A stretch of 64,000 nt of DNA. It comes from Phocaeicola coprocola DSM 17136 (GTDB taxonomy: Bacteria > Bacteroidota > Bacteroidia > Bacteroidales > Bacteroidaceae). Positions 1 through 64,000 of this stretch are shown piece by piece. Each line of letters begins with the position of its first letter. Positions within the stretch are counted from its first letter, which is position 1. Location: assembly GCF_000154845.1 (NCBI RefSeq), contig NZ_DS981460.1, positions 45,586 through 109,585 on the forward strand, read 5' to 3'. The position numbers were made by a program, and so were the translations under genes. The notes below the pieces were generated by a model. It searched no databases, had not been told where the DNA came from, and saw nothing but the letters and a program-made list of their open reading frames with translations.

Positions 1-240
1 TCCTGATGAACCATAGACTGACATCTCAACGCCAACTGTCGAGTCAATGGTTAGAGGAGAGAAGGGAGGTAAATTGCTCCATGATTGGAAATATGCCTCC
101 AAAAGGAGTGAGTCTTTCGGATTTTATTGCTACCTTTGCCATGCCTGTTGCGGTTTTCTTTGTCTTTGGATTCGCAACACTAAGGTAAGTGAAAACGCTG
201 ACATGGCAAAAACCTGGGCAACAAAATGTTGCTCAGGAAC
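1..240 (+). other. Unassigned region with a tiny ORF and several small hairpins
   Basis: No recognised gene. A 35-codon ORF (81-188) begins ten bases after a GGAGG (66-70) and would encode a peptide with one hydrophobic segment ending in FFVFGFATLR. The frame is also open back to the window edge, so it may be the tail of a longer ORF. Short hairpins (CTCC-AAAA-GGAG at 97-108; TTGCG/CGCAA at 148-152 and 173-177) and the stem at 213-237 would also fit a structured RNA. I cannot decide between peptide, element end and RNA. From 241 to 420 the sequence is AT-rich and I see nothing else in it. Confidence 0.2.
213..237 (+). terminator. Stem-loop, terminator-like but without a U-run
   Basis: An 11-bp stem (213-223 with 227-237, one G-T pair) closes a 3-base AAA loop. 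The following bases are A/T-rich but lack a clean T-run, so it may be a 3' end structure of whatever lies upstream rather than a classical intrinsic terminator. Confidence 0.35.
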
Positions 241-420
241 TTATAAAAATAATTATCAATTATGTTGCGGAATTAAGGTTAATTAATGAATGATAATTGA
301 TAATGTTCTTTACTTTTATTTATCGCTTTTTATTTGATTGTGCAAATCTAGGCCTAAATACTACGTGTCTGCTTGTCTATTTGTATATAATTGTGTATTT
401 TTCGACAAAAGTGTAAAATA

Positions 421-1539
421 TTAGTCTTTTTCACTTTTGGCACGATGTTCTTTCTTCCAAACGGAAGGAGGAATCCCTTCTTTCTGTTTGAACTGCTTGC
501 TGAAATGTGCCTGGTCTGCAAAACCTACCATTTCAGCAAGGTCGCTCAAGTTTATTTCAGGAGATGATATGATCTTTTGCTTTGCTTCTTCAATGCGGAG
601 GTCGTTTAGCCATCCGTTGAAGTTGCTCTGGTATGTTTCGTTTATGTAATTTGACAAATATGTACGGTTTATGCCGATTTCACGGCTTAAATCTTGTATG
701 GTGACGCCCAATTGCAGATACCCTTTATGCTGTACCCATATTGTAATTTTTTCTTTAATAATGTCATTTCCCTGTCCATGGCGTTTTTCCTCGGGCTTAG
801 GTGTTTCAGGCTTGCTGTTCGTTTCTTCCGGAGCTATTGTAACTTCTTGACTTACTGTTTCAACTGGAGCTATAATGCTATAGTTGTGATACTGTATGCC
901 GAGCGAAATGAAAAATACCGTATAGCATAATGTAAATATTTGTAAGTAGATTTCGTTTGGATAAACTTCTGCTACTATGCCCATTACACCTATGATAAAT
1001 CCTGCTATCCATATACGGAAAGGGTATTTCTTAAAGTTACTTGACTCTGTGCTTTTCTTCTTTAGCCAGATTTTCGATATGTGTATAAATATTATTGTGT
1101 AAAAGGCAAATTGTATGACATAACATGACACCAGCAGATAATAAAACCATTCTCCAGACATCCCCTTTGCAACAAATAGGTAGATGATGTTTGCTGTGCA
1201 TAATACTGTCGTGTAAAATACCTGATACTTAAGGAAATTCTTTAGTTTGTTTTTATCGTACAAAGGGTATACAAATACCCAGAAAACCAATAGGGTTTCT
1301 ACTGGAAGTATTATCTGTATAAAGCTTCTTTTATCATATGTATCTATAACATTTCCAAAGTAGGCAAACAATAGTGCTGATATACCTAGAATTAAAGATG
1401 CTATTTTTACTACCGTGTACCCTTTTTGATAATTCTTTTTATTGTTGCTTTTGGGTATTGCTGAGTAGTGTAAGAATATAGCTGTCAGTATACAGCATAT
1501 TCCTGATGTGATTTCAAGTATTAAAATGTTGTTCCCCAT
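421..1539 (-). CDS. Seven-transmembrane AraC-family transcriptional regulator
   Basis: The 372-residue protein starts with about seven hydrophobic segments (roughly residues 5-24, 44-63, 76-93, 106-124, 133-153, 175-192 and 200-220). A Pro/Glu-rich linker follows, and then a C-terminal AraC-type double helix-turn-helix over about the last 100 residues, with the second helix-turn-helix around LSDLAEMVGFADQAHFSKQF. This arrangement suggests a membrane-bound regulator that senses through its membrane domain and binds DNA in the cytoplasm; the ligand cannot be read. I chose the Met at 1539 because the upstream in-frame extension (to 1626) is polar and unlike a protein start. It stands alone, convergent with nothing, and the M16 peptidase lies upstream on the same strand. 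TTGACAAA motifs occur in its upstream region. Confidence 0.8.
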   Translation of the reverse strand: MGNNILILEITSGICCILTAIFLHYSAIPKSNNKKNYQKGYTVVKIASLILGISALLFAYFGNVIDTYDKRSFIQIILPVETLLVFWVFVYPLYDKNKLKNFLKYQVFYTTVLCTANIIYLFVAKGMSGEWFYYLLVSCYVIQFAFYTIIFIHISKIWLKKKSTESSNFKKYPFRIWIAGFIIGVMGIVAEVYPNEIYLQIFTLCYTVFFISLGIQYHNYSIIAPVETVSQEVTIAPEETNSKPETPKPEEKRHGQGNDIIKEKITIWVQHKGYLQLGVTIQDLSREIGINRTYLSNYINETYQSNFNGWLNDLRIEEAKQKIISSPEINLSDLAEMVGFADQAHFSKQFKQKEGIPPSVWKKEHRAKSEKD

Positions 1540-1602
1540 AACTTTTATATATAGATATAATCTATTATCTCTAACGGGGGCTAATTTATGAAATATGTAT
1601 GA

Positions 1603-1626
1603 TTGACAAAAATTTTTATTTGTCAA
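1603..1626. repeat. Inverted repeat of TTGACAAA upstream of the AraC-type gene
   Basis: TTGACAAA at 1603-1610 faces TTTGTCAA at 1619-1626 with 8 bases between, a perfect 8-bp inverted repeat. A related GACAAA lies at 1669-1674. The position, 64-87 bases upstream of the regulator start, suits an operator, possibly autoregulatory; that is inference. Confidence 0.4.
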
Positions 1627-1670
1627 AATGTAATATTTGTTTGATTTTTGGCTTTGATTTTATGATTAGA

Positions 1671-1678
1671 CAAAAATA
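1671..1678 (-). promoter_or_regulatory. Candidate -7 box of the AraC-type regulator
   Basis: Read on the minus strand this is TATTTTTG, matching the Bacteroidetes TAnnTTTG -7 element, about 130 bases before the chosen start at 1539. No good -33 TTTG was found at the right distance, so this is tentative. Confidence 0.25.
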
Positions 1679-1692
1679 TTTAGGTAGATATT

Positions 1693-2916
1693 TCATTTAT
1701 ATACTAATATTGACAAATAATTCTCGGAAAACATCTCGTTTGCTATGTCTTGCAGTTGTTGTGCAGTCAATGCTTCTATGCGATGAAAGACTTCTTCTTT
1801 TTCTTCGTAACGCTTATAGTGTAGGAAGCATTTTGCCATATCGAGTGCATTGTTTTCAAAGTTGTCACTTGCTACTCCGATTTGTCCGATGATTTGTTTT
1901 TTTGCAGCGTGTAGTTGTGTGGTTGTAAGCGGACGGTCGCATAACTTTTTAAGTTCTTTATGTACGAGTTCGGTACAGTAATCGGCATCCTCCTGATCAC
2001 AACCAAAGTAAATGCAGAATGTTCCGGTGTCAGTGTAAGCTGTCAGGTTCGATTCTACATTGTATACAAGCCCGCGCTTTTCACGCAGTGAAACGTTCAG
2101 TCGGCTGTTCATTCCGGGACCTCCTAGGATATTGTTAAGTAGATAGAGGCCTGTTCGTCGTTCATCGTAGGCATTGTATCCGCGTCCACCAATCATTACG
2201 TGTGCCTGATGGGTGTCTTTGTGTAGGGTGAGTTGCTTGGGCAGGTAGGCATGTGGCGCCTGACGTTGGTAATTGTCTACGTTTGAAAAAGAAATGTCTG
2301 CCGTAGCTTTTTCTATGGTGCGAACTACCCGTTTGAAATCGATATCCCCCTGAACAAAGAATACCATGTTGGCAGGCTTGTAATATCTTCCAGTAAAGTA
2401 AAGTGCATCCTGACTTCCGAACTGGCGGAGCTGTTCCGGCTTGCCTAGTATGTTTCGTCCCAACGGATGGTTGGGAAATATCAGTTCTTCAAAATCATCG
2501 AATATCAGTTCTGCGGGACTGTCTTCGTAACTTTGTATTTCATCGATAATGACTTCTACCTCCTTGGCTATTTCCTGCTCGGGAAAGATACTGTTGAAAA
2601 CAATGTCTGTCAGCAATTCCACGGCGCGGGAAAAATGTTCTTTCAGGAAGGCACTGTATATAACTGTTTCCTCCTTATTAGTATAAGCATTCAAATCGCC
2701 TCCTACATTTTCCATGCGATTCAGGATATGCCATGCACGGCGTTTGCGGGTTCCTTTAAATATAAGGTGTTCTACAAAATGAGCCATCCCTTGTTCGTTG
2801 GTAAATTCATCACGCGTTCCGGCATCGACGGCAAATCCGCAATATGTTACATTGGTAGGGCTGGGAGCGTGGATAATACGCAGTCCGTTTGGCAAAATAA
2901 AAGTATTGTATGGCAT
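1693..2916 (-). CDS. M16 family (insulinase-type) zinc peptidase
   Basis: The 407-residue protein is a single pair of M16 domains, as in bacterial processing-peptidase-like proteins. The inverted zinc motif HxxEH is intact as HFVEH (His46, Glu49, His50), and the downstream acidic helix carrying the third ligand is present (EKEVEVIIDEI). A second inactive M16 domain fills the C-terminal half. The start at 2916 (MPYNTFILPNGLRI) puts the usual beta-strand at the N-terminus; the in-frame extension to 3030 is unlike the family. No signal peptide is seen, so it is probably cytoplasmic. A divergent LOG gene lies upstream. The substrate is unknown. Confidence 0.88.
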   Translation of the reverse strand: MPYNTFILPNGLRIIHAPSPTNVTYCGFAVDAGTRDEFTNEQGMAHFVEHLIFKGTRKRRAWHILNRMENVGGDLNAYTNKEETVIYSAFLKEHFSRAVELLTDIVFNSIFPEQEIAKEVEVIIDEIQSYEDSPAELIFDDFEELIFPNHPLGRNILGKPEQLRQFGSQDALYFTGRYYKPANMVFFVQGDIDFKRVVRTIEKATADISFSNVDNYQRQAPHAYLPKQLTLHKDTHQAHVMIGGRGYNAYDERRTGLYLLNNILGGPGMNSRLNVSLREKRGLVYNVESNLTAYTDTGTFCIYFGCDQEDADYCTELVHKELKKLCDRPLTTTQLHAAKKQIIGQIGVASDNFENNALDMAKCFLHYKRYEEKEEVFHRIEALTAQQLQDIANEMFSENYLSILVYK

Positions 2917-3074
2917 GAGTTTTCTTCTTTGCATGGATTTTCGTTGCAAAAATACAATAATACTTATTGTCGTAACTGAAAAAATACAGATATTTGCAGG
3001 TATATTGATTTTCTTCGCTACAGACTGCACTGGCTGTTCCTGGCCGTTTGCGGTATTATATAAATTAAGGTATT

Positions 3075-3611
3075 ATGAATAAAATTGCAATATTCTGTTC
3101 GGCTTCCGATCACATCGATCCGATTTATGCCGAAAAAGCTTCCGAACTGGGTGCATGGATTGGTAAAACCGGAAAGTGGCTCATTTATGGAGGTTCGAAT
3201 ACAGGACTTATGGAGGCTGTTGCCCGCTCTGCAAAAGAAAATGGAGCTATGATAATGGGAGTTGTTCCTACCAAGTTGGAAGAAAGGGGAGCTGTCAGCG
3301 ATTTGCTTGATGTGACGTTTCGTGCTGTCAATCTGAGTGACCGTAAGGATATCATGCTGCAAGAAGCAGATGTGGCTGTTGCGTTGCCTGGTGGAGTGGG
3401 AACGCTCGATGAAATATTTCATGTCATGGCTGCCGCCACAATAGGTTATCACGAAAAGAAAGTGATATTTTATAATGTTAATGGTTTCTGGAACGGGATT
3501 CTTGAATTTCTTGCCGGACTGGAAACACAACACTTCGCTCATCGCCCGCTGAAAAATTATTTCACTGTGGCCAACACTTTCGATGAGCTGAAACAATTAC
3601 TCGAATATTAA
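3075..3611 (+). CDS. LOG family protein (nucleoside 5'-monophosphate phosphoribohydrolase type)
   Basis: The 178-residue Rossmann-like protein carries the family signature PGGVGTLDE at residues 105-113 and the upstream GGSNTGLM nucleotide-binding loop near residue 39. LOG proteins cleave the base from nucleoside monophosphates; some release cytokinins, but in gut bacteria the physiological substrate is unclear. Length is normal for short LOG proteins. It is the first of three plus-strand genes (LOG, SIS isomerase, PfkB kinase) separated by 20 and 14 bases, so they probably form one operon ending at the hairpin at 5230-5268. Confidence 0.88.
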   Translation: MNKIAIFCSASDHIDPIYAEKASELGAWIGKTGKWLIYGGSNTGLMEAVARSAKENGAMIMGVVPTKLEERGAVSDLLDVTFRAVNLSDRKDIMLQEADVAVALPGGVGTLDEIFHVMAAATIGYHEKKVIFYNVNGFWNGILEFLAGLETQHFAHRPLKNYFTVANTFDELKQLLEY

Positions 3612-3631
3612 TTTACTAAACTCATCATAAT

Positions 3632-4234
3632 ATGATTTCATCTATTCACGAACTGTTGCAGCGTGAAGCACAGGCTGTATTGAATATTCCCGTAACAGAT
3701 GCATACGAGAAGGCCGTTGAGCTGATTGTAGAACAAGTACACCGCAAAAAAGGAAAGCTGGTAACCAGTGGAATGGGAAAGGCCGGACAGATTGCCATGA
3801 ACATTGCTACTACTTTTTGTTCTACGGGTATTCCTGCTGTTTTTCTTCACCCCAGTGAAGCTCAACATGGCGATTTGGGAATTTTGCAGGAAAATGACTT
3901 GCTGCTTCTTATATCCAATTCGGGTAAAACGCGTGAAATCGTGGAACTGACCGATTTGGCTGATCGTTTGAATCCGTCGTTGAAGAAGATTGTCATTACC
4001 GGAAATCCGGAAAGTCCGCTTGCTGAAGCTGCGGATATCTGTCTTGCCACTGGACATCCGGACGAGGTTTGTCCGTTGGGTATGACTCCTACTACTTCTA
4101 CTACCATCATGACTGTTATTGGAGATATACTGGTGGTAGAAACTATGAAGCAGACAGGATTTACTATTGAAGAATATAGCAAGCGCCATCATGGAGGTTA
4201 TCTGGGCGAGCGTTCCCGTGCGTTGAGTAAATAA
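3632..4234 (+). CDS. SIS-domain sugar-phosphate isomerase (arabinose-5-phosphate isomerase type)
   Basis: This 200-residue protein is a single SIS domain. It has the GMGKAGQIAMNIA helix, the HPSEAQHGDLG segment and the NSGKTREI phosphate-binding loop, all typical of the KdsD/KpsF/GutQ family that interconverts ribulose-5-phosphate and arabinose-5-phosphate in Kdo synthesis. The tandem CBS domains found in E. coli KdsD are absent; single-domain versions are known in Bacteroides. waaA, which uses Kdo, is also in this window, although not adjacent. It is in an apparent operon with the LOG gene upstream and the PfkB kinase downstream. Confidence 0.8.
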   Translation: MISSIHELLQREAQAVLNIPVTDAYEKAVELIVEQVHRKKGKLVTSGMGKAGQIAMNIATTFCSTGIPAVFLHPSEAQHGDLGILQENDLLLLISNSGKTREIVELTDLADRLNPSLKKIVITGNPESPLAEAADICLATGHPDEVCPLGMTPTTSTTIMTVIGDILVVETMKQTGFTIEEYSKRHHGGYLGERSRALSK

Positions 4235-4248
4235 ACAGATTTTTGCTT

Positions 4249-5169
4249 ATGAGAAAGGTTATCGGTATAGGGGAAACGATTCTTGATATTCTGTTCCGCG
4301 ACGGACAGCCACAGGCGGCTGTCCCGGGCGGCTCTGTTTATAACGCTGTAATTTCACTGGGAAGAATGGGGCAGAATGTTACCTTTATCAGTGAAACGGG
4401 AAACGACCGTGTGGGAGAGATGATTCTGGCAAACATGCGTGAAAACGGAGTTGATACGGCAAATGTGAATGTCTTTCCGGAGGGAAAGTCGCCGGTGTCG
4501 CTGGCTTTTCTGAACGAACGGAATGATGCCGAGTATATTTTCTATAAAGATTATCCTCGCCAGAGGCTGGAAGTAAATATGCCTGAAATATCGAGTGATG
4601 ATATTATCATGATCGGTTCTTATTTTGCTATTACTCCTGTGTTGCGTGATAAAGTAAAAGAGTTGCTTGACCGTGCTCGTGATGCAGGCGCAATCATATA
4701 TTATGACGTCAACTTCCGCAGTACGCATGCTAATGAGGCTATTAAGTTGATGCCTACTATTATAGAGAACTTTGAGTATGCCGATATCTTAAGGGGTTCG
4801 ACAGAAGATTTTCAGAATATGTTCCGTCAGCCGGATGCTGACAAGGTGTACAGCAATCATGTAGGATTCTACTGTCCGAACTTTATCTGTACCGATGCTG
4901 ATGGTGATGTCCGTTTGCGTACGAAACATGTATGTAAGGACTATCCGGTGACTCCGCTGAAAGCGGTAAGTACCATTGGGGCTGGCGATAATTTTAATGC
5001 AGGTGTGGTATACGGGTTGCTGAAATATCGTGTCCGTCGGGCTGATCTTGCCGAACTGACGGAAGCGGATTGGGATGCAATCATCCGCTGCGGAATGGAT
5101 TTCAGTGCAGACGTGTGTAAGAGTGTAAGTAATTCTGTATCAAAGGAATTTGCGGAGTCTTACCGCTAA
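4249..5169 (+). CDS. PfkB family carbohydrate kinase
   Basis: A 306-residue ribokinase/fructokinase-fold kinase. The N-terminal PGGSVYNAVISLGRMG glycine motif binds the sugar, and the C-terminal GAGDNFNAGVVYG motif carries the catalytic Asp and anion hole. I chose the ATG at 4249 over a TTG six bases upstream. The substrate is not readable; fructose, ribose and adenosine kinases all share these motifs. It follows the SIS isomerase by 14 bases and is followed by a hairpin plus T-run, so it ends the operon. Confidence 0.85.
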   Translation: MRKVIGIGETILDILFRDGQPQAAVPGGSVYNAVISLGRMGQNVTFISETGNDRVGEMILANMRENGVDTANVNVFPEGKSPVSLAFLNERNDAEYIFYKDYPRQRLEVNMPEISSDDIIMIGSYFAITPVLRDKVKELLDRARDAGAIIYYDVNFRSTHANEAIKLMPTIIENFEYADILRGSTEDFQNMFRQPDADKVYSNHVGFYCPNFICTDADGDVRLRTKHVCKDYPVTPLKAVSTIGAGDNFNAGVVYGLLKYRVRRADLAELTEADWDAIIRCGMDFSADVCKSVSNSVSKEFAESYR

Positions 5170-5229
5170 TGCTGAAGTCTCTCAAAAACTTCATGTAAAG
5201 TACTTGATTTTTTGTACAAATTTTAAAAA

Positions 5230-5268
5230 TATGTCGAGAAGTTTTTCCTGATTTCTCGGCATATTTTT
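5230..5268 (+). terminator. Intrinsic terminator after the PfkB kinase gene
   Basis: An 11-bp stem (5230-5240 with 5253-5263, one G-T pair) is followed by TTTTT at 5264-5268. Confidence 0.8.
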
Positions 5269-5281
5269 CGTGTGCCTTCAC

Positions 5282-5327
5282 GTACTTGACAAAACATGCT
5301 TCCAGGAAGATATGTTTTGTCAGGTAC
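5282..5327. repeat. Long inverted repeat between the pfkB-type gene and mnmA
   Basis: Sixteen bases at 5282-5297 pair with 5312-5327 with one G-T wobble, around a 14-base loop that itself holds CTTCC-A-GGAAG. No T-run follows on either strand. It lies 15 bases beyond the mnmA stop, so it could be a 3' stabilising structure of the mnmA transcript. Confidence 0.6.
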
Positions 5328-5342
5328 ATGAAGGGTTAAACA

Positions 5343-6467
5343 CTAGAATTTTTCTTCATTTTCGGCTATCAGTTTCTTTATGCCTTGTTGGAAAGCGATA
5401 AATCCTCCACCTAATACACGGCCTTTATCATAGAAAACAGCCGACTGTCCTGGAGTGATGGCTGAAGCTTCAGCTTTGAATTTTACAAGGAGGTGTCCTT
5501 CATCCAGTAAGATAACCTGACAAGGAATAGGGCGACTGCGGTAGCGGATTCGTACGGACAGGTCGGGGCATTCCAGCAATTCCTGTAAATCTATTACATT
5601 TATATCTTCTACAAGCATATACTCGGCTTTCAGCTGTTCGGCATCTCCCAGCATGACTGTGTTTTTGGCAGGGTTGATTTTCAGAACATACGCCGGACGT
5701 CCGAGTGCGATTTCCAGTCCTTTGCGCTGTCCGATAGTATAATAGGCGAAACCTTTGTGCTGACCTAACTTCAGTCCTTTGCTGTCGACAAACCATCCTG
5801 TTCCGATTCGTTCGTCGATATCCGGACAGTGTTCTCTCAAAAAGTCCCGGTAATCTTTATCGATGAAACAGACTTCCATGCTTTCTCCTCCTTTGGCTTT
5901 GGCTTCAAAGCCTTTTTCTGCGAGGTAAGCCCTTACCTCGGTTTTGGTCATTCCTCCTAATGGGAACACCATACGTTTCAATATCTCTTGTGGGAGTTTC
6001 CATAGAAAATATGACTGGTCTTTTGTCGGATCATCACCGGTTACTATATATCGGTGCTCCTTTCTGTCTTCCAGTCGGCAGTAATGTCCTGTGGCAATCT
6101 GTGCACAGCCGGTACGGTCGGCCCATTCGCATAAGATGCGTTCCTTAAACAGCGGGTTACACATGACGCAAGGATTGGGAGTGCGTCCTTTCATGTATTC
6201 GTCGATAAAATATTGTACGATGACATTGCGGAATTCCTCGCGGACATCGGCAACATGATGTTCTATACCCAGACGTTCGGCTAGAGCCTTTGCTTCTAAT
6301 ATTTCGTCGGGTTGCTCTTGTTCCGGAGTTGAAAAGTGGGAAGGTATATCCCAGGTTCTCATAGTCACACCTACAACTTCATAACCTTGTTCTTGTAGCA
6401 TAATGCAGGTAGCGGAACTGTCAATTCCTCCACTCATTCCTACTAGTATTCGTTTCTCTTTTTCCAT
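5343..6467 (-). CDS. mnmA: tRNA-specific 2-thiouridylase MnmA
   Basis: The 374-residue enzyme thiolates U34 of tRNA-Lys, -Glu and -Gln. The PP-loop SGGIDSS is at residues 12-18. The two catalytic cysteines are Cys103 in NPCVMCN and Cys200 in MEVCFI, at nearly the E. coli spacing. The segment after the first cysteine (NPLFKERIL) differs from the usual NxxIKF; Bacteroides genomes typically carry more than one MnmA and this may be one of the paralogues. The start at 6467 (MEKEKRIL) puts the PP-loop at the normal distance; the extension to 6497 is not supported. The EFR1-type ferredoxin gene lies 46 bases upstream on the same strand. Confidence 0.93.
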
Positions 6468-6513
6468 GTTGTAAAATCTGCCGTTTGTATAAGACAAAAT
6501 ATTAACTTCTTTT

Positions 6514-7380
6514 TTATAGAAAAAGTTCAGGCTGACGTGGTGTGCTGAATTTTTCGTGTAAAATAGCTGTAAAGGGAGTGTTATAGATACGGGCTCCGTT
6601 AGGACATTCTTTTACACAGGCACAACAGCGTATACAGCGGTTTACATCTGTTTCGATATGGCTGCCGTCGTCGCTGATACGAATGGCATGGGTAGGACAT
6701 ACCTCTATACATTCTCCACAAACAAAGCAATCTTCATTGCAGACTGGAGCTGATGGCTTGGAAGCCTGTATCAGTTTATAAGGAGAAGTACCTTTTATAA
6801 AAAAAGATCCAATCAGCATTGACAATTTATCACCCATAGCTTTTAACCGGCATCCTGCTTGCAGGGAAGGAGTCAGTGTGCTTAATGCTTCTGAATTCTG
6901 CATTGCTTTTTCCAGTTTTTTTAAACTGTCGGCTCCGAATGTGCGGGCTGTTTGTAAATCGGTCGCATCGGGGCGTCCGGCTGCAACAGGCATTTCGGCT
7001 GTGCTGTAACTGTGTTCTCCGATAAATGCTCCTGCCGAGAGAGGAGTGAATCCCAATGATGCTACTGTGTCACGCAGTTCCAACAGGGCATCTTCATAGT
7101 CGCGGTTACCATATACCACTACGACGATTGCCGGGGAGTTGTTACCTTTCAGGCGCTTGATGCGTTGTAAGGCAACCGGAGCAACACGTCCGCCATATAC
7201 AGGTGCAGCAATGACTGTAAGTGAATCGTTTATTTCGATAGGTGAGTCACTTTCATCGAGTGTCAGGTCGGTTTCAATTCTTCTTCCCATACCAATTCCT
7301 TCGCCAATAGCACGTGCTATTTTAGCAGAAGTATGAGTCGGAGAGAAAAATACCAGATGATTGGTGCTAAGTTCGTTCAT
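6514..7380 (-). CDS. Flavodoxin-like/4Fe-4S ferredoxin fusion (EFR1 family type)
   Basis: A 288-residue protein with an N-terminal flavodoxin-like domain ([18 protein letters not shown] phosphate loop near residue 10, [13 protein letters not shown] in the middle) and a C-terminal pair of 4Fe-4S clusters. The two cysteine sets are [16 protein letters not shown] and [15 protein letters not shown]1-type proteins are presumed electron-transfer proteins, but the partner is unknown. The start at 7380 gives the flavodoxin its first beta-strand; the longer frame to 7485 overlaps the ruvB start. It is transcribed toward mnmA, which consumes sulfur; a functional link is only a guess. Confidence 0.83.
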
Positions 7381-7458
7381 AGGCTTTAAAGTAAAAAAGT
7401 TAGTTGTAGTTCTTGCAAAGATAAAGTTTTTTATATCGTTCTTCACACGATTTATTTG

Positions 7459-7466
7459 TACTTTTG
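7459..7466 (+). promoter_or_regulatory. Candidate -7 box of ruvB
   Basis: TACTTTTG matches TAnnTTTG exactly. Its end lies 7 bases before the ruvB ATG at 7474, which would give an almost leaderless transcript. No clear -33 TTTG is present. Confidence 0.45.
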
Positions 7467-7473
7467 CATCATT

Positions 7474-8502
7474 ATGGAAGAACAATTCGACATACGTGAT
7501 TATAAACCTACAGGAAAGGAACGGGATTTCGAGAATGCCCTCCGACCACTACAGTTTGGTGACTTCAGTGGTCAGGATAAGGTAGTCGACAATCTGCGTA
7601 TCTTTGTCAAGGCAGCCAGGCTTCGTGCTGAAGCGCTTGACCATGTGTTGCTTCATGGTCCTCCCGGATTGGGAAAAACAACATTGAGCAATATTATTGC
7701 CAATGAACTGGGGGTTGGATTTAAAGTAACTTCCGGTCCTGTACTTGATAAGCCGGGTGATCTTGCCGGTGTCCTGACAAGTCTTGAACCGAATGATGTA
7801 TTGTTCATTGATGAAATACATCGTTTGAGCCCGGTGGTGGAGGAGTATTTATATTCGGCAATGGAAGATTACCGGATTGATATCATGATAGACAAAGGTC
7901 CGTCGGCACGTAGCATTCAGCTGGACTTGAATCCGTTTACGCTGGTGGGAGCTACTACCCGCAGTGGATTGCTTACCGCTCCGCTCCGTGCTCGTTTCGG
8001 AATTAATCTCCATTTGGAATATTACGATGATGCGGTATTGTCGCGTATTATTTTGCGCTCGGCCAGTATCTTGGGTATTCCATGTGATGTAGATGCTGCA
8101 GGCGAGATTGCTTCGCGCAGTCGTGGTACTCCCCGTATTGCCAATGCCTTGTTACGTCGTGTACGTGATTTTGCTCAGGTGAAAGGTTCCGGAAGGATTG
8201 ATGTGGAAATAGCTCGATATGCACTGGAAGCGCTGAATATTGACCGTTACGGACTGGATGAGATAGACAATAAGATACTTTGTACCATTATTGATAAGTT
8301 CAAGGGAGGTCCGGTAGGACTGACAACGATTGCTACGGCACTTGGGGAGGATCCCGGAACGTTGGAAGAAGTGTACGAGCCATTCTTGATAAAGGAAGGT
8401 TTTCTGAAGCGGACTCCACGCGGACGAGAAGTTACGGAGCTGGCTTATAAGCATCTGGGACGGAGTATATATAATAATGTAAAAACACTTTTTGATGATT
8501 AA
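7474..8502 (+). CDS. ruvB: Holliday junction branch migration ATPase RuvB
   Basis: The 342-residue AAA+ motor works with RuvA and RuvC to move Holliday junctions. Walker A ([10 protein letters not shown]), Walker B (LFIDEIHRL), sensor 1 (GATTRSG) and the arginine finger region (LRARFG) are all intact, followed by the winged-helix domain. The start at 7474 (MEEQFDIRD) fits the family; an upstream in-frame Met at 7456 overlaps the promoter box. ruvA and ruvC are not in the window. A terminator follows at once. Confidence 0.97.
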
Positions 8503-8507
8503 TTATG

Positions 8508-8544
8508 GTGTGTGCCATAACAGCGGCACACACTTTTATTTTTT
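8508..8544 (+). terminator. Intrinsic terminator after ruvB
   Basis: A 9-bp perfect stem (8508-8516 with 8525-8533), an 8-base loop and the T-rich tract TTTTATTTTTT. It begins six bases after the ruvB stop, so the flippase gene at 8552 either has its own promoter or depends on read-through. Confidence 0.85.
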
Positions 8545-8551
8545 ATAGACT

Positions 8552-10042
8552 ATGGCTGGACTGAAATCGTTAGCAAAAGATACGGCTATTTATGGATTGA
8601 GCAGCATTGTAGGACGTTTTCTTAACTATCTGCTTGTGCCGCTTTATACCGCAGTAATACCAGCATCGACAGGTGGTTACGGTGTGGTGTCGAATGTGTA
8701 TGCATATACGGCACTTATCTTGGTCTTTCTGACATTTGGTATGGAAACAGGATTCTTCCGTTTTGCCAATAAGTCGGGTGAACATCCGGAAAAGGTATAT
8801 GCCAATACGTTGATTTTTGTAGGTGGGCTTTCGCTGATTTTTGTTATACTGTGTATGCTGTTCCTGCATCCCATTTCCTCATTGCTGGAGTATCCCGATC
8901 ATCCCGATTATATTGCGATGATGGTACTTGTGGTTGCCCTGGATTCATTTCAGTGTATTCCGTTTGCTTATCTGCGATACAAAAAACGTCCGATAAAGTT
9001 CGCATCTATCAAGCTGTTCAATATTGTTGGTAATATTCTCCTGAATCTTTTCTTCCTCTTGTTGTGTCCGTGGCTGGATGTTCATGCCCATCAGCTGGTT
9101 TCATGGTTTTACCGTCCGGAATATCTGGTAGGATATATCTTTGTGTCGAATCTGATCATGTCGCTGGTACAGATGTTTTTCTTCATTCCGGAACTGAGAG
9201 GTTTTTCTTATCGTGTGGATAAAGTTCTGCTGAAACAGATGATTTCTTATTCATTCCCGATTTTGGTTTTCGGAGTGGTGGGCATATTGAACCAGACGAT
9301 TGACAAAATGATTTATCCATTCTTGTTCGATGACCGTCAGGAAGGGTTGGTGCAGCTTGGAATATATAGTGCTACCAGTAAAGTGGCTATGATAATGGCT
9401 ATGTTTACCCAGGCTTTCCGTTATGCTTACGAACCCTTTGTCTTTGGTAAAAACAAGGAAGGAGATAACCGTAAGATGTATTCGGCAGCAATGAAGTATT
9501 TCTTTATCTTCTCCTTACTGGCTTTTCTTGCTGTGATGTTTTATATGGATATACTTCGTTATATGGTAGCGCGTGATTATTGGGAAGGACTGAGTGTAGT
9601 AGCTATCGTAATGGGGGCAGAAATATTTAAGGGTATTTATTTTAACTTGTCTTTCTGGTATAAACTGACGGATGAAACACAATGGGGAGCATATTTTTCA
9701 ATCATCGGATGTGCGGTAATTCTGGCATTGAATATATGGTTGGTTCCGACTTATGGATATGTCGCTTCTGCATGGGCATCAGTGGCCGGTTATGGAGTAA
9801 TAACCTTGTTGTCTTATATTATCGGACAGAAAAAATATCCGGTCAGCTATCCTTTAAAGGATATGGCTGTTTATCTGATACTGGCTGCTGTTTTATTTGT
9901 TCTTTCGCAGGAGGTTATAATATCTAATGTTGGATTAAGATTAGTGTTCCGTACCTTATTATTGTTGATGTTTATCGCCTATATATTAAAAAAAGATTTA
10001 CCTTTGAAAACAATCCCTTTTGTGAACCGTTTTGTTAAATAA
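8552..10042 (+). CDS. Polysaccharide/lipid-linked oligosaccharide flippase (MOP superfamily)
   Basis: A 496-residue integral membrane protein with 12-14 predicted helices and the N-terminal polysaccharide-export pattern (KDTAIYGLSSIVGRFLNYLL). It resembles Wzx/RfbX-type transporters that move lipid-linked glycan units across the inner membrane. No glycosyltransferases are nearby, so the glycan cannot be named and it may serve a pathway encoded elsewhere. The DUF389 gene follows 16 bases later on the same strand. Confidence 0.82.
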   Translation: MAGLKSLAKDTAIYGLSSIVGRFLNYLLVPLYTAVIPASTGGYGVVSNVYAYTALILVFLTFGMETGFFRFANKSGEHPEKVYANTLIFVGGLSLIFVILCMLFLHPISSLLEYPDHPDYIAMMVLVVALDSFQCIPFAYLRYKKRPIKFASIKLFNIVGNILLNLFFLLLCPWLDVHAHQLVSWFYRPEYLVGYIFVSNLIMSLVQMFFFIPELRGFSYRVDKVLLKQMISYSFPILVFGVVGILNQTIDKMIYPFLFDDRQEGLVQLGIYSATSKVAMIMAMFTQAFRYAYEPFVFGKNKEGDNRKMYSAAMKYFFIFSLLAFLAVMFYMDILRYMVARDYWEGLSVVAIVMGAEIFKGIYFNLSFWYKLTDETQWGAYFSIIGCAVILALNIWLVPTYGYVASAWASVAGYGVITLLSYIIGQKKYPVSYPLKDMAVYLILAAVLFVLSQEVIISNVGLRLVFRTLLLLMFIAYILKKDLPLKTIPFVNRFVK

Positions 10043-10058
10043 AACACAGTTTTAGGTT

Positions 10059-11411
10059 ATGGAAAGAGATAAAAAATTTATTATCAGGAAGTTTTTTAAT
10101 GAATATCTGGACTTGAACCGTAGCAAGGAAGATGAACAGGTGACTGTTGATTCCATCCGGAATGGGGTGGAGTTTAAAGGTACAAACTTGTGGGTACTTA
10201 TTTTTGCTACTTTTATTGCTTCACTTGGGTTGAATGTGAATTCTACGGCGGTAATTATCGGTGCAATGTTGATATCTCCGCTGATGGGACCGATTATGGG
10301 AGTAGGACTTGCTGTCGGGTTGAATGACTTTGAGCTGATGAAACGTTCATTGAAAAGTTATCTGGTGGCAACTTTGTTTAGTGTAACTACCGCAACGATT
10401 TATTTTTCATTTACTCCGCTTGATGAAGTTCAGTCGGAGCTGCTTGCGCGTACATCACCTACTATCTATGATGTGTTTATTGCTTTGGTAGGTGGTCTGG
10501 CTGGTATTGTAGCATTGGCTACAAAAGAAAAAGGAAACGTGATTCCGGGAGTTGCCATTGCTACGGCGTTGATGCCTCCGCTTTGTACTGCCGGATTTGG
10601 ACTGGCAACAGGCAACCTGCTTTATTTCTTGGGAGCTTTTTACCTTTATTTTATTAATTCTGTTTTTATCAGTCTGGCTACTTATATAGGAGTGCGGGTA
10701 ATGCATTTCCAGCGTAAGCAGTTTGTTGATAAGGTAAGAGAAAAGTTGGTCCGGAAATATATCATCGGTATTGCAATTGCTACCATGTGTCCGGCCGTTT
10801 ATCTGACATATAACATTGTACGTGAAACGATTTATCATTCTTCTGCTAACAACTTTATTACTTCTGAACTCCAATTCCCGGATTCCCAGATTCTGAATCG
10901 TGAAATCTCATTTGACAAACGGGAGATTAAAGTGGTATTTATCGGAAAGGAAGTTTCAGAGGAACAAATACAGAATGCGCGGAATAAACTTGCTGATTAT
11001 AAGCTGGATCAGACAAAATTGGTCGTTTTTCAGGGAGTTAATGGAGCCGGTGCGATGGATATAGGAAATATCAAGTCGATGGTAATGGAGGATTTTTATA
11101 AGAATAGTGAGAAACAGCTTATGTCACAACAGGCTGCACTTGACTCACTGAATCGTTTGTTACCAGATTTTACAGGTTCGAATTTGATGAATGAGAAGAT
11201 GGGGCAGGAGATTAAGGTTCTTTTCCCATGTATAAAAACAATTTCTGTTTCAAAGAGTCTTCAGCTTCGTGTAGACAGTCTTCGTATGGATACCTTAACT
11301 TATGCTTTTGTTGATTGCGACCGGACTCTTTCCAAACAAGAGAAAGAAAAAATGTTGGAATGGCTTCAGGCACGCACAGGAACGAAAAAGCTTCGTCTGG
11401 TTGTAGAATAG
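10059..11411 (+). CDS. DUF389 family membrane protein
   Basis: A 450-residue protein. The first 65 residues are soluble; roughly residues 45-250 hold the hydrophobic DUF389 core with its conserved INSTAVIIGAMLISPLMGPIMG-like stretch (here NVNSTAVIIGAMLISPLMGP) and VIPGVAIATALMPPL. A soluble alpha/beta C-terminal region of about 180 residues follows. The function of the family is not established. It sits 16 bases after the flippase and ends at a shared bidirectional terminator. Confidence 0.85.
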   Translation: MERDKKFIIRKFFNEYLDLNRSKEDEQVTVDSIRNGVEFKGTNLWVLIFATFIASLGLNVNSTAVIIGAMLISPLMGPIMGVGLAVGLNDFELMKRSLKSYLVATLFSVTTATIYFSFTPLDEVQSELLARTSPTIYDVFIALVGGLAGIVALATKEKGNVIPGVAIATALMPPLCTAGFGLATGNLLYFLGAFYLYFINSVFISLATYIGVRVMHFQRKQFVDKVREKLVRKYIIGIAIATMCPAVYLTYNIVRETIYHSSANNFITSELQFPDSQILNREISFDKREIKVVFIGKEVSEEQIQNARNKLADYKLDQTKLVVFQGVNGAGAMDIGNIKSMVMEDFYKNSEKQLMSQQAALDSLNRLLPDFTGSNLMNEKMGQEIKVLFPCIKTISVSKSLQLRVDSLRMDTLTYAFVDCDRTLSKQEKEKMLEWLQARTGTKKLRLVVE

Positions 11412-11431
11412 TAGAAGTATAACTGATATAG

Positions 11432-11470
11432 AAGCCCGCCCTTGACACACAAGTCAATCGGCGGGCTTTT
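11432..11470. terminator. Bidirectional terminator between the DUF389 gene and the DEAD-box helicase
   Basis: A perfect 9-bp GC-rich stem (11432-11440 with 11460-11468) contains a second nested stem TTGAC/GTCAA (11442-11446 with 11453-11457). A T-run follows on the plus strand. The two flanking genes converge on it. Confidence 0.85.
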
Positions 11471-11492
11471 CAAATATTTATCGTATGAATTT

Positions 11493-13406
11493 TTATTTTT
11501 TGCGCTTACTTCGTTTCGCCCAGCCTTCTTCTGCAAAGTCCGGCTCTTCACCACGCAAAGGACGATTGTCATTTTGGAAGAACTGTTTCCAGTCATCTTT
11601 CTTCTTAGGACCACGTGCGGCGGTATAGCCTCGTTCTTCACGGCTAGGTTTATCTTTTTTCTTTTCTGCGGATTTGGTTTCTTTTTTCTTGGTTGTTTTT
11701 TCTTCTCTTACGCTTTCCTTACCACGCTTTTTACCACTTTTATCGCTTTTTCCCGTATTTTCTCCAGCTATTTCTACAATAACCTTACGACCTTTGTTCA
11801 GGGTTACCTTATTCAGTGCTTTCATTACCATCGATGCCTGACTTTCTACAACTTCGAAGAAAGAGAAATTCTGCATGAGATCGATTCTACCAATCTGAAT
11901 ATGCTCTTTTTTCAAGTTGCGGTTTATCAGCTCAATGATCTGATTGGCATAGAAGCCATCGGTCTTTCCTAAATTCAGGAACAGACGGGTATAGCCTTTT
12001 TCAGCCTTGCGTGCCACTTTTTCACGGTCGCTTCCACGATCTTTCCGTTCTTTAGCTTCATTGCTCTTTTCGTTGGCTTTAGGCTGTTCTATTTCCGGAG
12101 CATTTTTGTAGTATTCCAGGAAGCGGTTAAATTCCATGGATACCACTCGCTTAATCAGGTCTTCCTTGCTTAACCATTCCAGTTTTCGGTAGATTCCTGG
12201 TAGAAAAGCTTCTATTTCGTCTTCGTTAACCTTAACTTTTTCGATGTCATCAATTACCTTGATAAGCTGTTGTTCGCAAATCTCTTTTCCGCTAGGCAGT
12301 GTGCTTATTGTAAATTTCTTGTTGATAATGCGTTCTATCTCACGCATTTTACCTTTCTCACGCAGGTTGATGATAGCGATAGATATACCTGTCTTTCCGG
12401 CACGTCCGGTACGTCCGCTTCGATGTGTATAACTTTCTGTATCATCAGGAAGAGCATAATTAATGACATGAGTCAAGTCATTTACATCCAGTCCACGTGC
12501 AGCTACATCGGTAGCAACCAACAGTTGCAAATAGCGCTGACGGAACTTCTGCATGACCAAGTCACGTTGTGCCTGACTTAGTTCACCATGTAAAGAGTCG
12601 GCATTATAGCCGTCCTGAATCAGCTTGTCGGCAATCTCTTGAGTTTCTTTACGGGTACGGCAGAAAATAATACCGTAAATCTGTGGATAATAATCGACAA
12701 CTCGCTTTAATGCCAGGTATTTATCTTTTGCATGTACGATGTAGGCGATATGATGTACGTTTTTGCTTCCTTCATTCTTTGTCCCGATTGTGATTTCTTT
12801 GGCATTATGCAAATAAGTTTTAGCAATACGGGCAATCTCCGGACTCATGGTAGCTGAAAACATCAAGGTGTTACGATCTTCTGGAACTTGCTCCAGAATA
12901 GCGTTGATGCTGTCGGTAAATCCCATGTTCAGCATTTCATCGGCTTCATCCATTACCACATCGCGGATAGTTTCCAGGCGTGCAACTTTACGCTCCATTA
13001 AGTCTATCAAACGTCCTGGAGTAGCTACGATAATGTGTACACCTTGTTTCAGACTACGTATCTGGCTTTCAATAGAAGAGCCTCCATATACGGGGAGAAT
13101 TTTTAAGTCGGTGATGTATTTAGAATAATCAGTCAGATCGCCTGCTATCTGTAAGCAAAGCTCTCGTGTAGGACAAAGCACTAGTGCTTGGGGGATTCGT
13201 TTCGTTACATCGATTTTTTGTATCAGCGGCAGACCAAATGCGGCTGTTTTTCCGGTTCCGGTTTGTGCCAGAGCCACTACGTCGTTGCGGTTTCCTAACA
13301 GATACGGTATAACTTCTTCTTGTACAGGCATGGGATTTTCATAACCCATTTCCTCGATTGCCTGGCGTATTTCTGCGGAAACGCCGAGTTCTTCAAATGT
13401 CTTCAT
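11493..13406 (-). CDS. DEAD-box ATP-dependent RNA helicase (DeaD/CsdA type)
   Basis: A 637-residue helicase with all core motifs: Q-motif, AQTGTGKTAAF (I), PTRELCLQIA (Ia), TPGRLIDL (Ib), DEADEML (II), SATM (III), ATDVAARGLDV (V) and HRSGRTGRAGKTG (VI). A DbpA/CsdA-type RNA-binding domain follows at about residues 475-550 (TRLFLNLGKTDGFYANQI). The last ~90 residues are a Lys/Glu/Arg-rich low-complexity tail, common in these proteins. It probably acts in ribosome assembly and RNA decay, especially in the cold. A -7 box precedes it at 13432-13439. Confidence 0.94.
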   Translation of the reverse strand: MKTFEELGVSAEIRQAIEEMGYENPMPVQEEVIPYLLGNRNDVVALAQTGTGKTAAFGLPLIQKIDVTKRIPQALVLCPTRELCLQIAGDLTDYSKYITDLKILPVYGGSSIESQIRSLKQGVHIIVATPGRLIDLMERKVARLETIRDVVMDEADEMLNMGFTDSINAILEQVPEDRNTLMFSATMSPEIARIAKTYLHNAKEITIGTKNEGSKNVHHIAYIVHAKDKYLALKRVVDYYPQIYGIIFCRTRKETQEIADKLIQDGYNADSLHGELSQAQRDLVMQKFRQRYLQLLVATDVAARGLDVNDLTHVINYALPDDTESYTHRSGRTGRAGKTGISIAIINLREKGKMREIERIINKKFTISTLPSGKEICEQQLIKVIDDIEKVKVNEDEIEAFLPGIYRKLEWLSKEDLIKRVVSMEFNRFLEYYKNAPEIEQPKANEKSNEAKERKDRGSDREKVARKAEKGYTRLFLNLGKTDGFYANQIIELINRNLKKEHIQIGRIDLMQNFSFFEVVESQASMVMKALNKVTLNKGRKVIVEIAGENTGKSDKSGKKRGKESVREEKTTKKKETKSAEKKKDKPSREERGYTAARGPKKKDDWKQFFQNDNRPLRGEEPDFAEEGWAKRSKRKK

Positions 13407-13431
13407 TTATTTCAAATATCTAATTCGGCTG

Positions 13432-13439
13432 CAAAGATA
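13432..13439 (-). promoter_or_regulatory. Candidate -7 box of the DEAD-box helicase gene
   Basis: On the minus strand the sequence is TATCTTTG, an exact TAnnTTTG, 25 bases before the start. A convincing -33 element is not visible. Confidence 0.45.
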
Positions 13440-13513
13440 CGGACAATTAATGGATTATCGGCTATAAGAATTGTTTATTCTTTACTATTTGACAGCCTTT
13501 TACCGGAAGAGCT

Positions 13514-13723
13514 TTACTCTTCCGGTCTGTATTCTAATATATCTCCCGGCTGGCAATTGAGTTCTTTGCAGATTGCCTCCAAAGTAGAAAATCGGACAGC
13601 TTTGGCTTTTCCTGTTTTCAGAATGGAAAGATTGGCGGGAGTAAGGTCGATTTTTTCGGCAAGTTCTCCCAGCGAAATCTTTCGTTTCGCCATCATTACA
13701 TCAAGGTTTACTATAATCGGCAT
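13514..13723 (-). CDS. Small XRE/Cro-type helix-turn-helix regulator (YozG-like)
   Basis: A 69-residue protein that is nearly all helix-turn-helix: MAKRKISLGELAEKIDLTPANLSILKTGKAKAVRFSTLEAICKEL, then CQPGDILEY. This is the compact regulator usually encoded next to DUF2975 membrane proteins, as here. The start at 13723 (MPIIVNLD) matches the family; a Met at 13756 would overlap the upstream gene. A perfect 10-bp hairpin (13503-13512 with 13518-13527) straddles its stop codon but has no T-run on the coding strand. It is the last gene of a minus-strand run of five. Confidence 0.88.
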   Translation of the reverse strand: MPIIVNLDVMMAKRKISLGELAEKIDLTPANLSILKTGKAKAVRFSTLEAICKELNCQPGDILEYRPEE

Positions 13724-13728
13724 ACTGT

Positions 13729-13962
13729 TTATTGGTTGTTTAGTCTTTTCCACCATTTGGTATAACGGTGGGTTAATTTATAATAGGCAAAAGCTCCGGC
13801 ATAAAGCCATATTAAGCTTGCAAATATACGCAGAAACCTGTTCTCCAAAAGTGGATAGAAGGTGAGGAAGCAAATCAATTCTAATACGAAGAGTGTGGCT
13901 AGAAAACTTATAATAATGTAAATGGCCGCCATCGGGCGTGAATAATTGCTTTTCGGTTTCAT
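13729..13962 (-). CDS. Small two-helix membrane protein of unknown function
   Basis: A 77-residue protein with two hydrophobic segments (about residues 13-35 and 43-62) and a basic, aromatic C-terminus. I do not recognise a family. It lies five bases upstream of the XRE regulator and 13 bases downstream of the DUF2975 gene, so it is almost certainly co-transcribed and may belong to the same membrane-sensing module. Confidence 0.65.
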   Translation of the reverse strand: MKPKSNYSRPMAAIYIIISFLATLFVLELICFLTFYPLLENRFLRIFASLIWLYAGAFAYYKLTHRYTKWWKRLNNQ

Positions 13963-13975
13963 AGGCGATATATGG

Positions 13976-14614
13976 TTATATGGTTAGATCGTTTTCTTCT
14001 TTAATCTTGACGGCTGTGGCAAAAATCTCTGTAAGTAATACGATCAGGATGACTGACTCCCATTGCAGGGGTATCGGGGTGACACCCGTTACTTGATAAC
14101 CTGGCAGGGATACTTGCGCGAGAACTGCCTGCTCGATGCTCCAGTCTAATAAAAACGAGAGGGAAGTGACTGCTAACTGGCCGTAAGCTATCCAGCGAAG
14201 CCATCGGATGTTGCGGCGGGAAAAAATATCTTGTCGTGTGATACATATCAGTACACGTATCAGACAGTAGACACCATAAACAGATAATACGATGACTCCC
14301 AAAGCTGAAAATATTATAGTGATTAGCATTGTCGGAGTTTCTTTGATCAGACAGGTAACTTCTGAAACCTGATAGGGCGCTTTTACAGTTTTACCGGGTA
14401 ATTGTAAATTCAGACTATCACTTGGAGTGGAGATAGGAGTAACTCTTATTTCTGCCCTAAATCCGTGTGAATCTGCTTGTGTGTCGTAAGTAGAGCTCTT
14501 TTGTCCATCTTCAAATCCTTGTTTGAAATCATTAAAATTACTGCCTATGGCAAAATAGAGATTTAGAGCTAAGGCAAAAATGGCCAATATACCTAATATG
14601 CTGAGATGTTTCAT
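13976..14614 (-). CDS. DUF2975 membrane protein
   Basis: A 212-residue protein with four hydrophobic segments and a periplasmic-like loop after the first. The family hallmarks DIFSRRNIRWLRWIAYGQL and the C-terminal LKEENDLTI-like ending (here VKIKEENDLTI) are present. DUF2975 proteins are typically paired with a YozG-type XRE regulator, as here; the function is unknown. The first 20 residues could be a signal anchor. Confidence 0.82.
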   Translation of the reverse strand: MKHLSILGILAIFALALNLYFAIGSNFNDFKQGFEDGQKSSTYDTQADSHGFRAEIRVTPISTPSDSLNLQLPGKTVKAPYQVSEVTCLIKETPTMLITIIFSALGVIVLSVYGVYCLIRVLICITRQDIFSRRNIRWLRWIAYGQLAVTSLSFLLDWSIEQAVLAQVSLPGYQVTGVTPIPLQWESVILIVLLTEIFATAVKIKEENDLTI

Positions 14615-14626
14615 AAATTCGGGGTA

Positions 14627-15442
14627 TTATTCGATTGTACTTGTGGGTTGTTCTTCTCTCCATGTTGCAGGTTGTGGAAGTTGTTTTTGGATGTACTTGA
14701 TACATACGAAAGTAAGTATCGCTCCTGCAACAGCCATGAGTGCGGCTCCTTCGGGACCGTAGGTAGAAACCATTGTGGCATTCGGATCATCGGAAAGCCA
14801 AAAGCTGAAAACAGCAGTACTATTGTTGACGAAGTGCATCAATATGCCGGGAAGCAGACTACCTGTATGATAATAAATCCAGCCTAAGGCCAGACCTACC
14901 ACGAAAGCGAAAGGAGCTTGTACCCAGTTGCCATGTACGATACCGAATATCAGTGACGATACAACGATGGCCCAAAGCGGTTTCTTCCATTTGCGCAGCA
15001 GGTGTCCTTGGATGGCTCCGCGGAATAATAGCTCTTCTACAACAGGAGCCATGATGGTGATTGCCACGACTCCCAGTGGATGTTGCATCATCATAGCGAA
15101 AATTTCCTGCATGTTATTGGGCAAGTCGGCCAGCTCGTTCAGGTAATTGCTCCACAATCCCATACCTACAATTAATAGGATAGCGGCAATCAGAACTTTA
15201 CCGGAATTGTAATACGCCCAAGTCTTTCGGTCGAGTGGTACATATTTTCCCACTATCAGATGGATACCTACAGCGGCTGTAGATAGAACCTGTGCCAGTA
15301 AGATGAGGGTGATGTAAGTAGAGTCGGTAGATTGAGGTAATTCTGTGGTATGATGGAAGATCATATATCCGCACAGAAAAACTCCCATGAATGCCAGTTG
15401 GTAGGCAAAGTAGTATAGCAATAATTTGATGGTGCGTCCCAT
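14627..15442 (-). CDS. CPBP family intramembrane metalloprotease
   Basis: A 271-residue protein with about eight membrane helices and the full CPBP (Abi/CAAX protease) active site: EELLFRG (Glu136, Glu137, Arg141), His170 in FGIVHGNW and His203 in LMHFVNN. The family includes CAAX prenyl endopeptidases, bacteriocin-immunity proteins and regulators of membrane proteins. Here it lies 12 bases upstream of DUF2975 and 16 bases downstream of a DUF3836 gene, inside a run of membrane and regulatory genes. The substrate is unknown. Confidence 0.88.
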   Translation of the reverse strand: MGRTIKLLLYYFAYQLAFMGVFLCGYMIFHHTTELPQSTDSTYITLILLAQVLSTAAVGIHLIVGKYVPLDRKTWAYYNSGKVLIAAILLIVGMGLWSNYLNELADLPNNMQEIFAMMMQHPLGVVAITIMAPVVEELLFRGAIQGHLLRKWKKPLWAIVVSSLIFGIVHGNWVQAPFAFVVGLALGWIYYHTGSLLPGILMHFVNNSTAVFSFWLSDDPNATMVSTYGPEGAALMAVAGAILTFVCIKYIQKQLPQPATWREEQPTSTIE

Positions 15443-15458
15443 AATAATTGAATTTTAG

Positions 15459-15899
15459 TTATTTGTTATTTTCACTTATTCCGCAGGCGGATGAACGGCT
15501 ATAATAAGTCAATAAAGTATTCGAACTGTCTACATAATAAACACTTTGTTGGCGGTTACGCTCAAAGTTACAAAAAAGTTTGTTCCATTCGGCATAATCC
15601 ATGATACATATCGAGTCGTTCGATGTAATAGTGAGCAGATAGGCCGGTGTCCACATCTGTTGTTGCAAATTCCATCGATATGCTTTCTTCTCGGTCAGTC
15701 GTCCTTGTTCGTCGTACTGGTACTCGTATTTCCATTTTGGAGTAAGTGTTTTGCCGTCCTCATTCAGGGTAGAAACAATCAAACCGTTGTCTGTTTCTCC
15801 ATAAATGAAAGTTCCTTTTGCGTTTGCCTTTGTGACTGTCAGTGTCATCAGGGTGAAGAGGCTTGCCATAGCTGCTTTTCTTAATAATGTCTTTTTCAT
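15459..15899 (-). CDS. DUF3836 family secreted protein
   Basis: A 146-residue protein with an N-terminal signal peptide (MKKTLLRKAAMASLFTLMTL, cleavage probably after KANA near residue 27). The body is Tyr/Trp-rich with YQYDEQGRLTEKKAYRWN, the pattern of DUF3836, a Bacteroides-restricted family of unknown function. It is the first gene of a minus-strand run ending with the XRE regulator; gaps are 5-16 bases. Its promoter is flanked by striking inverted repeats. Confidence 0.78.
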   Translation of the reverse strand: MKKTLLRKAAMASLFTLMTLTVTKANAKGTFIYGETDNGLIVSTLNEDGKTLTPKWKYEYQYDEQGRLTEKKAYRWNLQQQMWTPAYLLTITSNDSICIMDYAEWNKLFCNFERNRQQSVYYVDSSNTLLTYYSRSSACGISENNK

Positions 15900-15946
15900 A
15901 ATTGCATCGTGTTTGTGGTTCTTAATTATTTTTCTGTGTTAGCTTT

Positions 15947-15962
15947 CGATAAATATTTATCG
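15947..15962. repeat. Perfect 16-bp palindrome just downstream of the DUF3836 promoter
   Basis: CGATAAATATTTATCG is fully self-complementary and would cover about +6 to +21 of the transcript. It shares AATATTTATCG with the upstream repeat at 16017-16027, which suggests a repressor site. Confidence 0.6.
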
Positions 15963-15974
15963 TTTTTCGATATG

Positions 15975-16004
15975 CAAATGTAGATATTATTTTTAAAGAA
16001 CAAA
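15975..16004 (-). promoter_or_regulatory. Promoter of the DUF3836-CPBP-DUF2975-XRE run
   Basis: On the minus strand a TTTG (16004-16001) lies 18 bases before TACATTTG (15982-15975), the Bacteroidetes -33/-7 pair. Transcription would start near 15968, about 70 bases before the DUF3836 start. Confidence 0.6.
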
Positions 16005-16010
16005 AGAAAA

Positions 16011-16049
16011 TCAGAAAATATTTATCGAAAAACAATAAATATTTTCTGA
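16011..16049. repeat. Perfect 15-bp inverted repeat upstream of the DUF3836 promoter
   Basis: 16011-16025 pairs exactly with 16035-16049 around a 9-base spacer. It lies just upstream of the -33 element of the leftward promoter and about 130 bases before the rightward GH97 gene, so it could act on either. Confidence 0.6.
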
Positions 16050-16181
16050 TTTATGATAAGGATGTTTTGGATAAGCCTTTTTTGAAGGTATAAAGAAGTT
16101 TTCAAAAGTACGGTAAGTGTATATCAGCAGATAATTGTTATATTTACAAAAGTATTAATTTCGTTAATCAATAGAGATATT

Positions 16182-18290
16182 ATGAAGAAACTTATTCTGT
16201 GTGTTATGATCTGTCTGTTTGGCGTGGGATTTTCTTTAGCCCAAACATTGACTTCACCCGACGGAAATCTGGTTATGGATTTTCATTTGTCGGCTGACAA
16301 AACTCCGGTTTATTCATTGAAGTATAAAGGAAAGGATGTAATAAAAGAAAGCAAGATGGGCTTTCAGATACGTCCATCGTTCGATTTCAGCAAAAATTTC
16401 CGTATTGTAGAAACAAAAGAGGATGCTTCCGATACGACTTGGAATCCTGTATGGGGGCAGAATAGTGTTATTCGTGATAATCATAAGGAATTGTTTGTTG
16501 CCTTGGAGCAAGAAGGTACGGGATGGTTGCTGAATATCCGCTTCCGTTTGTTCGATGATGGATTAGGATTCCGTTATGAGTTCCCGGTACAGAAGGAATT
16601 GCGCCATTTTACTATTAATGAAGAAGTAACAGAATTCCAGTTGGCCGGTGATCATAAGGCATTCTGGATTCCGGCTGACTATGATACTAATGAGTTTCAG
16701 ATAACGACTTCTAAACTGTCGGAGGTTCCGCAGTTGATAGACAAGGCACGTGATGAGGCTTTGGCCTGTAAATCGCCTTCACCTAATCTTGCTGTACAGA
16801 CACCCTTGATGCTGAAGTCGGATGACGGACTTTATATCAACATTCATGAGGCTGCCTTAGTTAATTATCCAGCTATGCACCTGAATTTGGATGCACAGAC
16901 TTTCCTGATGAGTTCACACCTTACTCCCGATAAAAACGGAACAAAGGGATACATTCAGACAGGTAGTACCAGTCCGTGGCGTACGATTATTGTAAGCGAT
17001 GACGCTCGAAATATTCTGGCTTCGAATTTGATTGTAAACCTGAATGAGCCTTGCAAGTTGGAAGATACTTCCTGGATTAAGCCAACCAAGTATGTTGGTG
17101 TTTGGTGGGAGTATTTTACAGGTGGAGGTTCTACATGGGCTTATACTGATACGCAAGATATCGTAATCGGCAAAACTGACTATACTAAGTTGAAACCGAA
17201 CGGACATCATGGTGCCAATACGGCTCATGTGAAAGAGTATATCGATTTTGCTGCGAAAAATGGTTTTGATGCAGTATTGGTAGAAGGATGGAACGAAGGC
17301 TGGGAAGACAATTACGCTTATGCCAAGGAATTTATATATAGTTTCACTAAAGCTTATCCGGATTTTGATGTGAAAGAGCTTCAGCGTTATGCTGCATCAA
17401 AAGGAGTAAAAATTATTATGCATCATGAAACAACCTCATCGGTTGCCGATTACGAACGTCAGATGCATGATGCATTCCGCTTTATGAAAGAAAATGGTTA
17501 TGATGCTGTAAAGACCGGTTACGTAGGTCCTATCATTCCGCGTAGCGAACATCATGACGGACAATGGATGGTGAACCATTATAATCGAGTAGCAGAAACA
17601 GCGGCACAATATCATATTATGGTTAATTCACACGAGGCTGTACGTCCTACTGGTATGTATCGTACATATCCTAACTGGATAGCTCAAGAATCAGCACGTG
17701 GAACGGAATTTGAGTCCTTCAATGGAATCCGTCCGGATCATCAGACTATCTTGCCATTTACCCGTTTGATGGGTGGTCCGATGGATTATACTCCGGGAAT
17801 CTTTGAAGGTGATCTTTCTGTTTATGGCTCAAACAAAGCAAAATTAGGTACTACATTGGTTAAACAGCTTGCACTTTACGTAACGATGTACAGTCCGCTT
17901 CAGATGGCAGCCGATTTATATCAGAATTATGAAAAATATCCAGATGCTTTTCAGTTTATTAAAGATGTAGCTGTGGACTGGGATAATACATATATTCTGG
18001 AAGCAGAACCGGGTGATTATATCACTATTGCCCGTAAGGCAAAAGGTAAGAACGAATGGTATATTGGTGGAATTACTGATGAAAACAGTCGTGAAGCCGT
18101 TATTGATTTGAGTTTCCTTCCGGCTGGAAAGAAATATCAGGCAACTATTTATGCCGATGGAAAAACAGCTGACTGGCGTACAAATCCAAAGGAATATGTG
18201 ATTTCTACAAAGAAAGTAACTAATAAGACAAAATTGAAACAACGTCTTGCTCCGAGTGGAGGTGTAGCTGTCAGCATTAAGGAATTGTAA
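16182..18290 (+). CDS. Glycoside hydrolase family 97 enzyme (SusB-like)
   Basis: A 702-residue protein with a signal peptide (about residues 1-20, ending SLAQ). An N-terminal beta-sandwich is followed by the GH97 (beta/alpha)8 barrel with VEGWNEGWE, MHHETTSSV, MVNSHEAVRPTG and IAQESARGTEF, and a C-terminal beta domain. Glutamates in HEAVRPTG and AQESARGTE match the inverting alpha-glucosidase type of SusB rather than the retaining galactosidase type, so an alpha-glucosidase in the periplasm is likely. No susCD genes are adjacent, so it is an isolated copy. Confidence 0.9.
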   Translation: MKKLILCVMICLFGVGFSLAQTLTSPDGNLVMDFHLSADKTPVYSLKYKGKDVIKESKMGFQIRPSFDFSKNFRIVETKEDASDTTWNPVWGQNSVIRDNHKELFVALEQEGTGWLLNIRFRLFDDGLGFRYEFPVQKELRHFTINEEVTEFQLAGDHKAFWIPADYDTNEFQITTSKLSEVPQLIDKARDEALACKSPSPNLAVQTPLMLKSDDGLYINIHEAALVNYPAMHLNLDAQTFLMSSHLTPDKNGTKGYIQTGSTSPWRTIIVSDDARNILASNLIVNLNEPCKLEDTSWIKPTKYVGVWWEYFTGGGSTWAYTDTQDIVIGKTDYTKLKPNGHHGANTAHVKEYIDFAAKNGFDAVLVEGWNEGWEDNYAYAKEFIYSFTKAYPDFDVKELQRYAASKGVKIIMHHETTSSVADYERQMHDAFRFMKENGYDAVKTGYVGPIIPRSEHHDGQWMVNHYNRVAETAAQYHIMVNSHEAVRPTGMYRTYPNWIAQESARGTEFESFNGIRPDHQTILPFTRLMGGPMDYTPGIFEGDLSVYGSNKAKLGTTLVKQLALYVTMYSPLQMAADLYQNYEKYPDAFQFIKDVAVDWDNTYILEAEPGDYITIARKAKGKNEWYIGGITDENSREAVIDLSFLPAGKKYQATIYADGKTADWRTNPKEYVISTKKVTNKTKLKQRLAPSGGVAVSIKEL

Positions 18291-18312
18291 TTTGTTATCA
18301 TAGTTTTTTGTA

Positions 18313-18355
18313 ATCCCCGATTTCTTTAAATAAAAAGATGTCGGGGATATTTTTT
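18313..18355 (+). terminator. Intrinsic terminator after the GH97 gene
   Basis: An 8-bp stem ATCCCCGA/TCGGGGAT (18313-18320 with 18341-18348) with a 20-base AT-rich loop is followed by a T-run to 18355. Confidence 0.8.
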
Positions 18356-18377
18356 GTCTTAATACCTGAATAATTCC

Positions 18378-19304
18378 TTAACTGTGCAGTAGCAAGCGGG
18401 ATACTGTTTCACGGTCTGTATTCAGTTGGGTAATCAGCTTTTCCAGACTATCAAATTTTTGTTCTTGACGGATAAATTCGATAAACTCTATCCGCATATG
18501 ATGATTATAAATATCGCCTGAAAAATTGAGTATATGAACTTCAATACTTAGGTTGGATCCATTGTCAACTGTTGGACGATGACCGATATTCAGCATGCCG
18601 GCATAACGTACTTCGTCAATATACGCATATACAGCATATACTCCTTCTTTGGGAATTAGTTTATCGGGGCAGGAGGGGAGAAGATTAGCTGTAGGAAAGC
18701 CTAACTTGCGTCCTACTTTATATCCGTCCACGACAGTTCCATCCAGGTAATAGTGATAGCCTAAATAATGATTTGCATGTTGTATATCACCGTCTTTTAA
18801 GACCTTGCGTATGACAGACGAACTGATAGACACTCCATCCTCTATCAATGCTTGTGCGCGAATTACTTCTATACCCAATTCCTTTCCATATTGGCAATAA
18901 TCATCGAAACCTTCGCAGCGGTTGTGCCCGAAGCGATGGTCATAACCAATAACCAAAACACGGACATTAAAACGTTCTCGGAGTAATTGCATGAACTCAC
19001 GTGCAGAAAGCAGTGACAGTTCTTTGGTAAATGGTAGCATGATGCAGTAATCTGCTTCCGTTTGCTGGATGAGAGCTGTCTTTTGTGGCAGACAAGTAAG
19101 CCATTGAGGACGGTAACTACTTTGCATAACCTGACGTGGATGTATCGGAAAGGTTATGAGAGCACTGTGGAAGTTTCTTTGCCGGGCTTCTTTGCAAACC
19201 TGTTTGATGAGGAAACGATGGCCGCGGTGTAGTCCGTCGAAACAACCTATAGTTGCTACGCAAGGTAAAAGTGTCTGCTTAATCTCGTCTGTTATGATTT
19301 TCAT
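18378..19304 (-). CDS. ribF: Bifunctional riboflavin kinase/FAD synthetase
   Basis: The 308-residue enzyme makes FMN and FAD from riboflavin. The N-terminal nucleotidyltransferase domain has GCFDGLHRGHRFLI (residues about 20-33) and IGYDHRFGHNR; the C-terminal flavokinase domain has GRKLGFPTANL and the GMLNIGHRPTVD segment. Normal length. The HAD hydrolase gene ends eight bases upstream, so the two are probably co-transcribed; that hydrolase could be a phosphatase for a riboflavin or nucleotide intermediate, but this is unproven. Confidence 0.95.
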   Translation of the reverse strand: MKIITDEIKQTLLPCVATIGCFDGLHRGHRFLIKQVCKEARQRNFHSALITFPIHPRQVMQSSYRPQWLTCLPQKTALIQQTEADYCIMLPFTKELSLLSAREFMQLLRERFNVRVLVIGYDHRFGHNRCEGFDDYCQYGKELGIEVIRAQALIEDGVSISSSVIRKVLKDGDIQHANHYLGYHYYLDGTVVDGYKVGRKLGFPTANLLPSCPDKLIPKEGVYAVYAYIDEVRYAGMLNIGHRPTVDNGSNLSIEVHILNFSGDIYNHHMRIEFIEFIRQEQKFDSLEKLITQLNTDRETVSRLLLHS

Positions 19305-19312
19305 GTAGGATT

Positions 19313-19927
19313 TTATTTAAATAAATCGCCAAGATCAGTTCCTGGTGTGTAGTGGGCTACCTGTATACCTGTTGAGGCAGCTGCCTGACAATTGACTTCC
19401 GCATCATCAATAAACAGAGTTTCTTCCGGCTGAAGCTCTGCTTCTTGTAAGGCAACTTGGAATATCGCGGGGGCAGGTTTCGACAGATGCATACGATATG
19501 AGAGGAAAATACGTTCAAAATATGTCTTATAGTCCTTCCCGTTATGGCAGAAAGCTTGTCTGGAACCATATTCCCAATGAAGTTCATTTGTATTGCTCAA
19601 TAAGAATAGCCGGTAGCTTTTGCTTAATTCAGCAAGCAGATGGAGCTTCTCTTCAGGAATTGTAAGCAGTTCCATATTCCACATCCGATCAATTTCCTCA
19701 TCGGTAAGCGGTTGGCTGATGTACTTACGTATGGCTGCACGAAATTCAGGGGTACTTATATTTCCACATTCGTAATCGCGGAAAAAGCCCAGTTCATTAG
19801 TCCCTGTCAGCAGATTGCGTACATTGACTGCTCCCGCCTGTTCGAAGGCGCTGATACACCCTTCTAGATTCAGGTCTATCAATACGCCTCCCCAGTCGAA
19901 GATGATATTTTTTATTTGCTTATTCAT
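19313..19927 (-). CDS. HAD-superfamily hydrolase
   Basis: A 204-residue HAD phosphatase. Motif I is FDWGGVLIDL (the first nucleophile Asp is present; the usual second Asp position is Gly-Gly, as in epoxide-hydrolase/YihX-like HADs). Motif II is LLSNTNELH, motif III includes SKPAPAIF and motif IV is LFIDDAEVNCQAA. A helical cap sits between motifs I and II. The YihX group dephosphorylates small sugar phosphates such as alpha-glucose-1-phosphate. It lies between the P-type ATPase and ribF with gaps of 27 and 8 bases. Confidence 0.87.
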   Translation of the reverse strand: MNKQIKNIIFDWGGVLIDLNLEGCISAFEQAGAVNVRNLLTGTNELGFFRDYECGNISTPEFRAAIRKYISQPLTDEEIDRMWNMELLTIPEEKLHLLAELSKSYRLFLLSNTNELHWEYGSRQAFCHNGKDYKTYFERIFLSYRMHLSKPAPAIFQVALQEAELQPEETLFIDDAEVNCQAAASTGIQVAHYTPGTDLGDLFK

Positions 19928-19954
19928 TTTATAACCAATGTTTGTGACATCGAT

Positions 19955-22582
19955 TTATTTGTTTCCCAGGCGTTTGATACCTCTCCATATTTCCCCTATC
20001 CATAAAACAAATGATGTACCTCCGATGATATACAGCCATTCGTTTAAAGGAAGAGGCTCAGTACGGAATACTTTGCCGCCAAAGCTGACGATGAGTATCT
20101 GTCCTACAAGAATAATGATAGCGACACTTAGCATTCCTAAAGCATGGCTGGCATCCTTGAAGATTGAATGGCTAGTGCCGAATACACTTGCATTGAACAG
20201 GTTCCAGAACTGCAACATCACAAAGATGGTGAAAAAGACTGTCAGATGATGTGTGTCCATTCCACCTGGGAGATTTTTGAAGTAGACCAGTAATCCCATC
20301 AGAATAGCAAGGAAGCCTAAGCCTACACCAAAGATATTATTACGCATAGCAGGGGTGATGATGAAATCTGTGCGACGGCGAGGCTTTTCGTTCATTACAT
20401 CCATACTTGGTGAGATGGAAGCAAGAGCCATAGCTGCGAATGTATCCATAATCAGGTTTACCCAAAGCATTTGCGTTACGGTAAGTGGCAAGGCTGTTCC
20501 GAAGAATGCACCCAGCAATACACTTAACAATGCAACAACATTGATTGTAAGCTGGAATACGATAAAGCGCTGGATATTTTTATACAGTGAACGTCCCCAC
20601 ATTACAGCAGTTGCAATGCTGTGGAATGAATCATCCAGCAATGTGATGTCACTGGCTTCTTTTGCTACAGATGTTCCTGTACCCATTGACAATCCTACTT
20701 GTGCGTGATTTAATGCAGGAGCATCGTTGGTTCCATCTCCTGTTACTGCTACGACAGCTCCTTTTTGTTGTAACAACTGTACTAAACGCTGCTTATCCAT
20801 AGGACGTGCGCGACTCATTACTTTCAGATCGAGTACGCGTTCAAGGGCTTCTTCATCGCTTAATGCAGCAAATTCAACTCCGGTAATACGGTTACGCTCT
20901 GTATCTTCAGGTTGCCAAAGACCAATTTGGCGTGCAATTTCTGTAGCTGTTCCCGGAGTATCTCCTGTTACAATCTTTACTCCAATACCAGCGGACTGGC
21001 ATTTTTTTACAGCATCGGGTACGTCTGGGCGAATCGGGTCGCTGATTGCAAAGATTCCCAAGAAAGTCATACCGCCTTCGCCGACTAGTTCTGCACAGTC
21101 GTCAGAAGCGTTTTCCGGAATAACTTTATATGCTATACCAAGTGTACGCATAGCTTTATTCTGGTAAGCCAGCAACTGTTCGTTATACTTATCAATCTGA
21201 GCTTTATCCAGGTTACATTTGCCCATTACAATCTCTGGGGCGCCTTTGATGTAGAGTATCCGTTTTTTCTGAATCGGCGAATCTACTAATGTAGCCATGT
21301 ATTTGCGTTCCGTAGAAAAGGTCAATTGGTTAATGACTTTAGCCTCTTCACGTAGTTTCATGTAGTTCTGTCCTTTACCATTTAACCAGAGTAAGAGAGC
21401 TATTTCGGTAGGGTTTCCTACGCCCGAAGGTTTTTCTCCTTCCACCTTTTCTTCAAGGAATGCAGTAGAGTTGGCAGCTATTCCTTCCGCTATCAGTTCA
21501 GGCTGGCTTTCATCAACTTGTGCCTCGTATACTTGCATCAGATTTTGTGTAAGAGTTCCTGTCTTATCTGTGCAGATAACAGTGATAGCACCCATTGTTT
21601 CACAAGCATGCATTTTTCGTACTAAGTTGTTCGTTTTCAGCATACGTCGCATGTTGAGGGCAAGGCTGAGCGTCACACTCATCGGCAATCCTTCTGGGAC
21701 AGCTACAACAATCAAAGTGACAGCCATCATGAAATATTTCAGGACAATACGTGCTATTTCTAGCCATTGATGCCAGTCAGTAACTTCTGTTACCGTGAGA
21801 TACTGGTATAAATCTTTGCTGGTGAATATGATAAAGGTCAGTGCTGCGATTGTAAACCCTGCTTTACCTATAAGGTTTGCTAATTTGGTAAGCTGAATAT
21901 TCAGTGGTGTTTGTTCCTGACTTTGTTCTGTAGACTGACGGGCTACTTTACCGATTTCTGTAGCATCTCCAACACGTTCTACGCGCATGATACCATGTCC
22001 GTCTGTAATGGTCGTACCACGCATTACAGAATTCGAGGGGTATGTTGCTTCTTCGTCAAAGTGGGCTTCATCGGTGGTTTTATTTACCATTAACTCTCCG
22101 GTCAGTGTAGATTCGTTGACTTGCAAAGAAACAGCTTCCACCAGCATTCCATCGGCAGGAACTTCTTCTCCGGTATTTAGGATGACGATATCTCCTACAA
22201 CAATATCTTTACGCGGTATTTCCTTTATCTTTCCATTACGAATTACTGTTACGGGAGTTTCTTCGCCCACGGCATTCAGCAAATCAAATTTTTTATTGGC
22301 ATCGTATTCAAAATAGAATCCAATTCCAGTTGCCAGAAAAATAGCAAAAAATATACCAATTGTTTCAGCATATTCATTCTCAATAATTGAAATGATAAGT
22401 GAAAAAACTGCTGCAACTAATAATACTCGGATAACAGGATCCTGAAATTTCTCCAAATAAAGTTTCCATATGGAAGGACGTTTGGGAGGAGTTAATAGGT
22501 TTACTCCATTTTTTTCACGGCTCGCAATGACTTCCTGGTCGGTAAGTCCGGTCAAATGAGATTCATTTGTGTTTTGTGACAT
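19955..22582 (-). CDS. Calcium-type P-type ATPase (PMCA/SERCA-like)
   Basis: An 875-residue P2-type cation pump with an N-terminal cytoplasmic domain, an actuator domain with the TGEL segment (LTGELMVN), VPEGLPMSVTLSLA in helix M4, the phosphorylation motif CTDKTGTLTQN, the hinge TGDGTNDAPAL, and ten membrane helices in total. WVNLIMDTFAAMALAS in M6 has the Asn and Asp that bind calcium. It probably exports calcium from the cytoplasm. It heads a leftward run with the HAD hydrolase and ribF. Confidence 0.93.
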   Translation of the reverse strand: MSQNTNESHLTGLTDQEVIASREKNGVNLLTPPKRPSIWKLYLEKFQDPVIRVLLVAAVFSLIISIIENEYAETIGIFFAIFLATGIGFYFEYDANKKFDLLNAVGEETPVTVIRNGKIKEIPRKDIVVGDIVILNTGEEVPADGMLVEAVSLQVNESTLTGELMVNKTTDEAHFDEEATYPSNSVMRGTTITDGHGIMRVERVGDATEIGKVARQSTEQSQEQTPLNIQLTKLANLIGKAGFTIAALTFIIFTSKDLYQYLTVTEVTDWHQWLEIARIVLKYFMMAVTLIVVAVPEGLPMSVTLSLALNMRRMLKTNNLVRKMHACETMGAITVICTDKTGTLTQNLMQVYEAQVDESQPELIAEGIAANSTAFLEEKVEGEKPSGVGNPTEIALLLWLNGKGQNYMKLREEAKVINQLTFSTERKYMATLVDSPIQKKRILYIKGAPEIVMGKCNLDKAQIDKYNEQLLAYQNKAMRTLGIAYKVIPENASDDCAELVGEGGMTFLGIFAISDPIRPDVPDAVKKCQSAGIGVKIVTGDTPGTATEIARQIGLWQPEDTERNRITGVEFAALSDEEALERVLDLKVMSRARPMDKQRLVQLLQQKGAVVAVTGDGTNDAPALNHAQVGLSMGTGTSVAKEASDITLLDDSFHSIATAVMWGRSLYKNIQRFIVFQLTINVVALLSVLLGAFFGTALPLTVTQMLWVNLIMDTFAAMALASISPSMDVMNEKPRRRTDFIITPAMRNNIFGVGLGFLAILMGLLVYFKNLPGGMDTHHLTVFFTIFVMLQFWNLFNASVFGTSHSIFKDASHALGMLSVAIIILVGQILIVSFGGKVFRTEPLPLNEWLYIIGGTSFVLWIGEIWRGIKRLGNK

Positions 22583-22680
22583 AATGCCTAGTTATTAATT
22601 GATTAAGTAGCACAAAAATACAATATATATTGATATGCCTATATATATTTGTTTTTTTTATAAAAAAATCCTCTTAAATG

Positions 22681-22711
22681 TTGCAAGTTTCAAGCTAATC
22701 TATTACTTTTG
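22681..22711 (+). promoter_or_regulatory. Promoter of tRNA-Met
   Basis: TTG (22681-22683) and the exact -7 box TACTTTTG (22704-22711) are separated by 20 bases, followed by the tRNA 30 bases later. Confidence 0.65.
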
Positions 22712-22741
22712 CACTCGGATTTAAGGGATTACCTTAATATC

Positions 22742-22815
22742 GGACTTGTAGCTCAGTTGGTTAGAGCAACAGACTCATAATCTGGAGGTCCCAGGTTCAA
22801 GCCCTGGCTGGTCCA
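22742..22815 (+). tRNA. tRNA-Met (CAT), elongator-type
   Basis: A full cloverleaf of 74 bases with anticodon CAT in the loop CTCATAA, a D-arm GCTC/GAGC, a T-arm CCAGG-TTCAAGC-CCTGG and no encoded CCA. The initiator GGG/CCC anticodon-stem triple is absent. A tRNA-Ile with a modified CAT anticodon cannot be excluded from sequence alone. Two pairs look imperfect: T-T at acceptor position 6-67 and A-G at the top of the anticodon stem. Confidence 0.92.
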
Positions 22816-22828
22816 CAAATAATATCAG

Positions 22829-22858
22829 GCAGTTACGAATTTCGTAACTGCTTTTTTT
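22829..22858 (+). terminator. Intrinsic terminator after tRNA-Met
   Basis: An almost perfect palindrome (GCAGTTACGA/TCGTAACTGC, 22829-22851) is followed by seven T residues. Confidence 0.9.
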
Positions 22859-22904
22859 ATGTCCTTGCGTAAGCAGAGAGGCAACATCAAGTGAGGAATT
22901 AACG

Positions 22905-22949
22905 TAAAAAAGAACCGCCTGTATGCGCAAACTCTGCGGATACAGGCGG
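22905..22949 (-). terminator. Leftward terminator of the SusCD-type locus
   Basis: CCGCCTGTAT (22915-22924) pairs exactly with 22940-22949 and an inner CGC/GCG pair extends it. On the minus strand the stem is followed by TTCTTTTTT (22914-22906), so it terminates transcripts from the gene ending at 23062. The remaining bases to 23061 hold no gene. Confidence 0.75.
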
Positions 22950-23061
22950 ATTTTACACAAACTTGCAAATATATTTAGCAAATCTGTTAAAAAAGCAGGC
23001 ATTTTTCTTCATTCCTTTACTCCTTTATCCTTAAGTAAAGGATATGAAGAATTGTAATTTT

Positions 23062-24225
23062 TTATTTTATAGCTATTGGAGTTTCCAAATCAATAATATT
23101 TAATGCACTTCCTCCTCCGTTTGCCAGACCATCCATACCATTAGGTGATGCATCTTTTACATAACATGTTCCTCCTGATTCAAACTGATCAGTTCCATTG
23201 AGCTTATAGTAAGCTGCCAGACCGTCTGAATTCGGATCAACGTTCAGCATGTTTTGTTTAATTTGGTTTTCTGTGCGTGCAACATTCCAAAGTCTTACTT
23301 CACTCATGTAACCATAGAATGGACGTTCTCCCCACATAAACCCGGCAACCTTACCGATGAAGAATCCTCCTGATCCTTCTGAAGCTAAGTCGAAACTTGG
23401 GGTATCCCATGTAGATTCAGCAGCTTTACTACCATTGATGTAAAGAACTGTTTTACCAGAAGGCTGATCATAAGTGAATGCTACGTGGTACCATTTACCT
23501 GTTTCAAATGCTTGAGTAGAATGATACTGTTTGGTTCCTGCAATCTGAATCCAATCATTATGACCATCTGGTAAAGCTGTGTCACCAATACGAAGAATCA
23601 AAATTCCTTCATTACCCATAATGGTATTATTGCTCAGCAGTTGATTAATATAGATAAGTGCTTCATAAGTTACAGACTTATATATTGTTCCACTAGCCAA
23701 AGGAATCTTAATGTGATTACTTTGGAACTGAGCAGCTTTCTTAATCTGTACGGGCTTGGTTATGACAAAGTAAAGAATGTCAGTTCCCGCAATAGCAGGG
23801 ATGGATGAAGATTGAATACATACAGGGAGCAGATAAGATTTACCTTCTTCTATATTTCCTAGATTTGAAAATTCTATAGGTACTTTTTCTGAGTAAATTG
23901 TTCCACTAGGTATGCTTGTTGTATTACTTCCTAATTTCACATTAGACGCATTAAGCATTTCATAGTTAGTCCCGTATTTCTTATTATATTCGTTTACTAC
24001 ATTCTGTCCTGCAATGCTATAGCATACTTCAACAGGAGAGGAGCATGCAGAAGAAACTCTGGATTGTAATTCATAAATGATAGGTTTATCATCTAGAACT
24101 TCAATGGTATGTTCTTTGCTTTCGAAGTAAACTTTTGCTTCCAGCAGGTCGCTTTCACTGTCATTGCAACTGTTCAGCAATACAGCTATGGTGCAAAACG
24201 CCAAATATTTTAATAGTTGTTTCAT
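23062..24225 (-). CDS. DUF1735 and LamG domain surface lipoprotein
   Basis: A 387-residue lipoprotein with a signal peptide and lipobox Cys20 (LLNSCND). Residues about 30-140 look like the DUF1735 domain common in Bacteroides SusCD loci (YSIAGQNVVNEYNKKYGTNY, then IPIEFSN-like strands). Residues about 165-385 form a LamG/concanavalin-type fold (WYHVAFTYDQPSGKTVLYIN, GYMSEVRLWNVARTENQIKQ). It probably binds glycan at the cell surface, in the place of SusE/SusF. It is the last gene of the locus, 24 bases after the GH18 gene. Confidence 0.86.
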   Translation of the reverse strand: MKQLLKYLAFCTIAVLLNSCNDSESDLLEAKVYFESKEHTIEVLDDKPIIYELQSRVSSACSSPVEVCYSIAGQNVVNEYNKKYGTNYEMLNASNVKLGSNTTSIPSGTIYSEKVPIEFSNLGNIEEGKSYLLPVCIQSSSIPAIAGTDILYFVITKPVQIKKAAQFQSNHIKIPLASGTIYKSVTYEALIYINQLLSNNTIMGNEGILILRIGDTALPDGHNDWIQIAGTKQYHSTQAFETGKWYHVAFTYDQPSGKTVLYINGSKAAESTWDTPSFDLASEGSGGFFIGKVAGFMWGERPFYGYMSEVRLWNVARTENQIKQNMLNVDPNSDGLAAYYKLNGTDQFESGGTCYVKDASPNGMDGLANGGGSALNIIDLETPIAIK

Positions 24226-24249
24226 ATCTTTAGAATTTCATGATTCGTA

Positions 24250-25347
24250 TTATTTTTTCCCTTGATTGGCTTTCCATTCGTTGAATACCTGTTGATTGAT
24301 TTGAATTGCCTGACGCATCCATTTATAATCGGGGGTATTGTCATAGTCATTGTCAAAACGATAGGCACCAACTCCTCCTTTATATCCTTCTGCTGGCATC
24401 CAGGCAGCTTGTTGTAATAGACGTCCTCCTGAAGTTGCATAAGATTCAAAGTTTTCTGTGATAATTAGTTTTTCTGGGATGTTCCCTGGAGAATACTGAT
24501 GAGGCGAAGAGCTTCCGTAAGATTGTGTTATCCAATAGTCTACATACTCTTCCATTTCAGGAGAAAAATATTTGATATCTCCGTCGATACATAATAACTT
24601 GTGTCCTTTGCCTTCTAGGTCACTTTTCGGACCGATATATTTACCCATTTCTTTAACCAAAAACTCAATAGTTGTTTGGTTGAGTGTTCCGTCTGAATCG
24701 TTAAAACCGTTTCTCGGCTCCCAGTCAATATCAAAGCCGTCCCATTCACTGACAAAAAGTGAATCACAAAGTGCTTTAGCGTATTTGGCCAAGGCTTGAT
24801 TCAATTCTTCCGTATTGTCGAAATTGTGCGATTTGAATCCCCAGAAATCCCAGCGTGCGTATTTTTTTGCTGCTGCAAGTTCTGAATCAGACCATCCTTC
24901 TTCGGCTGCTTGTTTTTCAATCTCATCGTAGATATATTCAGGAGTTCTGCCTTTTCCCAGGTGAGAAAGTAAGCTAACTTCCAGCAGTTTGATTCCTTTT
25001 ACTTTCTGTGCAAATTCTTTGTCTGCCTTCTGTGCTTCAGTGATTTCATATCTTCCCGGAGCACCACTCCACATGGAGATGATATCCATACTGTCGGGTA
25101 CTGAAGATAAGTAACCTTTTCTCATTACACCTGAAGGAGCCCAGTTTGAGAACCAGCCGAAAGCAACCGGACGTCCGTAGTTCTTAGCTGTTTCCTTATA
25201 GGCACGTAAGTTAGCGTAATATTCACTGTCTCCTAAAGTGTTATATCCACCGATGTGTTCTACTTCTATGTTTTCTACATCGGTACAAGAGGTTATCATT
25301 GCTCCCAATAAAGGTATGATGTATAATAATTTTTTTAGTGTTTTCAT
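24250..25347 (-). CDS. GH18 family lipoprotein (endo-beta-N-acetylglucosaminidase-like)
   Basis: A 365-residue lipoprotein (lipobox Cys21, MITSCTD). The catalytic GH18 signature DxxDxDxE is intact as DGFDIDWE (residues 203-210, Glu210 as the acid). Strands such as PVAFGWFSNWA and YVDYWITQSYG fit the GH18 barrel. Bacteroides enzymes of this type, for example BT3987 and EndoF relatives, cut the chitobiose core of N-glycans. Some SusCD-linked GH18 proteins are non-catalytic binding proteins, but here the motif is complete. It sits between the SusD-like and DUF1735 genes. Confidence 0.87.
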   Translation of the reverse strand: MKTLKKLLYIIPLLGAMITSCTDVENIEVEHIGGYNTLGDSEYYANLRAYKETAKNYGRPVAFGWFSNWAPSGVMRKGYLSSVPDSMDIISMWSGAPGRYEITEAQKADKEFAQKVKGIKLLEVSLLSHLGKGRTPEYIYDEIEKQAAEEGWSDSELAAAKKYARWDFWGFKSHNFDNTEELNQALAKYAKALCDSLFVSEWDGFDIDWEPRNGFNDSDGTLNQTTIEFLVKEMGKYIGPKSDLEGKGHKLLCIDGDIKYFSPEMEEYVDYWITQSYGSSSPHQYSPGNIPEKLIITENFESYATSGGRLLQQAAWMPAEGYKGGVGAYRFDNDYDNTPDYKWMRQAIQINQQVFNEWKANQGKK

Positions 25348-25374
25348 GTCTTTACTGTATTAATTATTCGGTTA

Positions 25375-26997
25375 TTATTTGCAGTCCCACCACAAGTGTG
25401 TACTAGGTAAGTCCTGTCCGTTGCTTAGCATTTTAACGGCTTCGTTATAAATCTTCTGTCCGTCAGCTGTTTGGTAGAAACTGATAGGATAAATCATTCG
25501 GCGAATACCTCCTTCTGTTGTAACTCCTTGGCTGCTACCTCTGTTTGCCATAACAGGGTTCAGTTTAGGATATCCGGTTCTTCTCCATTCTGTCCAGGCT
25601 TCTTGTCCGTTAGGGAAAAGAGCAATCCATTTCTGGATCATGATTTTTTCGAGTTTCTGTTCCGTATTACCTTCAAATTTTACGGTTGTGGTGCAAGGAG
25701 CAGCAAAACTACAAGAATAACTTCCACCAACTTCATGCTTGATCGGGGTTTTACCAGAATTCATGTAAGCATCTACGGCTGAGCTGATTCCGTTTTCCTG
25801 GAAAGACATTTCAATACCTTGCTTATACAAGTCTTCTGCATTTCCAAATTCACCGCCCCATATTAAAGCAGCTTCAGCTCGCAGGAAGTAGACTTCGGAA
25901 GCACGTAACCAGTAAGTTGGTGTAGCTGCTTGTATGTTAGGTTTAGAAAACATCTTATATTCATCATTCTTTCCATATAGATGTCCTGCAGGAACCGCCT
26001 GATACTGTTTCCCATCGAACGCTTCTTTTCCTTGTGTACTTTTAGAGTCTACTGGCAAGAAGTAAGCACTTAATCGAGGGTCTTCATATCCCATTAAGTA
26101 AGAGAACATAGACGAACCCATGCGAGATTCATCATATTGTTCAGACAACCAATAGATGTTGTTTCGGAATGTGTATCCGGCTCCTGTACTCATCTGTGCT
26201 TCATCGTCTTTGGCAGTCATGACACCAATGGAATGGTTTAATGCCTGTGAAACATATTGTTTCGATAAGGCTTCATCGGCGTAGCGGACACGCATAGCAA
26301 GACGGAGTAGCAGAGAATTTGCATATTTTACCCATTTGGTCGAGTTACCAGCATATACAACATCATATTCACTCATAACCTCTACACCATTTTCTGCCTT
26401 TTCTGTCAGGATTTCAATGGCTTCTGTCAGATCTTTAAATATAGCTGTATAAATATCTTTCTCGGAATCGAATGGGATATTCATGGTAGCATCGGCTGCA
26501 TGTGAATAAGGCATCGGACCGAAACATTCCAATGCTTTGTGCCAAGCTGAAATTTTCAGGATTTGTGCTAAGGCAAATACTTCAGGAGTATTGTTTTTCT
26601 CGGCTGCAGCTTTCAGCTTTTTCCATGGGTCAAGTGCGTTGGTATATGCACGTTTATAAGTTCCGGAAATCCAGCTGTCATTCAAGAAATAGGTAACGTT
26701 ACTGTTTCCGCCTCCCCATGTATTATTCTGTCCGAAGAAACCACTCCAGCAGTCAGCCGATAAGTGATAGTCTGTTTGATACTGATTGATAATGTCAGTA
26801 TCATCTGCCTGTGTTCCTACTGGAAATACTGTACGTTCGATAGTAGTGATTAAACCACCTACAGCAACTCCGTCCATGACTCCTTCTTCATCAGTCAGCT
26901 CAAATGGATTGGTGTTGATTTCTTCGTAATTGCATGATGCCAATAGTGACACAGCAAATACGCCTGCTATAAATTTATATTGGTTTATCTTTTTCAT
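25375..26997 (-). CDS. SusD/RagB-like glycan-binding lipoprotein
   Basis: A 540-residue lipoprotein with signal peptide and lipobox Cys22 (LLASCNYEE). The all-helical SusD fold is indicated by repeated TPR-like helices (AQILKISAWHKALECFGPMPY, WVKYANSLLLRLAMRVRYAD) and by its position just after susC. It forms the lid of the SusC transporter and binds substrate at the surface. The ATG at 26997 is preferred over a TTG two codons upstream. The susC stop lies 19 bases upstream. Confidence 0.92.
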   Translation of the reverse strand: MKKINQYKFIAGVFAVSLLASCNYEEINTNPFELTDEEGVMDGVAVGGLITTIERTVFPVGTQADDTDIINQYQTDYHLSADCWSGFFGQNNTWGGGNSNVTYFLNDSWISGTYKRAYTNALDPWKKLKAAAEKNNTPEVFALAQILKISAWHKALECFGPMPYSHAADATMNIPFDSEKDIYTAIFKDLTEAIEILTEKAENGVEVMSEYDVVYAGNSTKWVKYANSLLLRLAMRVRYADEALSKQYVSQALNHSIGVMTAKDDEAQMSTGAGYTFRNNIYWLSEQYDESRMGSSMFSYLMGYEDPRLSAYFLPVDSKSTQGKEAFDGKQYQAVPAGHLYGKNDEYKMFSKPNIQAATPTYWLRASEVYFLRAEAALIWGGEFGNAEDLYKQGIEMSFQENGISSAVDAYMNSGKTPIKHEVGGSYSCSFAAPCTTTVKFEGNTEQKLEKIMIQKWIALFPNGQEAWTEWRRTGYPKLNPVMANRGSSQGVTTEGGIRRMIYPISFYQTADGQKIYNEAVKMLSNGQDLPSTHLWWDCK

Positions 26998-27015
26998 AAT
27001 CAAAGGGTTTGTTTT

Positions 27016-30000
27016 TTATAGTTTAAATTTAATGCCAAAACCGAAGCTGCGTACGCTGGGTTGCATGAAATAATCATTACCTTGTCCGTAAGTGCTTGTT
27101 GACGGTGTTAGCTCAGGGTCAAAGGGAGCTTTGCAATATAACATCCATGGATTGTTAGCAATGAAAGAAACGGTAACATCTTTCAGTACATTGGCAAACC
27201 ATTTGTCTGGCATTGTATAACTGAATGTCATTTCTTGCAAGCGGATATTTGTTGCGCTGTACAGGTAGTATCCTGAAGTTTCATAACCTCCTGTACCAAT
27301 CATTTGGTAGTATGTCTTTGCATCTACCCGGCCTTGTCCTGGGAACAGAGCACCTCCGGCGTCACGAGCTTCTGCAGAACGTTTGGATACACCGAAACGG
27401 TCGAGGATAGCTTCGGTAGAAGAAGTAACCACTCCACCAAATCGTCCGTTGATTAAGAAGCTGAATCCAAATCCTTTATATGACAGGGCATTGTTCCATC
27501 CCATGTTAAAGTCTGGAGATGTCTTTCCTAAGTATACAGGCTCACCTCTTTCCAGACCGAAGGTTCCGTCACTTTTTACTTCAACATATCCCTGACTATC
27601 TTTCTTGAAGAAAGTGTTTGCATAAATATCGTGAATACTTCCACCTTCTTTCAGAATAACGCGGCCATTGTCTTTCAGTACTTCCGGGATGTTAATCGGA
27701 GCTTCCATCAAATCGGTATGATAGTCTTTCACCATTTCCTTAATCTCATTTATATTCTTTGAGAATGTAAATGTAGAAGAAACAGCCAGACCGTTTTTAA
27801 ACTTATCATTATAGCCGAAAGAAGCTTCCCAACCTCTATTTTCTACGTTACCTGCTTGCAGGTAAATCTTCTGATAACCGGTGAATTCCGGTAAATCTCC
27901 TAGGAATGTCTGGTTGTATGTATTCGATTTATAGTAAGTAACTTCTGCACTGAATTTGTTCCACAGGCGTAAGCTAACTCCCACTTCGTAAGATTTGGTG
28001 CGTTCAGCTTTAAAGTCAGTGAATGGATAAATATATGTCGGCGACGGAATACCTCCGACGATTGGAGTTGTTACTGTACCAGGAGTTAATCCAGAACGAG
28101 AAACTGGAGCACCAACTTCTGTATAAGAACCACGTACTTTCAAATAAGAAATAAATTCAGGAAGCTGTACCATTTCCGAAATAATACCAGACAAACCGAT
28201 AGACGGATAGAAGAATGATTCTTCGTTGGTATTTACCAGACGAGAGTTCCAGTCGTTACGTCCGGTCAAGGTTAAGTAAAGCATACTCTTCCATCCCAGT
28301 TCGACGTTGCCGAAAATAGCATGGTTACGGATACGGCTGTCACCGCCTTTTTCTGAAGTACGGCCGTTTGACGGGTCGATATTGGAAACAGCAAATTTGT
28401 TAGGAACTTTTAGTAAGGTTCCTTTATATCCTCTTTCCAATGCCCAATAATTGGAATAACTCCATCCAAGGTTGGCAGAAATATTAAAGTCTTTGATCTG
28501 CTTATTAATATTTACCATGAAGTCAGCATATTCCTGACGGTCATTGTAATTGCTATATTCGTAATGTCCTTTAGTACCTTCTGCAAAAACCTGGTCGGAA
28601 GATGCATAAATCTTACGTTCGAATTTTACATAAGTATCGTCCATTCTGTAACGTGCAGCCAGATTAATCCAGTCGGTTATCTTGTAAGTTAATCCTACAT
28701 TGAACATGTAGCGGCTCTTATTGTTGGTTGAAACGTTACGGAATGCGGTCCAGTATGGATTCTGCGAAGCATAAGTTGATTCTGCTATCGGCCAGTACTG
28801 AACGGGAATTTTACGGCTGTCGTCAAAGCGTTCGAAAGTTTTGATTTCTTCAAAGTTTTCTCCTCGTGGAAAGAGGTAGGCTGCCATAACCGGATTCCAG
28901 TATTGACCCTGCGAAACCATATTCTTGTCATCTTGCTTGATATACGATGCTCCTAAATCAAGTTGTAACTTGTCATTCAGGAAAGTTGAAGTATTACGGA
29001 TCGTAAAGTTCAAGCGGTTGTATGAGTTGTTGGGAACGATACCGTCAGAGTTGGTAGACGAGATAGAAGCAAACGTCTGGTTCTGTTTAGTACCGGTTGT
29101 TAAGGTCAATGAGTTGATAAAGTTAGTTCCTGTGTTGAAAAAATCTTTTTTAGGGTCATAATCAGAAGGAGTGGCGAGTTTTTCACCCCAGCTTTCATAC
29201 ATATCCTTTTTATTACCGTAAGTATTTTGGAATTCAGGAGTCATGTATGCTTTGCTGAATTCGGTAGAAGAAGAAAATGAAAGTTGCAATTTACCTTCTT
29301 TACCTTTTTTAGTGGTGATAAGGATCACACCGTTTGCTGCACTACTACCATACAATGCTGCTGCCGACGGACCGCTCAATACAGAGATACTTTCGATATC
29401 TTCAGGGTTGAAGTCGGCAATACCTTCAGTTCCGGCCTTTCCTTCACCCATGATACCACTGTCTGTATTTCCCATGTTTGTATTGAACAATGGAATACCG
29501 TCTACTACATAGAGTGCATTGTTATCACCTTCTATAGATTTTGCACCACGCATTACTACACGTGTAGCACCACCGACACCACTGGCACTCTTGTTGATGC
29601 TTACACCGGCAATTTTACCATTCAGTGAGTTTACGAAGTTAGCGTCTTTTACTCTTACAAGCTCTTCTGATTTTACTTGCTGAACATTGTATGACAACGC
29701 TTTTTCTGCACGTTTGATACCCAATGCTGTAACAACCACTTCGTCCAAGCGTTCTGTATCTTCTCGCATAGTAACATTGATTACACCTTTATCGGCCATA
29801 AATTCTTCAGATTTGTAACCGACATAAGAGAATTGCAGAATTGCATCAGGGCTTGAAACTGTGAGTGAATAATTACCGTCAAAATCTGTTATAGCGCCAT
29901 TACTGGTACCTTCTTCCTTTATCGTAGCACCGATAATTGGTTCACCGTTTGCATCGACAACCTTTCCAGATATATTCGTTGGCTGTTTTTTATCGGATTT

Positions 30001-30351
30001 TTTCTTGATTGGGGTAATAACAATCTTATTACCTGAAACTTTATAAGATAAGTTCTGTTTTGCCAGTTCACTTGTAAGTAGGTCTTTCAGTTCTTCATCT
30101 TTAACAGACAGAGAGATGCCTGTTTTACCGTTTACTTCTACATCTCTGTATGAGAAGCGGTAGGGAGTTTGTTTTTCAATAGCAGTAAAAAGTTCTTTTA
30201 CCGATGCGTTATTCAGGTTGAGGCTGACTTTTCCGGTTTGTGCATAACCACCGGTAAATGTAAACATACACAAAGATGCACATAAAAGGCAAATCTTACT
30301 ACGCTTTTTACTATCTTTGTGCAAATCAGTAAATTGATGTTTGATTTTCAT
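27016..30351 (-). CDS. SusC/RagA TonB-linked outer membrane transporter with an STN signalling domain
   Basis: A 1111-residue protein: signal peptide (to about residue 38), STN domain (KVSLNLNNASVKELFTAIE, about 40-115), carboxypeptidase-regulatory-like domain (NISGKVVDANGEPIIGATI, about 125-200), TonB box (DEVVVTALG), plug (about 210-330) and a 22-strand barrel ending FGIKFKL. The STN domain marks a transducing receptor that signals to a FecR-type anti-sigma factor, which is encoded directly upstream. The predicted substrate, from the GH18 neighbour, is an N-glycan or similar GlcNAc-containing glycan. The susD-like gene follows 18 bases downstream. Confidence 0.95.
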   Translation of the reverse strand: MKIKHQFTDLHKDSKKRSKICLLCASLCMFTFTGGYAQTGKVSLNLNNASVKELFTAIEKQTPYRFSYRDVEVNGKTGISLSVKDEELKDLLTSELAKQNLSYKVSGNKIVITPIKKKSDKKQPTNISGKVVDANGEPIIGATIKEEGTSNGAITDFDGNYSLTVSSPDAILQFSYVGYKSEEFMADKGVINVTMREDTERLDEVVVTALGIKRAEKALSYNVQQVKSEELVRVKDANFVNSLNGKIAGVSINKSASGVGGATRVVMRGAKSIEGDNNALYVVDGIPLFNTNMGNTDSGIMGEGKAGTEGIADFNPEDIESISVLSGPSAAALYGSSAANGVILITTKKGKEGKLQLSFSSSTEFSKAYMTPEFQNTYGNKKDMYESWGEKLATPSDYDPKKDFFNTGTNFINSLTLTTGTKQNQTFASISSTNSDGIVPNNSYNRLNFTIRNTSTFLNDKLQLDLGASYIKQDDKNMVSQGQYWNPVMAAYLFPRGENFEEIKTFERFDDSRKIPVQYWPIAESTYASQNPYWTAFRNVSTNNKSRYMFNVGLTYKITDWINLAARYRMDDTYVKFERKIYASSDQVFAEGTKGHYEYSNYNDRQEYADFMVNINKQIKDFNISANLGWSYSNYWALERGYKGTLLKVPNKFAVSNIDPSNGRTSEKGGDSRIRNHAIFGNVELGWKSMLYLTLTGRNDWNSRLVNTNEESFFYPSIGLSGIISEMVQLPEFISYLKVRGSYTEVGAPVSRSGLTPGTVTTPIVGGIPSPTYIYPFTDFKAERTKSYEVGVSLRLWNKFSAEVTYYKSNTYNQTFLGDLPEFTGYQKIYLQAGNVENRGWEASFGYNDKFKNGLAVSSTFTFSKNINEIKEMVKDYHTDLMEAPINIPEVLKDNGRVILKEGGSIHDIYANTFFKKDSQGYVEVKSDGTFGLERGEPVYLGKTSPDFNMGWNNALSYKGFGFSFLINGRFGGVVTSSTEAILDRFGVSKRSAEARDAGGALFPGQGRVDAKTYYQMIGTGGYETSGYYLYSATNIRLQEMTFSYTMPDKWFANVLKDVTVSFIANNPWMLYCKAPFDPELTPSTSTYGQGNDYFMQPSVRSFGFGIKFKL

Positions 30352-30369
30352 AAGTACGTAATAAATTTA
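30340..30369 (+). promoter_or_regulatory. Candidate promoter of the antisense RNA
   Basis: TTTG at 30340-30343, an 18-base spacer and TAAATTTA at 30362-30369 (consensus TAnnTTTG, last base mismatched). It overlaps the susC start codon region on the opposite strand. Confidence 0.35.
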
Positions 30370-30375
30370 GGTTTA

Positions 30376-30465
30376 AAGTTCGGTTTTACTATGCGCCAAC
30401 ATAGTTTTACTTATGGACTGAGCCATTTCCCCGGATGATTGCCGATTGTCCGGGGATGTTTTTTT
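30376..30465 (+). ncRNA. Candidate antisense small RNA across the susC leader (DonS-like)
   Basis: Only minus-strand genes flank this region, yet a GC stem CCCCGGA/TCCGGGG (30429-30435 with 30449-30455) is followed by seven T residues on the plus strand, a terminator facing fecR. Upstream on the plus strand lie TTTG (30340-30343), 18 bases, and TAAATTTA (30362-30369), one base off the TAnnTTTG box. The RNA of about 90 bases would hold a 6-bp hairpin with the loop CGCCAA (30388-30405) and be complementary to the susC 5' leader. Bacteroides fragilis DonS is a known cis-antisense repressor of an N-glycan locus with the same gene order; assignment here is inference. Confidence 0.45.
30429..30465 (+). 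terminator. Plus-strand terminator in the fecR-susC gap
   Basis: A 7-bp GC-rich stem with a 13-base loop, then T7 at 30459-30465. On the minus strand, where both neighbours are transcribed, no T-run follows, so it does not separate fecR from susC. Confidence 0.65.
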
Positions 30466-30517
30466 CATGTTTTCATCTGTCTTTTCATAGTTTTAAGGTT
30501 AATATTTAAATTAGTTG

Positions 30518-31510
30518 TTATTCTATGGTTATGGTTTCTTCATCCATTGTGTATTCAAATCCGTAGTGTATTTTCAACACATTCAGAACGCTTCTTATAT
30601 TTTCATCATTAAAAGAACCTGTATACACATCCTGTAATATATTTTTGTTCTTTATGTTGAAAGTTACTCCGAATTTACGTTCCAGACATTGGAATACATC
30701 TTTCATCTTCTCATGTCGGAAAGTAAGCTCTTTGGTCAGCCATGCTGTTTCCATTTTATTTGAAGTTTCTTCAAGGCTCAATAACCCTGTTCGTTTATCG
30801 TATATCACTTTCTGGTTCGGCTTTACATTCAATGTATTATGAGCGGGATCTTTTGTTGTAACATTGACACTTCCTTCTACAAGAGCCATTTCAACAAAAT
30901 TTTTGTGCTCATACGCATATACATTAAATGTTGTTCCTGTTACTGTAATATCCATTACTTCAGTGCCTACAATGAACTGTTTCTCTGTATTCTTTTTAAC
31001 TTCAAAATATCCTTCACCCGACAATTCTACCTTACGGTTATCACGTCCGAAATCCTGTTTGTAGGACAGTGATGATTTTGCATTCAGATGTACAAGAGTT
31101 CCATCGGGCAATGTCACCAATGAAGTTCCATGTTCACCTGAGTTTATGGTTATATTTTGCTGAGCAAGATATTCAATATCTTTATGCTGAGTGTAGTATA
31201 AAACACTGATGCCACATGATAGTATCAAAAGAATGGATGCTGCTATTTGTAACCAATATTTTTGCACCTTTATGAATGGCGTTATGTGTCTTTGCTTGTT
31301 CAGTTTTCTATACAGAGAGTTTATTTTATCTTGTGATAAAGGCTCATAGCTGTTGAATTTATCCCATTCGTCAGAAAACAGAAACTCTAAATCAGCTTCA
31401 GATGACTGGTTTATCTTTGCCGATAACTCTTTAAATTCCTCAGAAGATATAGCTCCCGAACGGAATTTATCTAATAAATCTTTTACCTTGTTCTGTATGT
31501 TTGTGTCCAT
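30518..31510 (-). CDS. FecR-family anti-sigma factor
   Basis: A 330-residue inner-membrane protein. The cytoplasmic N-terminus (about 1-85) should hold the sigma factor, one membrane helix follows (IAASILLILSCGISVLYY, about 95-113), then the periplasmic FecR domain (GEHGTSLVTLPDGTLVHLNA, LSGEGYFEVKKN) and the C-terminal STN-like region (DVFQCLERKFGVTFNI). It receives the signal from the STN domain of the SusC protein. The start at 31510 is preferred over a non-ATG extension to 31549. The sigma gene ends 82 bases upstream, and the susC start lies 166 bases downstream. Confidence 0.92.
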   Translation of the reverse strand: MDTNIQNKVKDLLDKFRSGAISSEEFKELSAKINQSSEADLEFLFSDEWDKFNSYEPLSQDKINSLYRKLNKQRHITPFIKVQKYWLQIAASILLILSCGISVLYYTQHKDIEYLAQQNITINSGEHGTSLVTLPDGTLVHLNAKSSLSYKQDFGRDNRKVELSGEGYFEVKKNTEKQFIVGTEVMDITVTGTTFNVYAYEHKNFVEMALVEGSVNVTTKDPAHNTLNVKPNQKVIYDKRTGLLSLEETSNKMETAWLTKELTFRHEKMKDVFQCLERKFGVTFNIKNKNILQDVYTGSFNDENIRSVLNVLKIHYGFEYTMDEETITIE

Positions 31511-31592
31511 AAAACTATTACCTTGTTTATTGGTAATATCCACAAACACGTAAAATATAACATGTATATTTCTATGTTAGAAAACATAAAAA

Positions 31593-32168
31593 TTAGAAAT
31601 GGCTTAAAAAAAGGAGTAATATGAAAGAATATTGCTGAAGTTCGGTTCGTATTATTTTTAAGGCCGTTGATAATTGGTTACGTATTACTTGCTCTTTTAT
31701 GCATAGTTGCTCTGCAATTTCTGCAACAGATAAATTTTGTTCTTTGTTTAGTTCAAAAATCTCACGTTGGCGTGGAGTAAGTTTTTCTTTAGCTTGTTTT
31801 AGTGCTTTGCAGAACTGATCGAAGTCTATTTGTTTTTCAGCTTCATCTCCTGAAGTTCGTATGTTGTCATTATATTCTATAAACTCCTCCATTGAGGTGT
31901 TATTTAACTGTCGGCGTAACTCCTTAAGTAATAAATGATAAGCAATTGTAAACAGATAAGCTTTGAATGATGACTCGGCATCTAGTTTTTCTCGGTTAAT
32001 CCATATGCGATAGAATGTTTCCTGTACGACATCATCTGTTGTTTCTTCCGATTTTAAGTATTGATATACAAATTGATATAGCCTTGATACCCACATTTCG
32101 TACAAGGATCGGTAGGCTTTTTCGGAACCGGATTTTACAGATAATATTAATCTTTTTTCATCTATCAT
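31593..32168 (-). CDS. ECF-type RNA polymerase sigma factor (Bacteroidetes FecI-like)
   Basis: A 191-residue sigma-70 family protein with region 2 (AYRSLYEMWVSRLYQFVYQY, DDVVQETFYRIW) and region 4 (LTPRQREIFELNKEQNLSVAEIAEQ). A C-terminal hydrophobic tail (SFILLLFLSHF) is short and probably not a membrane anchor. It is expected to drive the SusCD locus when released by the FecR protein. A -7-like box on the minus strand lies at 32222-32215. Confidence 0.94.
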   Translation of the reverse strand: MIDEKRLILSVKSGSEKAYRSLYEMWVSRLYQFVYQYLKSEETTDDVVQETFYRIWINREKLDAESSFKAYLFTIAYHLLLKELRRQLNNTSMEEFIEYNDNIRTSGDEAEKQIDFDQFCKALKQAKEKLTPRQREIFELNKEQNLSVAEIAEQLCIKEQVIRNQLSTALKIIRTELQQYSFILLLFLSHF

Positions 32169-32214
32169 ATATCATATAAGGTTAAGAACCGTCTATTTTT
32201 GTGCTATAAATATG

Positions 32215-32222
32215 CAAATTTA
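32215..32222 (-). promoter_or_regulatory. Candidate -7 box of the ECF sigma factor gene
   Basis: Minus-strand TAAATTTG, an exact TAnnTTTG, 46 bases before the sigma start. No convincing -33 element was found. Confidence 0.4.
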
Positions 32223-32331
32223 ATATTTTCTTTTATTAGTTGAACATATTGGTTGGTTATAGTTGGTGGTATGTGCAAATGTTTTTTGAAGCATTTATTG
32301 TTTATGTTGTTGCAAGACCTGATAATGGTTG

Positions 32332-32347
32332 TCACTTTATAAAGTGA
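32332..32347. repeat. Perfect 16-bp palindrome upstream of the sigma factor gene
   Basis: TCACTTTATAAAGTGA is fully symmetric, lies 164-179 bases upstream of the sigma start and 28 bases beyond the stop of the arginase-like gene. It may be a regulator site or a weak 3' hairpin; the rest of the 207-base gap shows nothing else. Confidence 0.4.
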
Positions 32348-32375
32348 TCGTTTGAATAATCCTTCTGATAGTATC

Positions 32376-33140
32376 TCACAGATTGCGTGTCTGGCAATTG
32401 AGGAAGAGGTTCAGTAATTCCTGATTGGCGGTATTATCTAACTGCGTTCCTTTTTCTGCTTCGAATATATTGAGTGTAGATGAACATTCTCCACAAATGT
32501 CTATGCCTATTATTTTTTCATGTTTCAGGATAATAGATAACAAATGCTCCAGTTCATTTAATGTAAGGGAGCCTTGATCCCAATTGGTAACGGCAGACTG
32601 TGGGTTAAGTACATCCTTATCTACAGAAATATATACCGGAGTATCGATTGTTTCGTTAGAAAACTGTTTCCACGAAGCTTCGTGTTGCAGACTTTGTTCG
32701 CTATAAAATTCCACTGTTTGCCGGTATTTAGGAGAAACATGCTTGATTAGATTCTCGGATGCTCCTATGATAATTACTTTGCGTAAATAAGGGTTCGATT
32801 CTATTGTATCTTCTACCCAGCTTCCGCACGAAATCATTTCTTCGAAAAGAGGGGGCTGCATGTCTGGATGGTGATCGAATACTATTAACGAAAAAGGTTG
32901 CTGTATTTTATCTGTCCAAAACTTAGTCAGATAATGATAGTTGCCAGAGTCGATGAAATGAATCCCATCTGCTGGATAGTTTGCTATAACTCTTTTCAGT
33001 GCATGTGCACCCTCTTTGTCACAGTAGCATTCTACACCTTGCAAGTGTGTACAGTCTAGCCATGTAAATTTTTTATTGTGGGAGAAGGGTTCGTAATCAT
33101 ATACTCCCGTAAAGTTCATAATAACAACTGGCTTGTTCAT
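32376..33140 (-). CDS. Arginase-like (ureohydrolase fold) protein
   Basis: A 254-residue protein with the metal-binding motifs of the arginase/agmatinase/formimidoylglutamase family: FDHHPDMQ (Asp-His pair), SVDKDVLNP (SxDxD) and IDICGE. These would bind the two manganese ions, and the overall order matches. The family's first His motif is less clear. The substrate cannot be named. Genes upstream and downstream are unrelated (Hsp20 and the sigma factor). Confidence 0.75.
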   Translation of the reverse strand: MNKPVVIMNFTGVYDYEPFSHNKKFTWLDCTHLQGVECYCDKEGAHALKRVIANYPADGIHFIDSGNYHYLTKFWTDKIQQPFSLIVFDHHPDMQPPLFEEMISCGSWVEDTIESNPYLRKVIIIGASENLIKHVSPKYRQTVEFYSEQSLQHEASWKQFSNETIDTPVYISVDKDVLNPQSAVTNWDQGSLTLNELEHLLSIILKHEKIIGIDICGECSSTLNIFEAEKGTQLDNTANQELLNLFLNCQTRNL

Positions 33141-33147
33141 AGTGGAA

Positions 33148-33190
33148 ATAAAAAAAATCCCTGTCCCGGATTTCTCTGGAACAGGGATTT
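33148..33190 (-). terminator. Terminator of the hsp20 gene (leftward)
   Basis: AAATCCCTGT (33155-33164) pairs with ACAGGGATTT (33181-33190). On the minus strand the stem runs into TTTTTTTATT. It lies between the hsp20 stop and the arginase-like start. Confidence 0.85.
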
Positions 33191-33205
33191 GGTGGTTAGA
33201 ATCGT

Positions 33206-33634
33206 TTATTTAATTTCAATCACTCTATTGGCTTCTTTCTTTTCTTCCTGTGTCATCTTTGGCAATTCAATGTTAAGAACACCGTTATCGACAGAGGCGC
33301 TGATTTTTTCTTTTTCAACATCTTCTGGCAGGATCATGCACTGTTCGAATTTAGAATAAGAAAACTCGCGGCGTAAATATTTCTTTTTTTCGTCTTTTGT
33401 TTCGTTCTTTTTCTCCATTGATATTACCAACTGATTATCTTCGGTAAGATGAATGTTGAAGTCTTCTTTTGTCATACCCGGAGCTGCAACTTCTATTTTA
33501 TAGCTGTTGTCGTTTTCAACTACGTTAATAGCTGGAGCCGTTGCATTGGCTTTTTCCATCCAATCGTTATCAAAGAAATCATTGAAAATACTTGGTAACC
33601 AGTTCTGATTGTAATTTCTTCTAATCGGCATCAT
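33206..33634 (-). CDS. Small heat-shock protein of the Hsp20/alpha-crystallin family
   Basis: A 142-residue chaperone with an N-terminal region rich in aromatic residues (NYNQNWLPSIFNDFFDNDW), an alpha-crystallin domain (about residues 35-130; YKIEVAAPGMTKEDFNI, RREFSYSKFEQCMILPEDV, VDNGVLNIELPK) and a basic tail. It prevents aggregation of unfolded proteins. An AGGAG lies 11-15 bases before the start. The 5' region carries a hairpin at 33683-33712. Confidence 0.95.
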   Translation of the reverse strand: MMPIRRNYNQNWLPSIFNDFFDNDWMEKANATAPAINVVENDNSYKIEVAAPGMTKEDFNIHLTEDNQLVISMEKKNETKDEKKKYLRREFSYSKFEQCMILPEDVEKEKISASVDNGVLNIELPKMTQEEKKEANRVIEIK

Positions 33635-33682
33635 AATTGTAATCTCCTATTATTTAAGTTCTTTTATTAATCTTGTTTCTTA

Positions 33683-33712
33683 GAATCGCTCCTCCTTTCG
33701 CTTTCGCGATTC
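33683..33712 (-). repeat. Inverted repeat in the hsp20 5' region
   Basis: GAATCGC (33683-33689) pairs with GCGATTC (33706-33712), 7 bp, with a 16-base spacer that reads AAAGGAGGA on the minus strand. It is not a CIRCE element. The region 33635-33938 also holds the promoter of the divergent beta-barrel gene and nothing else seen. Confidence 0.4.
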
Positions 33713-33878
33713 ACCCGATATTGTGCAAACTGTATGCCCGTCTGGTATGCCTGACATTATGATAGAATATTTTAACCTTCGTTGAAAGAAAGCCAGTTGA
33801 ATTAAACTTTGATAAACATAGCATAGTGTCAATCGGTCACAAAAGTGGACAGGATGTCATTCTATATTTAGTGCCTGA

Positions 33879-33910
33879 TTTGTATTCTTATCATTTATTC
33901 CTTATTTTTG
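33879..33910 (+). promoter_or_regulatory. Promoter of the beta-barrel protein gene
   Basis: TTTG (33879-33882) and TATTTTTG (33903-33910) with a 20-base spacer, both matching the Bacteroidetes consensus. The start codon is 28 bases further on. Confidence 0.65.
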
Positions 33911-33938
33911 CGCTTGTAACATTTAATATTTTATATTT

Positions 33939-34523
33939 ATGAAGAAGATTTTATCGGCCTTAATGATTGTAGCTTGCTTGTTTATGGCAATGCCGGCACA
34001 GGCTCAGTTTCAGTTTGGTCTAAAAGGGGGACTGAACATTTCGAAATTGACTTTTTCGGAAGACATTGTAAAAGGAGATAATCGTACCGGATTCTTTATT
34101 GGTCCGATGGCTGAGTTTACAATTCCTATTGTAGGTTTGGGAGTTGATGTCGCTGCCTTGTATAATCAGTCGGGTGCAAAGGCTCAAAGTGGCAATGAGG
34201 AAGTCAGCCAGACTTTTAAAAGCATTGAGGTTCCTGTTAACCTGAAGTGGACGTTAGGATTAGGAAGTACACTGGGTGCTTATATTGCAGCAGGACCTCA
34301 GTTCGGATTTAATGTAGGAAGCGGACATTTTACTGAAAGTTTCGACATGAAGTCGTGCAATACTTCGTTCAATGTAGGAGCTGGTGTAAAATTACTCGGT
34401 CATTTGCAAGCTGGAGTTAATTATAACTTTGGACTGAGCAAAATGGCTAGATCGGTAGATGATCAGATGACTATTGAGATGAAACGAAATACCTGGCAGA
34501 TATCATTGGCTTACATGTTTTGA
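33939..34523 (+). CDS. PorT-family outer membrane beta-barrel protein
   Basis: A 194-residue protein with a signal peptide (MKKILSALMIVACLFMAMPAQA, about residues 1-22) and then an eight-stranded barrel with alternating pattern (QFQFGLKGGLNISKL, LGAYIAAGPQFGFNVG, AGVNYNFGLSKMA, WQISLAYMF at the C-terminus). Members are common in Bacteroidetes; the function is unknown for this one. The gene is monocistronic, between its own promoter and terminator. Confidence 0.85.
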   Translation: MKKILSALMIVACLFMAMPAQAQFQFGLKGGLNISKLTFSEDIVKGDNRTGFFIGPMAEFTIPIVGLGVDVAALYNQSGAKAQSGNEEVSQTFKSIEVPVNLKWTLGLGSTLGAYIAAGPQFGFNVGSGHFTESFDMKSCNTSFNVGAGVKLLGHLQAGVNYNFGLSKMARSVDDQMTIEMKRNTWQISLAYMF

Positions 34524-34544
34524 TATACCAGGATCTGTATAAAT

Positions 34545-34593
34545 AAAGGTGGAGAAAGCTTCTGTATGAACAGAATTTCTCCACCTTTATTTT
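34545..34593. terminator. Bidirectional terminator
   Basis: A 13-bp perfect stem (34545-34557 with 34576-34588) with a T-rich tail on the plus strand and A-rich on the other side. It separates the convergent beta-barrel gene and Gfo/Idh/MocA gene. Confidence 0.85.
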
Positions 34594-34616
34594 ATGTGTT
34601 TATAAACTACTGCTTG

Positions 34617-35594
34617 TCAGTCGCATGGATATATTACTCCCCATTCTTTTCTGAGGTTGTCCATTTGTTTCATGATGCGTAATGTTTCGGCATGAGGCAT
34701 GTACGGCGATTCCAGCCATCCCTTTTCAATAGCTTCGATGGAGGCATATACCTGATACTCGTAGCCGCTGATCTGTTCCGGTGCATGATATACCGCTATG
34801 GTTTTATAGTTTTCATCGACAACCCGTACCGATTCAGGGCAGTTGATATTTTCTACAATCAGATGCCCTTTGTCGCCCGAAATGACTCCCATTCTGTCAC
34901 TTTTTGCATAGATACTCGATTGCAGGGTTGCCATTCTGCCATCTTTATAAAAGAGTGTTATACTTTCTTGCGCGTCGACTCCCGTTTGTGTCTTCTGGCA
35001 GACAGAATGAGTTTCAGCAATATCACTTCCGAAAGCCATTGCAGCAAAGTTTAGTGTATAGACTCCAATATCGAGCAGAGCTCCTCCTGCAAGTTCCGGA
35101 CGGATAATTCTTTCTTTGTTGCTTATCGGATAGCTGAGGTTAGCCGACAAGGTATACGGTGTTCCGATTACTCCTTCTTTCAGCAGTTCTTGTATTTTAA
35201 GTGAAAGGGGCATATACCGGGTCCATATAGCTTCGGTAATGAATACTCCTTTTTCTTTGGCGAAAGCAAGGAGATCTTCAGCCTGACGGGCGTTGGCGGT
35301 AAAAGCTTTTTCGCATAATACGGGTTTACCTTTCTCAATACACATATGTGCATTGTCGTAGTGCATGGCATGTGGAGTTGCGATATAGATTAAGTCGACT
35401 TCAGGATCACTTGCCAGTTCTTCGTAGGAGCCATATGCCTTAGTGAATCCCCATTTATTCGCAAATGCTTCTGCTTTCTCCTGATTGCGCGATGCTACGG
35501 CATATCGTTCTACTCCTTTCATCTTTTCCAGTGTGGCCGCCATCTTTTGGGCGATACCTCCACAGCCTATAATACCTATCTTATATATCTTCAT
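34617..35594 (-). CDS. Gfo/Idh/MocA family oxidoreductase
   Basis: A 325-residue NAD(P)-dependent dehydrogenase with an N-terminal Rossmann fold (GIIGCGGIAQKMA), the family's EKP-like catalytic segment (KPVLCEKAFTAN) and a C-terminal alpha/beta domain (GGALLDIGVYTLNFA). It probably acts on a sugar or sugar derivative; the substrate is not readable. It is monocistronic and divergent from priA. Confidence 0.9.
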   Translation of the reverse strand: MKIYKIGIIGCGGIAQKMAATLEKMKGVERYAVASRNQEKAEAFANKWGFTKAYGSYEELASDPEVDLIYIATPHAMHYDNAHMCIEKGKPVLCEKAFTANARQAEDLLAFAKEKGVFITEAIWTRYMPLSLKIQELLKEGVIGTPYTLSANLSYPISNKERIIRPELAGGALLDIGVYTLNFAAMAFGSDIAETHSVCQKTQTGVDAQESITLFYKDGRMATLQSSIYAKSDRMGVISGDKGHLIVENINCPESVRVVDENYKTIAVYHAPEQISGYEYQVYASIEAIEKGWLESPYMPHAETLRIMKQMDNLRKEWGVIYPCD

Positions 35595-35671
35595 TTTGGT
35601 TGATTTAAGAGTTTCTTTACAAAGCTATAAAAGTTTGCCTGACGTACCAAATGGGATAGAACTGTTTTTTG

Positions 35672-35679
35672 TAACTTTG
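35672..35679 (+). promoter_or_regulatory. Candidate -7 box of priA
   Basis: TAACTTTG, exact TAnnTTTG, ending 5 bases before the priA ATG. This would give a nearly leaderless transcript; no -33 TTTG is in place. Confidence 0.4.
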
Positions 35680-35684
35680 CAGCC

Positions 35685-38147
35685 ATGAAGAAGTACGTGG
35701 ATGTCATAGTGCCTTTGCCCATAGCCGGACAATATACTTATTCCGTTCCCGATGAGTTGGCGGATAAGATAAAGGCAGGCTGTCGGATCGTCGTTCCGTT
35801 CGGGAGCAAGAAGTATTATACGGCTATTGTAACCAAAGTACACCAAACGGCGCCTGAGGCCTATGAAACAAAAGACATTATGGAGGTACTCGATGAATCT
35901 CCTGTTTTGTTGAGACGGCAATATGATTTCTGGCAATGGCTGGCAGATTATTATCTCTGTACGCTGGGAGATGTATACAAGGCTGCCTTACCTTCTGGAA
36001 TGAAGCTGGAAAGCGAAACATTAGTTGTCTTAAATCCGGAGTTTGAGGCACTGCAACCTCTTTCCGAGAAGGAACAGCGTATTCTTGATCTGTTGGGTAA
36101 CGATTCGGAGCAATGTATTACACAACTGGAAAAGTCCAGTGGAATAAAGAATTTGTTGCCGGTAATCAAAGCTTTATTGGAAAAAGAGGCGATTCTGGTA
36201 AAAGAAGAGCTGAAACGCAGCTATAAACCGCGTGTAGAAAGTAGGGTGCGATTGTCTGCTGCTATGCAGACAGAAGAGGCCGTTCATCATCAGTTTGATG
36301 CATTGGCACGTGTTCCCAAGCAGCTGGCTCTACTCATGAAATATATAGAGCTGTCCGGCTGGACTGGAGAAAAGAAAGAACTTAAGGAAGTTTCCCGTAA
36401 GGCTTTGTTAGATTCGGCTGGTGTCACTAATGCAGTGCTTAATGGATTAATTGGAAAAGGAGTTTTCGAAATTTACTCGTTCGAAATCGGACGTTTGTCT
36501 GCCGAGCAAGTAAGTGTATCACCTTTGAACCCTTTAAGCAGTGCCCAGCAGCAGGCGTATAGCGAGATCCTGACGCACTTTCATCAGAAAAATGTCTGCT
36601 TGCTTCATGGTGTTACTGCAAGCGGAAAGACTGAAATCTATATTCATCTTATTCAGCAGGCAATTCAGGCAGGAAAGCAGGTGTTGTATTTGTTGCCGGA
36701 GATAGCACTGACTACACAAATCACCGAACGTTTGAAAAGGGTATTTGGTAACCGGCTGGGAATTTATCACTCCAAGTTTCCGGATGCTGAACGTGTAGAG
36801 ATATGGCGTAAACAACTTACTGATGACGATTATGATGTAATACTTGGAGTACGTTCTTCGGTTTTTCTGCCTTTCCGGCGTTTGGGACTGGTCATCGTGG
36901 ATGAAGAACATGAAAATACCTATAAACAGCAGGATCCGGCTCCACGTTATCATGCGCGCAATGCAGCTATCGTACTGGCATCGATGTTCGGAGCAAAGAC
37001 ACTGTTGGGTACGGCTACACCTTGTATCGAAACCTATTATAATGCTGTTCATGGAAAATATGGCTGGGTACAGCTTACCGAAAGACATCAGAATGTTTTG
37101 CTTCCTCATATTGAGGTGGTAGATATCAAGGAACTTGCCCGAAAGAAACGGATGACGGCTCAGTTTTCTCCACTCTTGCTTCAGAAAATCCGTGAGGCAC
37201 TTGAACAGAAGGAGCAGGTTATACTTTTCCAGAACCGCAGAGGATTTGCTCCGATGATAGAATGCCGTACGTGTGGATGGATACCGAAGTGTAAGAATTG
37301 TGATGTCAGTCTGACGTATCATAAAGGATTGAATCAGCTGACCTGTCATTACTGTGGTTATACTTATGAAGTTCCAAAGTCTTGTCCGGCATGTGGAGGG
37401 GTAGAACTGATAAACCGAGGATTTGGAACCGAGAAGATAGAAGATGATATTAAACTGATATTTCCAGATGCCCGTGTGGCTCGTATGGACTTGGATACCA
37501 CGCGTACCCGTACCGCATATGAAAGGATCATTGCCGATTTTGAGGATGGCAAGACGGATATTCTGATTGGTACACAGATGGTTTCAAAAGGACTTGACTT
37601 CGACCGTGTGAGTGTTGTTGGTATTTTGAATGCGGATTCGATGATGAACTATCCGGATTTCCGTTCGTATGAACGGGCTTTTCAGTTGATGGCACAGGTT
37701 GCCGGGCGTGCTGGAAGAAAGAACAAACAAGGGTTGGTAGTGCTACAAACCAAATCTCCCGATCTTCCTTTGATCGCTCAGGTAGTAAGCAATGACTATG
37801 GAGGGTTGTTTCAATCACAAATTGAAGAACGTAATTTGTTTAAGTATCCGCCTTTTTACCGGTTGATTTATGTGTATTTGAAACATCGTAAAGGGGAAGT
37901 ACTCGATCAGGCTGCCGACTTGATGGCGGGGTATTTAAGAAACGGACTTGGTAGTCGTGTGCTGGGACCCGACCGTCCTCCAGTGTCGCGTATACAGACT
38001 TTATTTATTAAAAAGATTGTAGTGAAAATTGAACAACAGGCTTCGATGTCGAAAGTGCGTGAATATCTTCAGCAAGTGCAACGTGCCATTGTTGAGGATG
38101 AACGTTTCCGTTCGCTGTTGGTTTATTACGATGTCGATCCGATGTAA
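35685..38147 (+). CDS. priA: Primosomal replication-restart helicase PriA
   Basis: An 820-residue superfamily 2 helicase. N-terminal DNA-binding region, Walker A GVTASGKTEIY, Walker B VDEEHENTYKQ, SFII motifs with LGTATPC and GTQMVSKGLDF, and eight cysteines for two zinc ions (CRTCGWIPKCKNC, CHYCG, CPACGG) at about residues 527-567. It restarts stalled replication forks. Length is slightly above E. coli PriA. The PHP gene follows 11 bases later. Confidence 0.96.
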   Translation: MKKYVDVIVPLPIAGQYTYSVPDELADKIKAGCRIVVPFGSKKYYTAIVTKVHQTAPEAYETKDIMEVLDESPVLLRRQYDFWQWLADYYLCTLGDVYKAALPSGMKLESETLVVLNPEFEALQPLSEKEQRILDLLGNDSEQCITQLEKSSGIKNLLPVIKALLEKEAILVKEELKRSYKPRVESRVRLSAAMQTEEAVHHQFDALARVPKQLALLMKYIELSGWTGEKKELKEVSRKALLDSAGVTNAVLNGLIGKGVFEIYSFEIGRLSAEQVSVSPLNPLSSAQQQAYSEILTHFHQKNVCLLHGVTASGKTEIYIHLIQQAIQAGKQVLYLLPEIALTTQITERLKRVFGNRLGIYHSKFPDAERVEIWRKQLTDDDYDVILGVRSSVFLPFRRLGLVIVDEEHENTYKQQDPAPRYHARNAAIVLASMFGAKTLLGTATPCIETYYNAVHGKYGWVQLTERHQNVLLPHIEVVDIKELARKKRMTAQFSPLLLQKIREALEQKEQVILFQNRRGFAPMIECRTCGWIPKCKNCDVSLTYHKGLNQLTCHYCGYTYEVPKSCPACGGVELINRGFGTEKIEDDIKLIFPDARVARMDLDTTRTRTAYERIIADFEDGKTDILIGTQMVSKGLDFDRVSVVGILNADSMMNYPDFRSYERAFQLMAQVAGRAGRKNKQGLVVLQTKSPDLPLIAQVVSNDYGGLFQSQIEERNLFKYPPFYRLIYVYLKHRKGEVLDQAADLMAGYLRNGLGSRVLGPDRPPVSRIQTLFIKKIVVKIEQQASMSKVREYLQQVQRAIVEDERFRSLLVYYDVDPM

Positions 38148-38158
38148 AAAATATTCGT

Positions 38159-38875
38159 ATGAAAATAGAACTGGATGTACATACGCATACCGTAGCAAGC
38201 GGTCATGCTTTTAGCTCCATGCAGGAAATGGCACAGGCTGCAGCTGGTAAGGGATTGAAATTATTAGGGATTACTGAACATTCACCGGGTATACCGGGTA
38301 CATGCGATCCGATTTATTTCCGTAACCTGCATGTGGTTCCGCGCCAGATGTATGGAATAGAACTTTTGTTGGGAGCAGAAATTAATATTCTCGACAGCGA
38401 AGGCAATCTCGATCTGGATGAGTTTTATTTGAAGATTCTTGACTTGCGTATTGCCGGTATTCATTCACTTTGTTATAAGTGGGGGACACCCGAAGAGAAT
38501 ACACATGGTATGGTTCAGGTTGTGTCTAATCCATATATTCATATCATTAGTCATCCGGGTGACGGGACTGCAAAGTTGAACTTCGAGCCTATTGTACTTG
38601 CGGCAAAGGAGCATCATACGTTGCTTGAGATAAATAATTCATCACTGAAACCCTGTCGGGGCAAAGTTGACGCCCGGAGCAATAATCTGGAAATACTGAA
38701 GTTATGCCGTCGCTATGATGTTCCGGTGATTTTGGGTAGTGATGCACATATCTCGTTTGATATTGCCACCTACGATTATGCATTGGAGCTGGTAAATGAA
38801 ACTGAGTTCCCGGAAGAGTTGATTATGAATACTAGCGTAAGCAAGTTTAAAAAATATTTAGGTATCGGAGTATGA
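38159..38875 (+). CDS. PHP-domain phosphoesterase (YcdX type)
   Basis: A 238-residue PHP protein with metal motifs DVHTHTVASGHAF, EHSPGIPG, HSLCYKWG, HPGDG and SDAH. This matches the trinuclear-zinc YcdX group, which are phosphatases of uncertain substrate. Its last four bases overlap the start of the tyrosine phosphatase gene (ATGA), so the two are translationally coupled; priA is 11 bases upstream. Confidence 0.88.
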   Translation: MKIELDVHTHTVASGHAFSSMQEMAQAAAGKGLKLLGITEHSPGIPGTCDPIYFRNLHVVPRQMYGIELLLGAEINILDSEGNLDLDEFYLKILDLRIAGIHSLCYKWGTPEENTHGMVQVVSNPYIHIISHPGDGTAKLNFEPIVLAAKEHHTLLEINNSSLKPCRGKVDARSNNLEILKLCRRYDVPVILGSDAHISFDIATYDYALELVNETEFPEELIMNTSVSKFKKYLGIGV

Positions 38876-39342
38876 AAAGAATCTTGTTTGTTTGTCTTGG
38901 GAATATATGCCGTTCATCGTCGGCAGAAGAAATTATGCGTACGTATATCAAACGTGCGGGACTGGAAAAGGAGATAGAAGTAGATTCAGCGGGAATCAGC
39001 AGTTATCATCAAGGAGAACTTGCCGACGACCGGATGCGTGCACATGCTATTCGCCGGGGGTATAACATTACTCACCGTTCACGTCCTGTCCGTACTGATG
39101 ATTTTTATGAGTTCGATTTGATTTTGGGTATGGATGACCGCAATATTGATGCCTTGAAGGAGAAAGCTCCTGATGTGGAAACGGAACGGAAAATAGGCCG
39201 GATGACCGACTATTGTCGGGTGAAGGTAGTCGACTACGTTCCTGATCCTTATTATGGCGGGGCTCAAGGATTTGAAAATGTACTTGACATACTGGAAGAT
39301 GCTTGCGGAGGTTTGCTCGATAGCTTGACTCAAGAACTCTGA
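38872..39342 (+). CDS. Low-molecular-weight protein-tyrosine phosphatase
   Basis: A 156-residue enzyme with the P-loop CLGNICRSS (Cys8 nucleophile, Arg14) and the general acid in VPDPYYGG. In Bacteroidetes and other bacteria such enzymes often control tyrosine kinases of capsule export, but no kinase is nearby. It overlaps the PHP gene by four bases. Confidence 0.93.
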   Translation: MKRILFVCLGNICRSSSAEEIMRTYIKRAGLEKEIEVDSAGISSYHQGELADDRMRAHAIRRGYNITHRSRPVRTDDFYEFDLILGMDDRNIDALKEKAPDVETERKIGRMTDYCRVKVVDYVPDPYYGGAQGFENVLDILEDACGGLLDSLTQEL

Positions 39343-39378
39343 TTGATGATTGTAAGATATCCAGTTTATATTTTTCTT

Positions 39379-39432
39379 TACGCCGATATACTGCTTCTTG
39401 TAAATAATTGATAACCAATGTATATCGGCGTA
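39379..39432. repeat. Inverted repeat between the tyrosine phosphatase and pectate lyase genes
   Basis: TACGCCGATATA (39379-39390) pairs exactly with 39421-39432 across a 30-base loop. With one bulge, the flanking TTTTTCTT and AAGAAAAA extend it by about eight pairs. It may terminate transcription on both strands. Downstream, ATCAGCATATTTT occurs twice (39443-39455 and 39465-39477), spaced 22 bases apart. Nothing else is seen up to 39591. Confidence 0.5.
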
Positions 39433-39591
39433 TAAGAAAAACATCAGCATATTTTGTCGGAAATATCAGCATATTTTCCTGAACTTTTCTCGATGTTTTT
39501 TGAAAATTTGTACAAAAAATAATAGAGTTAGGAGAGGAGCTGATTAGACTTGCTTTTTACTTGCACTTAAAGAACTGGTTGTATGTGTAAA

Positions 39592-40713
39592 TCACATATA
39601 TTTTTCTTTCCAGTGCTGATATTCTTCATTGAGTGATTCGGGAGCCTGATTGTACCAGCTGTAACCATTTCGACGCTCATATCCAAGTTCAGAAAATGAT
39701 TTACGGGGAACTCCATCACGGTCGCAGAATAGCGGTTCTTCGTTTTTCAGGTCGTAAAAACGTGCCCATACAGGTCCGGCCTTTTCGTCTTTCACTACGT
39801 GTGTGTCACGCTTGCCTTCAGGAGTCATGAACCGCTCAACACGTATGCCATATAATTTATGTAAATCAAGCCACTCCATTGCGCCATTGACTGCTGCCTT
39901 TACCCGTTCGTCCGGATCGGGGAGTTCCATTAGCAGGTGAACCAGTGAGCAGCTTTCTGCCGTGCAGAAGGAAGGCAATTCGAATGTTCGGGCCGGAGCT
40001 GGTTTTAAGGTTATGTTGTCGTGTTGCTGACACCATATGGTCGGTTTACCATTTACTCTGATTTGAGTATTCAGAATACATTCTATCCCTTTATCGAAAG
40101 CGGCGGACAGACGTGCTTTCATTTCATCGTTTACCAGTATATCGAAGGGAGCTTTTCCGTCACGAAGGTTTCGGATGATTTCCATTGTCTGTACCATGGC
40201 ATCATCGTTGTATGTAATATATACTTGATATCCCCTATGTTCAGGCCAGAACTGTGGCCATCCTCCGTTGTCATACTGCCCGCTTAAGATAAACTCCACT
40301 CCTTTAAGAAAGGCTTCCTTATAACGTTCTTCGGGAGATTGTTGATAAAGTCTTGCCAGATAAGTCAATTCCAGAATGGTAGCGTCATTGTCGGTTGTGG
40401 AGTCATTGCGCCTGTCTTTATCTCCTAATACGATAGGAAGCTCTCCACCCAGCGGGCGGTGAATAGGAATGTTCTTAGGCCATCCTCCTGTTGTACGTTG
40501 AAAAGCCAGCACATTATCGGCAATCCGCTTTGCTTCATCGGTTGTGAAAAAACTGTCCGGACTGTTTCTTACAATTCGTTTCCATTCTCTGGTTGTATAT
40601 TCATAATCCTTGAGGGAAAGTGCTTGTTGGGAAGATGCCGGCATTGCCATTAGTGCACAAATAGCACACGTCAGAAGATTTCTGCCGCTTGCTTTGAAGA
40701 AAGTATTTTTCAT
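39592..40713 (-). CDS. Family PL10 pectate lyase
   Basis: A 373-residue secreted enzyme. A signal peptide is followed by the toroid fold of PL10, with FQRTTGGWPKN, STTDNDATILELTYLARLYQ and YNDDAMVQTMEIIRNL, which match catalytic-site regions of Pel10 enzymes. It should cut polygalacturonate by beta-elimination in the periplasm or at the surface. No other pectin genes or SusCD pair lie nearby, so it is an isolated gene. Confidence 0.88.
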   Translation of the reverse strand: MKNTFFKASGRNLLTCAICALMAMPASSQQALSLKDYEYTTREWKRIVRNSPDSFFTTDEAKRIADNVLAFQRTTGGWPKNIPIHRPLGGELPIVLGDKDRRNDSTTDNDATILELTYLARLYQQSPEERYKEAFLKGVEFILSGQYDNGGWPQFWPEHRGYQVYITYNDDAMVQTMEIIRNLRDGKAPFDILVNDEMKARLSAAFDKGIECILNTQIRVNGKPTIWCQQHDNITLKPAPARTFELPSFCTAESCSLVHLLMELPDPDERVKAAVNGAMEWLDLHKLYGIRVERFMTPEGKRDTHVVKDEKAGPVWARFYDLKNEEPLFCDRDGVPRKSFSELGYERRNGYSWYNQAPESLNEEYQHWKEKYM

Positions 40714-40813
40714 ATCTGTATGTGTTTAGGTTTTACATCTCAAAATTATCAAAGAAGTGCCTATACAGATAATAAAAATTGTTCTTTCCTTGGTCTTTTT
40801 TGTGCAATGCCTT

Positions 40814-42871
40814 TTATTTCTTCAGTTCCGGATAGCTGATACGGGTATGGTACATAGTTTTCAGCTTTTCTTTAAAGACACTTTTTACTGTAGCAATATC
40901 TTTAAATGTTATCGGACATTCCTTGAAGTATTCTTCTTGTACCTGGCTGTCTATGATCTTGTCGACAAGTCCGGAAATACTTTCTTCAGTATATTCCTTT
41001 AAGCTTCTTGAAGCTGCTTCTACTGAGTCGGCCATCATCAGGATAGCTTGTTCTTTGGTAAACGGATTGGGGCCTGGATATTGGAATGCTTCTTTATCCA
41101 CTTCTTCATCGGGATGCTCATTCTGATAGGATATATAGAAATACTTTGTAAGTCCTTGACCATGATGGGTGCAGATAAAGTCTTTGATTACTTGGGGCAG
41201 GTCATTTTTTTCAGCCAGCTTCATACCGTCTGTTACATGATTTATGACGATTTGTGCGCTTTGTTTATAGTTCAACTGGTCATGTGGATTTACTCCTGTC
41301 TGGTTCTCGGTAAAGAAAGCGGGGTTCAGCATCTTTCCGATGTCATGATACATGGCACCGGTACGCACCAGCTGGCTGTTGGCGCCAATGCGGTTGGCTG
41401 CGGCGGCAGTCAGGTTGGCAAGTTGCAGAGAATGCTGGAATGTTCCGGGAGCAACTTCCGACATCTCACGCATCAGCTTGTTGTTGATGTTGGAAAGTTC
41501 CACCAGGGTTACATTCGAAGTAAATCCGAAAGTCTTTTCCAAAATAAACAATAACGGATAAGTAAATAGCAGCAAAATACCGTTTATGATAAAGTTGACA
41601 TACATATATGTGTTAAGCTGCGCAATATCGTTCACGTGTATCAGGTCGAGTGCAAAATAGAGTATGGTATATGTTATTACGACAATCAGGGCGCTGCGTA
41701 ACAATTGTGAGCGTTGAGACAGTTCGCGAAGGCTGTAGATGCTGGCCATACCGGTTATTGTCTGCAATAAGATAAACTCATGTGGGGTTCGCAGGCAGAT
41801 GGAGCAAAGCAGGATTGATACAATATGTGCCATGAAAGCCGTACGTGAATCAAGGAAGATCCGTATGATCATGGGAAGCATGGTGAATGGCACTATATAT
41901 ACACTCATGAAAGCATGAGCTACCATGATAGCTGATATGACGGGGAAGAATATAATAAGAAAGAACAATAACCCCAGACTACCTTTCTTTTGGTAATAAT
42001 CTCGGCGGAACAGTGCCAGATAGGTCATGAAGCATCCTATAAGAATAGATACAAACAGAATCTGTCCGAATAAAGTCAGACGTTTTTCTGTAATAGTTTC
42101 GCCTCGTTTGTCCCATTCTTTTTGGAGTGATCTCAAGATATCGAATGTACGCTGGTCGATGATCTCGCCGCGGTCGATTATTTTCTGTCCGTTCATTACA
42201 AACCCTTTAGCCCAAGATACTCCGGAGAGGATATCTTTTTTTGCAGCTTCCGATTTCTCCGAGTCATACATGAGATTAGGAGTTAGGTAATTATTCAGAT
42301 TACAGCGTTGCAATAGTGTCTTGTTGTAATGTAACGTATCAGAATAAATCAGTTCCTCGTAGGCTCTCTTAGTGGTATACAGTTCGCTTACACTTTGTAG
42401 GATAGAAGTGTTTTTATTGATGATATGAATACTGCGCATGCTGTCTTTGCGCAAGTTCCCCAGCTGTTCTACTGGAATAATTCCTTTCTCGTATACGTTT
42501 TTCAGTATTCGTTCGATATGATGCGAATATGTAGGGTCAGGAATTATCTTGCGTAAGCTCCGGTTGTAATCACTTTTAAACTGGCTGATTGCTTTTTCAC
42601 CTGTATTTTCCGACAGAAGGAAGTAGGGGTGATAATTGGTCATGATGCTGTCTTGTTCCCGGCGGACCTCTTCGTCTCCCTTGTATATAGGAAAATCGAA
42701 TGATGCCTGTAACAAACCGTATTTCCATGGCTTGTTAATATCAAATTGATAGTTGAATGTACCTTCCTTTGGTAAGAAATAGACAATGACGGCAACTGCT
42801 GCCAGGAAAATGGCGCATTGATACAGTAATTTCTTGTATGAAAACTGTCTTTCTGCTTGGAAACTTTTCAT
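40814..42871 (-). CDS. 7TM-HD family c-di-AMP phosphodiesterase candidate (PgpH-like)
   Basis: A 685-residue protein. One N-terminal membrane helix (LLYQCAIFLAAVAVIVYFL, about residues 14-32) is followed by a long extracytoplasmic 7TMR-HDED domain (to about 270), seven membrane helices (about 275-450) and a cytoplasmic HD domain with HSLQLANLTAAAANRIGAN, MYHDIGK, HVTDG and CTHHGQG. PgpH-like proteins hydrolyse c-di-AMP. It is divergent from gltX. Confidence 0.9.
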   Translation of the reverse strand: MKSFQAERQFSYKKLLYQCAIFLAAVAVIVYFLPKEGTFNYQFDINKPWKYGLLQASFDFPIYKGDEEVRREQDSIMTNYHPYFLLSENTGEKAISQFKSDYNRSLRKIIPDPTYSHHIERILKNVYEKGIIPVEQLGNLRKDSMRSIHIINKNTSILQSVSELYTTKRAYEELIYSDTLHYNKTLLQRCNLNNYLTPNLMYDSEKSEAAKKDILSGVSWAKGFVMNGQKIIDRGEIIDQRTFDILRSLQKEWDKRGETITEKRLTLFGQILFVSILIGCFMTYLALFRRDYYQKKGSLGLLFFLIIFFPVISAIMVAHAFMSVYIVPFTMLPMIIRIFLDSRTAFMAHIVSILLCSICLRTPHEFILLQTITGMASIYSLRELSQRSQLLRSALIVVITYTILYFALDLIHVNDIAQLNTYMYVNFIINGILLLFTYPLLFILEKTFGFTSNVTLVELSNINNKLMREMSEVAPGTFQHSLQLANLTAAAANRIGANSQLVRTGAMYHDIGKMLNPAFFTENQTGVNPHDQLNYKQSAQIVINHVTDGMKLAEKNDLPQVIKDFICTHHGQGLTKYFYISYQNEHPDEEVDKEAFQYPGPNPFTKEQAILMMADSVEAASRSLKEYTEESISGLVDKIIDSQVQEEYFKECPITFKDIATVKSVFKEKLKTMYHTRISYPELKK

Positions 42872-42921
42872 GTGTTAGGATATTTTGCGTGCAAAATAAG
42901 AAAAAAACGGGAAATTTAGCT

Positions 42922-42929
42922 TAATTTTG
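42922..42929 (+). promoter_or_regulatory. Candidate -7 box of gltX
   Basis: TAATTTTG, exact TAnnTTTG, 27 bases before the gltX start. A TTTG lies 34 bases upstream, too far for the usual spacing. Confidence 0.4.
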
Positions 42930-42955
42930 CAGCGTATTTTTAGATAAAGACCACT

Positions 42956-44473
42956 ATGGCAGAAAGAAAAGTTAGAGTTCGTTTTGCACCGAGTCCGACT
43001 GGTGCATTGCATATCGGTGGTGTGCGCACTGCCTTGTATAATTATCTCTTTGCACGCCAGCACGGCGGAGATTTGATTTTCCGTATTGAGGATACAGACT
43101 CAAACCGTTTTGTTCCGGGGGCAGAAGAATATATTATCGAATCTTTTAAATGGTTAGGCATTAAGTTCGATGAGGGTGTAAGCTTTGGCGGAAATTACGG
43201 TCCGTACCGTCAGTCTGAACGTCGTGATATTTATAAGAAATATGTAAACGTATTGCTTGATAACGGTAAAGCTTATATTGCTTTCGATACACCGGAAGAA
43301 CTGGAGGCCAAGCGTAAGGAAGTTCCGAATTTCCAGTACGATGCTTCTACACGTAATTCTATGCGTAACTCGCTTACGATGCCGAAGGAAGAAGTTGATA
43401 AGCTGATTGCCGAAGGAACACAGTATGTAGTACGTTTCAAAATAGAACCGAATGAAGATGTGCATGTACACGATATCATTCGTGGAGAAGTTGTAATCAA
43501 CTCTTCTATATTGGATGATAAAGTACTGTATAAGTCAGCCGACGAATTGCCTACTTACCATTTGGCAAACATTGTTGATGACCATTTGATGGAAGTATCT
43601 CATGTAATTCGTGGTGAAGAATGGTTGCCTTCTGCTCCGTTGCATGTCTTGTTGTATCGTGCATTCGGTTGGGAAGATACAATGCCTGAATTTGCTCACT
43701 TGCCATTGTTGTTGAAACCGGATGGAAACGGAAAATTGAGTAAGCGTGACGGTGACCGTCTGGGATTCCCTGTATTCCCGTTGGAATGGCATGATCCGAA
43801 GACTGGTGAGGTTTCTTCTGGATACCGTGAGTCTGGATATTTGCCTGAAGCTGTGATTAACTTCCTGGCTTTGCTGGGATGGAATCCGGGAAATGATCAG
43901 GAAATCATGTCACTGGACGAACTGGTTAAGTTGTTCGATTTGCATCGTTGTAGCAAAGCAGGAGCTAAGTTCGATTATGAAAAGGGTAAATGGTTCAATC
44001 ATGAATATATCCTGATGAAGAGTGATGAGGAAATTGCAGGCTTGTTTATGCCTATCTTGAAAGAACATGGCATCGAAGCTCCTATGGAAACAGTTGTAAC
44101 CGTAGTAGGTCTGATGAAAGGTCGTGTCAGCTTTATCAAGGAATTGTGGGATACTTGCAAGTTCTTCTTCGTAGCTCCTACAGAATATGATGAAAAGACT
44201 GTAAAGAAACGCTGGAAAGAAGACTCTACTGTTCGTATGACAGAACTTGCAGACTTGCTTGAATCACTCGACGATTTTTCACTGGCTCATCAGGAAGAAG
44301 TGGTTATGAAATGGATAGAAGACCACGGCTACCATATGGGAAATATCATGAATGCTTTCCGCCTTACGCTTGTGGGCGAAGGAAAAGGTCCTCACATGTT
44401 TGATATCTCGGCTGTATTAGGTAAAGAAGAAACTGTCAGACGTATGCGTCGTGCAGTAGAGGTACTCAAATAA
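42956..44473 (+). CDS. gltX: Glutamyl-tRNA synthetase
   Basis: A 505-residue class I synthetase. HIGH appears as HIGG ([20 protein letters not shown]) and KMSKS as KLSKRDGD. The C-terminal anticodon-binding domain is helical. Normal length. waaA starts eight bases downstream, so the pair is probably one transcript ending at 45722-45770. Confidence 0.97.
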
Positions 44474-44481
44474 GAACCGGC

Positions 44482-45705
44482 ATGATTTATAATTTTGTTA
44501 TAGCTTTATATATAAGTGCAGTCCATCTGGCTGCACTTTTTAATAAGAAAGTAGCCAAGATGGTGAAAGGCGAGAAGGAAGCTTTCGCTGTCTTGAAGAA
44601 ACAGATTGATCCACAAGCCAAATATTTGTGGTTTCATGCAGCTTCACTGGGTGAATTTGAGCAAGGACGTCCTCTGATAGAACAGATTCGTAAGCAATAT
44701 CCGCAATATAAGATTCTGCAAACGTTTTTCTCGCCTTCGGGATATGAGGTACGTAAAGATTATAAGGGGGCGGATGTAGTATGTTATCTGCCTCTTGATT
44801 CTCCACGTAATGTGAAGAAATTTATAGATCTGGCTCATCCTTATATGGCTTTTTTCATCAAGTATGAGTTCTGGTGCAATTATCTGAGTGAACTGAAGCG
44901 TCGTAATATTCCGGTATATAGTGTTTCTTCTATCTTTCGTCCTCAGCAGATTTTCTTCCGCTGGTATGGAGGAAGTTATAAGAATGTCTTGAAATGTTTC
45001 GACCATCTTTTTGTACAGAATGAAGAATCTGTCCGCTTGTTGGAAAGTATTGGGGTGACTCGTACGACAGTAGTAGGAGATACTCGTTTCGACCGGGTAC
45101 TGGAAATTTGCAGTCAGGCGAAAGAATTACCGTTGGTAGAAAGCTTCAAGGGAAATAATCGCAAGACTTTTGTTGCAGGAAGTTCATGGGCTCCGGATGA
45201 AGATATCTTTATCCCTTATTTTAATGAGCATCCGGAAATGAAACTGATCATTGCTCCTCACGTAATAGACGAGAGTCATTTGCAGGAAATTATCGGAAAG
45301 TTGAAACGTCCGGTAGTACGCTATACACAAGCTACGGAAGAAAATGTCAAACAGGCTGATTGTCTGATTATAGATTGTTTCGGGCTGTTGTCGTCAATAT
45401 ACCGCTATGGAGAAATTTCGTATGTAGGAGGCGGCTTTGGAGTCAGCATTCATAATACACTTGAGGCGGCTGTATATGGTATTCCTGTCATTTTCGGCCC
45501 GAATAATTATAAGTTCCTCGAGGCGCAAGGGCTGAAGGCTTGTCAGGGAGGTTTCGAAATTCAGGGTAAAGAAGACTTCGACCGTTTGATGAACAAGTTC
45601 CTTTCGGATGAGGCCTGTCTGCATGAAGCTGGAAAGAATGCCGGTGATTATGTACGTAATAATGCCGGTGCATTGGAAAAGATAATGAATACAGTTTCTT
45701 TATAG
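44482..45705 (+). CDS. waaA: 3-deoxy-D-manno-octulosonic acid transferase (Kdo transferase)
   Basis: A 407-residue GT30 glycosyltransferase that adds Kdo to lipid A precursor at the inner membrane. An N-terminal membrane anchor (IYNFVIALYISAVHLAALF) is followed by the catalytic loop AASLGEFEQGRPLI (with the base Glu) and the C-terminal CMP-Kdo site (SYVGGGFGVSIHNTLE, FGPNNYKF). Length is normal for the family. Confidence 0.95.
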   Translation: MIYNFVIALYISAVHLAALFNKKVAKMVKGEKEAFAVLKKQIDPQAKYLWFHAASLGEFEQGRPLIEQIRKQYPQYKILQTFFSPSGYEVRKDYKGADVVCYLPLDSPRNVKKFIDLAHPYMAFFIKYEFWCNYLSELKRRNIPVYSVSSIFRPQQIFFRWYGGSYKNVLKCFDHLFVQNEESVRLLESIGVTRTTVVGDTRFDRVLEICSQAKELPLVESFKGNNRKTFVAGSSWAPDEDIFIPYFNEHPEMKLIIAPHVIDESHLQEIIGKLKRPVVRYTQATEENVKQADCLIIDCFGLLSSIYRYGEISYVGGGFGVSIHNTLEAAVYGIPVIFGPNNYKFLEAQGLKACQGGFEIQGKEDFDRLMNKFLSDEACLHEAGKNAGDYVRNNAGALEKIMNTVSL

Positions 45706-45721
45706 TAATAGTAAATAAAAG

Positions 45722-45770
45722 AAAAACAGGCATACTCGTGAGAACTTCACTTGTATGCCTGTTTTTTCTT
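45722..45770. terminator. Bidirectional terminator after waaA
   Basis: A 14-bp perfect stem (45722-45735 with 45753-45766), followed by T-rich sequence on both strands. It separates waaA from the convergent TonB-dependent receptor gene. Confidence 0.9.
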
Positions 45771-45868
45771 TTATCCTTTTAGATAATTTTTTTCTTAATT
45801 GTTATTGCAGTGTTTGCCTGTAACTTGGAAAGATTAAGGGGACTTTCTCTGTTCGTCAGATAGATTTT

Positions 45869-48154
45869 TTAGTGCTTGAAACGAGAAAGATCTACGTCCT
45901 TTACTTCCTTTTTCTTGAATCCTCCAAATTTGTAGCTGAAAGATACGGTGACGTTACGCATATAATTGTTCAGATACATATCTAGATACTGATTTCCATT
46001 GCGGACTTTCGTTGTCAGGTGGTTGCTTCCATTGAATAAATCATTCCCTTTGATCTGAATCATAGCTTTATCTCCTGCAAAGGTATAGCGAATGGCTGTA
46101 TGGATGAATGCGGCAGGCGCTATGGTATAACTTCCTTGTATGGATTTGGATGTACCGGTCGCACTAATTTCCATTTTGATGTTGGGGCGCTTACTGAGTG
46201 TAAACGTATTGGTCCAGTTTCCTGCTATATTCCATATTCTACGGTCGAAAGGAGCATCATAATAGTTGCTTGCCTGTTGATGAAGTGAAGACAGACATAT
46301 CATCAGCCGACTGTCCCACCATTCTCCTGCCTTGAACAGGATAACAGAAGTAAAGGCAAACTCTTTTGAATAGTCCCAGTTCTGATAATTGTATACAGCT
46401 TTCAGACGGCTGGAGTCTAGGTATATCATTTGCATGAAGTAATCTTTGATATAATCATAGCTGAACTGGAAAATATATTTGCTTTTCAGAATGTATGTCA
46501 AAGCTGCGGAGTAGTCAGTATAAGGTTTGAGTGATGAATTTCCTGCCGATTCCTGATAATTGTTAAGGTAACTGGTCGATCCGCTTAACGTCCAATAATC
46601 GGGATAAGTCTTGTTCGAACTGAGTTCAAATTGAAGGATGTGTGAAGGGGAAAGAACATAACTTAAGTTCAAAGTAGGGTAGATTGCCCATTTTTTATAG
46701 CTCATCATTTGATAATATTCAATGGAAGCAGATGCATTCAGACTCCATTGGCTACCAAAGTTCTTTTCGAAACCGGTATATAGATTATAAGTATATTCAT
46801 CAACTCGGCTTTCTTTGTTCATTCCACTCATCGCTGCAAGATTATATCTTTGCGAATTATGGTTGTTTACATATGTAAAGGATGTTCCGTAATTCAGTAC
46901 CCACGCATTGGAAAGTGTATGGTTGTGGTCGACATATACTTTCCATTGGTTTATATATTGAGCCGTGTTGCTAAGAAAAGTCGTTTCCTGTCCGTTGTTT
47001 TCTATGCTGCGGAAAGATTGTTCCTCTTTATTCCTGAAATACGTATAGTCGACACCCCCTGTCAGACCGAAGCCGGAAGTATAGTTTAAAGCTACGTTAT
47101 GCATCTGTTCTTCGGCAGGGGCATGGTTGAAGGTAGTCGAATGATTATCCGAAGAGGTAACCGATTGTTGTTTATCGGGATTAAGACTGGAAGTATAACT
47201 CAGCCCCAATTGGCTCTGTTCATTAAACTTATAGTTTCCTCCAAGCCGGAATGTATGTACCAGTTGCCGATTTTCTCCGTTAGTAGACTGGCTGATGTTA
47301 TGTATTTCATCATTCAACGTGTGACGGGTAATCAGTTTATAACCTTGACGGTTGTAGTGATTGTTGAGATTGTACATAAAGTCTATATCCAGTTTGGGAG
47401 ATAAATAGGCAAATGTCACGCCGCCTTCTTCTCCTGCTTTATTTGCCTGTACATAATTGCCGTTTATCTCTCCCTGTAATCCTCCTTCTCCCGGTTTATA
47501 ACCTTTTAGTATTACATTGATTGCTGCACCGCGCACATGATATTGCGGGGGAGTATTATACATCACTTCCGCCCGTTCTACACGTGATGCTGGCATACCC
47601 TTTAATAATGTAACAAGCTGTTCGTAGTTCATAGATGTAGGCTTTCCGTTCAAAATAATATTGATACTTCCAGCTCCGGCTAGTGTCAACACTCCATTTT
47701 GTTCCATTACGCCCGGTAGTTGTTTTAATGCATCATACACATTCGTCACCAGCTTATTGGCAGTGAGTTGAGGCATATCGTAGGTCAAGCGGCTGCCTTC
47801 TACTTTGACCAGCGGTCGTTCCCCTCGTACAATAACCTCATCCAGCGCATAGTCTTTAGCCTGTAGTACCGTGATACCTGCATCTTTTTCTTTGCCTTTT
47901 TTCTCTATTGTATGATATAATAGATGCTGAAAGATGAGTCGATAAGCTTCCGGCTGATGATTGAATACAAAGTTTCCGTCGGCATTCGAGATTGTTGCAT
48001 CCACGAAAGTTGAGTCCGAAGTCTGGAGAATGATAGTTGCACCGTCTATCGGTTGCTGTTCTGTATTGACAACCTTACCCGAAACGGTTTGTGCTGTCAG
48101 GCTGCCTGAGCCTCCTGCCAGCAAGAAGATACTCATTAAAAAATAGATTTTCAT
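45869..48154 (-). CDS. TonB-dependent receptor-like outer membrane protein (OMP_b-brl_3 type)
   Basis: A 761-residue protein with a signal peptide (MKIYFLMSIFLLAGGSGSL), an N-terminal carboxypeptidase-regulatory-like beta-sandwich (VSGKVVNTEQQPIDGATI), a plug domain (LDEVIVRGERPLVKVEGSRL, IILNGKPTSMNYEQL) and a C-terminal beta-barrel (last strands VTVSFSYKFGGFK). The substrate is not readable. It is transcribed away from a sensor kinase 108 bases away, an arrangement that suggests that the disrupted two-component system controlled it. Confidence 0.88.
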   Translation of the reverse strand: MKIYFLMSIFLLAGGSGSLTAQTVSGKVVNTEQQPIDGATIILQTSDSTFVDATISNADGNFVFNHQPEAYRLIFQHLLYHTIEKKGKEKDAGITVLQAKDYALDEVIVRGERPLVKVEGSRLTYDMPQLTANKLVTNVYDALKQLPGVMEQNGVLTLAGAGSINIILNGKPTSMNYEQLVTLLKGMPASRVERAEVMYNTPPQYHVRGAAINVILKGYKPGEGGLQGEINGNYVQANKAGEEGGVTFAYLSPKLDIDFMYNLNNHYNRQGYKLITRHTLNDEIHNISQSTNGENRQLVHTFRLGGNYKFNEQSQLGLSYTSSLNPDKQQSVTSSDNHSTTFNHAPAEEQMHNVALNYTSGFGLTGGVDYTYFRNKEEQSFRSIENNGQETTFLSNTAQYINQWKVYVDHNHTLSNAWVLNYGTSFTYVNNHNSQRYNLAAMSGMNKESRVDEYTYNLYTGFEKNFGSQWSLNASASIEYYQMMSYKKWAIYPTLNLSYVLSPSHILQFELSSNKTYPDYWTLSGSTSYLNNYQESAGNSSLKPYTDYSAALTYILKSKYIFQFSYDYIKDYFMQMIYLDSSRLKAVYNYQNWDYSKEFAFTSVILFKAGEWWDSRLMICLSSLHQQASNYYDAPFDRRIWNIAGNWTNTFTLSKRPNIKMEISATGTSKSIQGSYTIAPAAFIHTAIRYTFAGDKAMIQIKGNDLFNGSNHLTTKVRNGNQYLDMYLNNYMRNVTVSFSYKFGGFKKKEVKDVDLSRFKH

Positions 48155-48261
48155 ATCAAATTGCATTGGGTTATTTTCTATATCTTTGACAGTGCGAAAG
48201 TAAAGGGCCCGACCGATTTTCTGGGTTAAGGGCAGGTTAATGTTACGTTAATACACGACTT

Positions 48262-49635
48262 ATGGAGATAAAACATATCCGTTGGATTGCTGTGGTGGGA
48301 CTTATTGCTATTGTTGAGCTGCAATACGTATGGCTTGTCAACACATATAAGCTGACCAAGGAAAGTATTCGGATGAAAGGGGAGGAACTGTTTCCCGAAG
48401 CAGCTTTACAGGAGGTTTTCCTGCGCGTGTCTAAGACAAAGAAAGACTCCACCGTTACAATGAACGTTAATTTTGATGCTGAGAAGGATATGGAGACCAT
48501 GTCTAACCCCGGTCAATGGCTGATGAGTTATATGCATGTTTCGTTTCAGGAAATTGCTCTGAAAGATTTTAATCGTGATGTTTCGTTTGTGGATTTGGAT
48601 TCGATTTATGCGCACATGCTCGATTCGATTGGCTTCCCTGCTGTTGTTGCGTCGTGTATTGTCGATTCAACCGGTCGTGTAATGAGGTCTTCCAGTCAAC
48701 TGGATATACATGGCAAAGGTGTATTACGAACTTCTCCTTTGCCGATCAGTCATGACGGAACTCGCTTTTTGCAAGGAGTTATTACCAATCCGTATCGGGT
48801 GATTTTCCGGCGAATGACATTACTTTTGCTTGCTACTGTGCTGATTATGGTCTTGGTTATAGTTTGTATCATTTATCAGATACGCATTATCGTTCGTCAA
48901 GATAAGATTGCCAAGTTACGTGAGGATTTTTCTTATGCTATGATTCACGATATGAAGACGCCTTTGAGTTCTATATTGATGGGTACTCAGATACTGGAAA
49001 CTGGAAAACTGGATACCCAACCGGAGAAAAAGGCACGTTATTTCCGCATTTTGAAAGAAGAGGGAGAACACCTGCTTTCGCTGACAAACAAGGTATTGAC
49101 ACTTTCTAAACTGGAAAATCATCAGTTGAAGTTGGAAAAAGATACGTGCTGTGTTCGTTCGATGCTGGAAGACCTTGCCGAGAAGTATAAGGCAAAAGCA
49201 GTGAAGCATATTGTCTATAAATGGAATTTGCAGGCAGATACTGTTTATGCGGATGAGGAGTTTTTGAAAGAAGCACTCAGCAATCTGATTGACAATGCCG
49301 TGAAATATTCGGGTGATGAGGTTGAAATTACATTTTCGTCGGGAAAGCTTTCGAACGAATATTATATAAAGGTACACGATACGGGTTTCGGTATTCCGCT
49401 GAAAGACCAGAGTAAGATATTCGAAAAATACGAACGTGCTTCGGCTGCGGATAGAAGTCGATATGGAGGTTCTGCCGGTTTCGGTTTAGGATTAAATTAT
49501 GTTTTACGTGTAGCTGAAGTTCATGGCGGCAGAGTAACGTTGGAAAGCATTGAAGGAGAGTACAGCGAGTTTACGATATATCTTCCGAATAGAGAAGATG
49601 CTATTGATAAAACTTGTTTGAATACAAATAAATGA
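48262..49635 (+). CDS. Membrane sensor histidine kinase (RprX-like)
   Basis: A 457-residue kinase. Membrane helices at about residues 8-28 and 183-206 flank a periplasmic sensor of about 155 residues. HisKA follows with the phosphorylated His229 in SYAMIHDMKTPLSSI, then HATPase_c with N-box ALSNLIDNAVKYSG, G1 VHDTGFGIP and G2 SAGFGLGLNYV. All key residues are present, so the kinase should be active, but its cognate regulator 14 bases downstream is split by an insertion sequence. It resembles the Bacteroides RprX/RprY system; exact identity is not certain. Confidence 0.93.
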   Translation: MEIKHIRWIAVVGLIAIVELQYVWLVNTYKLTKESIRMKGEELFPEAALQEVFLRVSKTKKDSTVTMNVNFDAEKDMETMSNPGQWLMSYMHVSFQEIALKDFNRDVSFVDLDSIYAHMLDSIGFPAVVASCIVDSTGRVMRSSSQLDIHGKGVLRTSPLPISHDGTRFLQGVITNPYRVIFRRMTLLLLATVLIMVLVIVCIIYQIRIIVRQDKIAKLREDFSYAMIHDMKTPLSSILMGTQILETGKLDTQPEKKARYFRILKEEGEHLLSLTNKVLTLSKLENHQLKLEKDTCCVRSMLEDLAEKYKAKAVKHIVYKWNLQADTVYADEEFLKEALSNLIDNAVKYSGDEVEITFSSGKLSNEYYIKVHDTGFGIPLKDQSKIFEKYERASAADRSRYGGSAGFGLGLNYVLRVAEVHGGRVTLESIEGEYSEFTIYLPNREDAIDKTCLNTNK

Positions 49636-49950
49636 ATTATAATTGAACAATGATACGACTATTGCTGGTAGAAGATGATGCCAATCTGTGCTACATCATA
49701 CGTGGTGGACTAGAGGATATGATAGGCGGTTACGAGATAATGACAGCCGATAACGGTGAAGCTGGTTTGAGAATATGGAAGGAAACACATCCCGATGTAA
49801 TTGTTGCCGATATTGAGATGCCGGTAATGGATGGATATGAAATGGTGAGACGAATTCGTGAAACGGATGATGTAACACCTATTCTGTTTACTTCCGGGCG
49901 TGTTTCTCCAAAGGATGTAGTGAAAGGTTATGAGCTAGGTGTAAATAATT

Positions 49951-49959
49951 ATATTAAGA
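49951..49959. repeat. Left copy of the 9-bp target duplication
   Basis: ATATTAAGA, directly repeated at 51285-51293, flanks the insertion sequence. Confidence 0.93.
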
Positions 49960-50027
49960 CATTACTGTCCCGTAAAAGTGGATAAATAGTTCTTTGAAAT
50001 AACTGAAATATAGCTTATTATACTCTA

Positions 50028-50062
50028 TTTGTAAAGCGCGACGATTTGAAATTGTACCTTTG
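50028..50062 (+). promoter_or_regulatory. Candidate promoter of the transposase gene
   Basis: TTTG (50028-50031) and TACCTTTG (50055-50062) with a 23-base spacer, slightly long, 23 bases before the start. Confidence 0.45.
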
Positions 50063-50084
50063 AAACCAAATCAAATGGCTTCAA

Positions 50085-51248
50085 ATGAATCAAGACAAAT
50101 ATGTTTTCGCTCAATTGGTAGAGTTTTTGAACAACAATAAATTCAGAAGAATCGTGGACAAATACGATGGAAATCGTTACGTCAAACATTTCACTTGCTG
50201 GAACCAGCTTCTTGCTATGATGTTCGGACAGCTAAGCAATCGTGAGAGCCTACGCGACCTGATTGTTGCATTGGAAGCACATCAAGCCAAGTGTTATCAT
50301 TTGGGATTGGGTCGTGAACCCTTGGCCAAAACCACACTTGCATCAGCTAACCAAAATAGGGATTACAGAATCTTTGAAGATTTTGCATTCTTCATGATGA
50401 AAGAAGCCAGTGATAAACGAGCTACTCATATTCTGGATATCGAAGGAAAGAAGTACGCTTTTGATTCAACCACCATTCCGTTATGTTTGGCAACATTTCC
50501 TTGGGCTAAATTTCGAAGTAAAAAAGGTGGAGTCAAGGCACATGTCCTTTATGACATTGAGGCTCAGGTTCCGGCTTTTTTTACAGTAACCACAGCTTCA
50601 AAACATGACTCAACAGCAATGTCTGCAATTCATTATGAACCAAATGCATACTATATTTTTGATAGAGCGTATGATTCGTTTAAGGAACTATATCGGATTC
50701 ATCTTACTGGCTCTTTCTTTGTCGTAAGAGCCAAGTCGAATCTTAAATTTAAGTTCTGCAAATGGAAACGCAGACTACCAAAGAATATACTATCTGATGC
50801 TGAAGTGAAATTATCAGGATATACCTCTGAAAAGAAGTATCCGGAATCATTCAGGATTATCAGGTTCTATGATGAAGAAGATGATCGTGAATTTACCTTC
50901 CTGACAAATGCCAAACATATATCTGCACTTGATGTAGCTAATCTCTATAAAAAGAGATGGCTTGTAGAACTGTTCTTCAAATGGTTGAAGCAGCACCTTA
51001 AAATCAAAAGGTTCTGGGGCACCACAGAAAACGCAGTCCGTATTCAGATAAGTGTGGCTATTATCACTTATTGTTTGGTAGCTATTATCCAACATGATTT
51101 GCACTTAAGCCGTTCGACCTATGAGGTCCTACAGATTTTGAGCATTTCATTAACGGATAAAACACCTTTACAAGAGTTGTTCAATAAGACTAATTTCAAT
51201 GATGTCAAAGAGCAATTAAATCCCCTTTTCCCGGGGTTGTTTGATTAA
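50085..51248 (+). CDS. IS4-family transposase with DUF4372-like N-terminus
   Basis: A 387-residue DDE transposase. Catalytic residues are Asp127 (YAFDSTTIPL), Asp193 (YIFDRAYDSF) and Glu295, the last inside the IS4 signature Y-(2)-R-(3)-E-(6)-K (Tyr288, Arg291, Glu295, Lys302 in YKKRWLVELFFKWLK). The N-terminal ~100 residues (FAQLVEFLNNNKFRRIV, GQLSNRESLRDLI) match the DUF4372 domain. The gene is uninterrupted, so the element can probably still move. Confidence 0.95.
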   Translation: MNQDKYVFAQLVEFLNNNKFRRIVDKYDGNRYVKHFTCWNQLLAMMFGQLSNRESLRDLIVALEAHQAKCYHLGLGREPLAKTTLASANQNRDYRIFEDFAFFMMKEASDKRATHILDIEGKKYAFDSTTIPLCLATFPWAKFRSKKGGVKAHVLYDIEAQVPAFFTVTTASKHDSTAMSAIHYEPNAYYIFDRAYDSFKELYRIHLTGSFFVVRAKSNLKFKFCKWKRRLPKNILSDAEVKLSGYTSEKKYPESFRIIRFYDEEDDREFTFLTNAKHISALDVANLYKKRWLVELFFKWLKQHLKIKRFWGTTENAVRIQISVAIITYCLVAIIQHDLHLSRSTYEVLQILSISLTDKTPLQELFNKTNFNDVKEQLNPLFPGLFD

Positions 51249-51284
51249 TATTTAATTCGTCCCGATTTTAACGGGACACTAATG

Positions 51285-51293
51285 ATATTAAGA
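51285..51293. repeat. Right copy of the 9-bp target duplication
   Basis: ATATTAAGA, identical to 49951-49959. Confidence 0.93.
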
Positions 51294-51735
51294 AACCCTT
51301 TCTTGCTGAGGAGTTGAATGCACATATCCTTGCTTTGTTGAAGCTGACAAAAGGAATAAGATCAGTAAATGAAGAAGAAATATTCCATCTCGGAACTTCT
51401 TTTATATTTGAAGCCGGCCATGCCTTGTTGAAACAGACAGAGGGAAAGGAGCAGACACTTACCGAACGAGAAGCTGCTTTGTTGTGTATTTTATGCGAGA
51501 ATAAAAATAAGGTTGTCAAGCGTGAAGCTATCTTGGAACGTTTATGGAATACAGATGACGACTATTTTGCATCACGCAGTCTGGATGTATTCGTTTCACG
51601 TTTGCGAAAGTTGCTTGCATCCGATAATACTGTGCAATTGAAAACGATAAAAGGCGTAGGACTTATGTTGGAAAGCCCTGCGCCTGGAGGATAATATGAA
51701 ACTCCTGCTTTGTGTTTTACAAAGTAGGATTCTTT

Positions 51736-52383
51736 TTATTCAGCATTTTTCTTAAGCCATTCCATTCTTCGCTGGTCAGGAAGATGGGTTACTTTGAAGT
51801 GTTCGAATTTTACGTTAAATCCTTCACCGTCAGGACAAGCTCCCATCAGACCAACTTTGACAGGTGTATTGTCTTGCAGCCAGGCATTCCGCATCATAAC
51901 ATAAGTTTTGTCATCGAATGAGTAGAACACTTCTACGGCATCTAGTCGTCTGACTGCCTTTATCCAAATATAGGGTACAGGCTTATCGAGCGTAATAACA
52001 CTCCAGTCGCTTGTATGGTGGGTAACAACTGTACTTAGGTTGAATTTTCCGTCAACAAACTCAATACCGGTCTTGATATAGTTTTCCTTGTCGATACGCA
52101 GCATCAGACCTGCTTGGTCGAAGCGGACTTTGTAGTCGCCTGTGATTTTTACTTTTACTTCAAACTCGCCGCCATACGTATTGTAATAAAAAGGAGCGTC
52201 ATCGACAGTAAATCCGTAATGTGAAATGCGCCAATAGTCACTATGTGGAGTGACATACATACTTAATGCATTATCTGCTATTTCCCACTGCTCTGGTTCA
52301 TTGAACCATTGCATTTTTTCCAGAGTCTGTGCCATAGCCTGCGTACTTATAAAGGTTAGCATTGCCAAAAAGAGCTTTTTCAT
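51736..52383 (-). CDS. Secreted DUF1349 protein (concanavalin-like fold)
   Basis: A 215-residue protein with a signal peptide (MKKLFLAMLTFISTQAMAQ) and a beta-sandwich of the DUF1349 type: GGEFEVKVKITGDYKVRFDQAGLMLRI then KTGIEFVDGKFNLSTVVTH. The family is related to LamG-like lectin folds; the function is not established. It stands alone, convergent with the disrupted regulator gene and divergent from the LuxR gene. Confidence 0.82.
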   Translation of the reverse strand: MKKLFLAMLTFISTQAMAQTLEKMQWFNEPEQWEIADNALSMYVTPHSDYWRISHYGFTVDDAPFYYNTYGGEFEVKVKITGDYKVRFDQAGLMLRIDKENYIKTGIEFVDGKFNLSTVVTHHTSDWSVITLDKPVPYIWIKAVRRLDAVEVFYSFDDKTYVMMRNAWLQDNTPVKVGLMGACPDGEGFNVKFEHFKVTHLPDQRRMEWLKKNAE

Positions 52384-52425
52384 AAATGTGTAAAGTTAGA
52401 ATGTGGAATATTTTCTTTTATTTTG

Positions 52426-52456
52426 CAAAGGTAGTTACCTGTACTGAGAGCACCAA
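52426..52456 (-). promoter_or_regulatory. Candidate promoter of the DUF1349 gene
   Basis: On the minus strand TTG (52456-52454), 20 bases, then TACCTTTG (52433-52426), an exact -7 box, 42 bases before the start. Confidence 0.5.
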
Positions 52457-52492
52457 TACTGATAAATAACCATTTTTATTCTCTCTCCCGTT

Positions 52493-53245
52493 ATGAATGT
52501 AAAGACTGCATTGAACAACGAACTGCTTGCACAAGATTTTGCAGGGGAAGTAAACCTGAACCGGTATCTTACACATTATAAACAGGTTGCTTCGATGTAT
52601 GCTGAGGTAGAAAATTCGATAGCAGTTCTGAGTGATATGGGTTCTAACCGAAGTTATATTTATTATGGTAAGGTAGGAGAGTTTTTAGGCATAGCTTTGC
52701 ATGGGGAATGTCATCTTATTGAATCTATCTGGGAAGAAGAAATATTCAGTCGGATTCATCCCGATGATTTGGTGAAGAAACATACTCGTGAATTACGCTT
52801 TTTGCATTTCCTTAAAAATGCTTTAGAGAAGCAGCGCAATGATTATTATCTGGAAGAGTATCTTCGGATGTGTGACAGTGTGGGAAAATACCATCAGGTT
52901 TTACACCGTATGTTTTATGTCATAGCACAGGATACAGGGAATATTTGTCTGGCCTTGTGTTTATATAATCTGACTGAAGTTTCTTCCATAGGAAGCATGA
53001 TTGTAAATTCAGCTGATGGAAGTCGTATAGATATTGATACGTACGACTGTTCCGACTTGCTTTCAAGACGTGAAAAAGAAATTCTGATATTAATAGGAAG
53101 GGGAAAGTCGAGTAAAGAAATAGCTGAAGAGCTTTCTCTCAGCATACATACCGTTAGCCGTCATAGGCAAAATATCCTGCAAAAACTACAAGTAAGCAAC
53201 TCTGCTCAGGCTTTTGGCATCGCACGTGAATTACATTTGCTATAG
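52493..53245 (+). CDS. LuxR-type transcriptional regulator with PAS-like sensor
   Basis: A 250-residue protein. The C-terminal ~65 residues are a LuxR helix-turn-helix (LLSRREKEILILIGRGKSSK, LSLSIHTVSRHRQNILQKL). The N-terminal part (about 40-165) has a PAS-like pattern with NSIAVLSDMG and EIFSRIHPDDL and presumably binds a small ligand or partner. No receiver domain or Asp pocket is seen. The signal is unknown. Confidence 0.85.
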   Translation: MNVKTALNNELLAQDFAGEVNLNRYLTHYKQVASMYAEVENSIAVLSDMGSNRSYIYYGKVGEFLGIALHGECHLIESIWEEEIFSRIHPDDLVKKHTRELRFLHFLKNALEKQRNDYYLEEYLRMCDSVGKYHQVLHRMFYVIAQDTGNICLALCLYNLTEVSSIGSMIVNSADGSRIDIDTYDCSDLLSRREKEILILIGRGKSSKEIAEELSLSIHTVSRHRQNILQKLQVSNSAQAFGIARELHLL

Positions 53246-53366
53246 TTGTTTTTATTTTGCATCATAGATTGTAAAAGCCTTTTGGTACTTTGTTGCTTTT
53301 TTAACAAGGAATATTCGTTGCTGTCAGCTAAAATGCTTAACTTTAACAACTTAATTGTAGGGGCTT

Positions 53367-54614
53367 ATGAAGAAGTTGTTCTGTATATGTTATTTGTTCC
53401 TTGTTTTGTGTGGAACGTTTCCGTGGATAACTTCCTGTTCGGGAGACGATGTTGAAGAAGTTGTATCTGTGCAAGATGTTCCTTCCGATATCTCGTTGTT
53501 TGTGTCTGCTTGGTTTCCTGGAGCAATGATTGAACAGATTTCACGGATTAATGAGGAAGAGAGAGGGTATCATGCTCTCTTGTCGAATAATGTAGAAGTA
53601 GATTTTACTAACGAAGGAAGTTGGACAAAGGTTTGTTTCCCTAATGCAGGAATGCAGATTTTCGCGCGTAAGTTTCTGGGAGAGATGTACGACTTTATGG
53701 AAGCCAAATTTGGTGAGATATCAGTTTCCGCCATTTATGCAATCAAGGAGGGATTGACAGCAGAGTTGAGTGACGGAAGAAAACTGGCTTTCCAGCATTA
53801 TGAGAATCGTTGTCTGGGATATGAATATCCTGTTGAAGTTGGCGAAGAATATTTGTCTGAGAAGATAAAGAATTATATTTTACAAGCATTTCCGGGTAGA
53901 GAGATTACACGAATTATTATTGGTTCGGAGCAGTTGAATCCTTCTATGCCTGCTTATCGGGTATGGATAGATGATACTTATCTGCTTCTTTTTGATAAAG
54001 AAGGAGAATGGACTTTGGTTAGTGGGGAATTCGATCGGACAGTTGTAGAAGAAAACGGAGAATTGTTGTTTCCGGAGTTGCCGCAAACTGTGATTGATTT
54101 ACTGCCTCAGAAGGTGATGGAACAGATTTGGGATTCTGAACCCAATGCACGTATTACCTCTGTTTCCCGTGACCAGAAAGATTATTATACCTTACAGGTG
54201 CATCCTGCTAAGGCGATTTCTACCTATGGAGGTGAAAAAACTTTTGTGATTCAAATCAGCCAGATTCAGGAATTTCTGAAAAACTATTTTACAGAAGTTT
54301 ATCAGATGAAAATTTCATGGAATTATGATTGTAATAATCCACTTGTATCTGTTGCTTTACCAAATGGATTCAGTTTCTTGTTTGATGGTGATTATGAATG
54401 GTTACGCATAAATGGGGGAGGGCAGATATGGCCGGATTCGATGTTACCATTGTTGCCTTCAGGTATTATTTCGTATTGGAAAAATACAGCAGCAGATGTC
54501 GGAATTACAGATGTAGACAGAAAGGAAGGAAATTATCATGTTTTGTTGATAGATGGAACCCGCTGGTTGTTTAATTCATATGGGGCATTTATAAAAGACG
54601 AAAATGCTGGTTAA
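53367..54614 (+). CDS. PepSY-like lipoprotein
   Basis: A 415-residue lipoprotein with a signal peptide and lipobox Cys24 (ITSCSGD). The body holds three or four similar modules, each starting with an FP-like helix (SAWFPGAMIEQISRI, LQAFPGREITRIIIG, VMEQIWDSEPNARITSVSRD) and followed by beta-strands, as in the PepSY-like (DUF2874) family of Bacteroides. The function is unknown; such proteins resemble beta-lactamase-inhibitor-protein folds. It ends at the bidirectional terminator 54617-54667. Confidence 0.8.
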   Translation: MKKLFCICYLFLVLCGTFPWITSCSGDDVEEVVSVQDVPSDISLFVSAWFPGAMIEQISRINEEERGYHALLSNNVEVDFTNEGSWTKVCFPNAGMQIFARKFLGEMYDFMEAKFGEISVSAIYAIKEGLTAELSDGRKLAFQHYENRCLGYEYPVEVGEEYLSEKIKNYILQAFPGREITRIIIGSEQLNPSMPAYRVWIDDTYLLLFDKEGEWTLVSGEFDRTVVEENGELLFPELPQTVIDLLPQKVMEQIWDSEPNARITSVSRDQKDYYTLQVHPAKAISTYGGEKTFVIQISQIQEFLKNYFTEVYQMKISWNYDCNNPLVSVALPNGFSFLFDGDYEWLRINGGGQIWPDSMLPLLPSGIISYWKNTAADVGITDVDRKEGNYHVLLIDGTRWLFNSYGAFIKDENAG

Positions 54615-54616
54615 GT

Positions 54617-54667
54617 AAAAAGCGGAGAACAGCAACTGTGTATAAATTGGTCTGTTCTCCGCTTTTT
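54617..54667. terminator. Bidirectional terminator
   Basis: A perfect 16-bp stem (54617-54632 with 54652-54667) with T-runs on both strands, between the convergent PepSY-like gene and carbonic anhydrase gene. Confidence 0.92.
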
Positions 54668-54670
54668 GTA

Positions 54671-55186
54671 TTATTCCTTAAACCAGGAAGCATACATCAA
54701 ATATCCGTTTGCTATCTTTTGGTTCAGCTCTTTACTTTGTTCAGGGTCTACTTTCTTTATAAACTTAGCAGGAACTCCACCCCAAAGGGTATGAGGCTCT
54801 ATAACAGTATTTGCTAAAACCAGTGCACCTGCAGCTACTATAGCTCCTTCTCCTACTACAGCATGGTCGAGGAGAGTGGAACCCATGCCGATGAGGGCAT
54901 TATCGTGTACGCAGGCTCCATGGAGGGTGACATTGTGTCCGATAGAAACATCATTTCCTATTTCGACAGTAGATTTTTCATAAAGAGTATGTAATACGGT
55001 TCCGTCCTGAATATTTACTCTGTCACCGATACGGATAGAGTTGACATCACCTCGTAAGACTGCATTAAACCATATACTGCAATCTCGTCCCATAACGACG
55101 TCACCTATGATGGTAGCATTGTCGGCAAGGTAGCAGTTTTCACCTATTTGAGGAGTGAATCCTCTGACTGATTTTATTAGTGCCAT
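54671..55186 (-). CDS. Gamma-class carbonic anhydrase-like protein
   Basis: A 171-residue left-handed beta-helix protein of hexapeptide repeats (TIIGDVVMGRDCSIWFNAVLR, SIRIGDRVNIQDG). Metal-ligand histidines are in VLHTLYEK and GHNVTLHGACVHDN, as in the YrdA/PaaY group, some of which have carbonic anhydrase activity. The start at 55186 (MALIKSVRGFTP) is clear because the longer frame (to 55309) overlaps the aminopeptidase gene. The aminopeptidase P gene ends 23 bases upstream. Confidence 0.9.
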   Translation of the reverse strand: MALIKSVRGFTPQIGENCYLADNATIIGDVVMGRDCSIWFNAVLRGDVNSIRIGDRVNIQDGTVLHTLYEKSTVEIGNDVSIGHNVTLHGACVHDNALIGMGSTLLDHAVVGEGAIVAAGALVLANTVIEPHTLWGGVPAKFIKKVDPEQSKELNQKIANGYLMYASWFKE

Positions 55187-55209
55187 AATTATCTTTATTT
55201 CGTTTGAAT

Positions 55210-56988
55210 TTATAAGCGTGCGGTAGCTTCTTTCAACCAGTTCTGCTCGTCGGATGTAAGCATTGGAGAAAGCGTATCGTATACTCTCTGGTGATAGCTG
55301 TTCAACCACTCAATCTCTTCGTCAGTCAATAAATCTATGCGAATAGCTTCTTTGTCGATCGGACATAATGTAAGTGGTTCGAATTTATAGAAAACTCCAA
55401 ATTCGGTTTCACGTGCGGGTACTACAAGCATTGTATTTTCTGTACGGATGCCATACCGTCCGGATTTGTAGATGCCTGGCTCGTTCGTTATTGTCATGCC
55501 TGGTTGTAAAGGAGTGGGGATATGGTTCATACGTATTTGATGAGGCCCTTCGTGTACATTTAGGAAATGCCCTACGCCATGTCCTGTGCCATGTCCGTAG
55601 TTGATGCCTGCTTTCCACATAAACTGGCGTGCAAGTACATCTAACTGTGTACCACACGTTCCTTGTGGAAACTCTGCTTGCGATAAAGCGATGAATCCTT
55701 TTAAAACGAGTGTGTAATCCGTTTTTTGTTCATCAGAAACTTCTCCTAGTACAATTGTTCGGGTTATATCTGTTGTTCCATCCAGGTATTGTGCCCCGCT
55801 GTCGAGTAATAGCAGTCCTTTTGCTTGCAAGATGGAAGATGTTTCAGGCGTTGCTTCATAATGGACAATGGCTCCATGTTCCTGATAGCCGGCAATGGTG
55901 TCGAAGCTGATGCCCTGAAAGAGGCATTGTTCGGATCGTAGTTCGTACAGCTTGCGGTCAACAGAAAGTTCTGTTTCCATACCACTTTGCACGTTCTCCT
56001 TCAACCATATCAGGAAGCGTACCATTGCTACTCCGTCGCGCACCATTGCCTGATGGAACCCTTTGATTTCGGTTTCATTTTTTACGGCTTTCAGTATACG
56101 TATTGGTGAGGGCTGTTTAATGATACTGGCTGATGTTGATGCAGCTTGATAGAGAGTGTAGTTGGTTTCTGGAGAAAGCTGAATACTATTTCCCTTGTAT
56201 TGAAGCAGGTCATTTTCTATCTCTGTATAGTCTTTTGTCTGAATTTGATTCTGTGTGAGATATGCCTTGACTTCTGCTGTAAGCTTTTCTGGTAAAATGT
56301 ATAAGGTTGCATCTGTTTGAGTAATAAATAGATAGCTGATAAAAACAGGGTTGCAGTGTACATCATTTCCTCTCAAATTTAATGTCCACGCTATTTCATC
56401 GAGGGCGGAAATTAAAATGCCATCCGCTTGATTACGACAGAGACTTTCTCTTACTAGAGTCAACTTATCGGAACAAGACATGCCACTGTATTCCAGAGGT
56501 AAAATAAACGGTGAGCTTTGAGGTAAAGGGGGGCGATCTTCCCATAAAAGATTGAAAGGATCGTCAACAGATACCAATTGAAGCTCTTTAGAGTCAAGTG
56601 AAATACGGAGACTTTCTACTTCTGCTACGGTATTAACCCAGCCGTCTATACCAACTTTATCACCTGAGTGCAGGACTTCTCCCAACCATTCAGCAATGGT
56701 GGGGGTGTCTGGAAGCCGGTCTTTGAACAGGGTGATACCTGTATCTTGTAATTGTTCTGATGCTTGTAAAAAATATCTTGAGTCAGTCCATAATCCTCCT
56801 TTGTCTTTAGTAATGACAACAGTTCCTGCAGAACCGGTAAATCCGGAAATCCATTTGCGTGATTCCCAATGCTCTGGTACATATTCACCTGAATGAGGAT
56901 CTGTGCTTGGTATAATGAAAGCAGCAATTCCTTGTCGTTTCATGAAAGTGCGTAAAGAGATTATTCTTTTTTTTATTTCTTCCTTCAT
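55210..56988 (-). CDS. Xaa-Pro aminopeptidase (aminopeptidase P family, M24B)
   Basis: A 592-residue enzyme that removes the first residue before proline. Two N-terminal creatinase-like domains precede the pita-bread catalytic domain, where the metal ligands are visible: Asp pair in DSGAQYLDGTTDITR, His in GTGHGVGHFLNVHEGP, and Glu residues in TNEPGIYKSGRYGIRTEN. No signal peptide is seen. It precedes the carbonic anhydrase gene on the same strand. Confidence 0.93.
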   Translation of the reverse strand: MKEEIKKRIISLRTFMKRQGIAAFIIPSTDPHSGEYVPEHWESRKWISGFTGSAGTVVITKDKGGLWTDSRYFLQASEQLQDTGITLFKDRLPDTPTIAEWLGEVLHSGDKVGIDGWVNTVAEVESLRISLDSKELQLVSVDDPFNLLWEDRPPLPQSSPFILPLEYSGMSCSDKLTLVRESLCRNQADGILISALDEIAWTLNLRGNDVHCNPVFISYLFITQTDATLYILPEKLTAEVKAYLTQNQIQTKDYTEIENDLLQYKGNSIQLSPETNYTLYQAASTSASIIKQPSPIRILKAVKNETEIKGFHQAMVRDGVAMVRFLIWLKENVQSGMETELSVDRKLYELRSEQCLFQGISFDTIAGYQEHGAIVHYEATPETSSILQAKGLLLLDSGAQYLDGTTDITRTIVLGEVSDEQKTDYTLVLKGFIALSQAEFPQGTCGTQLDVLARQFMWKAGINYGHGTGHGVGHFLNVHEGPHQIRMNHIPTPLQPGMTITNEPGIYKSGRYGIRTENTMLVVPARETEFGVFYKFEPLTLCPIDKEAIRIDLLTDEEIEWLNSYHQRVYDTLSPMLTSDEQNWLKEATARL

Positions 56989-57072
56989 AGTAAAAATATA
57001 TTTATCAAAGTCTTTCTATTAAAAGCAAAGGTACGATTTCTGTGCTATTTTCGATAAAATATACTGGAAAGT

Positions 57073-57103
57073 TTTGTAAATAAAGAAAGTATGTGTAATT
57101 TTG
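57073..57103 (+). promoter_or_regulatory. Promoter of rpsU
   Basis: TTTG (57073-57076), 19 bases, TAATTTTG (57096-57103), both consensus, 56 bases before the start. Confidence 0.75.
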
Positions 57104-57158
57104 CGCCGCAATTCGACTATCGAATAATTTAATAACAACATACTTTAATTTTAAAAAC

Positions 57159-57350
57159 ATGATTGTAGTACCAGTAAAAGAAGGCGAAAACATTGAAAAA
57201 GCGCTGAAGAAGTTCAAAAGAAAATTTGAAAAAACAGGTGTTGTAAAAGAATTGAGAAGCAGACAGCAGTATGACAAACCGTCTGTTTTGAAAAGACTGA
57301 AAATGGAACGTGCTGTTTACGTTCAGAAAATGCACCAAGTAGAAGAATAA
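57159..57350 (+). CDS. rpsU: 30S ribosomal protein S21
   Basis: A 63-residue basic protein with typical S21 sequence (MIVVPVKEGENIEKALKKFK, then KELRSRQQYDKPSVLKR). It binds 16S rRNA near the anti-Shine-Dalgarno end; in Bacteroidetes S21 helps hide that end, which fits the rarity of Shine-Dalgarno use. The Xer recombinase and hibernation factor genes follow. Confidence 0.95.
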   Translation: MIVVPVKEGENIEKALKKFKRKFEKTGVVKELRSRQQYDKPSVLKRLKMERAVYVQKMHQVEE

Positions 57351-57425
57351 TAATTCCGTAAAAACTTTGAATTATTGAATTCTTTTTCATAAATTCGTTG
57401 CTGAATAATAAAGGCGATGCTTTTT

Positions 57426-58307
57426 ATGCTGAAAGATTCTTTTTTGAAATATCTTCAATTTGAGAAGAACTATTCCGATAAAACGATTGTTAGTTATGGT
57501 ATAGATCTTGAAAAGTTTGAAGAGTATTTTAAAACGGTGGATGAATGCTTGGATTTTACTGTTGTAGATGTTGATCTGATTCGTGGATGGGTTCTCTCAT
57601 TGATGGAAGAAGGGTATACGGCTACTTCGGTAAATCGAAAGTTAAGTTCACTTCGTTCTTTTTATCGCTACTTATTGCGTCAAGGTGTTGTTTCTGTGGA
57701 TCCGCTTCAAAAAGTGGTGGGGCCTAAAAAGAAAAAACCTTTGCCTGTTTTTGTGAAAGAGGCTGATATGTCTCGTTTGCTTGATGAAGCTGATTTTGGA
57801 ACAAGTTTTGAGGGTGTTCGGGATAAAGTTATTTTAGAGGTTTTTTATGAAACAGGAGTTCGACTTTCTGAACTCGTTGGTTTGACGGATGCTGATGTGG
57901 ATTTATCTCTAAAGCAAATAAAAGTAACGGGGAAAAGAAATAAACAGCGTTTTATTCCTTTTGGTGATAAATTGAAAAGTGACTTAAACGCTTATCTTTC
58001 AGTAAGAGAAGAACGTTTTCCAGGTGGTGGAGAAGCTTTTTTTCTTCGTGGAAATGGGAAGCCGATATATCCTGGCCTGGTTTATCTTTTAGTGAAGCGT
58101 AATCTTTCGAAGGTTGTTTCGTTGAAAAAGAAAAGCCCTCATGTGTTGCGCCACTCTTTTGCAACCTCGATGCTGAATAATCATGCAGAATTGGGTGCGG
58201 TAAAAGAATTGCTTGGGCATGAAAGCTTGACTACGACGGAGGTTTATACTCATACAACTTTCGAAGAACTGAAAAAAGTTTATGAACAAGCTCACCCTAG
58301 AGCGTAA
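57426..58307 (+). CDS. Tyrosine recombinase of the XerC/XerD type
   Basis: A 293-residue integrase-family recombinase. N-terminal core-binding domain (about residues 1-85), catalytic domain with Arg in ETGVRLSEL, HVLRHSFATSM (His-Arg), LLGHESLTTTEVYTH (His and nucleophile Tyr). It is probably the chromosome-dimer resolution enzyme; whether XerC or XerD cannot be told. The Met at 57426 matches the family start better than the one at 57417. It lies between rpsU and hpf, a gene order I recall from other Bacteroides. Confidence 0.9.
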   Translation: MLKDSFLKYLQFEKNYSDKTIVSYGIDLEKFEEYFKTVDECLDFTVVDVDLIRGWVLSLMEEGYTATSVNRKLSSLRSFYRYLLRQGVVSVDPLQKVVGPKKKKPLPVFVKEADMSRLLDEADFGTSFEGVRDKVILEVFYETGVRLSELVGLTDADVDLSLKQIKVTGKRNKQRFIPFGDKLKSDLNAYLSVREERFPGGGEAFFLRGNGKPIYPGLVYLLVKRNLSKVVSLKKKSPHVLRHSFATSMLNNHAELGAVKELLGHESLTTTEVYTHTTFEELKKVYEQAHPRA

Positions 58308-58312
58308 AGAAA

Positions 58313-58319
58313 AAGGAGG
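58313..58319 (+). promoter_or_regulatory. Strong Shine-Dalgarno sequence before the hibernation factor gene
   Basis: AAGGAGG, full complement to the 16S rRNA end, five bases before the ATG. Such sites are rare in Bacteroidetes. Confidence 0.7.
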
Positions 58320-58324
58320 TTTTT

Positions 58325-58624
58325 ATGGAAGTAAGAATTCAATCAATTCATTTCGATGCATCTGAAAAACTTGAAGCTTTTATTCAGAAAAAAGCAGAGA
58401 AGCTCGAGAAGTTTTGCGATAATATAAAGAAAGTAGAGGTGTCTTTAAAAGTAGTAAAACCTGAAACAGCTATGAATAAAGAAGCTGGCGTACGTGTCTT
58501 GGCACTGAATACAGAGTTTTACGCTGAGAAGGTAAGTGATACATTTGAAGAATCTATAGATGTGTGCATGGATGCACTCTCTAAACAACTGCTGAAAGCG
58601 AAAGAAAAACAGCAGGGTAAGTAA
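58325..58624 (+). CDS. hpf: Ribosome hibernation-promoting factor (HPF/RaiA family)
   Basis: A 99-residue protein of the short HPF/YfiA fold (MEVRIQSIHFDASEKLEAFI, KKAEKLEKFCDNIKKVEVSL). It binds the 30S decoding centre and halts translation in stationary phase. It follows the recombinase gene by 17 bases and has its own strong ribosome binding site. Confidence 0.92.
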   Translation: MEVRIQSIHFDASEKLEAFIQKKAEKLEKFCDNIKKVEVSLKVVKPETAMNKEAGVRVLALNTEFYAEKVSDTFEESIDVCMDALSKQLLKAKEKQQGK

Positions 58625-58642
58625 AAAAATCACGGGAAATAT

Positions 58643-58672
58643 TTTGTGATTAGAAAATAATATCTAACTTTG
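58643..58672 (+). promoter_or_regulatory. Promoter of the tRNA-tuf cluster
   Basis: TTTG (58643-58646), 18 bases, TAACTTTG (58665-58672), both consensus. Transcription would start near 58679 and read through the four tRNAs toward tuf. Confidence 0.75.
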
Positions 58673-58711
58673 CAGCCGCTAAGTCGCGGAGATTGTGTGG
58701 CTGCAAAGTTA
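58665..58711. repeat. Perfect 13-bp inverted repeat spanning the tRNA-tuf promoter
   Basis: TAACTTTGCAGCC (58665-58677) pairs exactly with GGCTGCAAAGTTA (58699-58711) across 21 bases. The left arm contains the -7 box, and the right arm forms an identical -7 box on the minus strand. Confidence 0.75.
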
Positions 58712-58715
58712 ATTT

Positions 58716-58789
58716 GCCTCTTTAGCTCAGTTGGCCAGAGCACGTGATTTGTAATCTCGGGGTCGTTGGTTCGAATCCGACAAGAGGCT
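58716..58789 (+). tRNA. tRNA-Thr (TGT)
   Basis: A 74-base cloverleaf: acceptor GCCTCTT/AAGAGGC, anticodon TGT in TTTGTAA, T-loop TTCGAAT. CCA is not encoded. One T-T pair sits in the anticodon stem. Confidence 0.96.
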
Positions 58790-58837
58790 CGAAAGAAGAA
58801 AAACACAGGATTATACTGGTGTTCTTTGAAAGAAGTT

Positions 58838-58920
58838 GGGCAAATACCAGAGTGGCCAAATGGGGCAGACTGTAAATCTGCTGGCTTACGCCTTCGGTGG
58901 TTCGAATCCATCTTTGCCCA
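58838..58920 (+). tRNA. tRNA-Tyr (GTA)
   Basis: An 83-base tRNA with the long variable arm typical of class II tRNA-Tyr, acceptor GGGCAAA/TTTGCCC, anticodon GTA. CCA is not encoded. Confidence 0.97.
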
Positions 58921-58928
58921 CTAAAATT

Positions 58929-59001
58929 GCGGAAGTAGCTCAGTCGATAGAGCATTAGCCTTCCAAGCTGAGGGTCGCGGGTTTGAGTCCCGTCTTCCGC
59001 T
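58929..59001 (+). tRNA. tRNA-Gly (TCC)
   Basis: A 73-base cloverleaf with acceptor GCGGAAG/CTTCCGC and anticodon TCC in CTTCCAA. Confidence 0.96.
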
Positions 59002-59018
59002 CTTCTTTTTTCTTCTTT

Positions 59019-59090
<72 letters not shown>

Positions 59091-59136
59091 CGTGAATTTG
59101 TAAAGCTGATTATTAATCAAAATAAATAGTAAAGCT

Positions 59137-60321
59137 ATGGCTAAAGAGAAATTTGAACGTTCGAAACCGCACGTTAACATTGGTACTATCGGTCACGTTG
59201 ACCACGGTAAAACCACTTTGACTGCTGCTATTACAACAGTATTGGCAAAGAAAGGTCTGTCAGAATTGCGTTCTTTCGATTCTATCGATAACGCTCCTGA
59301 AGAAAAGGAAAGAGGTATCACTATCAACACTTCTCACGTAGAGTATCAGACTGCTAACCGTCACTATGCTCACGTAGACTGTCCGGGACACGCCGACTAC
59401 GTAAAGAACATGGTTACTGGTGCTGCTCAGATGGATGGTGCTATCATCGTAGTTGCTGCAACTGATGGTCCTATGCCTCAGACTCGCGAACACATCTTGT
59501 TGGCTCGTCAGGTAAACGTTCCTCGTCTGGTTGTATTCTTGAACAAATGCGACATGGTTGATGACGAAGAAATGTTGGAATTGGTTGAAATGGAAATGCG
59601 TGAATTGTTGTCATTCTATGACTTCGATGGCGATAATACTCCTATCATCCGTGGTTCTGCTTTGGGTGCATTGAACGGTGTTCCTCAGTGGGAAGAAAAA
59701 GTTATGGAATTGATGGATGCAGTTGATAACTGGATTCCTCTGCCTCCGCGTGATGTAGATAAACCATTCTTGATGCCGGTTGAAGACGTATTCTCAATCA
59801 CTGGTCGTGGTACTGTTGCTACTGGTCGTATCGAAGCTGGTGTTATCAAGGTAGGTGATGAAGTTGAAATCTTGGGTCTTGGTGAAGACAAGAAATCAGT
59901 TGTTACTGGTGTTGAAATGTTCCGTAAATTGTTGGATCAGGGTGAAGCTGGTGATAACGTTGGTTTGTTGCTTCGTGGTATCGACAAGAACGAAATCAAA
60001 CGTGGTATGATTTTGTGTCACCCGGGTCAGGTTAAAGCTCACTCTAAGTTCAAAGCTGAGGTTTATATCCTGAAGAAAGAAGAAGGTGGTCGTCACACTC
60101 CATTCCACAACAAATATCGTCCTCAGTTCTACTTGCGTACTATGGACTGTACAGGTGAAATCACTTTGCCAGAAGGTACAGATATGGTAATGCCGGGTGA
60201 TAACGTTACTATCAACGTTGAATTGATCTATCCGGTTGCATTGAACGTAGGTTTGCGTTTCGCTATCCGTGAAGGTGGACGTACAGTAGGTGCTGGTCAG
60301 ATTACAGAACTTCTTGACTAA
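59137..60321 (+). CDS. tuf: Elongation factor Tu
   Basis: A 394-residue GTPase that brings aminoacyl-tRNA to the ribosome. G1 GHVDHGKTT, switch [11 protein letters not shown]4 NKCD and G5 GSALG are intact; domains 2 and 3 follow. Its codon use is notably biased (many GTT, GGT and CGT codons), as expected for a highly expressed gene. It follows tRNA-Thr and is probably transcribed from the promoter at 58643. Confidence 0.99.
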
Positions 60322-60344
60322 TATCGATTCATCGAAATAAATTA

Positions 60345-60377
60345 TAGTTCCCGGATTTGGTTTCGGGAACTATTTTT
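60345..60377 (+). terminator. Terminator or attenuator between tuf and tRNA-Trp
   Basis: A perfect 9-bp stem TAGTTCCCG/CGGGAACTA (60345-60353 with 60364-60372), then TTTTT. The tRNA begins directly after, at 60378. Confidence 0.75.
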
Positions 60378-60450
60378 ACGGGAATAGCTCAGTTGGTAGA
60401 GCATCGGTCTCCAAAACCGAGTGTCGGGAGTTCGAGCCTCTCTTCCCGTG
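60378..60450 (+). tRNA. tRNA-Trp (CCA)
   Basis: A 73-base cloverleaf with acceptor ACGGGAA/TTCCCGT and anticodon CCA in CTCCAAA; the first base follows the T-run of the preceding hairpin. Confidence 0.96.
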
Positions 60451-60466
60451 CTAAATTGATAAGAAT

Positions 60467-60661
60467 ATGTTTAAAAAGATAACGAATTATTGTAAAGAAT
60501 CTTACGACGAACTAGTCCATAAAGTATCATGGCCTACTCGTTCAGAGCTTTCTAGTAGTGCAGTGGTTGTTTTATATGCTTCCCTACTCATTGCACTCGT
60601 TGTTTTTCTTATGGATTCTGCCTTCCAGTTTATCATGGAAGACGTTATCTATCCGCACTAA
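60467..60661 (+). CDS. secE: Preprotein translocase subunit SecE
   Basis: A 64-residue membrane protein with the amphipathic helix (CKESYDELVHKVSWPTRSEL) followed by one membrane helix (VVLYASLLIALVVFLMDSAF), the minimal SecE found in many bacteria. It holds SecY in place. nusG follows 15 bases later. Confidence 0.95.
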   Translation: MFKKITNYCKESYDELVHKVSWPTRSELSSSAVVVLYASLLIALVVFLMDSAFQFIMEDVIYPH

Positions 60662-60676
60662 TAAACAGTTAGAGAA

Positions 60677-61219
60677 ATGTCTGAGATTGAAAAAAAATGG
60701 TACGTACTTCGTGCCGTGAGTGGTAAAGAATCTAAGGTTAAAGAATATCTTGAAGCTGAAATGAGAAACAGCGACCTTGGAGAGTATGTATCTCAGGTAT
60801 TGATTCCTACCGAAAAGGTTTATCAGGTTCGCAATGGAAAGAAAATTGTGAAAGAGAGAAGTTATCTCCCTGGTTATGTCTTGGTAGAAGCTGCATTGGT
60901 TGGTGAAGTTGCTCATCACTTGAGAAACATTACAAACGTAATTGGCTTTTTAGGAGGTCAGGAACATCCTGTGCCTTTAAGACAATCGGAAGTGAATCGA
61001 ATACTGGGTACGGTAGATGAACTGCAGGAAGTAAGTGAGGATACTAATATCCCTTATACCGTAGGAGAAACAGTGAAAGTAAGTGTTGGACCGTTTAGCG
61101 GATTCAGTGGAATCATTGAGGAAGTAAGCGCGGAAAAACGCAAACTGAAAGTTATGGTCAAAATATTTGGGCGCAAAACTCCGCTCGAATTAGGCTTTAC
61201 GGATGTGGAAAAGGAATAA
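60677..61219 (+). CDS. nusG: Transcription termination/antitermination protein NusG
   Basis: A 180-residue protein with the NGN domain (KWYVLRAVSGKESKVKEYLE, YLPGYVLVEA) and the KOW domain (GETVKVSVGPFSGFSGIIEE). It binds RNA polymerase and links it to Rho or the ribosome. Normal length and order (secE-nusG-rplK). Confidence 0.97.
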   Translation: MSEIEKKWYVLRAVSGKESKVKEYLEAEMRNSDLGEYVSQVLIPTEKVYQVRNGKKIVKERSYLPGYVLVEAALVGEVAHHLRNITNVIGFLGGQEHPVPLRQSEVNRILGTVDELQEVSEDTNIPYTVGETVKVSVGPFSGFSGIIEEVSAEKRKLKVMVKIFGRKTPLELGFTDVEKE

Positions 61220-61279
61220 CGCATTTTGTTACGTGTTGTTTATTCTATTCGTTAATCATTTATATTAAATTTTGTAAAA

Positions 61280-61723
61280 ATGGCTAAAGAAGTTGCTGGA
61301 CTAATCAAATTACAGATTAAAGGAGGCGCTGCAAATCCATCACCTCCCGTTGGACCTGCTTTGGGTTCTAAGGGTATTAATATCATGGAATTTTGCAAGC
61401 AATTCAACGCCAGAACCCAGGACAAGGCAGGTAAAGTATTGCCTGTAATCATTACCTACTACACAGACAAGTCGTTCGATTTCGTAATCAAGACTCCTCC
61501 TGTTGCAATTCAATTGCTCGAGGCTGCTAAGATTAAGAGTGGATCAGCTGAACCTAACCGTAAGAAAGTTGCAGAACTGACTTGGGATCAGATTCGTGCT
61601 ATCGCTCAAGACAAATTGGTTGACTTGAACTGCTTTACTATCGAAGCTGCTATGACAATGGTAGCAGGAACAGCTAGAAGTATGGGTATCGCTGTAAAAG
61701 GTGACTTCCCGGGTAATAACTAA
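61280..61723 (+). CDS. rplK: 50S ribosomal protein L11
   Basis: A 147-residue protein with the classic L11 N-terminus ([20 protein letters not shown]) and C-terminal rRNA-binding domain. It forms the GTPase-associated centre and is needed for the stringent response. Confidence 0.98.
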
Positions 61724-61739
61724 TTAACTTCAATTGATA

Positions 61740-62438
61740 ATGGGTAAACTGACAAAAAATCAAAAGTTGGCTGCAGAAAAAATTGAAGCAGGGAAAGCAT
61801 ACTCACTGAAAGAAGCTGCTCAGCTTGTAAAAGAAATTACTTTTACTAAGTTTGATGCTTCATTAGATATTGACGTACGTTTAGGTGTAGACCCTCGTAA
61901 GGCTAACCAGATGGTAAGAGGCGTTGTTTCTCTTCCTCATGGTACAGGTAAGCAAGTTCGTGTGCTTGTTTTGTGTACACCGGATGCTGAAGCTGCTGCA
62001 AAAGAAGCAGGTGCTGACTATGTTGGTCTTGATGAATATATTGAAAAGATCAAAGGTGGATGGACTGATATTGACGTAATCATTACAATGCCGTCCATCA
62101 TGGGTAAGATCGGTGCTCTGGGTCGTGTGCTTGGTCCTCGTGGATTGATGCCTAACCCTAAGAGTGGTACTGTAACTATGGATGTAGCTAAAGCTGTTAA
62201 GGAAGTTAAGCAGGGTAAGATTGACTTTAAGGTTGACAAGAGTGGTATTGTTCACACTTCAATCGGTAAAGTTTCTTTCACTGTTGACCAGATCCGTGAA
62301 AATGCGAAAGAATTTATCGCTACTATCATTAAACTGAAACCGACCACAGCTAAAGGTACTTATATTAAGAGTATTTATCTTTCAAGTACTATGAGTAAGG
62401 GTATTAAGATTGACCCTAAATCTGTAGAAGAAATCTAA
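61740..62438 (+). CDS. rplA: 50S ribosomal protein L1
   Basis: A 232-residue protein with the L1 stalk signature ([31 protein letters not shown]). In many bacteria L1 represses its own rplKA mRNA. The ATG at 61740 is the natural start, since the in-frame TTG at 61734 adds only two residues. Confidence 0.97.
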
Positions 62439-62442
62439 AATT

Positions 62443-62449
62443 AAGGAGG
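62443..62449 (+). promoter_or_regulatory. Strong Shine-Dalgarno sequence before rplJ
   Basis: AAGGAGG four bases before the ATG at 62454, rare in this group; the neighbouring ribosomal genes lack it. Confidence 0.7.
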
Positions 62450-62453
62450 AATC

Positions 62454-62969
62454 ATGAGAAAGGAAGATAAAGGCGTAATTATCGGTCAGTTGGCTGATAC
62501 CGTAAAGCAATATGGACATTTCTACTTGGTTGATACAACTGCTATGGATGCAGCATCTACTAGCGAACTGCGTAGAAAATGTTTCAAGGCTGGTATCAAA
62601 CTGGTAGTTGTGAAGAACTCTTTGCTTCACAAGGCTTTAATGAGCTTGGATGTTGATTATTCACCATTGTTTGATTCTTTGAAAGGTACAACTTCAGTAA
62701 TGTTCTGCGAAACAGCAAACGCTCCTGCTAAGTTGTTGAAAGAATACAAAGAAGGTGTTCCTGCATTGAAAGCTGCTTATGCAGAAGAAGGATTCTATGT
62801 AGGTGCTGATCAGCTCGAAGCTTTGGCAACAATCAAGAGCAAGAACGAAGTTATTGCGGATATCGTGGCATTGCTGCAATCTCCTGCGAAGAACGTTATT
62901 TCTGCTCTTCAGTCTGGTGGTAACACCATTCACGGAGTTCTTAAGACTTTGGGTGAACGTGCAGAATAA
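62454..62969 (+). CDS. rplJ: 50S ribosomal protein L10
   Basis: A 171-residue protein, base of the L7/L12 stalk. N-terminal rRNA-binding domain (LRRKCFKAGIKLVVVKNSLL) and a C-terminal helix that carries L7/L12 dimers. It probably controls its own rplJL mRNA, as in other bacteria. Confidence 0.97.
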   Translation: MRKEDKGVIIGQLADTVKQYGHFYLVDTTAMDAASTSELRRKCFKAGIKLVVVKNSLLHKALMSLDVDYSPLFDSLKGTTSVMFCETANAPAKLLKEYKEGVPALKAAYAEEGFYVGADQLEALATIKSKNEVIADIVALLQSPAKNVISALQSGGNTIHGVLKTLGERAE

Positions 62970-63044
62970 TCGTTTGCTGATCTTAAGACTAAACTAAACA
63001 ACTTTAATTATCAATTAGTAACAAACAATTAAATTCATACAAAA

Positions 63045-63422
63045 ATGGCAGATTTGAAAGCTTTTGCAGAACAATTAGTTAACTTGACAGTAAAAGAAGT
63101 TAATGAACTTGCAACTATCCTTAAAGAAGAATATGGTATTGAACCTGCTGCTGCAGCTGTAGCTGTTGCTGCTGGTCCTGCTGCTGCTGGTGCAGCTGCT
63201 GCTGAAGAAAAAACTTCATTCGATGTAGTTTTGAAGAGCGCAGGTGCTGCTAAATTGCAGGTTGTTAAGGCAGTTAAAGAAGCTTGTGGTCTTGGCTTGA
63301 AAGAAGCAAAAGACATGGTTGACGGTGCTCCTAGCGTAGTTAAAGAAGGTTTGGCTAAAGACGAAGCTGAATCTTTGAAGAAAGTTTTGGAAGAAGCTGG
63401 AGCTGAAGTTGAACTTAAATAA
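63045..63422 (+). CDS. rplL: 50S ribosomal protein L7/L12
   Basis: A 125-residue protein with N-terminal dimer domain, Ala/Gly-rich hinge ([20 protein letters not shown]) and C-terminal factor-binding domain ([20 protein letters not shown]). It is present in several copies per ribosome, which fits the attenuator that follows. Confidence 0.98.
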
Positions 63423-63447
63423 GATTATCCTGTAAATCAGGTAGTTC

Positions 63448-63486
63448 GGTTAAGAGTCCTCTGTCAAGAGGATTCTTAACCTTTTT
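63448..63486 (+). terminator. Attenuator-like terminator between rplL and rpoB
   Basis: A 15-bp stem (63448-63462 with 63467-63481, one G-T pair) with the loop GTCA is followed by TTTTT. It has all features of an intrinsic terminator but lies inside the rplL-rpoB gap, so partial read-through is required for rpoB unless it has its own promoter. Confidence 0.85.
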
Positions 63487-63547
63487 GCGTCTATATTAAG
63501 TTACACAGGTTCTCTTACCTGAATTTAAACATTTTAACTCCATACAG

Positions 63548-64000
63548 ATGTCTTCAAATACTAATAATCAACGAATTAATTTTGCTTCTATTAAGAATCC
63601 GATGAAGTATCCGGATTTCCTGGAAGTGCAATTGAAGTCATTTCAAGACTTTTTACAGTTAGATACTCCGCCTGAAAAACGAAAGAACGATGGCTTGTAT
63701 AAGGTGTTTGCAGAAAACTTCCCTATTGCAGATACACGTAACAACTTCGTGCTCGAGTTCCTCGACTACTATATTGACCCGCCTCACTATACAATCGATG
63801 ACTGTTTAGAACGTGGCTTGACTTATAGTGTTCCCTTGAAAGCTAAGCTGAAGCTTTATTGTACAGACCCCGATCACGAAGACTTTGATACCGTTATTCA
63901 GGATGTATATCTGGGTCCTATCCCTTACATGACTCCAAAAGGTACTTTTGTTATCAATGGAGCAGAACGTGTAGTTGTTTCTCAGTTACACCGTTCTCCG
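63548..64000 (+). CDS. rpoB: RNA polymerase beta subunit, 5' part (continues beyond the window)
   Basis: The frame from the ATG at 63548 is open to the last base, giving 151 residues of the N-terminal beta subunit ([20 protein letters not shown] at the start, then [15 protein letters not shown] and [20 protein letters not shown]-like sequence, here [19 protein letters not shown]). This is the usual place for rpoB after rplL. The rest is outside the window. Confidence 0.98.

Follow-up and report, generated by a model that had tools for sequence, protein, structure and literature searches.

What role a terminator-like hairpin may have at the junction of fecR and susC, on the strand opposite to both genes, is the question raised by a PUL of Phocaeicola coprocola DSM 17136. 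The window, i.e. the whole stretch of 64,000 nucleotides analysed here (contig NZ_DS981460.1, positions 45,586 to 109,585), carries on its minus strand genes for an ECF sigma factor (31593-32168; Pfam Sigma70_r2 and Sigma70_r4_2), a FecR anti-sigma factor (30518-31549; FecR and FecR_C) and an STN-type SusC (27016-30351; STN, CarbopepD_reg_2, Plug and TonB_dep_Rec), followed by susD, a GH18 gene and a BT_3987-N/LamG gene. The Pfam assignments agree with the order from sigma factor to GH18 given in the original prediction, which had proposed a DonS-like antisense RNA over the susC leader. fecR and susC are separated by 166 bases, and opposite this leader the plus strand holds a hairpin of 13 pairs with a 3-nt loop (30428-30456) and a T7 run (30459-30465), which together form the putative intrinsic terminator of an antisense RNA targeting susC (30428-30465). 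The hairpin with its T7 tail is thus where it had been described, and, as had also been argued, it is not the terminator of fecR, the T-run being on the wrong strand. It is the sole terminator-like site in 29800-31000, a number which by itself does not exceed chance expectation (1, against a shuffle mean of 0.6, sd 0.8). Rfam at gathering level found six tRNAs and no other family in the whole window; below threshold, the best matches in 30240-30560 were NsiR1 (E 0.49) and FopS (E 2), both far under their cut-offs.

Excerpts of the published work describe PUL antisense RNAs that are divergent to susC, and DonS as a repressor of its susC locus (PMC7366714, PMC10994844); RNAs of the DonS kind are reported there to measure 78-128 nt (PMC7366714). 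Ten such RNAs, later 32, were reported from B. thetaiotaomicron, some of them confirmed by northern blot, with both negative and positive correlations between antisense RNA and susC (PMC7366714, PMC10994844). Of the cis-antisense RNAs of that species, 52% are reported to have a sigma-ABfr promoter (PMC7366714). FopS sRNAs, as described in part of another report, block translation initiation of a susC mRNA (PMC11697453).

The extent of an RNA ending at the hairpin depends on where its promoter lies. Promoters in Bacteroidota have a -7 box with the consensus TAnnTTTG. Only one such box, TATCTTTG at 30312-30319, is present on the plus strand of 30240-30530, inside susC codons 11-14 and ~110 bases ahead of the hairpin. 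No clear -33 element was found for it by eye, and a scan for sigma70-type promoters, which has low weight because Bacteroidota promoters differ, gave no plus-strand promoter between 29976 and the hairpin. The original prediction had placed the promoter 60-90 bases upstream of the hairpin and expected an RNA of about 90 bases complementary to the leader. Neither figure held: with the box inside susC, the predicted RNA (30326-30466, plus strand, its 5' end placed ~7 bases past the box) is ~140 nt rather than ~90 nt, and it overlaps the start codon and ~25 coding bases as well as the susC leader. The only near-match to a box at the distance proposed earlier, TAAATTTA at 30362-30369, was rejected, as relatives do not keep it when their alignment is inspected by eye. 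Folding of the plus-strand RNA (30326-30466) gave z = -2.95, and none of 200 shuffles folded as well; the sense strand gave z = -1.59, with 15 of 200 shuffles as good. Within the leader is an inverted repeat, ACTATG-N6-CATAGT (30388-30405, 6-pair stem), of which five pairs are invariant across six loci and the sixth is broken in one, with a variable loop; it might, as an idea only, form a first-contact loop between sense and antisense RNAs.

Related loci were sought at the level of DNA and of RNA structure. A DNA search with 30290-30530 against 61 genomes of the genus returned five good non-self matches (L032-L036; E 7e-18 to 5e-6), all of them at sigma-FecR-SusC junctions whose FecR is 47-57% identical to that of the window. 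A covariance model was then built from the 3' part of the RNA, with the promoter left out, and run on two overlapping sets, the 61 genomes of the genus and 301 of the family; model searches over more than 40 genomes use stricter filters, so weak members may be missed. Nine loci scored at least 61 bits, namely the window, the five earlier matches and three held-out loci (G023, G061 and G092, the last from another genus than the window's), and all nine, including the held-out ones, sit at sigma-FecR-SusC junctions. The 28 weaker hits were all below 38 bits, and tblastn did not find the window's sigma factor, FecR or SusC beside them (~1.5 kb on each side where the contig allowed).

Loss of the hairpin and promoter from close relatives had been named beforehand as evidence against an antisense RNA; the related loci largely retain both. 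The TAnnTTTG box is exact in eight of the nine loci, including two of the three held-out ones, and L105 has TATCTTTA; the nine are interrelated, and are not independent tests. Draws of synonymous codons, weighted by the codon usage of the window, produced the box at rates of 3-16% per locus. The box of L128 is intact in another reading frame. The plus-strand terminator retains its 13-pair stem in the six loci aligned, with one gap in one sequence and no mismatch; three pairs have changes on both sides, and several are retained as G-U. Read on the minus strand, the same six loci form only seven stem pairs, one of which is broken in 2/6. These counts were taken from two later, corrected alignments, the two first ones having misplaced the middle of two sequences. 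Judged from the aligned sequences, selection acts on the fold of the antisense RNA, since 13 pairs are kept on the plus strand against seven on the minus strand. One family locus (L094, also L033, in G082) encodes a SusC with an in-frame stop near the end of the signal peptide, which would reflect either a defective gene or a mistake in the assembly, while the locus retains its box and terminator.

Immediately past the T-run lies a second conserved motif, ATGAARACATR, which occurs at all nine family junctions, at 2 of 44 others and only once in the window. Further upstream of it, TTAAC was recognized by eye in seven of the nine family loci. In the window, the two elements are TTAACCT (30502-30496) and ATGAAAACATG (30476-30466) on the minus strand, and this region (30466-30502) is a candidate promoter of susC, probably used by the cognate ECF sigma factor. 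With a sense promoter just past the T-run, the antisense RNA would cover the entire sense leader.

To place the window among its kind, we scanned FecR-SusC junctions of Phocaeicola and of further genera in the same family for a TAnnTTTG box followed by an intrinsic terminator within ~200 nt. The sample combined the top-scoring FecR_C places returned, eight related loci found through the leader and 40 hand-picked places; 76 loci yielded 60 junctions and the further 40 yielded 38. The resulting 98 junctions comprised 53 with a gap of 120-399 nt, 41 with a gap below 100 nt and four that were excluded (100-119 nt, or 400 nt and more). At the long-gap junctions, the promoter-terminator pair was present on the antisense strand in 33/53, on the sense strand in 0/53 and in shuffled sequences in 1/530, counted over rows that are not independent, some genomes being repeated and some loci being near-duplicates. 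The antisense pairs were found in 8/9 loci of the window's family and in 25/44 other junctions. Since 20 of the 53 have no antisense pair, susC genes of the same type can do without one. A long gap is not required either, as 7/41 of the short-gap controls have the antisense pair (0/41 on the sense strand), although some start codons there are probably miscalled.

Counted from the start codon, the antisense boxes fall into three classes at nearly fixed positions: 14 lie at the ATG, 12 lie 61-63 nt upstream of it and 8 lie 39-44 nt inside the coding sequence. Seven of the eight boxes in the last class come from the window's family; a further member, L033, whose start was set by hand, is counted elsewhere. 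Boxes of the most frequent class share bases with the complement of the ATG. The predicted RNAs are 132-147 nt long in the window's family and 77-130 nt outside it, with one alternative of 61 nt; the lengths outside the family come near the 78-128 nt known for the DonS kind (PMC7366714). Outside the family, L221 (G061:C58) has three TAnnTTTG boxes in the susC coding sequence upstream of one antisense terminator; the RNA there may span the AUG, a geometry which would then not be exclusive to the window's family.

Compared with the known systems, the predicted RNA is most readily set beside the DonS kind. Both are short RNAs lying opposite, and divergent to, the leader of a PUL susC, as far as sequence alone can tell for the window, and both have a promoter and an intrinsic terminator of their own, here the TAnnTTTG box and the hairpin. 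The differences lie in the length, predicted at ~140 nt (132-147 nt across the family) where 78-128 nt is reported, in the start inside the susC coding sequence, from which the RNA spans the AUG (a comparison with DonS by description), and in the surrounding cassette, which is not closely related to those of nine STN-type GH18 loci. As its length falls outside 78-128 nt, we class the window RNA as a variant and not as DonS. The core of the original prediction, a DonS-like antisense RNA over the susC leader, finds good support in the conservation and the survey, and its promoter position and RNA length are replaced. FopS (Rfam RF04319) resembles the window RNA as a small RNA at the translation start of susC, where the latter would also act. 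FopS RNAs, unlike it, mostly hit several mRNAs through a shared seed, and the FopS match in 30240-30560 is not significant (17.9 bits against a cut-off of 56, E = 2). In its protein parts the locus is no different from other ECF sigma/FecR/STN-SusC signalling loci, all three components being present in order; what is added is the layer of antisense RNA, predicted in 33 of the 53 long-gap junctions.

The window's locus appears to be a mosaic. Its control cassette, consisting of the sigma factor, FecR, the leader with the antisense RNA and the SusC N-terminus with STN (29980-32232, minus strand, lower limit approximate), has 61-63% DNA identity to the control regions of loci whose SusC bodies are unrelated, and the matches fade from ~29730 to 29275. 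Compared with the cassette-sharing loci (four plus three), the STN part is 56-65% identical and the SusC body 21-27%. The locus body, from SusC codon ~124 through SusD, GH18 and the BT_3987-N/LamG protein (23062-29980, minus strand), was delimited by DNA identity to Phocaeicola faecicola L065, which is 70% over 7 kb. The SusC of L065 is without the STN part, and L065 has no adjacent sigma or FecR gene and no cassette. Identity of SusC proved a poor guide to related leaders; the best non-self match (84%, L002, on a contig shared with L065) is without the cassette. The sequences point to a recombination near 29980.

A further survey covered 28 loci with related GH18 genes, several of them near-duplicates. 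Nine, from Bacteroides and other genera, have an STN-type SusC and a nearby FecR, and five of these nine carry the antisense pair. The SusC of the other 19 is STN-less; the antisense pair was present in 0/19, and tblastn with the window's proteins found no FecR or sigma factor by them. The sense-strand pair occurred in 1/28 (L065). In the nine STN-type loci, the STN is 21-30% identical to the window's and the SusC body 47-83%, which sets the control region of the window apart from theirs. On the evidence of these comparisons, the antisense RNA is linked to the control cassette, not to the enzymes. A broader reading, to which we give an even chance, is that the antisense RNA belongs as an integral component to a transferable cassette (ECF sigma, FecR, leader and STN) exchanged among polysaccharide loci, with the break falling after STN, so that the repressor would accompany the sensor instead of the transporter; in the lineage of the window it would have been extended over the start codon, where it could block translation directly.

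We consider it likely that the window encodes a cis-antisense RNA of ~140 nt, made from a housekeeping-type promoter inside the susC frame and ending at the hairpin beside the susC promoter, which by pairing with the susC leader, start codon and first codons would keep the SusCD/GH18 operon low when no ligand is present. Convergent transcription across ~150 bp may add to the repression. When SusC binds its glycan, presumably of the N-glycan type given the GH18 family, the STN part would signal via FecR, the ECF sigma factor would be freed, and sense transcription would outrun the antisense RNA. The box, the terminator, their strand, conservation and placement are shown computationally, and to these the model adds transcription, repression and the signalling order, which we infer.

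The RNA may be made and yet act mainly through collision of polymerases, or even aid the expression of susC, instead of pairing with the mRNA where the ribosome binds. The box at 30312-30319 does converge on the putative promoter of susC at 30466-30502, ~150 bp away, and positive correlations between antisense RNAs and susC are among those reported from B. thetaiotaomicron (PMC10994844), but relatives preserve both the stem of the terminator and the overlap with the AUG, which is beyond what interference alone needs, and we regard such a mode of action as unlikely. Antisense transcription could also be functionless noise from a chance TAnnTTTG in AT-rich DNA, in line with the statement, in the part of the source consulted, that many antisense starts are possibly spurious (PMC7366714). 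The pair rate of 33/53 against 0/53 and 1/530, the fixed positions of the boxes and the compensatory changes in the stem make this quite improbable.

In a third reading there is no dedicated small RNA, and the hairpin either belongs to the leader of the susC mRNA or serves as a terminator against stray transcription into fecR antisense. A shorter stem does form on the sense strand, with 8 pairs in the window, but its upper part is lost in relatives, which leaves the seven pairs described above, and the T-run follows the stem on the plus strand only, with a dedicated box upstream in eight of the nine loci; such an origin is barely credible. The reading we retain, that of a repressing antisense RNA, is consistent with a conserved PUL-associated cis-antisense RNA gene of a known kind, an assignment that the sequence comparisons support well; the gene is predicted in a longer form that spans the start codon, and would sit in a portable control cassette.

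A literature search, with most subscription journals outside its scope, turned up no description of RNAs of this type from Phocaeicola, nor of their being exchanged together with a control cassette, and functional work on this class of PUL antisense RNAs has been called for (PMC10994844). The nine related loci, with their natural variants of box, stem and loop, provide material to separate pairing at the ribosome site from promoter interference. If the proposal is true, sigma/FecR switching and antisense repression would be joined as one co-inherited module in the sugar use of Bacteroidota.
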